A DNA stretch of 23,921 nt, taken from a virus. How positions within the stretch are numbered: the stretch's first letter is position 1; every line of letters begins with the position of its first letter. Shown piece after piece: positions 1-23,921 of this stretch. A program made the translations under genes and the position numbers. The notes under the pieces were generated by a model. That model saw nothing but the letters and a program-made list of their open reading frames with translations. It was not told the DNA's origin and made no database searches. The DNA is taken from positions 1 to 23,921 of the IMG/VR virus record IMGVR_UViG_3300009156_000443. One strand, written 5' to 3'.

Positions 1-2276
1 ACCGACATCTCGCGGCCGAAGGCACTCGACATGAAGTCGGCGAAGTTCTCCGGCGTCTCGCCCTGACGGGCCGGGGCGAGCCAGCCCTCCTTGCGCAGCC
101 GGCTCTTGGTGGCGCCGTCGATCCGGCCGTCGCGCCACCAGTCCCACTCGCCGCCGGTCTGGCCGCGGCCGGGGATGGCGAGGCGGGCGCCGCCGGTCAT
201 CTGGTCGATCTCGCCGCGCACCTTCTCGGCCTCTTCGGCGCCGATCTCCTTGGCCTGCGTCCGCAGCCGACCTAGCTCGCCCTGGGGCACCTTGGTCCGT
301 GGCCGGCGGCGGGCGCCCTCGATGTACTCGGCGATCTGCTGCGCCCGTGTGGTGAGCTGGTCGACCCGGTCGGCGGCCTCCTTGAGCTGCTCCTCCGGCG
401 TGCCGCCGGCGAGCGAGTCGTAGTGGTCGACGGCATTCTGCAACCGTTCGAGTGTGACGCGGTGCTCGGCGCGGGCCTGCTGGTCGCGGATCGACTGCTT
501 GCCGGTGGCCCGACCCCGCTTGAAGTCGGCCGCCCGGTCCGGCAACGGCTCGGGCAGCTCTGCGGCGAGCGCCTCGCGGGCGTTAGCGATGCGCTCCAAC
601 CGCACCGCGCCGGGCTCGTTGGCCTCCCATGCCTGCTGCGCGATGTCGCGCGGCATCTCGTGCTGGCGTCGAATCTGGTTCATCTCGGGCGTCAGATAGT
701 CGGCGCCGAGCTGTTCGGGATTGAGACCGGGCTGGTATTCCCACTTGCCGAGCTGACGGTTGAAGCGGGCCGGCGTCATCTTCTGCGCCTGCTCGGCCCC
801 GATGTCGAGCTGTTGCAGCAGCCGGGCCCGCACGGCGTCCATCGCCGCCAGGCGCTCCGGCGGCAGGTTGCGGTTGGCGTAGTCCCACGTCGCCTGAACG
901 ATCTCCGGCGTCGGCCGTGTCCCTGACTCCACGCCCTCGTACGCCTTGTCGAGCATCTCGCCCAACTGCTCAGGCGTCATCCCCTGGACCTCGGTGAGCA
1001 TGTCCGGATAGTCGAGCGAGTTGAGCACGGCCGCGCCCTCGGCCTTGGAGACGCCGAACTGGCGGCCCATCCGCCCGGTCGCCATCGCCTCGCGCATCTG
1101 ATCGCGCACAACCGTCTGGCTCTGGTTCTCCAACCGGCGCGTCAGGCGCCCCTCGTCGGTGAAACGCCACAACGCCTGCGGCGCGAACCGCTCGGCCATC
1201 CCCGAGACCGTCAAAGGTGGCAGCGCCGGGCGCCCCGTCTTCTGCACCGCCTCGTCGAGCACGTCGTACAACGCCCGGCCGGCACCACGAGCCATCTGGT
1301 ATGGCCACGCGGTCGCGCCAGTGAGCGCCTTGTCACCCATGTGGCTCCCCGTCTGCAAGACCTCGCCGATGCGCTGCGACGTCGCAGCGGCGCCCTCCAC
1401 GCCGCGGCGCTCCAACACCCCAGCCAGGCCGGTCCGCGGCGTCATGATCGTCTGTGGCACTTCGCGCGCCGCCTCGCCGAATGGCACCGTCTGGCGCATC
1501 CGGGCCGCCACCCCTTCCGGGGTCACCTGGAACACGTGACGGGGCGCTCCCGTGGCGAGATCCTCCGCGACCGCCGCGCCACCGGCGCGTGCCTCGGCAC
1601 CGAGCAGGGCCCCACGTTCGGCCGCGGTTGTCCCCTCGACCGCCACCCCGCCCCCAGCGCCGAGTGCCTTACCTGTCGCGCCGGCAATGATCGACAGGTT
1701 GGCGACATCCTCGACGGCTACGTCGACGATACGACCCTCCCGGCTGGCCTGCTGGTACTCGCGGAAGCCGCGCACGGGGTTGGTCACCCGCCCGATCGTG
1801 CGCTCGCCGGACTCAAGCATCCCGCTACTCGCTGGGAGGTAGTTGCTGACGAACGACCAGTCCGACTGCGCGAAGCCGCGCGGAACACCATTCTCGTCGA
1901 GCTGGTAGTCGCCCTCTTCCACCCCCGCGGGCCGGTGCAGGTGTCCGCTCGTGATCAAGTCGTTGGCGATGCGCACCGGGGCAAGCACGTCGGTCACGCC
2001 CGCCTTGAGGAAGCTGGCGACGCCGTGAGGCAGATTGCGAGGCAGGTCGATGAGCTGCTTGAGCAGTCCGCGCGGCTTCTCTTCGTCAGGTATCCCGACG
2101 CCGGTCGTCGCCATGAACCCGGCGGTGCTGCCCGAAAGCCCACCGCGCGGAGCCCGACGGGTCGCCGCAAGGCGACGCTCGGCGAGCGCGAGCCGCGCGT
2201 TGTCTGCGGCACTCCCACCCGGCGGCCGGGGTCGGCGGACCGGCATCGCACCGGACAGCGTGCGGGCGATGGGCAT
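1..2276 (-). CDS. Very large virion/internal protein, C-terminus beyond window
   Basis: I read this frame directly from the reverse strand: ATG at 2276, then no stop for 758 codons to the left edge, so the C-terminus is missing. The start overlaps the stop of the upstream gene as TAATG. I do not recognise a catalytic domain. Residues from about 185 to 215 are hydrophobic and Gly/Ala-rich. From about residue 500 onward the protein is highly charged and probably helical, rich in Glu, Arg and Gln. The visible end (near FADFMSSAFGREMS) resembles segments of large phage polyvalent or internal-virion proteins. Its place at the end of the late operon, after the fibre and the lytic virion proteins, fits an internal or ejected protein. 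That role is inference; an uncharacterised structural protein is the safe reading. Confidence 0.75.
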   Translation of the reverse strand, partial: MPIARTLSGAMPVRRPRPPGGSAADNARLALAERRLAATRRAPRGGLSGSTAGFMATTGVGIPDEEKPRGLLKQLIDLPRNLPHGVASFLKAGVTDVLAPVRIANDLITSGHLHRPAGVEEGDYQLDENGVPRGFAQSDWSFVSNYLPASSGMLESGERTIGRVTNPVRGFREYQQASREGRIVDVAVEDVANLSIIAGATGKALGAGGGVAVEGTTAAERGALLGAEARAGGAAVAEDLATGAPRHVFQVTPEGVAARMRQTVPFGEAAREVPQTIMTPRTGLAGVLERRGVEGAAATSQRIGEVLQTGSHMGDKALTGATAWPYQMARGAGRALYDVLDEAVQKTGRPALPPLTVSGMAERFAPQALWRFTDEGRLTRRLENQSQTVVRDQMREAMATGRMGRQFGVSKAEGAAVLNSLDYPDMLTEVQGMTPEQLGEMLDKAYEGVESGTRPTPEIVQATWDYANRNLPPERLAAMDAVRARLLQQLDIGAEQAQKMTPARFNRQLGKWEYQPGLNPEQLGADYLTPEMNQIRRQHEMPRDIAQQAWEANEPGAVRLERIANAREALAAELPEPLPDRAADFKRGRATGKQSIRDQQARAEHRVTLERLQNAVDHYDSLAGGTPEEQLKEAADRVDQLTTRAQQIAEYIEGARRRPRTKVPQGELGRLRTQAKEIGAEEAEKVRGEIDQMTGGARLAIPGRGQTGGEWDWWRDGRIDGATKSRLRKEGWLAPARQGETPENFADFMSSAFGREMS

Positions 2277-4012
2277 TACAGCAACAGGTCCCTGATGATG
2301 CGGTACGCCGCGATGTCCCCGCCCGTGATGCCGGCCGCCGCGACCGCCTTGCGGATGGCGTCTTCTTCGTCGGACTGCGTGAAGGTGTCCTCCTTGCGGA
2401 CCTTGGTCAACTCGGTCTGCGCCATGCTGATCGCCGCGTCCAGCTTGTCTCCGAGACTGTCGACGATGTTCATGACCTCTGACGGCGTGCCAAGCGACTC
2501 GGGCGGGTCGACGTGGAAGATGTCGTTGTAGTCCTGACGCGACGCCTCTTCATTGGCCTTCGTCGCGGCGTCCATCGCGGCGATCCGGTCCCTGGTGTCC
2601 TGCGCCGCCTGCGCCTCGGCGGCCTTGTCGTCGCTCTCGGCCCCGGTGATCTCTTCGCCAGCGGTGGGCTGACCGGTGAGCGACTGCTGGATGTCGTAGG
2701 CGGTCATGCCGGGCTTGATGAGCTGGTCGTAGCCGAGGGCGTTGGCGACATCGGCGTCGGTGAAGTCGTAGCCCTGCTCGCGCAGCCGTTGGGCGGCGAT
2801 CTGCGCGGCGAACTGGGCGGCCGTGCCCGCGTACGGGTTGGTGCCGTACTCGGGGCGGCCCGTCGTCGGGTTGATGCCGGCCTGGTAGGGCTGGCCGAGC
2901 AGCTTGGTCCCGACGTCCTCGGGCGTCTCGAACCCGCCGGGCGCGCCGGCGATGAGGTTCTGCTCCTCGGTGGAGTAGCGGCCGAGCTGCCGGGGCGACA
3001 GGATGCCGGCGGGCCCCCGCACGATGTTGCGCTCGCCGGCGGCCTCGCCGATCTGGCCGACCTGCCCGTAGGACTGCTGCGCCTGGCCGAGCAGGCGGAG
3101 GATCTTCTCGTAGCCCTGCTGCGCCTGAGGGCCGAACTGCTCGGCCTCCGTCGGCCGCCCGGCCGCCCGCGCCGCGATGTCCTGCACCGCCCGGCGGGCT
3201 CCACCCGTCGGATCGTTGAACGTCGAGCGCCCGGCCAAGCGGTCGTTCTCCCGCTGGATCGCGGCCTGCAACAGCTTGGCGGCGAACGTCTTGACGTCAC
3301 CCTCGGTCTGCGCCGTCTTCTGCTGGCCGACGACGAACGGGTTGAGCGTGCTGCCGATGCGAGTCCCGATGTCCTTGGCGCCCTGCTGGCTCTGGATGTC
3401 GGCGCGCAGCTTGTCGCCGAGCCCCCCGAGGTAGTCCCCGACGCCGGCGCCGAGCATCCCGCCGAGCTGGCCCTGCGACAGCTTGGCGTCCTCGGCGGCG
3501 GCCTTGGCGGCCTCTTGCTGCTGCTGGATCTGCCACGCCTGGAAGCGAGCCGCCATGTCCGCCTTGGTCAGGTCGAGGTTGGCCATGATCTCGTCGATGC
3601 GCTGCTGGCCTTGCAGCCGGAGCTGGCTCAACTGAAACTCGTTCTGCGCCCGAATCGGGGCGACGGTCATCTCGACCTGCTGGGGGATGAAGGAGCGGGC
3701 CGCGTTGACCGAGTGCTCGTAGTCGGCCATCCGCTGATCCCGCGCCGCCATGTCGGCCTGGTAGGCGGCCTGCGACTGCGTCAGCGAGGCGATCCCCTGG
3801 TCGTACGGCCCCGTGATCGTCGAGCTGATCGACGGCACTGCCCCCGCCGGCGCGCCACGGAGCGCGGCCTCTTGCATCGCCTGCTGCACCGCCTGCTGAC
3901 GCTGGGCTTGCAGATCGGCCTTCGCCGCGTTGTAGGCGTCCACGCCGGCCTGGCCCCCCTTGGCCTGCGCGGCGAGCAGGGCGGAGTCGGCGGCTGGGAT
4001 CGGATCGGCCAT
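2276..4012 (-). CDS. Gln/Ala-rich coiled-coil virion protein (hypothetical)
   Basis: This 578 aa protein starts with ATG at 4012, next to the stop of the upstream lysin gene, and its stop overlaps the next start (TAATG). Roughly the first 190 residues are dominated by Gln, Ala, Arg and Asp in long predicted helices or coiled coils. A short Gly-rich stretch (GGMLGAGVGDYLGGLGDKL) follows, then more helical sequence and an acidic C-terminal third. I see no enzymatic motif, signal peptide or membrane segment. In short-tailed phages, large helical Gln/Ala-rich proteins at this position are often internal core or ejection proteins, and I infer a similar role here. No gene name is justified. Confidence 0.8.
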   Translation of the reverse strand: MADPIPAADSALLAAQAKGGQAGVDAYNAAKADLQAQRQQAVQQAMQEAALRGAPAGAVPSISSTITGPYDQGIASLTQSQAAYQADMAARDQRMADYEHSVNAARSFIPQQVEMTVAPIRAQNEFQLSQLRLQGQQRIDEIMANLDLTKADMAARFQAWQIQQQQEAAKAAAEDAKLSQGQLGGMLGAGVGDYLGGLGDKLRADIQSQQGAKDIGTRIGSTLNPFVVGQQKTAQTEGDVKTFAAKLLQAAIQRENDRLAGRSTFNDPTGGARRAVQDIAARAAGRPTEAEQFGPQAQQGYEKILRLLGQAQQSYGQVGQIGEAAGERNIVRGPAGILSPRQLGRYSTEEQNLIAGAPGGFETPEDVGTKLLGQPYQAGINPTTGRPEYGTNPYAGTAAQFAAQIAAQRLREQGYDFTDADVANALGYDQLIKPGMTAYDIQQSLTGQPTAGEEITGAESDDKAAEAQAAQDTRDRIAAMDAATKANEEASRQDYNDIFHVDPPESLGTPSEVMNIVDSLGDKLDAAISMAQTELTKVRKEDTFTQSDEEDAIRKAVAAAGITGGDIAAYRIIRDLLL

Positions 4013-5293
4013 CTAGACCACCACCCCTTGATCGGCGTATCGCTTGATGAGGTCGAGCTGCTGGCGGAGCGCGTCCTCCTGGGCCGCCCGCTGCCGGGCG
4101 TAGTTCAGATCGTTGGCGTCCTGCTGGGCCCGCTGGGCGTCGGTCTGCGCCTGCGACGCGGCAGCCGACGTCGCCTGGTTCTCTTCCTCGCCGACGACCC
4201 GTTCGAGCGCGTTCTGGCGGGCCGCGTCACGGGCCTGCTCCCACGCCACCTGCGCGTCCTCGATAGCGTTCGTCTTCGTCGTCTGGACGTCAGACTTCTG
4301 CTCCCCCACATCCTCAGCCTGGCGGGCGTAGCGAGTGTTCGACTCGCCGCTGGACAGCACGCCGCGCCGGATCAGGTCGGCCGTGATGTTCTGCTTCTCC
4401 CGCCCCGCGGTGCGGTCAATGTCAGACATGGCGTCGGTGGCCGCCGCCCCGATGCGCTCGATCGCCCGGCGCTTCAAGTCCTCGGCGCTGCTCATGTTGA
4501 GCCCGATCCCGGTGAGGAAGGCGAGCAGGGCCGGCGTCGGCTGGGCGTTACCGCCGTAGTGGACGCCGAGCCGGGCGAGCTGGTCGATCAGCTCTTGCGA
4601 CGGCTGCGCGTTGTAGCCCGGCGTCGTGGTGCGCGGCTGAACGCCGAGCTGGTTGACCCATGCCCGCTGCTCGTCCTTGGGGAGCTGCGACAGGAAGCTG
4701 CTGATGTAGTCGCGGACGACGTAGGGGGTGTTGGGGTCGTTGAGGTAGCGGGCGACCTCGGTCATCGGCTGGTCGGCCTTGAGCCAGGCGATGATCTGCT
4801 GCTGCTGCTGCTCGGACTGCTGGCGCAGCCAGGTGGAGAAGGCGCCCTGCTGCGTCTCCTTCCACCGCGACGAGTTGTCCGGGTAGGCGGGGCCGGCGCC
4901 GCCGCCAGCCTCGTAGTCGCGCCGACCGTTCGGAAGCGCCGCGAGCTGCACATGCCAGGGTTCGCCGTTGACGTTGGCGAACGTCTTGAGCCCGAACTCA
5001 GCCGCGTGCTGCTGCACCCACGCGAGATCGCCGGTGAGGTCGGCGGCCAGGCCGATCTCGTGCATCGAGCTGCCGGGCGGCGCGGCGGCGGCCCCCTTGA
5101 CACGGTGCCAGACCTCGCCGTTCCACGTCACCTGGTTTGGGCCGGCTCCCCGCCGGTAGCGGTCGAGGAACATGGCGCGCTGCTGGGCCTCAGAACGGAA
5201 CCCCTCGCCCAACGACACGCGCCCGCCCGAGGCGCGGATCAACGCCTCCAAGGCCGCCCGCATCCGCGGATCGAGGCCCTCCATCGACGCCAT
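4013..5293 (-). CDS. Virion-associated peptidoglycan hydrolase, M15 (VanY-type) peptidase head
   Basis: This 426 aa protein has an N-terminal peptidase M15 / D-Ala-D-Ala carboxypeptidase-like domain (residues about 5-120). The metal and catalytic signature is visible: GFRSEAQQ near 31-38, SSMHEIGLAADL with His78 and Asp85, and EPWHVQ with Glu111 and His114. This family cleaves peptide cross-links in peptidoglycan. Residues about 142-426 form a long helical body nearly superimposable on the body of the next gene (5294-6640), including the shared blocks QPTPAL, DAMSDIDR and AGREKQNITADL. Placement inside the structural operon suggests a virion-carried wall hydrolase acting during DNA entry rather than a free endolysin. 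It lies directly between its paralogue and the Gln/Ala-rich gene, with start and stop codons abutting on both sides. Confidence 0.88.
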   Translation of the reverse strand: MASMEGLDPRMRAALEALIRASGGRVSLGEGFRSEAQQRAMFLDRYRRGAGPNQVTWNGEVWHRVKGAAAAPPGSSMHEIGLAADLTGDLAWVQQHAAEFGLKTFANVNGEPWHVQLAALPNGRRDYEAGGGAGPAYPDNSSRWKETQQGAFSTWLRQQSEQQQQQIIAWLKADQPMTEVARYLNDPNTPYVVRDYISSFLSQLPKDEQRAWVNQLGVQPRTTTPGYNAQPSQELIDQLARLGVHYGGNAQPTPALLAFLTGIGLNMSSAEDLKRRAIERIGAAATDAMSDIDRTAGREKQNITADLIRRGVLSSGESNTRYARQAEDVGEQKSDVQTTKTNAIEDAQVAWEQARDAARQNALERVVGEEENQATSAAASQAQTDAQRAQQDANDLNYARQRAAQEDALRQQLDLIKRYADQGVVV

Positions 5294-6640
5294 CTACACC
5301 GCCGCCCCTCGCTCGGCGTAGCCGCGCTGCGCGCCGATCGTCTGACGGACGGCGTCTTCCTGCGCGGCGCGCTGGCGGGCGTAGTCCAGCTCGGCCTGCT
5401 GCTGCGCCTTCGTCATGGCGTCCGTCGCCGCCTTCGCCGATGCGGCTGCGGTGGCCTGGTCGGTCTCGGCGCCGATCACCCGGTCGAGCGCCTGTTGACG
5501 TGCGGCGCTGACGGCCTGGTCGTAGGCGGTCTGCACGTCCTCTTTGGCGTTGCCGCCGGTCGTCAGGACGTCGGTCTTCTGCTCGCCGACGTCTTCGGCC
5601 TGACGGGCGTAACGAGTGTTCGATTCACCGCTCGACAGGACGCCGCGCCGCACGAGATCGGCGGTGATGTTCTGCTTCTCCCGGCCGGCCTGACGATCGA
5701 TGTCCGACATGGCATCGCTCATCGAGGCACCGATGCGCTGCACGGCCCGCTCCCGCAACGCGGCGGCCGAGTCCAAGTTGAGCCCGACGCCGCGCAGGAA
5801 CGCCATCAACGCCGGCGTCGGCTGCGGCGCGTTCGGATAGGACACGCCGAGCGAGCGGAGCAGGTCGGTCAGCTCGGGCGACGGTGCGGGCGTCGGCGAG
5901 GACGGACCGGGGTCGCGGCTCTGCACGCCGAGCCGGCCGAGCGCGGCGCCCTGGCCCGACTTGTCGAGCTGGGCGAGGTAGTTGATGTAGTCCCTGGTCG
6001 CCTGGTTGGTGTTGGGGTCGTTGAGGATGCCGGCGATCGCGCCGAGGTCACCGTTGGCGCCGCGCAACCGGTCGATGATCTGCTGCTGCGTGCCGGCGTC
6101 CTGCGTGCCGAGCCAGGCACCGAACGCACCCTCTTGCGCGTTGGCCCATCGCGTCGGGTCATAGGGCGGCCCCGGAGTGACGCCCGACAGCGAGCCGGGC
6201 GGCCCGTCGACCTGCTCGGTGAGCTTCTGCAACGCCCGCTCGGACGCCGTGCCACCAAGGAGCCGGGCCCCGTCGGCGCCACCCCACGAGTTGTAGAAGT
6301 CCTGCGCCGCGTGGATGAACGTCGAGTAGGTGTCGTTGGCCATCAAGGAGGCCAGCATCCGCTTCTGTGACTCGCGGCTGCCCCGCAGCAACTTGACGGT
6401 CATCGTGATGCCGGTCGCGGCGTCGGGGTAGTTCTGCACGCCGACCGAGTTGAAGTCGGTGCTGCCGGGCGCCGCGACGACGTAGTTGAACGGGTTGTAG
6501 TTGCCGCCGTGGCCTTCGACGCGGGCGACCGCCCCGAGCTTGGCCAGGTTGTTCTCCGTCACCGGCGCGCCGAGTCCGCTGAGGACCGCGGACAGGAAGT
6601 CGCGCAGCGTGACCCCACTGACTCCACGCGTCGACGGCAT
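5294..6640 (-). CDS. Virion-associated lysozyme/transglycosylase-like protein
   Basis: I place the start at ATG 6640 (448 aa). The frame stays open upstream, but that part is Arg/Pro/Ser shadow sequence antisense to nothing conserved and overlaps the real gene at 6643-6948. Residues about 10-120 look like the lysozyme-like domain of phage tail lysins: ARVEGHGGNYNPFNY (likely catalytic Glu42), then NSVGVQNYPDAATGITMTV. Residues about 163-448 match the C-terminal body of the M15 gene at 4013-5293, block for block (GAF.WL, LNDPNT, QPTPAL, DAMSDIDR, AGREKQNITADL, GVLSSGESNTRYARQAEDVGEQK). It probably cuts glycan strands at the start of infection. The domain call rests on motif recognition, not on a search. 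Confidence 0.82.
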   Translation of the reverse strand: MPSTRGVSGVTLRDFLSAVLSGLGAPVTENNLAKLGAVARVEGHGGNYNPFNYVVAAPGSTDFNSVGVQNYPDAATGITMTVKLLRGSRESQKRMLASLMANDTYSTFIHAAQDFYNSWGGADGARLLGGTASERALQKLTEQVDGPPGSLSGVTPGPPYDPTRWANAQEGAFGAWLGTQDAGTQQQIIDRLRGANGDLGAIAGILNDPNTNQATRDYINYLAQLDKSGQGAALGRLGVQSRDPGPSSPTPAPSPELTDLLRSLGVSYPNAPQPTPALMAFLRGVGLNLDSAAALRERAVQRIGASMSDAMSDIDRQAGREKQNITADLVRRGVLSSGESNTRYARQAEDVGEQKTDVLTTGGNAKEDVQTAYDQAVSAARQQALDRVIGAETDQATAAASAKAATDAMTKAQQQAELDYARQRAAQEDAVRQTIGAQRGYAERGAAV

Positions 6641-6642
6641 GG

Positions 6643-6948
6643 CTAGGCCGGGTCCTGCGGCCAGTGCGCTTGCACGGCGGCTTCGATGTTGGCGTCGGTG
6701 ATGATGTCGACGTCGTGGCCGGGAGCCCCGCGGCCGGCGATGAGCGCCGACTCGTAGGCGTCCTCGTAGTCGATGGCGACCGGGCCGATGAGCCGATCGC
6801 CGGCGACGTACGGGTTGGCGACCACCTGTTGCCCGAACACGGTGTCGCCGAACGTCGGGTTGTTGAGGGCCTGCTGCAAGGACGCCGAGATCACCCGGTC
6901 CTTGAGCTGCTGGTCCTGAATCGCCCGCTGGATGGAGCTGTAGCTCAT
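6643..6948 (-). CDS. Small hypothetical virion-operon protein
   Basis: This 101 aa protein starts at ATG 6948 and overlaps the stop of the fibre gene by four bases (ATGA). A GGAGG Shine-Dalgarno sequence sits just upstream. It ends two bases before the lysozyme-like gene. The N-terminal ~30 residues look helical ([20 protein letters not shown]), followed by a mixed, acidic remainder. I do not recognise the family. Its place between fibre and lysins suggests a structural or assembly role, by context only. Confidence 0.75.
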
Positions 6949-8342
6949 GCGGCCTCCAATGCCTCGACCTTCTGTTCGAGCGTCTCGATGCGCGCCAGCG
7001 CGTCCTGCAACGCCGCGGTGAGCAGCGGCACGAGCCGGGCCTGGTCGAGCTGCTGGGGGACGATCTGGCCGTTGGCGTCGACGGCGTCGCGCTCGCCGTT
7101 GACGGCGTCGGGCACGACCTCGGCAACCTCGTCGGCGACGAACCCGTCCTGCTGTGTGTCGTCGACCTTCCACGCGAAGTGCCACACCTTGAGCCGCTTC
7201 ACCCGCTCGGCGGCGCCCTCGACGGGGGCGATCAACCGCTTGAGACGACGGTCGGACGTGGTGAGGTACTGCACGCCGGGCCCGGACACCAGGTTGATGC
7301 CTCCGACGATGGTGGCCCCGGTACCGATGCGGAAGCTCATGTAGGTCTCGCCGGCGAGGTTGGCGCCGCCGATCTTGTTGGCCCAGTAGTTGATGTTGGG
7401 GGTGGCGTTGACGGTCGAGACGACGACGCCCTGGGGGCCTTGCAGCTCGATGCCGAGAGCCCCCGCGGTGGCGGACGTGGTCTTGCCGAGCAGGAGCGCG
7501 CCGGCGTTGTCGAGACGCATCGCCATCGTGCCGCCGGCGCCGGGGTCCTGCGCGGTGTCGGAGTGGGTGCCGCCGCGATGCCAGGCAAAGCTGTGCGGCG
7601 TGCGCTGGTACAGGTGGTTGGTCTGCACGCCGATGCCGTAGGTGGTCGTCCACAGGTTGATCATCTGGCGCAGCACGTTGCCGAGGAACACGCTCGCCGA
7701 CCCCGACATGCTGAGATCGCCCGTCATCGTGTCACCGGTGATGTCGACCCATCGATCGATGAGCGCGGCGAGCGCCGTGGCGTCGATCGACAGGGTGCGG
7801 TCGGCGCTGAGATCGCCGCCACCCAGCAGCGGCGACGTGGTGTTGATGCGCCGCGTCGCCGGGACACCGCCGCTGCCACCGCTGGACGACACGATGGGCC
7901 GCGTCGGATCGGTCGAGTCGACGGTGACGTTGGTGCCGGCGACAACGGCCTGGACGACGCCGGGCGCCCCGGTGGGACCCTGGCTGCCGGTGTCGCCCTT
8001 GGGGCCCTGCGCGCCGGCGGGGCCCTGCGAGCCGGTGGCGCCGGGCGGGCCCTGCGAGCCGGTGGCACCGGTGTCGCCCTTGGGTCCCTGCGGACCCTGG
8101 GGTCCGGGCACCGTGGAGTCGGCCCCCGGCGGACCTTGCGCACCGGGCGGCCCGACCGGCCCCGGCGGACCTTCGGGACCGGGGACACCGGTGCCGGCCA
8201 GGTCGTACACGACGCCGAGGAAGTCCTCCAACTCGCGGTCGCGGATCTCGTGGGCGGCGGCGAGCATCTGGCCGCGGTCCTCGGCCAGGTTCTTGCCGCG
8301 CAGGCCGTACTGGAACGGGAGCGGGTTGATCTTGTTGCTCAC
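6945..8342 (-). CDS. Collagen-like tail fibre/spike with S74 intramolecular chaperone
   Basis: The start is GTG 8342, overlapping the previous stop as GTGA with GGACGGAG upstream; the product is 465 aa. Residues 1-50 form a helical N-terminal anchor. Residues about 52-128 are an uninterrupted collagen-type Gly-X-Y tract rich in GPQGP and GPKGD. Residues 130-355 look like beta-rich fibre ([21 protein letters not shown]). Residues about 358-465 are a peptidase S74 / endosialidase chaperone: TSDRRLK with the predicted Ser363/Lys368 self-cleavage dyad, [15 protein letters not shown], and a final coiled coil ([16 protein letters not shown]). The chaperone trimerises the fibre and is then released by autocleavage. 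It is the likely receptor-binding fibre; which part meets the host surface is not visible. Confidence 0.92.
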
Positions 8343-9847
8343 GTCCGCTCCGTCCTCACGTTGCACAGCACGACGACCTCGCGGATGGCGATGCCCGAGA
8401 TCCGGGGAAACTCGATCTGGAAGCCGTTGCCCCAGCCCTGCGCCCCGAAGTTGCACCGCCACGAGTCGTCGCGACCGCCGGCCGGCGAACGCTCACAGGG
8501 CTCATCCCAATACTGGATGTCGCCCTCTTGCATCCCCCGCCCGTAGGGACCGAGAGCGTTGACCCGGAGCTGGATCTGGTTGCGCGAGTTGTCGAGCCCG
8601 CTCGGCCACTTGCGGAACTGCACGATGACGCCACGCACCTGCACCTGCCGGCCGATCGGCTCGTAGTAGGCGGGGAGCACGACCGTGCCGGCGACCAGGC
8701 CGCCGACGCCGTAGTCCATCGGCGAGGCGAACTGGTCGTCGTTGTGGCCGGGACGGTCGAGCCCGTGGTGATACGAGACGATCACCGGGACCTCGCCGAC
8801 GGTCTGCGGGGCGACGACCGCGTAGACGACGTCGGGCGGCAGATTGGTGCCGTCGAGCACGTCGCCGGGCACGATCCCGCTCACCTTCTTGGTGAACAGG
8901 TGGCGACTCCACGCCTGGTTTGACCACGACAGGACTTGCGTCCCGGTGTCGATGTCGTTGGCCATGATCATGCGCCGGCGGGTCGGGGTGACCACCACGC
9001 TGTCGCACGGGAACGGCGACGAGCGCGTGTCGACCTGCTGCGCCTCGTCGAGGAACACGCGCTCCCCGTTGAACCACGCCGGGCGCGCCTCGGCCGGCCA
9101 GTACAGGATGCGGTTATCGGTGGTGACGGTCGTCGTGCGCGGGTCCATCGGCCCGAGCCCGAGCGCGATGCCGCGCACGCTGGCCAACGTGCCGAGCACA
9201 CCGGAGACCGCGTTCCACCCCGACCGCTTGCCGACGAAGAGGGTGTTGAAGATCGGGTTGAGCGACGTGATCGCTTCGGTGCCGCCGACGTCGAGGTAGT
9301 CGTTGGCGCCCCACGTGTCGTAGTGGGCGCCGGTCGAGTCGACGGTCGAGTACCAGATCCGCCACGGGATGTTGGAGTCGACGGCGACGAAGTAGAAGCC
9401 CCACCGCACGATGTCGCTGAACGGCGCCGGGGTCGTGATGACGACGGTGCTGGCCGGACTGGCGTGCTTGTAGAGCCGGCCGTTGCACAGCGAGTAGACC
9501 ACCCCGGCGCCGAGCACGAGCCGCACCGGCGAGTTGGGGTTGGGGTTGTCCGGGTAGGCCGTCCACGGCGTCGCCGCCCCGCCGGTGAGCGGGATGTCGT
9601 AGCCCTTGTTGAGCCAGATGACGAGCTTGTCGAAGGCCGACCAGAACGCCAACGGGCCGGGGACGATCGGATGGTTGGGCAGCCCGGTGGTCGGCAGGTA
9701 CTTGAGCCCGGCCCGCACGCCGAGCAGCCCCGACGTGTACGGGTAGACGTTGGTCCCCGAGTACGTGTTGGCCTCGGCCCGCGCCGGGTCGCGGCTGCCG
9801 TAGTCACCGCCCGCAAAGTCGGCGTACCGAACGGTGAAGTCGGGCAC
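8339..9847 (-). CDS. Tail nozzle-like / tail tubular-like virion protein
   Basis: This 502 aa, beta-rich protein opens with [20 protein letters not shown] and [20 protein letters not shown], then repeats short beta segments of the kind seen in propeller-like tail proteins ([40 protein letters not shown]). There is no transmembrane segment or enzymatic motif. It follows the adaptor gene directly (its start abuts that stop) and precedes the fibre gene. In podoviruses this slot holds the second tail tubular or nozzle protein that closes the tail and carries fibres. The functional call comes from order, size and beta character. A different structural protein is possible. Confidence 0.7.
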
Positions 9848-10462
9848 TCAGATCCAGCCTCCCCGCCGCACGCGGACCCGCGTCGGCATGGTGGTGCGCC
9901 GGACCTCGTGGCGCATGAGACCGATCCAGTCCTGGTATTCGTCGCGGTGACGGGCGGTGTCGGCGCCGGCCCCTTCCCGCGACGACATCAGCTCGGACGC
10001 CTTGGCGATGATCGCCCCGGTGAACTGATCGGGGATCGCCGGCGCGTCGATGTCGCGCGACAGCCACGCCGGCTGGCGGTACCAGTAGTGCGTCAGGCAG
10101 GTGGCGCCGCCCGGCGCCGGGCGCACGGCGATGACGTCGGCCATCGGGCACCACACCCGCGGCAGTTGCCCCTTGACCGTCGTGTACGTCAGCAGGTCGC
10201 TCGGCGCCACCTGCGACAGCTCGGTGTCGTTGTCGAAGATCGAGCGGGTCGCCCGGTAGGCGGGGGGCAGCGGGAAGTCAGCGGCGTCGGGCGTGATGGT
10301 GACCTGATCGACGACATCGGACCACGGCCAGTGGTTCTCCGACTCGATGTGTTGGATCGCCAGGTTGATGTGGTCGTCGAGGACGTCGTCGGTGAAGAAG
10401 TCATCGGCGACGGGCACGCCGAGCCGGGCCCGGACCAGCCGCCGCAGCATCATCAGCATCAC
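9848..10462 (-). CDS. Head-tail adaptor protein
   Basis: This 204 aa protein has the pattern of connector/adaptor proteins: helices with D..LDDHINLAIQHIESENHWPW, then TITPDAADFPLPPAYRATRSIF, a beta segment, and a C-terminal helical part with charged ends. These proteins dock under the portal and join head to tail. The start is ambiguous because four in-frame ATGs lie in the first five codons; I give the outermost (10462). It follows a hypothetical gene by four bases and abuts the nozzle-like gene. Family recognition is by pattern, so the call is probable rather than certain. Confidence 0.72.
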   Translation of the reverse strand: MMLMMLRRLVRARLGVPVADDFFTDDVLDDHINLAIQHIESENHWPWSDVVDQVTITPDAADFPLPPAYRATRSIFDNDTELSQVAPSDLLTYTTVKGQLPRVWCPMADVIAVRPAPGGATCLTHYWYRQPAWLSRDIDAPAIPDQFTGAIIAKASELMSSREGAGADTARHRDEYQDWIGLMRHEVRRTTMPTRVRVRRGGWI

Positions 10463-10466
10463 CGCG

Positions 10467-10883
10467 TCACAGCTCCTTGTTCAGCGCGTGACGCAGGCGC
10501 GGCGCGATCTCCTCGCCGACCCACTCCTCGCGGTGCCGTTCTTTGGTGGCGTCGACCTTCTCGTTGTTGGCGACAATCTCGTCGTGCAGCGGGACCGTCC
10601 GGCGCCGGCCATCCCATCCGATGAGGGCGTCGATGACACGCTCGTCGAAGGGGACGCCGGCGCCTGATCGGCACACCAGGCGGTAGGTCTCGTCGTCTTC
10701 GAGCCGCCACAGTTCGAAGCGCTCGTCCTGGCCGTCCCAGTAGAGCCCGAGGCGGTCGTCACCCTCCCAGCCTTTGACCGGGTCACCGAACCGGACGCGG
10801 TGGATGAGGTCGCGCATGGGCGTGTCCATCCACAGCCGCCGGCCGTTGACCCATTCCGGGTGGGTGAGACCGCCGTCGCTCAC
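10467..10883 (-). CDS. Hypothetical head/tail module protein
   Basis: This 138-139 aa protein could start at GTG 10883, which gives the GTGA overlap usual in this operon, or at GTG 10886. It is acidic and Trp-rich (LTHPEWVNGRRLWMD, GWEGDDRLGLYWDG, LWRLEDDETYRLV) with a helical, Lys/Glu-rich C-terminus ending NKEL. I do not recognise the family and see no metal, membrane or nucleotide motif. Its position between the capsid genes and the head-tail adaptor makes a minor capsid or connector function plausible, by context only. Confidence 0.72.
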   Translation of the reverse strand: MSDGGLTHPEWVNGRRLWMDTPMRDLIHRVRFGDPVKGWEGDDRLGLYWDGQDERFELWRLEDDETYRLVCRSGAGVPFDERVIDALIGWDGRRRTVPLHDEIVANNEKVDATKERHREEWVGEEIAPRLRHALNKEL

Positions 10884-11335
10884 CACAGGTTCATCGTCCC
10901 GCCGGTGCCCCGGCCGCGGCCGAAGCTCGTGTAGCCGGGACGGCGCACCGGCGCCGGCGTGATGGGGACCGGCCGCGGACCGAGGTTGATCTGCCCACCG
11001 GTTCCGGGCCCACCACCGAAGGAGCCGCCGGTGAGCGGGGGACCGAGGTTCAACTGACCGCCCGTGCCGGGCCCGGCACCGAACGATCCACCGGTGAGCG
11101 GCGGAAGGTTCATCCTCGGACCAGTGCCGGGACCTCGGCCGAACGACGCGGCCGGCGTCGGGCCGATCCTCATGCGCGGCCCCCTCCCCGGACCCCGACC
11201 GATCGGGCCGTAGTTGGCGGTCGGCCGCCCCGCGCGCCGGCGCAGCGGCGTCGGACGCCCCGCCTGGCGTTGACGGGCGACCGACCTTGCCAGATCAGTG
11301 ACCACCGCCCGGCGAAGCATCCGATCGTCTGCCAT
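10880..11335 (-). CDS. Gly/Pro-rich tandem-repeat protein behind the capsid gene
   Basis: This 151 aa protein starts at ATG 11335, four bases after the capsid stop. Residues 1-40 are basic (many Arg, few acids). From about residue 43 there are five imperfect copies of a ~20-residue unit with the pattern F-G-x-G-P-G-T-G-x-x-M/L/I-N-L, often followed by P-P-L-T-G-G-S. The last copy is split off by a Pro-rich insert and ends the protein at NLW. The encoding DNA (about 10883-11205) is visibly repetitive. Low complexity and lack of hydrophobic core suggest an extended or disordered chain. An Arg-rich head could bind nucleic acid or the capsid interior. I know no family with this unit. Confidence 0.75.
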   Translation of the reverse strand: MADDRMLRRAVVTDLARSVARQRQAGRPTPLRRRAGRPTANYGPIGRGPGRGPRMRIGPTPAASFGRGPGTGPRMNLPPLTGGSFGAGPGTGGQLNLGPPLTGGSFGGGPGTGGQINLGPRPVPITPAPVRRPGYTSFGRGRGTGGTMNLW

Positions 11336-11339
11336 CGAC

Positions 11340-12575
11340 TCACGCCTCCGTCAGCGACCCGACCTTGGCGTGCGCGTTGCGCCCGTCAGTGGCCAGCTCG
11401 GCGTAGAGGAAGAGCGTCGACTCGTAGGCGTCGGTATTGGGGACGCGGTTGAGCACCGCGCCGTCCTCTTCCATGAACTCCCAGTCGCTCATCCGGTACC
11501 ACTGGAAGCGCCGGGTGGTGAGCCCGAACGCCGTCGAGTCGGGGCAGTCCTTGTCGAACATCATCGACACGGTGTTGGAGCCGGTGGAGCCCTGGTTCGT
11601 GTTGCTCATGTCGAGGGCCCGGTAACCGCCGTGCAGCTCGACGGGCGTGTTGAACCGCCGCAGCGACGTGAGCAGCGCGGCGTAGGCCCGCTGCACGCCG
11701 GCGGTCGTCACCCACAGGTTGATCTCCTCGCCCGAGTTGATGTTGACCTCTTGGGCAGCCTTGAGGAACATGCTCTCGGTGACGGCCCGACCGGAACCGG
11801 GATCGTCGACGTAGCTCGCCCAGCCGGGAACGTTGGCCGGGTCGATGTTCCACAGCGCACCGGTCGCCGCGACCTGCTTGGTGAGGCCGGTGATCTCCTT
11901 CTGCGCTGCGCCGGTGCCGCCCGACCCGGCGATCGTCACGACGTCACCGGCCGTGATCGCCACGGCTGCGCCGTCGAACACGAAGGTGCCGGCAGTCGTG
12001 TTGACCGACGTGATCTTGCGGGCCGACGCGGTCGCCGTCGGGTTGGCGCCGGTGCCGATGTCGATGAACATGCCGACTTGGAGCTGGCGCTTCTGCGTGT
12101 TCGTCGGCGTCTGCAACGTCCCGGTGTTGCCGGAGGCGGCGGCGGCGAGCGTGGCGATCTTGCCGGTGCCGTCGCTGTAGAGCTGGCGGTTGACGTCGTT
12201 GCGCAGGTCGCGGGTGACGCCCTGCGTCTCCGACGTGATCGCCCTCGTGAACGAACCACGGTCCGACCCCATCGACCGGATGACCGGCCCCGAGAGCTGG
12301 ATGCGCCCGTAGTTGTACTTGAGGGTGACCCTCTCCTCGCTGTAACCCTGGTGGCCGGCGTCGGGCAGGACGCCCATCTCGGCGCGGGCGCCGATGCCGG
12401 TGTTGCGGCCGGTATTGATGGCCAGCACAGCGCGCCGGCCTTCGATGTCCTCACTGTTGCTCTCGACCTGCGTGAGCATGAAGACTTCGCTGTTGAGGAT
12501 GGAGCGGATGCCAGGGAGGTAGAACTCCTTGAGCACGGCATCCGCGGTGGAACGGGTCAGTGGATCAGCAGCCAC
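11340..12575 (-). CDS. Major capsid protein (HK97-like fold likely)
   Basis: This 411 aa protein begins at GTG 12575. AAGGAG (12582-12587 on the plus coordinate) lies six bases upstream, the best ribosome site in the late operon. The N-terminal helix (DAVLKEFYLPGIRSIL), the LKYNYGRIQLSGPVI segment and the long mid-domain with VNRQLYSDGTG match phage major capsid proteins with an HK97-like fold. The C-terminal part (NTDAYESTLFLYAELATDGRNAHAKV) is the usual P/A-domain end. It sits between scaffold and the downstream head genes, and is the only late gene preceded by a long non-coding leader, which contains three stem-loops. That suggests separate expression control, as expected for the most abundant virion protein. 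Confidence 0.9.
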   Translation of the reverse strand: MAADPLTRSTADAVLKEFYLPGIRSILNSEVFMLTQVESNSEDIEGRRAVLAINTGRNTGIGARAEMGVLPDAGHQGYSEERVTLKYNYGRIQLSGPVIRSMGSDRGSFTRAITSETQGVTRDLRNDVNRQLYSDGTGKIATLAAAASGNTGTLQTPTNTQKRQLQVGMFIDIGTGANPTATASARKITSVNTTAGTFVFDGAAVAITAGDVVTIAGSGGTGAAQKEITGLTKQVAATGALWNIDPANVPGWASYVDDPGSGRAVTESMFLKAAQEVNINSGEEINLWVTTAGVQRAYAALLTSLRRFNTPVELHGGYRALDMSNTNQGSTGSNTVSMMFDKDCPDSTAFGLTTRRFQWYRMSDWEFMEEDGAVLNRVPNTDAYESTLFLYAELATDGRNAHAKVGSLTEA

Positions 12576-12594
12576 TGGTGTCTCCTTGCGGGTA

Positions 12595-12612
12595 GATCAA
12601 TTGGGGTTGATC
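12595..12612 (-). promoter_or_regulatory. Inverted repeat just upstream of the capsid ribosome site
   Basis: GATCAA and TTGATC form a 6-bp inverted repeat around a 6-nt loop, 7 nt upstream (on the transcript) of the capsid AAGGAG. Its upstream arm on the transcript (12607-12612) shares 12610-12612 with the neighbouring stem-loop, so the two structures cannot form together. It may be an RNA switch element or a protein operator; the sequence does not decide which. Confidence 0.5.
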
Positions 12613-12638
12613 CGCCGTGCATCGGGCTCTGCGCGGAT
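12610..12638 (-). ncRNA. Capsid-leader stem-loop 1
   Basis: Read on the transcribed minus strand, ATCCGC pairs with GCGGAT (6 bp). Inside it GCA pairs with TGC around the loop GAGCCCGA, with a 3-nt bulge (ACG) on the 3' side. The core is shared with two further hairpins upstream in the same leader, but the outer stem sequence differs. This is the copy nearest the capsid gene. Confidence 0.65.
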
Positions 12639-12643
12639 GGGGT

Positions 12644-12668
12644 GGGCCGTGCATCTGGCTCTGCGCCC
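12644..12668 (-). ncRNA. Capsid-leader stem-loop 2
   Basis: The middle copy has outer stem GGGC/GCCC (4 bp), inner GCA/TGC, the loop GAGCCAGA and the same 3-nt ACG bulge on the 3' side. The inner core GCAGAGCCAGATGCACG is identical to that of stem-loop 3 and differs by one base from that of stem-loop 1. Confidence 0.65.
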
Positions 12669-12676
12669 TCGATGAT

Positions 12677-12711
12677 CCGGCGGGCCGTGCATCTGGCTCT
12701 GCACCCGCCGG
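12677..12711 (-). ncRNA. Capsid-leader stem-loop 3
   Basis: The copy nearest the scaffold gene has the longest outer stem, CCGGCGGG with CCCGCCGG (8 bp), then inner TGCA/TGCA around GAGCCAGA and a 3-nt bulge on the 3' side. It begins 8 bases after the scaffold stop on the transcript. Its 5' arm also lies in a 12-bp perfect palindrome (12704-12715) that could compete with it. Confidence 0.65.
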
Positions 12712-12719
12712 CGGGACTC

Positions 12720-13523
12720 CTAGGTGGCGGTTCGGCGCTCCTTGAGGAAGGCGTCGGTCGCCTTCTTGGCGTCCTCGATGTTGGCGATCAGCGGCGGCGC
12801 GGCCTGGCCGGCCATCCCACCGATCGGTGACGGCATGGGCCGGACGCCCGAGGCGCGCCCGGCGACGTAGTCGTCGATGATCTTCTGTTCACGGGCCCTC
12901 TGCATCTCGATCGCCTTCGGGATGTCCCCGCCCGTGTAGTGGTTGGCGTCGTAGAGGATCTGGAACCCGTCGCCCTCCGGGTCATAGCCGGCGGCGCGGA
13001 CCTCGGCGTAGATCTCGTTGATGGCGCGCTGCTCGGCAGCGGACCGCTCGCGGGCCCCGAGCGTCTCGTTGATCATCGTCTGGACCTGGTCCGGCGAGAG
13101 CTGACCCTGGATCTCCTTGACGGCGTCGTCGAGCGTCGGCGGCGGCAGCGTCTCGGCCGGCGGCGCCGCCGGGGTCTCGGGGCCGAGCATCGAGTTGGCG
13201 ACCTCGCGCATCATCGCCGCCGACATCATCGGGTCCTGCCGCCAGGCCCGCGCCAGGTCGAACCACGCCTCTACATCTTCGGGCTCGTAGTCGCCGTAGA
13301 CGTCGGTGTACTGCTTGGCCTGGTCGCGGTACTTGGCTGCCTCGGTGCGGATGCGGTCGACGTAGCCGCGGGTGAAGACGGCCTGGTCGTCGGGCGGCGG
13401 AGCCAACGGATCGTCGGGCGCTCCCGCCGGCTGGGCGGTAGCCGGCGGGGTCGCCGCCGGTGCGGGCTCCGGCTGCGAATTGAAGGTCGGCGCGCTGTCG
13501 GTGGTGAGCCCGTTGTCGCTCAT
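12720..13523 (-). CDS. Capsid scaffold protein
   Basis: This 267 aa acidic protein starts at ATG 13523 with AGGGAG upstream and overlaps the portal stop (ATGA). Residues 1-48 are Pro/Ala-rich and disordered. The middle is helical with many charged residues (YVDRIRTEAAKYRDQAKQY; LSPDQVQTMINETLGARERS). The C-terminus is short and basic (ATDAFLKERRTAT), as in scaffolds that contact the capsid protein. The order portal, scaffold, capsid is the classic head module. Assignment rests on order, composition and helical character, as scaffold sequences are rarely conserved. Confidence 0.8.
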   Translation of the reverse strand: MSDNGLTTDSAPTFNSQPEPAPAATPPATAQPAGAPDDPLAPPPDDQAVFTRGYVDRIRTEAAKYRDQAKQYTDVYGDYEPEDVEAWFDLARAWRQDPMMSAAMMREVANSMLGPETPAAPPAETLPPPTLDDAVKEIQGQLSPDQVQTMINETLGARERSAAEQRAINEIYAEVRAAGYDPEGDGFQILYDANHYTGGDIPKAIEMQRAREQKIIDDYVAGRASGVRPMPSPIGGMAGQAAPPLIANIEDAKKATDAFLKERRTAT

Positions 13524-15655
13524 TGGACGCTCCCTGGCGGTGCGGCTTCCGGCCCCTCAGGCGGTGGGCCTGGCGGGGGGCCGAGGGGTGGGCCGCCGGG
13601 CGGTGGAGGCGGTGGTCCTCCCCCGGCCCCGAGGCCGACGGCGTTGATCTGTGCTTCGACTTCCGGGGGAAGCGACCCTTCCTGGCCGAGCATCTGGCCG
13701 GGCGACGCCGGACCGGCCGGACCCATCGGCGACGTCGCCGTGCGCGGCACCATCAGCCCGGCCGCCTGCGCCCCGGCAAGATCTTGCGTCGGCAACGGCT
13801 TGGTCCCGGTCGAGGGCAGCATCGCGGCGAGCGGGGACACGCCGAGCGCCTGGACCTGTTCGGCCGCTGCGCCGGCGGCGTACATCTCGTGCGCCTCGCA
13901 GTGCTTGCGCATGAGCATCTGCGTCTGCGGGTCGAGGTAGTCCCAGCGGTCGGAGCGCTGGAAGTCCCGATGCACCTTCAAGTGGTTCTGGTGGTCGTCG
14001 ATGATGTCGACGGTGCGCGGCGTGCCGATGGCCAGCCACCGGTTCTCCCGCTGCGCCCGCGCCGTGTCCGGGTCGATCCCCGACAGCAAGTCGTCTTGGT
14101 CGGGCAGGTCGGCGACCTTGGCCAGCTCGTACGGCGTCTTGATGATCCCCCGGTCGTAGAGCTGCATGGCGTAGGCGGCCTGCGCCGCCCGACTCCGGGG
14201 CAGTACGGCGTCGAGCGGCACCGTGGCCTCCGTCTGACCGCCGAGGTCACCGCCCGACCATTGGACGGCTTCGGGAATCTCGTTGACGTAGATCGTCGAG
14301 GCGCGGGTCTCTTGCACGTTGGCCTCGTACAGCTTGAGCACCATCGACGCGGCCCGCCCCCAGCACTCGCCGAGCGTCTTGGCCAGGGCGCCGACGGGGG
14401 TGTCGTCGTTCTCCGACAGGATCGACAGGGCGATGCCCGACTCGATGCCCGACGGCGACTCGCCACGGCTGACGTCGTGCACGCCCAGGATGTCGTCCAT
14501 CGCCGCGCCGAGCATCTCGGGCTGACGAATCCACCAGTCCGGCATCGCCGGCGGCGCATCCCAGTTGGGCTTCTGGCCGTTGATCGGGTTGTACTCGATG
14601 AACTCGCCGGGCGTGTCGGTGAGATCCTCCATGTCTTCGATCGCCCCGGTCGGCACCCAGCACCGGGCGTTGCCGGCGAGCTTCAAGTGCTCGACGATCG
14701 ACGACCACGACGCGTTGAGGAGGGCCTGCACACCGACCGCGTCAGAGACCGGGGTGTGCCCGTACCAGCGCCCGTGGATCGGCTCGACCCGCCCGATGCT
14801 GATGTTGAGCCGGTCGTTCCACGGGAACGGCCACATCCCACCGTCGACGAACTCGCCGTCGACCACCGTCAGGACGCCACCGGGCCGGCCGGTCAGCGAC
14901 GGACGCTCGTAGTAGGTGAGCACCATCGACAGCGGCACGTTGCGCCACGTCTCGCCGTCGGTCACCCGCCACACCGTGTCGATGGCGCGGGCGTCGGCCT
15001 TCGGTTCTTTGGCCAGCCCGTACAGCTCCTTGACCTCGGCCGGCGGCATGGCGATGCCTTTGATCCACCACTGCGCCCGTTCCAAGTCGCGGGTGCCGGG
15101 CTCGCACGCGATCTCGTGGATGGACACCGTCGAGAGCCGACAGTCACCGGTGCCGACCGGCCGCCCCTGCGCATCCATCCCGATCGGCGCCCCGACCCGC
15201 TGGTCCCATTCGACGCACAGCCCGGCGATCCCGGCTTCCCACACCAACTGGGCGTGTTCGAGGCGCAGCACTTCCCACGACTGCTTGCGCTGCGCCTGCA
15301 CGAGCGCCGCCTCGGCGATGCGCGCCGCTTGGATCGCGGCGTCGTCGGGCGACGTCGGGATGACATCGAAGACGAGCGCCCGACGCATCAGCTTGGCGAT
15401 GATGCGACGCGAATCCGGGCCGACTCGGGGGACGGTCGCCCGGACCCGCGTCGGCTCACGCGGCAGCTCTTCGAGCCGCCCGGAGGCACGGTTCCAGTAG
15501 ATCCAGTGCTTGTTGCGCAGGAACATGGCGTTGACGGCCGCCTGCTCGCGCTCCGTCCTCGTCGACCGCAGCGAGTTGTCCCACTTCTCCCGGATCACCG
15601 CCGGCGTCAGCGGCTTGTCGTCGCGGGCGATCGGCTGGGAGTAGACGTCAGACAC
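13520..15655 (-). CDS. Portal protein
   Basis: I place the start at GTG 15655, which overlaps the preceding stop by eight bases (GTG TCTGA). Upstream in-frame sequence is only shadow of the gene at 15648-15881. The product is 711 aa. The first ~600 residues have the composition of podovirus-type portals: WDNSLRSTRTEREQAAVNAMFLRNKHWIYWN near the N-terminus, then GRWYGHTPVSDAVGVQALLN, VEHLKLAGNARCWVPTGA and ILGVHDVSRGESPSGIESGIAL, a clear portal signature. The C-terminal ~100 residues are Pro/Gly-rich, with runs of Pro, and are probably flexible. The dodecameric portal forms the DNA channel and the docking site for terminase and the adaptor. Confidence 0.88.
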   Translation of the reverse strand: MSDVYSQPIARDDKPLTPAVIREKWDNSLRSTRTEREQAAVNAMFLRNKHWIYWNRASGRLEELPREPTRVRATVPRVGPDSRRIIAKLMRRALVFDVIPTSPDDAAIQAARIAEAALVQAQRKQSWEVLRLEHAQLVWEAGIAGLCVEWDQRVGAPIGMDAQGRPVGTGDCRLSTVSIHEIACEPGTRDLERAQWWIKGIAMPPAEVKELYGLAKEPKADARAIDTVWRVTDGETWRNVPLSMVLTYYERPSLTGRPGGVLTVVDGEFVDGGMWPFPWNDRLNISIGRVEPIHGRWYGHTPVSDAVGVQALLNASWSSIVEHLKLAGNARCWVPTGAIEDMEDLTDTPGEFIEYNPINGQKPNWDAPPAMPDWWIRQPEMLGAAMDDILGVHDVSRGESPSGIESGIALSILSENDDTPVGALAKTLGECWGRAASMVLKLYEANVQETRASTIYVNEIPEAVQWSGGDLGGQTEATVPLDAVLPRSRAAQAAYAMQLYDRGIIKTPYELAKVADLPDQDDLLSGIDPDTARAQRENRWLAIGTPRTVDIIDDHQNHLKVHRDFQRSDRWDYLDPQTQMLMRKHCEAHEMYAAGAAAEQVQALGVSPLAAMLPSTGTKPLPTQDLAGAQAAGLMVPRTATSPMGPAGPASPGQMLGQEGSLPPEVEAQINAVGLGAGGGPPPPPPGGPPLGPPPGPPPEGPEAAPPGSVQ

Positions 15656-15881
15656 GCGGATCACCGTCCAGGAACACGATGCGGGTCGAGCCGTTGTGGC
15701 CGTGAACGTGCTCGACCGACGCCATGCCACGGTCGTAGTGGACGACCGATGAGGGCCACTCGGACTGCCAGTGGAGGCAGACCACCCCATCGGTGAACTC
15801 GATCCCTTCGGCGACAACCCCGGTACCGGACACGCCGGTCTCATCGACGTCCCGATGCAGCTCGAACCGGCGGGCGCTCAC
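15648..15881 (-). CDS. Small conserved phage protein (hypothetical)
   Basis: This 77 aa protein starts at GTG 15881 in a GTGA overlap with the preceding gene and ends eight bases inside the portal start. The pattern RFELHRDVDETGVSGTGVVAEGIEF, a Trp-containing middle (HWQSEWPSSVVHYD) and HGHNGSTRIVFLDGD recall a small beta-rich protein widespread in actinobacteriophage and Gram-positive phage genomes. Its function is unknown to me. Confidence 0.8.
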   Translation of the reverse strand: MSARRFELHRDVDETGVSGTGVVAEGIEFTDGVVCLHWQSEWPSSVVHYDRGMASVEHVHGHNGSTRIVFLDGDPRV

Positions 15882-16018
15882 TTGGCCATCGCCTTGCGGA
15901 TCGACGTCGGCTTGGCCTTGGCCCGCGCGTTGGCGATCTTGGCCGCCATCTCCTTCGACGCGCCCCGCTTGCGGACGGCCTCGAAGATGTCCCAGCGCTT
16001 CACCTGCGGGCCCGGCAT
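15878..16018 (-). CDS. Small helical protein, KxxxAAxIANA type
   Basis: This 46 aa basic protein was read directly on the minus strand: ATG 16018, stop TGA 15880-15878 overlapping the next GTG (GTGA). The sequence KRWDIFEAVRKRGASKEMAAKIANARAK matches a small helical phage family in which W..(F/Y)EA.R..G.SKE.AA.IANA is conserved. Function is unknown; a nucleic-acid-binding role is possible from its charge. It lies between the two membrane-protein genes and the portal region. Confidence 0.75.
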   Translation of the reverse strand: MPGPQVKRWDIFEAVRKRGASKEMAAKIANARAKAKPTSIRKAMAK

Positions 16019-16019
16019 G

Positions 16020-16214
16020 TCAGAGCACCAACCATCCGAGGGCGAGAGCGGCGAGACCGAGGCAGACGATCGGCGTCCACAGCACCACCCGCGGCCCCGT
16101 CTCGTGCGCCGGGCGGAACACCGACAGCCCGGCGAGCAGGAACAGGATGAACGCCACCAGGAACATGACGTCGGCGAAGCCCGTCTTGCCGGTGGCGATG
16201 TCGGCGATGATCAT
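16020..16214 (-). CDS. Small membrane protein (holin candidate)
   Basis: This 64 aa protein has two hydrophobic helices, about residues 14-33 (ADVMFLVAFILFLLAGLSVF) and 43-64 (VVLWTPIVCLGLAALALGWLVL), joined by a short charged loop. Two-helix proteins of this size are often holins. Its stop is one base before the next start and it follows a second membrane protein eight bases upstream. The holin role is inference from size and topology. Confidence 0.72.
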   Translation of the reverse strand: MIIADIATGKTGFADVMFLVAFILFLLAGLSVFRPAHETGPRVVLWTPIVCLGLAALALGWLVL

Positions 16215-16222
16215 GATGCCCC

Positions 16223-16450
16223 CTACAGCCCGACCGCGACCGGGCGTTCGTGTTCATCTCGCGGCGGCCGGTTCTGGTCGCGATCCAAGGCGAGGATCTC
16301 GCCGGTGTGCCGGGCGATCGCGCGGTCGACGAGGGTGCGCCGCTCACTTGCCCACTCGCGCCGTTCCGCTCCTTGCTGACGCACAAGCACGACCAGCACA
16401 CCGGCGAGCACGACAGCCACAGCCGCGAGCGCGATGACTGCCGCGATCAT
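16223..16450 (-). CDS. Small single-helix membrane protein (spanin/holin-like candidate)
   Basis: This 75 aa protein has one N-terminal membrane helix (about residues 2-23: Ala/Val/Leu-rich), followed by a charged, probably helical or coiled-coil part (RREWASERRTLVDRAIARHTGEILALDRD) and a Pro/Arg-rich tail. Membrane anchor plus charged coil is the layout of i-spanin-like or accessory lysis proteins, but no partner is visible. Its start overlaps the upstream stop as ATGA. Confidence 0.7.
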   Translation of the reverse strand: MIAAVIALAAVAVVLAGVLVVLVRQQGAERREWASERRTLVDRAIARHTGEILALDRDQNRPPRDEHERPVAVGL

Positions 16451-16812
16451 GTTGCTTCCTCAAGCAGTAGCTCGGCCAGCTCCGCCGATTCGGCGACCTG
16501 CGCCAGCCGGGCGGCGTCGACGACCTGCACGAACGCCCGCCGCAGCCGCTCGTTCTCTAGCTGCAACTCCCGGTTGGAGACCTTCAACTCGTGGTTCTCC
16601 GCGACGACGTCGCGATCAGGGATCTCGATGCCGATGCAATTGGCCATCAGCCGCACCCCCGCCGGCGAGACCACGAGACGCCCGAACGGCGGCAGCGCGT
16701 CGACGTAGATCTCTAGGTCGCAGACCTGTTCACCGGGTGCCAGTTCATGACGCTGCGTGATGAAGCAGCACCCGGTGACGGTGTCGACGGGGTAGGCGGG
16801 CCGGGCCAGCAT
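16447..16812 (-). CDS. Hypothetical protein with C-terminal coiled coil
   Basis: This 121 aa protein starts at ATG 16812 (overlap TGATG with the PKD gene stop). Residues 1-65 look beta-rich with three Cys (GCCFITQ, GEQVCDLEIYVDALPP). Residues 68-120 are a strong coiled coil (VVAENHELKVSNRELQLENERLRRAF). I do not recognise it. Its position suggests a virion or assembly factor. Confidence 0.7.
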   Translation of the reverse strand: MLARPAYPVDTVTGCCFITQRHELAPGEQVCDLEIYVDALPPFGRLVVSPAGVRLMANCIGIEIPDRDVVAENHELKVSNRELQLENERLRRAFVQVVDAARLAQVAESAELAELLLEEAT

Positions 16813-17603
16813 CAGAGCTTGTCGAGGATCGTGACCCGTCCCTTGCCGGCCGATTCGGCGGCGTAGACGGCGTCGGACTCGTCGGGATGCTCGGCGACGT
16901 AGGCGAGTACCTCGTCGACGGTGTGGACACCGGGGTCATACTCCCCGTCGGATTCGTCGGCGACGGGTTCGGCGGTCACGGGCGCGTTGTTGTTGGGCAG
17001 GGCGTCGGTCTCCGACTCGAACACCGTCGCCGGCCGCGCCCGATCCCCAGGGTTGAGCGGCTCGTCCTCCGTCGGCTCGGCGACGTTGCCGACATCGACC
17101 GTCTGCATCGACGTGAAGGCGGTGCCGGCGACCATCACGGTGAGCCGCGGGTCGTAGGTGCCGGCCTCGGCGTAGACGTGGTCGATCCCGCCGGCGTCGT
17201 AGACGTACTCGCCGTCACCGAAGTCCCACCGCACCTGCTCGTCGGGCAGCATCAGATCTTCGTCGCCGGCCAGGTCGAAGCGCACCACCAGGTCGGGGTC
17301 GACGTCGGGGTCGTCGCTCGTCCCGGCGCCGAAGGCGAACTCGCCGCTCGGCACGTGGGCCAGGCACACGTTGGCGGCCTGGTACCCGCCGTCGGGGAAC
17401 GCCGCGTCGAGCGCGTCCTGCACCGATGACGGATCGGCCCGCCCGAGGTTGACGGCCCGGATGAGCTGCACGAGCGACGTCCACGAGGACAGCGCCCACG
17501 TCGCCGGCTGACCCGACAGACCCCACGTCCACAGGTCCAGCTCGGTCGTGTCTTCCTCTTCGACGTTCTCCGTCTCTTCCTCAGCAAGCATTTCGTCGGT
17601 CAT
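16812..17603 (-). CDS. Virion protein with PKD (Ig-like) domain, decoration/head-fibre candidate
   Basis: This 263 aa acidic protein (ATG 17603) lies one base from the terminase stop. Residues 1-20 are Glu/Thr-rich; residues 20-110 are a mixed domain. Residues about 122-170 are a PKD domain: VRWDFGDGE then HVYAEAGTYDPRLTVMVAG, the family hallmark. Residues 175-225 are acidic linker. The C-terminus (HTVDEVLAYVAEHPDE, then GKGRVTILDKL) resembles a short end segment seen on actinophage capsid-associated proteins. PKD and other Ig-like domains commonly decorate phage surfaces and bind glycans weakly. I therefore infer a capsid or tail decoration protein, although its place beside the terminase is unusual for one. 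Confidence 0.75.
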   Translation of the reverse strand: MTDEMLAEEETENVEEEDTTELDLWTWGLSGQPATWALSSWTSLVQLIRAVNLGRADPSSVQDALDAAFPDGGYQAANVCLAHVPSGEFAFGAGTSDDPDVDPDLVVRFDLAGDEDLMLPDEQVRWDFGDGEYVYDAGGIDHVYAEAGTYDPRLTVMVAGTAFTSMQTVDVGNVAEPTEDEPLNPGDRARPATVFESETDALPNNNAPVTAEPVADESDGEYDPGVHTVDEVLAYVAEHPDESDAVYAAESAGKGRVTILDKL

Positions 17604-17604
17604 G

Positions 17605-19179
17605 TCACATCCTTCCGAGCACGGGGTGGTAGCGATGTCGGCGGTCGCGTTTGCGGAGCTGTTCCCACGCCCGATCCGACAGGGTTTCGGGTTCGCTGCG
17701 CACCTTGCGGGGGTGCACGGTCCGCTTGGCCAGCTCGGCCGCGGCGTAGGCGAGAACGTCGACCTGGTCGTCGTGGGCGGCGACCGGGAAGCTGACGACC
17801 TCGTCGAGGAACTCGGGCAGCCACGACGCGTTGCGCGGCAGGTACACCCGCCCGGCGTCGACGATGGCCTCCGCCGTCTCGGCGCGGGCGATCTTGTTCT
17901 TGTCCGGCGTCAACCAGCGCACCACGACTCCGCGGCGCTGCACGTCGGACCACAGCGACAGCGTCGCCATCTGCTTCTCGATGCCGACCCACGCCGGGCG
18001 CCACTGGTCCCACATCGACTGGATCAGCGGGGCGTGCTCGGCGTGCTCGACCCGCACGCGCCGGAGGTCGAGTAGCAGCAGCGCGTGCGGGTCGGTGGGG
18101 GCGACCGCCCACACGGCGCACACCGTGTAGTCGGAGCGCTTGGAATGGCTGAACGCCGGGTCCATCGTGGCGAACCGCCAGCATTCCCGGTCGTCGACGA
18201 CGTGGTCGTCCAGCGTGTAGAAGGTCTCGTCGTCCTTGGTCTGCGCCGACCAGTAGCGGAACGACCCTTTGCGGAACATGCCGCCACCGACGGGGATGGG
18301 CCGCTGCTGGTACATCGCCGCCCAGGCCGTCGGCCCGACGTCGGTGCGGATGCCGGCGAGTGCTACCTCGTCGAACCGCTCGGGGCACAGCGCCCGCCCC
18401 GGCGCCCGGCCCAGCGAGTCGTCGTCTTCGGCGATCGCCGGCATCCGCAGACGCTTGATCCTCATGCCGGTTTCGGCGGCGACGAGGCGGGCGATCAGGT
18501 CATCTTCATGCCAGCGGGACATGATGACGATGACCTTGCCGCCGGGCTCGCGCCGGGTCAGAAAGACCGACTGCCACCATTCCCACAGGTGATCACGCAT
18601 GACCGGCGACTGCGCCTCTTCGACGTTCTTGATCGGGTCGTCGACGATCATCAGGTGGCCGCCTTTGCCGATGATCGGTCCGCCGGCGCCGGCGGTGCCC
18701 ATCCCGCCGTCTTCGCCGATCAGGTCCCAGCGGTGCGACGCCCGCGACGTCTGGTCGATCTGCACCCCGAACCGGGGCCCGTGCTCGGCGACGATCTCGC
18801 GGGCCCGCCGGCCGTGGGTGGCGGCGAAGTCGGCCTCGTAGGAGGCGAGCAGCACCCGCCGGCGATGCTTGGTGATGAACCACGCCGGCGTCCACCGGCT
18901 GCACAGCTCGGTCTTGCCGTGACGGACGGGCTCTTCGACGATCAGGCAGTCGCATTCATCCCGCTCGACCATCCCGACGATGGCGTCGGACGTCTCGACC
19001 AGGTGCCGGTAGGGCTGCCAGAGACCCCGTGACAGGCGCGCCGCATAGTCGGCCGGCGTCCGCAGGGTCAGCGCGGCGTCCGCGGCGGTGACGATCGCCG
19101 CGTACTGCTCGGGCGGCATCCGGTCGATGTCTTCGTCGGTGAGCGAGGAGACCGCGTCGAGCAGGTCGGTGGTCTCCAT
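17605..19179 (-). CDS. terL: Terminase large subunit
   Basis: I choose ATG 19179 (524 aa); the frame extends upstream but only into the divergent promoter region and HTH gene. The ATPase half shows a Walker A variant EEPVRHGKTE (residues 82-91), Walker B LMIVDDP (176-182) and the coupling motif SRWHEDD (221-227). The nuclease half shows ATMDPAFSHSKRSDYT with Asp340, VGIEKQ with Glu401 and AAHDDQVDVLAYA with Asp470/471/474, the acidic cluster of the RNase H-fold. The protein pumps DNA into the prohead and cuts it. No small terminase is recognisable beside it. It is the first gene of the leftward late operon. Confidence 0.95.
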   Translation of the reverse strand: METTDLLDAVSSLTDEDIDRMPPEQYAAIVTAADAALTLRTPADYAARLSRGLWQPYRHLVETSDAIVGMVERDECDCLIVEEPVRHGKTELCSRWTPAWFITKHRRRVLLASYEADFAATHGRRAREIVAEHGPRFGVQIDQTSRASHRWDLIGEDGGMGTAGAGGPIIGKGGHLMIVDDPIKNVEEAQSPVMRDHLWEWWQSVFLTRREPGGKVIVIMSRWHEDDLIARLVAAETGMRIKRLRMPAIAEDDDSLGRAPGRALCPERFDEVALAGIRTDVGPTAWAAMYQQRPIPVGGGMFRKGSFRYWSAQTKDDETFYTLDDHVVDDRECWRFATMDPAFSHSKRSDYTVCAVWAVAPTDPHALLLLDLRRVRVEHAEHAPLIQSMWDQWRPAWVGIEKQMATLSLWSDVQRRGVVVRWLTPDKNKIARAETAEAIVDAGRVYLPRNASWLPEFLDEVVSFPVAAHDDQVDVLAYAAAELAKRTVHPRKVRSEPETLSDRAWEQLRKRDRRHRYHPVLGRM

Positions 19180-19231
19180 CGGTACGCACGATGACACGAG
19201 GGGTTGACGGGATGCAACGATCGGCAGCAGC
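19180..19231. promoter_or_regulatory. Divergent intergenic region between late and early operons
   Basis: These 52 bases separate the terminase start (leftward) from the HTH gene start (rightward), so any promoters for the two blocks lie here or inside the neighbouring genes. A TTGACG occurs at 19204-19209 on the plus strand and a TTGCAT on the minus strand, but neither has a convincing -10 partner. This suggests activator- or phage-polymerase-dependent control. Confidence 0.4.
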
Positions 19232-19465
19232 ATGGCGAGAATGGAGACACACGACGTGCGCAGCGGACGCCAGGGACGCGACTGGATCACCAGCAAGGAG
19301 GTCGCCTCCCTCCTCGGCATCTCCGTCTTCACGATCCGCTCGTGGCGCCACCGCGGCGTCGGCCCGCCGGTGTACCGGATGAACTCGGCGATCCGCTACG
19401 ACCGCGAGGAAGTCCTCGACTGGCACGCGGCGTGCCGCCTTGAGGGCAAGGCCGCCGGCCAGTGA
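19232..19465 (+). CDS. Excisionase/MerR-type helix-turn-helix DNA-binding protein
   Basis: This 77 aa protein could start at ATG 19232 or 19241. The HTH is clear: WITSKEVASLLGISVFTIRSWRHRGVGPPVYR, followed by the wing and RYDREEVLDWHAA, the standard helix-turn-helix-17/excisionase layout. Such proteins act as excisionases, transcription regulators or DNA-bending factors. It is the first gene of the rightward block and faces the terminase gene across 52 bp, so it is well placed to control the early/late boundary. The next gene overlaps its stop (GTGA). Confidence 0.85.
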   Translation: MARMETHDVRSGRQGRDWITSKEVASLLGISVFTIRSWRHRGVGPPVYRMNSAIRYDREEVLDWHAACRLEGKAAGQ

Positions 19466-19749
19466 CCCTCTTCGACGCCTCCCCGTACGGCCCCGAGCGA
19501 CGTCTCCGCCAACGCAAGCCCCGCCCCGACGAGATCCGCCTGGATCGACCGTGGGTCCTGCTCCGCTCCCACGGCCGGCCGCCGATGGCCCACCTGCTGG
19601 CCGACATCTTCAAGCCGAACGAGCGCGACCGCCTGGCCGCGAAGAACGGCGGGGTCCGCGCCGTCTGCGGCCACTACGGGATGCCGATGGAGGTCGACGG
19701 CCACCCGATGGCCTTCTTGTGCCACGCCTGCTGGGACCACTTGACGTGA
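19462..19749 (+). CDS. Small Cys/His-containing protein (hypothetical)
   Basis: This 95 aa protein starts at GTG 19462 (GTGA overlap). It opens with TLFDAS, faintly like the PLFDS tag of the downstream array, but has different codons. The middle is basic. The C-terminal half (VRAVCGHYGMPMEVDGHPMAFLCHACWDHLT) has C..H and CHAC groups that could form a small zinc site. I do not recognise the family. Confidence 0.78.
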   Translation: MTLFDASPYGPERRLRQRKPRPDEIRLDRPWVLLRSHGRPPMAHLLADIFKPNERDRLAAKNGGVRAVCGHYGMPMEVDGHPMAFLCHACWDHLT

Positions 19750-19934
19750 TCTCGGAGGACCGCTTCGACGACATCGAGCGCGAGCTACGGTCGTTGCGCC
19801 GGGAAGTATCTGGCCTGGTCGAGGACATCGCCGAGCTGTTCGAGCAGCACAGCCGCCTCAGCCACCGTTTCGAAACCCTCAGTGCCGGTACAACGATGCA
19901 ACCAGGCGGTGCCGACCGCAACCCCAGCGCATAG
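19746..19934 (+). CDS. Small coiled-coil protein
   Basis: This 62 aa protein starts at GTG 19746, overlapping the previous stop as GTGA. Residues about 3-45 form an acidic heptad-like helix (DRFDDIERELRSLRREVSGL, then VEDIAELFEQHSRL), followed by a Gly/Thr-rich tail. The function is unknown. It closes the first rightward gene group; a probable promoter follows. Confidence 0.68.
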   Translation: MISEDRFDDIERELRSLRREVSGLVEDIAELFEQHSRLSHRFETLSAGTTMQPGGADRNPSA

Positions 19935-19942
19935 GTCGCGTC

Positions 19943-19970
19943 TTGCGTTGCTGGTTGTGGCGGCTATTCT
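19943..19970 (+). promoter_or_regulatory. Probable sigma-70-like promoter for the small-gene array
   Basis: TTGCGT (19943-19948), a 16-bp spacer and TATTCT (19965-19970) lie just after a gene end, in the only real gap upstream of the array. GTG codons begin 5 and 8 bases past the -10, the spacing expected for leaderless transcripts in actinobacteria. TTGCGT recurs as -35 in a second candidate promoter at 23199. Confidence 0.5.
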
Positions 19971-19975
19971 GCGCC

Positions 19976-20101
19976 GTGGTGGTGGGTGACAACACCGGCG
20001 GGCAGTTGGGGGACCTCGCCAAGAGCCACATCCCGGTCCAGACCCCGCCGGGCACCAGCGATCGACCGCCCGAGGACACCGCATGGACGGTGCCCCCTTG
20101 A
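19976..20101 (+). CDS. Candidate leaderless 41-aa peptide (uncertain)
   Basis: Three consecutive GTG codons (19976, 19979, 19982) open a short frame that ends at TGA 20099-20101. The peptide (VGDNTGGQLGDLAKSHIPVQ, then a Pro/Thr-rich end) has no known motif. Support is its position at the predicted transcription start and the absence of another gene in this gap; no ribosome site is visible. It may be simply leader RNA. Confidence 0.35.
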   Translation: MVVGDNTGGQLGDLAKSHIPVQTPPGTSDRPPEDTAWTVPP

Positions 20102-20127
20102 TCCGCCTGTGGAGGGAGAACCCACAC

Positions 20128-20292
20128 ATGGACGACCACGACCTAGACCTCGTCGCGCCCGACGCCATGCTCGATCTGCTCCGCCGCGAGATCGCCGCCA
20201 TCCACACCTTCCTGGACCGCACGTTCGCCGGGTACCAGACCGAGCTGGCCGAGATCTTCGCCGAGATGGAGGCCGCCGATGGAGAAGGCTGA
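20128..20292 (+). CDS. Small helical protein heading the tag-gene array
   Basis: I choose ATG 20128 because GGAGGGA lies about ten bases upstream; an in-frame ATG at 20083 would add 15 residues without a ribosome site. The 54 aa product is acidic and helical (PDAMLDLLRREIAAIHTFLD, then QTELAEIFAEMEAADGEG). It lacks the PLFDS tag but overlaps the first tagged gene by 14 bases. Function unknown. Confidence 0.7.
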   Translation: MDDHDLDLVAPDAMLDLLRREIAAIHTFLDRTFAGYQTELAEIFAEMEAADGEG

Positions 20293-20404
20293 CGAACCGC
20301 TGTTCGATAGCGACGACGCTGCGTTCCCTAACTGGACCGTCGAGTGGGCACGCCTCGTCCCGATCCTGCGCGCCCTCCTTGCAGCGAGGTCCGAGCGTGG
20401 CTAA
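20279..20404 (+). CDS. PLFDS-tag small protein 1 (helical body)
   Basis: This 41 aa protein starts at ATG 20279, after GGAGG inside the previous gene. Its tag is ADEPLFDS at residues 4-11, with Ser as AGC rather than TCC. The body (WTVEWARLVPILRALLAARS) is one amphipathic helix. The TGA that ends the upstream gene lies inside the GCTGACGAA of this tag. Function unknown. Confidence 0.72.
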   Translation: MEKADEPLFDSDDAAFPNWTVEWARLVPILRALLAARSERG

Positions 20405-20540
20405 CAAACCGCTGTCCATCAGCGAGGACGGCCCGCCCCGAGAGCTGGTCATCGCGGTGGAGTACCTCGTGGACGACTACGGACTCGACGCCGTGCGCGC
20501 CGCCGTCGATGAGCTGATCGCGTGGTACGCCAATGGCTGA
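20397..20540 (+). CDS. PLFDS-tag small protein 2 (divergent tag, helical body)
   Basis: This 47 aa protein starts at GTG 20397 and overlaps its neighbour by eight bases (GTGGCTAA). The tag is the most divergent in the array, NKPLSIS, but keeps CCGCTG for Pro-Leu. The body is helical and acidic (ELVIAVEYLVDDYGLDAVRA, then AVDELIAWYANG). Function unknown. Confidence 0.7.
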   Translation: MANKPLSISEDGPPRELVIAVEYLVDDYGLDAVRAAVDELIAWYANG

Positions 20541-20694
20541 CGAACCGCTGTTCGATTCCCTGCACTACGAGCGCTGCACCGATCCCGAGTGCCCGGTCGC
20601 CTACGCCTACCGCGACCCGTACCCCGCGGTCGATCACTGGCACTACACCGGCCCACCCGCGCCACAGCCCGACCGGTGGTCCGATGTCACCTGA
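20533..20694 (+). CDS. PLFDS-tag small protein 3 (Cys/His, aromatic body)
   Basis: This 53 aa protein starts at ATG 20533; ATGGCTGA overlaps the previous stop. It carries a consensus tag (ADEPLFDS). The body is Tyr/Pro-rich with CTDPEC and HWHY, possibly a minimal metal site. It has no clear Shine-Dalgarno sequence, so it may depend on translational coupling. Function unknown. Confidence 0.72.
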   Translation: MADEPLFDSLHYERCTDPECPVAYAYRDPYPAVDHWHYTGPPAPQPDRWSDVT

Positions 20695-20854
20695 GCAGAA
20701 CCCTGATCCGCTGTTCGATTCCTGGTCGCGCTGCCCCGACTACTACGACGGTCCGCCAGGCGCTGACTCGCGCGGCACGCACACTTGCGACCGCGAGCGC
20801 GGCCACCGCGGCCCGCACCACTGCCCACGATGCGGGAAGGCATGGGATGGGTGA
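20684..20854 (+). CDS. PLFDS-tag small protein 4 (zinc-ribbon-like body)
   Basis: This 56 aa protein starts at ATG 20684 with an 11-base overlap. The tag is NPDPLFDS at residues 6-13 (GAT in place of GAA before CCG). The body carries C..D-rich segments, HTCDRERGHRGPHHCPRCGKAW, with a C-terminal CPRCGKAW that looks like half a zinc ribbon. Four Cys and several His could bind one zinc. Function unknown. Confidence 0.74.
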   Translation: MSPEQNPDPLFDSWSRCPDYYDGPPGADSRGTHTCDRERGHRGPHHCPRCGKAWDG

Positions 20855-21011
20855 GAACGCTGAACCGCTGTTCGATTCCCCCACCGAAGCTCAGTGGGCG
20901 ACATGCGACGACGTGCTCGACTGGTTACGCCTTGCCGTTGCTGACGAACCGGGCGAGCGCGACGACGTGGAACGCGTGCGCGACATCCTTGACCGCGTGA
21001 TGAGGGGATGA
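20847..21011 (+). CDS. PLFDS-tag small protein 5 (helical body)
   Basis: This 54 aa protein starts at ATG 20847 after GGAAGG and overlaps the previous stop by eight bases. Its tag DNA is an exact 18-bp consensus copy (20862-20879). The acidic helical body reads DDVLDWLRLAVADEPGERDD, then VERVRDILDRVM. A competing ATG at 20842 opens a different frame without the tag and is not preferred. Confidence 0.73.
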   Translation: MGENAEPLFDSPTEAQWATCDDVLDWLRLAVADEPGERDDVERVRDILDRVMRG

Positions 21012-21014
21012 CGA

Positions 21015-21227
21015 ATGGAACCGCTGTTCATCAGCGACCGCCACGCGCTCTACGTCGGGTGGGTCGCGGGCATCGCGTCCAAGCACGGGCTCGACGTGTC
21101 GCTCGTCGTCAACGACGAGGGCACGGGCTACACCAACCGCATCACCGTAAGGACGCCGAAGGGCGTCGCCATCACCGTCGTGGTGCCGCCACCGCCCGAG
21201 GAATGGACGGTCCACGATGACGAGTAG
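21015..21227 (+). CDS. PLFDS-tag small protein 6 (beta-rich body)
   Basis: This 70 aa protein is the only array member not overlapping its predecessor (3-base gap), with GAGGGG upstream. The tag follows the start codon at once (MEPLFIS) and is degenerate at its end. The body looks alpha/beta: LYVGWVAGIASKHGLDVSLV, then VNDEGTGYTNRITVRTPKG and VAITVVVPPP. Function unknown. Confidence 0.75.
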   Translation: MEPLFISDRHALYVGWVAGIASKHGLDVSLVVNDEGTGYTNRITVRTPKGVAITVVVPPPPEEWTVHDDE

Positions 21228-21408
21228 CCCTGACGAACCGCTGTCCGATACCCGCGCCGTGCGCCTACTCCGGGCCAAGGCCAGCGAGCTGGAACGTCAG
21301 GTCAAGCTCCACGCCGACCGAGGCGACGACCGGTACTGGATGTTGGCCGACATCGCACTCATCGCCGCGCTGCTGGCCGACGAGATCGAGAGGCGCAGCG
21401 ATGGCTGA
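21217..21408 (+). CDS. PLFDS-tag small protein 7 (helical body)
   Basis: This 63 aa protein starts at ATG 21217 with an 11-base overlap. Its tag is DEPLSDT, with TCC for TTC and ACC for TCC. The body is two helices (AVRLLRAKASELERQVKLHA and MLADIALIAALLADEIERR), a hairpin-like layout. Function unknown. Confidence 0.74.
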   Translation: MTSSPDEPLSDTRAVRLLRAKASELERQVKLHADRGDDRYWMLADIALIAALLADEIERRSDG

Positions 21409-21583
21409 CGAACCGCTGTTCGATTCCCGTTCGCGGATCACCTATCGCGCCGACAACGGGACGACCATCGTCATCGAGGTTCCGTGGCGCGAGGTCGACA
21501 TCATCCCGCCACCGTCGATCCCGTTCGTGGACAGCATCACGAAGCGGACCATCGTCTACAGCTACGAGGCGACGAATGCCTGA
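21401..21583 (+). CDS. PLFDS-tag small protein 8 (beta-rich body)
   Basis: This 60 aa protein starts at ATG 21401; ATGGCTGA overlaps the previous stop. The 5' end matches that of gene 3 for the whole tag region, including the codons before it. The body is beta-rich (RITYRADNGTTIVIEVPWRE, then PFVDSITKRTIVYSYEA). Function unknown. Confidence 0.74.
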   Translation: MADEPLFDSRSRITYRADNGTTIVIEVPWREVDIIPPPSIPFVDSITKRTIVYSYEATNA

Positions 21584-21770
21584 GCGCGATGTTGAACCGC
21601 TGTTCGATTCCGACACGGTGACCGCCATCCGCAAGGTGCTGTCACGCGCTCACGATCTGATCGTGGATGCTGCCCTGCCCGACGGAACCGTCCATGTCCC
21701 CGAGTCCGTCATGCCCGCGCTCGATGCGATCGCTGACGCCATGCGAGAGGTCACCGCCCTTGGGAAATGA
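21576..21770 (+). CDS. PLFDS-tag small protein 9 (helical body)
   Basis: This 64 aa protein starts at ATG 21576 after GAGG; ATGCCTGA overlaps the previous stop. The tag (VEPLFDS, residues 6-12) is encoded by an exact consensus copy. The body is helical (AIRKVLSRAHDLIVDAALPD, then VMPALDAIADAMREVTALG). Its own TGA lies within the next tag copy. Function unknown. Confidence 0.74.
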   Translation: MPERDVEPLFDSDTVTAIRKVLSRAHDLIVDAALPDGTVHVPESVMPALDAIADAMREVTALGK

Positions 21771-21933
21771 ACCGCTGTTCGATTCCCGGTGTGAGTGCTG
21801 CGACGAACCGGGCGCGACCGTCCGACTGTGCGAGGACGACGAAGCCGTCGCTCTGTGCGACGGGTGCGTCGCCATGCTGACGCCGTCCGGTCCGTGGTCG
21901 CCGTGGGCGGGAACGGAGCTGCACGATGCCTGA
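21760..21933 (+). CDS. PLFDS-tag small protein 10 (zinc-binding body, TTG start)
   Basis: This 57 aa protein starts at TTG 21760, with GAGAGG upstream and an 11-base overlap. No ATG or GTG start places the conserved tag at the N-terminus, so the tag decides the start. After GNEPLFDS the body reads RCECCDEPGATVRLC, then ALCDGCVAML, with two Cys pairs that likely bind zinc. Function unknown. Confidence 0.72.
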   Translation: MGNEPLFDSRCECCDEPGATVRLCEDDEAVALCDGCVAMLTPSGPWSPWAGTELHDA

Positions 21934-22120
21934 AGATCGAATCGTTCCGCTGTTCGATTCCGGCGAGATGGCCGTGCTGCGCGACTGCGTGGCGGCGGCG
22001 ATCGCGGACCTGGCCGTGAGGATCGACATGCACGGCGGCATGGACCAGGCCCCACCACTGGCACGCGAACACTGGGATGCCCTCGTCGCCCTCGCGCCCA
22101 AGGTGGGGCTCGACCTGTGA
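21926..22120 (+). CDS. PLFDS-tag small protein 11 (helical body, last of array)
   Basis: This 64 aa protein starts at ATG 21926 after GGAG; ATGCCTGA overlaps the previous stop. The tag is IVPLFDS at residues 6-12, with GTT in place of GAA before CCG. The body is helical (EMAVLRDCVAAAIADLAVRI, later ALVALAPKVGLDL). The next gene starts in its stop (GTGA) and has no tag, so the array ends here. Confidence 0.74.
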   Translation: MPEDRIVPLFDSGEMAVLRDCVAAAIADLAVRIDMHGGMDQAPPLAREHWDALVALAPKVGLDL

Positions 22121-22272
22121 TCGAGCTGACCCTCATCATCCTCGCCGGCACCCTCATCTTGGACGTCGCCCTCGAATGGTGGCGGGACGCCGACCGGGTC
22201 CGCCGCCGGCGCGAGATCGAACACGACCGCGCCGAGATGCGCCGCACCCTGCACCGAACGAGAGGACACTGA
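22117..22272 (+). CDS. Small membrane protein
   Basis: This 51 aa protein starts at GTG 22117, overlapping the last tag gene stop as GTGA. Residues 2-19 are a hydrophobic helix (IELTLIILAGTLILDVAL), followed by an Arg/Glu-rich cytoplasmic-looking helix (RVRRRREIEHDRAEMRRTL). It is likely anchored in the host inner membrane. Function unknown. Confidence 0.7.
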   Translation: MIELTLIILAGTLILDVALEWWRDADRVRRRREIEHDRAEMRRTLHRTRGH

Positions 22273-22406
22273 TGGACAAACGCCAGCACTACGCCCTCAC
22301 CCACCCACTCGACGAGTACCACATGGACCGCATCGCCACCTGCCGACGCACCCGCGACCTCGGCGGACAGACCTGGTCGACGACCATCCTCGCCGTCGAC
22401 CGTTGA
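22272..22406 (+). CDS. N-terminal part of a gene split by in-frame TGA
   Basis: This 44 aa frame starts at ATG 22272 (TGATG overlap) and ends at TGA 22404-22406. The same frame then continues without another stop as an apparently coherent protein to 22685 (next entry). The end of this part (QTWSTTILAVDR) leads smoothly into ARLNDGEPVWHVST after the stop, so one 137 aa ancestral protein is likely. A single CGA-to-TGA change would explain it. Confidence 0.6.
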   Translation: MDKRQHYALTHPLDEYHMDRIATCRRTRDLGGQTWSTTILAVDR

Positions 22407-22430
22407 GCACGCCTCAACGACGGCGAGCCC

Positions 22431-22685
22431 GTGTGGCACGTCTCCACCAGCCTGCAACGCACCGGCGACTTCCTCATCGCCCCCGAACGCTGCGAACGCA
22501 TCGCCATCGACTTGCTCGCCGGCGTCGGCGGTGACATCGAATGGTGGCTCCCCGCCGGCGAAGGCAACCTCGCCGTGACCCACCTGCGGGTCCCGACGAC
22601 ACCAGCCGAGCAGCTCCTCATCCCGCCGGGCCTGGTGACGATGGACGCCGGCCTGACCGGCCCGATGCGCCCCCGCTCCACCTGA
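22431..22685 (+). CDS. C-terminal part of the TGA-split gene
   Basis: This frame could restart at GTG 22431 (84 aa), but the coding signal begins right after the TGA at 22404, with ARLNDGEP preceding the GTG. The sequence WHVSTSLQRTGDFLIAPERC and GDIEWWLPAGEGNLAVTHLR is a coherent alpha/beta protein. No ribosome site is evident before the GTG. It may be the tail of a pseudogene, an independently translated piece, or part of a read-through product. Function unknown. Confidence 0.55.
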   Translation: MWHVSTSLQRTGDFLIAPERCERIAIDLLAGVGGDIEWWLPAGEGNLAVTHLRVPTTPAEQLLIPPGLVTMDAGLTGPMRPRST

Positions 22686-22951
22686 TCGCCCGCAGTAGCG
22701 ACCTCCACACCATCTGCGGCCGCGACATCCGCAAGCCCGAAGCGTGGCCGTTCGTGCTCGCCGCCTACCTCGACGCCCACCAAGCCGGGTACGGCCCGAT
22801 CACCACGTGTCCCGCCTGTCAAGAAAGCGCATCACGTCCGAGCGCCACATCCGCCGATGCGCCCCGACGAACTGGTAAGGGATCTCCCCCGAGCGGTGCA
22901 TCCGGTACACGAACGCCCGATGCACCCCGTACAGCACGGCGACCTCGTTGA
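22682..22951 (+). CDS. Cys-rich small protein without a standard start (uncertain)
   Basis: The frame reads LIARSSDLHTICGRDI, then WPFVLAAYLDAHQAGYGPITTCPACQ, with a C...CPAC pattern typical of small phage zinc proteins. No ATG, GTG or TTG precedes it at a sensible place. A CTG at 22682 overlaps the previous stop as CTGA, mirroring the ATGA/GTGA junctions here. After CPACQ (about 22825) the frame is only antisense to the HTH gene, so its true end may be lost by a frameshift. Confidence 0.4.
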   Translation: MIARSSDLHTICGRDIRKPEAWPFVLAAYLDAHQAGYGPITTCPACQESASRPSATSADAPRRTGKGSPPSGASGTRTPDAPRTARRPR

Positions 22952-23009
22952 CTGACATCAAGCGGTCATCCGGGTCCCGATCCTGCCACGACCTACGCCT
23001 CGACACCAT
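22800..23009 (-). CDS. Excisionase-type helix-turn-helix protein (leftward)
   Basis: This 69 aa protein (ATG 23009) has the helix-turn-helix-17/excisionase pattern: LMSVNEVAVLYGVHRAFVYRMHRSGEIPYQFVG, then RRMWRSDVMRFLDRR. It is encoded against its neighbours and converges on the Cys-rich frame. There is no Shine-Dalgarno sequence; instead a TTGCGA/TACAAC promoter ends seven bases before the ATG, pointing to a leaderless message. The direct repeat CGCTACAACTCGCTACA at the start could be an operator. A regulator or excisionase role is likely. Confidence 0.82.
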   Translation of the reverse strand: MVSRRRSWQDRDPDDRLMSVNEVAVLYGVHRAFVYRMHRSGEIPYQFVGAHRRMWRSDVMRFLDRRDTW

Positions 23010-23016
23010 GTAGCGA

Positions 23017-23046
23017 GTTGTAGCGAAGGCACGCGTCCGATCGCAA
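23017..23046 (-). promoter_or_regulatory. Probable leaderless promoter of the leftward HTH gene
   Basis: On the minus strand TTGCGA (23046-23041), an 18-bp spacer and TACAAC (23022-23017) precede ATG 23009 by seven bases. The message would therefore begin at or next to the start codon. The repeated CGCTACA overlaps the -10, so a protein bound there would block transcription. Confidence 0.5.
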
Positions 23047-23237
23047 TAACCCGCCTACCAGGACACTTCGGCACACCCCAGCACACCACGGACGCGGACC
23101 AACCCCGAAAGAGGGGCGATCCGGCCGCCGCAGACCTTGGACCGAGTAGCGGCAGCAGCGCCATCGTGCCACGAAACGAGATTTCTGACAACCAGCCGTT
23201 GCGTAGACCCCCCAACCGGTGCTACACATCGCCGGCG
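23047..23237. other. Divergent intergenic region
   Basis: No convincing gene is seen in these 191 bases between the leftward HTH promoter and the rightward gene at 23238. The region holds an inverted repeat (CCCC-GAAAGA-GGGG, 23103-23116) and the rightward promoter at 23199. An extended start of the rightward gene at 23166 is possible but would read through that promoter. Confidence 0.5.
23199..23228 (+). promoter_or_regulatory. Probable promoter for the rightward gene at 23238
   Basis: TTGCGT (23199-23204), an 18-bp spacer and TACACA (23223-23228) precede ATG 23238 by nine bases. It shares the -35 with the array promoter at 19943 and is divergent to the HTH promoter. A leader of only a few bases is implied. 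Confidence 0.42.
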
Positions 23238-23456
23238 ATGGCCTTGGACCGGCCCGGAGCCCCGAGACACAGAGGCAGGCGAACCGCCAGCCCGGTCACG
23301 ATCCGGCACGCCGACGGCACCGTCGAAGAGCAGCCCGCCTACACGGCCAAACAGCTCGACCGCATCGACGCCAAAGCCGCCCGCCAACCCCGCACCTGGG
23401 ACGAGATCAACAGCCGCGCCGGCGGCGGAACCGACGGCACATTCGTCAGACGCTAA
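23238..23456 (+). CDS. Small basic hypothetical protein
   Basis: I choose ATG 23238 (72 aa) because it follows the promoter directly; an in-frame ATG at 23166 would add 24 residues. The N-terminus is basic (PGAPRHRGRRTASP), then VTIRHADGTVEEQPAYTAKQ, a helix (LDRIDAKAARQP) and a Gly-rich end. I do not recognise it. A strong GC hairpin follows the stop codon. Confidence 0.6.
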   Translation: MALDRPGAPRHRGRRTASPVTIRHADGTVEEQPAYTAKQLDRIDAKAARQPRTWDEINSRAGGGTDGTFVRR

Positions 23457-23457
23457 C

Positions 23458-23473
23458 CCCCTGGTCACAGGGG
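23458..23473 (+). terminator. Hairpin after the gene at 23238
   Basis: CCCCTG and CAGGGG pair around GTCA, beginning two bases after the TAA stop. There is no U-tract, so it is an atypical or U-less terminator at best, but position and GC stem favour an end-of-gene role. Confidence 0.4.
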
Positions 23474-23674
23474 TCAACGCTCGCCAGGAGGCGCCGAAAC
23501 GCCTTCTGGAACCCCACTGCCACTCTTCAGAAAACCATGTCGCCGAAGAACCCGGAGCAACCGAGCAGGTAACGCCCCGACCTACCACCCCGACAAGCCG
23601 CCGTCGCTCGGGCGGCTGCCGCCCTCCCTCCGGTCGGTTGCCCACAAGAAGCCCGGAAGCGAACGGAGCACGCC
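23474..23674. other. Hairpin-rich gap without a gene
   Basis: No supportable gene is seen. Besides the hairpin at 23484-23509, AGCCGCC/GGCGGCT forms a 7-bp stem (23596-23617). An 11-codon ATG frame at 23537 is too short to support. Confidence 0.5.
23484..23509 (+). other. Ten-base-pair hairpin in the intergenic region
   Basis: CCAGGAGGCG pairs with CGCCTTCTGG around the loop CCGAAA (ten pairs with one G-U). It is the strongest simple hairpin at this end of the window. No U-tract follows. It might be a second terminator, a processing site or part of a structured RNA. Confidence 0.5.
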
Positions 23675-23806
23675 ATGAACATCCGAGTCCGAGCCATCAC
23701 CCTCTACCGGCGACTCCGCCACCCCCACTGCACCCACCCCTGGAAGCAGTACAACCTCGACGACCCCGACCACGCCCACTGCGCAACCTGCTGGCGCCCA
23801 CGCTGA
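23675..23806 (+). CDS. Tiny Cys/His protein
   Basis: This 43 aa protein starts at ATG 23675 with CGGAG upstream. The basic N-terminus (NIRVRAITLYRRLRHPHCTH) leads to HCATCW near the end, giving C..H...HC..C ligands for one zinc. Similar minimal Cys/His proteins are common in phage genomes, but I cannot name a function. Confidence 0.6.
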   Translation: MNIRVRAITLYRRLRHPHCTHPWKQYNLDDPDHAHCATCWRPR

Positions 23807-23851
23807 ACGAAACCCTGAAAGCGCTCGGCCTTAGGAGCCGACAAGATCCTT

Positions 23852-23921
23852 ATGAGCGAGGGGGGCGCCCTCACCGGGGGGCCGGGGTCGGAGCCGGCGG
23901 TTATCCGCACCGCCCTCCGCC
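23852..23921 (+). CDS. Start of a gene cut by the right edge
   Basis: ATG 23852 opens a frame (SEGGALTGGPGSEPAVIRTA) that is still open at the window end. AGGAG lies 14 bases upstream, inside the loop of a TCGGC/GCCGA hairpin (23825-23841) that could mask it. Too short to identify. Confidence 0.4.
   Translation, partial: MSEGGALTGGPGSEPAVIRTALR

Follow-up and report, generated by a model that had tools for sequence, protein, structure and literature searches.

The array of eleven tiny genes at 20279-22120 on the plus strand of the window (the whole stretch of viral DNA that was analysed, 23,921 nucleotides) probably consists of small accessory genes kept as exchangeable cassettes, with a short shared tag as the junction for cutting and re-joining them. 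The tag is shared as DNA, it recurs in seven phage contigs, and near-identical cassettes whose edges lie at tags stand in a different order in two of these contigs.

The tagged array and its recurrence

All eleven predicted small ORFs were present and consecutive (Table 1). An earlier note, made from the sequence alone, had described eleven genes of 41-70 codons with P-L-(F/S)-(D/I)-(S/T) within the first 13 residues, and this was verified for all of them. The tag was complete by residue 13 in 11 of 11 proteins, as PLFDS in eight and as PLSIS, PLFIS and PLSDT in one each. When the residues of each protein were shuffled, no array protein had the motif within its first 13 residues in more than 2 of 10,000 trials. 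The start codon overlapped the stop of the preceding gene in ten of the eleven genes, the sole exception being gene 6 with a gap of 3 nt. Because the starts overlap or nearly adjoin the upstream stops, neighbouring genes look translationally coupled.

Table 1. Positions of the tagged genes and of neighbouring features in the window
Feature	Position	Strand	Length (aa)	N-terminus	Tag position	Tag sequence	Remarks
Tagged gene 1	20279..20404	+	41	MEKADEPLFDS...	20294-20311	GAACCGCTGTTCGATAGC	
Tagged gene 2	20397..20540	+	47	MANKPLSIS...	20406-20423	AAACCGCTGTCCATCAGC	GTG start
Tagged gene 3	20533..20694	+	53	MADEPLFDS...	20542-20559		
Tagged gene 4	20684..20854	+	56	MSPEQNPDPLFDS...	20705-20722		Cys/His-rich body
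Tagged gene 5	20847..21011	+	54	MGENAEPLFDS...	20862-20879		
Tagged gene 6	21015..21227	+	70	MEPLFIS...	21018-21035	GAACCGCTGTTCATCAGC	
Tagged gene 7	21217..21408	+	63	MTSSPDEPLSDT...	21235-21252	GAACCGCTGTCCGATACC	
Tagged gene 8	21401..21583	+	60	MADEPLFDS...	21410-21427		
Tagged gene 9	21576..21770	+	64	MPERDVEPLFDS...	21594-21611		
Tagged gene 10	21760..21933	+	57	MGNEPLFDS...	21769-21786		TTG start; Cys-rich body
Tagged gene 11	21926..22120	+	64	MPEDRIVPLFDS...	21944-21961	GTTCCGCTGTTCGATTCC	
Untagged gene preceding array	20131..20292	+		MDDHDLDLVAPDAMLDLL...			Overlaps gene 1 start
Flanking gene	19462..19749	+		MTLFDASPYGPERRLRQ...			L323 counterpart VSEHALFDAEPFGPDPRPKRVRKPRPQEVRLAKPWVLL..., same relative place
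Terminase large subunit	17605..19182	-					Marker for finding relatives

The tag has the consensus GAACCGCTGTTCGATTCC, which encodes E-P-L-F-D-S in frame near the start codon. Nine matches with up to 3 mismatches were found in the window against 0.04 expected by chance, a count reached in 0 of 100 shuffles of the window; outside the array no copy was found at this tolerance on either strand, antisense included. A repeat search of the window recovered 11 of 11 copies. They lay 3-21 nt downstream of the start, a distance of up to about 36 nt in contig L264. Mean DNA identity of the tags was 0.85, as against 0.72 expected from the peptide alone with the codon usage of the array, and none of 20,000 codon resamplings of the window tags matched it. 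Because the identity exceeds what peptide and codon usage predict, the tag is conserved at the nucleotide level, and the window tags use a much narrower set of codons than their peptide would need.

The bodies behind the tag had been described as sharing nothing obvious, which agrees with all-versus-all BLASTP of the eleven bodies: no convincing similarity was found, and the best pair (genes 6 and 8) reached only E = 0.004. For genes 1-10, a Pfam scan gave no match reaching the cut-off and a PHROGs scan gave nothing significant. No homolog of the eleven bodies was found among the isolate phages searched, nor any match there to the bodies of L323. Judged solely by size, diversity and position, the bodies are probably a mixed set of proteins for host takeover or counter-defence.

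The question whether such arrays recur in related phages, raised when the array was first described, can be answered positively: the tag occurs in six further metagenomic phage contigs, giving 36 copies across seven contigs, and one of these, L323, is a relative of the window phage with its own tagged array. The untagged gene before the window array looks like the gene preceding the L323 array, in a comparison made by eye and carrying no E-value. The tag DNA was absent from all isolate phages searched. In bacterial genomes there were 33 exact 18-mer matches, each single and without an array, which we took as chance. No array was found in the stretches examined of the terminase relatives L006, L007 and L008, or in L301-L307, which had been found by a degenerate peptide pattern. 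Scanning the retrieved loci for start-located coding repeats of at least four copies turned up nothing but the window type and, in L304, one doubtful case. Tags were more alike within genomes than between them (the observed difference was reached in 16 of 5000 permutations), which is what homogenisation would give.

Cassettes shared by two phages

The decisive evidence for the tag as a junction comes from L317 and L323, two largely unrelated phages of the same metagenome. They have in common blocks of 168 bp at 99.4%, 170 bp at 98.8% and 164 bp at 97.6% identity, and the block order is A-P-T in L317 and P-A-T in L323. Other DNA common to the compared stretches was limited to weak 75-86% matches (103 and 36 bp) and tag-sized pieces. 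In the junction alignments identity begins or ends at the tag; body A is preceded by MTDEPLFNS in L317 and by MPEPGMEPLFNS in L323. Near-identical, reordered blocks with edges at tags indicate that the tag is an in-frame exchange junction for small-gene cassettes. The earlier suggestion that many different small proteins had been joined to a single common 5' cassette has thus gained ground, since the arrays recur and the join was seen moving. The change of order rests on one contig pair from one metagenome, and L317 or L323 may be chimeric; this reading is disfavoured because each common block carries 1-4 mismatches.

Further irregular products were found at the tags. L264 has an ORF of 14 aa, MANEPLFDSGGEGS, which is almost nothing but tag, double-tag fused ORFs occur in L002 and L317, and cassette P is frame-shifted in L317 and intact in L323. 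All three kinds are expected by-products of exchange.

In the mechanism that we propose, the cassette unit would run from the tag through the body to the start of the next gene and its tag. A crossover within the tag would swap the body in frame and keep the coupling overlap of stop and start, and cassettes would be cut and re-joined at tags both between and within phage genomes. Phage RecT-like proteins, together with an exonuclease, may carry out homologous annealing of the short tags, whose uniformity would be kept by repeated exchange, not by need for the peptide. RecT-like annealing proteins are encoded by the L323 (E 3e-25), L317 (2e-34) and L124 (1e-37) contigs, exonucleases by L323 and L124, and a Holliday junction resolvase by L323; in the window contig, a fragment, no recombinase gene was identified. 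Since RecT-like proteins occur in three array contigs, RecT-type annealing is the mechanism of exchange that we prefer, as an inference from gene content. Rad52-like phage recombinases work on short, divergent homology, and Redbeta needs a segment of at least 23-27 bp for efficient pairing (PMC3945230). Exact identity around the 18-bp tag can extend to 20-28 bp between some copies, and genes 3 and 8 are identical over 28 bp around their tags and starts. Most tag pairs, however, have less than 20 bp of exact identity, below the Redbeta minimum, which argues against RecT exchange.

A further step, which we put forward tentatively and regard as possible but not probable, is that the phages keep the in-frame coding linker as an evolved exchange site at the start of every accessory gene. 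If so, small genes arriving from other phages would be plugged in and at once translated by coupling, and the tag would act as a device for evolvability, worked by recombination enzymes of the phage itself.

Other readings of the tag

The tag might instead be a translation or regulatory element just past the start, such as a reinitiation enhancer or a site for a phage RNA- or DNA-binding regulator like T4 RegA, with swapping as a by-product of repetition. This would account for a single tag per gene, close to the start, always in a coupled stop/start setting, on one strand only and conserved at the nucleotide level. We consider it rather unlikely, because the longest complement to actinobacterial 16S rRNA was 7 nt, no better than in shuffles, and most of seven tag copies lacked stable local RNA structure (z-scores 0.9 to -2.0). 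The inverted repeat GAAC-N4-GTTC is complete in 27 of 36 copies, with no two-sided compensatory change, and tag-to-start spacing is variable. The array had no promoter-like site: no convincing promoter or terminator was found in it, and no sigma-70-like promoter in 19900-22450. A tRNA T-arm origin was also considered, as GTTCGATTCC is T-arm-like, and was dropped because no matching stem is present. Serving as a junction would not prevent the tag from also acting in translation or as a peptide.

Less likely again is that E-P-L-F-D-S marks many small effector proteins for docking, targeting or processing through one common partner. The earlier note had suggested a docking or capsid-targeting peptide, an idea which lost support when pN/pS across the 36 tags was found to be 1.17, against 0.40 in one homologous body pair. 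Leu/Pro and Phe/Ser interchanges are common in the tag, and Asp/Asn/Ile interchanges also occur. Information per site was 1.48 bits inside the 36 tags, 0.34 upstream and 0.22 downstream, and 1.61, 1.30 and 1.52 bits at codon positions 1, 2 and 3, so that position 2 is the least conserved. The tag-only ORF of L264 also speaks against a peptide signal. The reading frame at the N-terminus is constant, with only two internal copies, both in fused ORFs, but in-frame joining of every tag to coding sequence would also give this. Also in favour of a peptide are the retention of the tag on homologous bodies of L124 and L264 and the final Ser: it is encoded by two unrelated codon families, TCC and AGC, so that the peptide may be under some selection. 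Bodies occurring elsewhere without the tag had been named as evidence that would count against a shared function. Such a case was found for the body of the second L264 gene, which occurs tagless in mycobacteriophages Alma, EniyanLRS and CELFI, and not for the window's own bodies, which lack homologs in the isolate phages searched. The tagless occurrence of this one body also fits the exchange of cassettes. As to a sliding-clamp-binding peptide, the reported absence of the classical Gln held up, with Gln in 1 of 36 tags; we rejected this candidate, as there is no conserved Gln-x-x-Leu-Phe-type core and Leu and Phe become Pro and Ser in several tags.

It is improbable that a dedicated recombinase uses the tag as its core site, as in integron-like site-specific exchange. 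Junctions do fall at one short sequence, L323 encodes a serine recombinase and a tyrosine integrase, and a 92-aa protein immediately before the L002 array marginally matches the serine-recombinase 'Recombinase' domain. The tag is, however, variable (25 distinct forms in 36 copies), its inverted repeat is just 4 bp, no recombinase shared by all array contigs was found in the parts examined, and the L323 enzymes resemble ordinary phage integrases or invertases and do not lie next to the array. Recent tandem duplication with fast-diverging bodies, which common orientation, similar gene size and identical starts might suggest, is hardly credible given bodies that differ in composition with no convincing common residues past the tag, nearly unchanged third-position bases in the tag, and cassettes observed moving between phages.

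Known systems and significance

In T4 internal proteins, the capsid-targeting sequence is a conserved peptide that the head protease cleaves. Like the tag, it is a short N-terminal stretch common to several small phage proteins that are otherwise unrelated, whereas in the tag amino-acid changes are at least as free as silent ones. The PeSLs of T4-type phages, reportedly described by Arbiol et al. in 2010 (a study cited in PMC4177764), are said to be mobile regulatory cassettes made of intergenic promoter and stem-loop modules. Both they and the tag are repeated short elements mediating small-gene shuffling in variable regions, but the tag is coding, no promoter or consistent stem-loop was found, and the genes overlap. 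Integron cassettes are likewise ordered promoterless small genes reordered at a repeated site; unlike in integrons, the site lies within the ORF and is not an attC-like structure, having only the 4-bp inverted repeat. No IntI-type recombinase was found adjoining the array, several contigs being fragments, and the phage integrases of L323 lie elsewhere in its contig.

The conserved boundary (linker) sequences of mosaic phages are short stretches bordering modules, for which a role in guiding homologous recombination has been proposed (PMC3029335). The tag likewise recurs at module edges from phage to phage (36 copies, seven contigs), and the modules exchanged between L317 and L323 end at it. 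Unlike them, it is repeated many times per operon, separates single tiny genes and stands in frame inside the ORF, after the start codon, though it borders each body. The SAS/ESAS elements of cluster K mycobacteriophages include the 13-bp 5'-GGGATAGGAGCCC directly upstream of the start codon (PMC3203893). They too are short asymmetric repeats, mostly in a single orientation, at starts of small genes from different families, but the tag is downstream of the start, coding and unrelated in sequence. Boundary sequences, start-associated sequences and the T4 mobile cassettes are the closest known ideas, and a repeated in-frame coding junction is a new form of them.

It has long been disputed, and still is, whether phage mosaicism is guided by short shared boundary sequences or arises from random joining followed by selection (PMC3029335; PMC3945230). 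In these arrays one can point to the boundary sequence: it recurs in frame and crossovers visibly fall at it, so that a few synthetic cassettes would be enough to test the question directly. The tag also cautions that common N-termini of phage proteins need not be functional peptides. It provides a search handle for uncharacterised tiny phage proteins that move together as pools and may serve in host takeover and counter-defence.

The tagged array and its recurrence

An earlier note had claimed a shared N-terminal tag on eleven consecutive tiny genes, and this was confirmed; the tag is also an 18-bp in-frame DNA repeat. The eleven small genes followed one another in unbroken succession, and the commonest form of the tag was GAACCGCTGTTCGATTCC, read as E-P-L-F-D-S, just behind each start. 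Nine matches with up to three mismatches were found in the window, against 0.04 expected by chance, and a DNA pattern search found no copy in the rest of the window, a virus record of 23,921 bases that is probably a fragment. Starts overlapped the upstream stop in 10/11 genes, often as ATGnnTGA, and the remaining gene followed after a 3-nt gap; the array therefore appears to be laid out for translational coupling. The statement that the bodies, that is, the rest of each protein, share nothing obvious also held: no convincing similarity was found among the window bodies (best pair, E 0.004) or to known families, and no homologs were found among 50,697 isolate phage records.

We scanned 2.9 million viral contigs, in part by DNA patterns of the tag. 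Tagged genes recurred in six further phage contigs (L002, L124, L264, L274, L317 and L323), giving 36 tags in seven contigs including the window; the array contigs all derive from metagenomes, some as fragments. The window phage has a relative in L323: in translated comparison, their portal and terminase segments match at 62-84% identity, and L323 also carries a flanking gene resembling one of the window. In the equivalent position, L323 had an array of seven tagged genes whose bodies differ and whose tags have drifted (EPPFNA, EPPSDC, EPPFNS, EPLFNC, EPLFNS, EPPFIT and EPPFIS). Judging from GC content and mycobacteriophage-like genes, the hosts are probably Actinobacteria, while L274 (49% GC) may have another host. 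Both tagged genes of L274 lie in a 59% GC stretch, within the top 5% of windows, which hints that they were derived from a higher-GC phage.

Two bodies recurred among tagged genes, with the tag present each time: L124 gene 1 and L264 gene 1 (59% identity over 51 residues, E 3e-16), and L264 gene 4 and L323 gene 1 (translated contig comparison). The second gene of L264 has a body that matched mycobacteriophage small proteins (best E 8e-7), and homologs of this body in Alma, EniyanLRS and CELFI begin tagless, with MSWLEHMKTMLGKQV..., MIVSDVCTLLGKRV... and MWSVRQSNWTEHMRSLLGEQV..., which counts against the shared function proposed earlier for the tag. By this comparison the tag is separable from the body and is a property of the locus rather than of the protein family.

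Several other features were observed. The window and L323 hold similar ORFs split by an in-frame TGA at about equal position; the frame stays open for ~90 codons past the TGA in both, and over this part the two show little similarity (BLASTP E 0.004). Possible explanations are readthrough, recoding or a pair of decayed genes. The segment just after the collagen-like protein of the window has similarity in L002 and L317. A protein of L002 gave a marginal match to Pfam 'Recombinase' (serine recombinases; E 0.0006, below cut-off).

Coordinates and properties of the features discussed
Feature	Contig	Position (strand)	Remark
Array of eleven small genes	window	20279-22120 (+)	
Flanking gene	window	19462	resembled by the L323 flanking gene
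Split ORF	window	22272-22685	TGA at 22404; TILAVDR-TGA-ARLNDGEPVWH
Split ORF	L323	7322-7774	TGA at 7481; LTINTGYE-TGA-IEEGYGGPVWH
Tail-type protein	window	6945-8462 (-)	collagen-like Gly-x-y repeats; C-terminal stretch resembles intramolecular chaperone
92-aa protein	L002	13449-13727	directly upstream of tagged genes
Two tagged genes	L274	3757-4118	
Almost tag-only ORF	L264	2482-2526 (-)	14 codons
Copies of TCCGATTCC or TCCGATAGC	L264	near 3232, 2684, 3391 (-)	Ser-Asp-Ser
Copy of TCCGATTCC or TCCGATAGC	L002	14132	Ser-Asp-Ser
Block A	L317/L323		170 bp; 98.8% identity
Block P	L317/L323		168 bp; 99.4% identity
Block T	L317/L323		164 bp; 97.6% identity

Re-ordered cassettes in L317 and L323

L317 and L323 come from one common metagenome and otherwise had almost no DNA similarity in the stretches compared. 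They share three near-identical blocks, which L317 carries as A-P-T and L323 as P-A-T. A cassette is taken here to run from one tag through the body to the next gene's start and tag. In the edge alignment, block A began at the tag's first base and ended inside a tag, block P ended at the tag's last base, and block T began inside a tag and ended inside the following one. The left edge of P in L317 was the last base of the L317 tag, where L323 has ~40 bases absent from L317. Body A was preceded by MTDE-PLFNS in one contig and by MPEPGME-PLFNS in the other; the pre-tag piece moves with the upstream cassette and the post-tag piece with the body. Because the tag sits downstream of the stop/start overlap, exchange there would preserve both frame and coupling. 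This re-ordering, seen in a single pair of assembled metagenome contigs, bears out the earlier idea of one common 5' cassette joined to many small proteins.

Debris expected from exchange at tags was also found: an ORF of 14 aa in L264 (MANEPLFDSGGEGS), a cassette that is little more than tag, with a stop codon that shares bases with the ATG of an HNH-like gene; in L002 and L317, fused ORFs carrying two tags; and cassette P out of frame in L317. Further copies of a Ser-Asp-Ser sequence in L264 and L002 lay directly after a tag, at the upstream gene's end or ~25 nt ahead of the following start, and may represent a second, shorter repeat at the 3' ends of cassettes.

Nucleotide and peptide conservation of the tag

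Wherever Glu and Asp filled their consensus positions in window tags, they were encoded by GAA and GAT without exception (one tag has Asp in place of the consensus Glu), opposite to the bodies, which favour GAG and GAC. DNA identity of the window tags was 0.85, against a mean of 0.72 when codons were resampled for the same peptides, and 0/20,000 resamplings reached it. Common ancestry of the copies could also give this identity, so that wider sampling of tags was needed. Among all 36 tags, information per site was 1.48 bits within the tag and 0.34 and 0.22 bits outside, with sharp edges. Codon positions 1, 2 and 3 held 1.61, 1.30 and 1.52 bits; therefore, the site most decisive for the amino acid was the least conserved. 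pN/pS was 1.17 for all tags and 1.10 for the 25 distinct ones, against 0.40 for the homologous L124/L264 body pair, a contrast that is still clear even though the values are pairwise proportions without correction and the tags do not count as independent. Tags were also more alike within genomes than between them (16/5000 permutations reached the observed value).

The pattern is consistent with maintenance or homogenisation at the nucleotide level. The docking peptide offered earlier as an alternative does not fit the pN/pS above one, the weak second codon position or the within-genome likeness. The tag may have an additional role in expression, but tests of 16S pairing, local structure and promoters all gave it no support.

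Proposed exchange at the tag

Some tag copies share exact identity of at least 20 bp including adjoining bases (28 bp for window genes 3 and 8). RecT-like annealing proteins are encoded on L323, L317 and L124, together with a RecE-like exonuclease and a Holliday junction resolvase on L323 and an exonuclease on L124. According to PMC3945230, Redbeta needs a segment of at least 23-27 bp to pair efficiently, and Rad52-like phage recombinases can use homology that is short and diverged. On the basis of this identity, these proteins and this tolerance, we propose that annealing-type homologous exchange would occur at the tag, probably with the RecT-like enzyme as agent, and that repeated exchange would keep the tag uniform. 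Since many tag pairs share less than 20 bp of exact identity, such pairs would exchange only rarely or with the help of neighbouring similarity.

The T4 mobile regulatory cassettes of Arbiol et al. 2010, a study cited in PMC4177764, are reportedly intergenic, whereas the present tag lies inside coding sequence. In mosaic phages, it is accepted that modules may join at short conserved boundary sequences, but such junctions are usually not seen (PMC3029335). SAS elements (PMC3203893) are start-associated like the tag, but they lie upstream of the start and have another sequence, while the tag lies behind it. What sets the present case apart is a coding, in-frame, many-copy junction within an operon of overlapping tiny genes.
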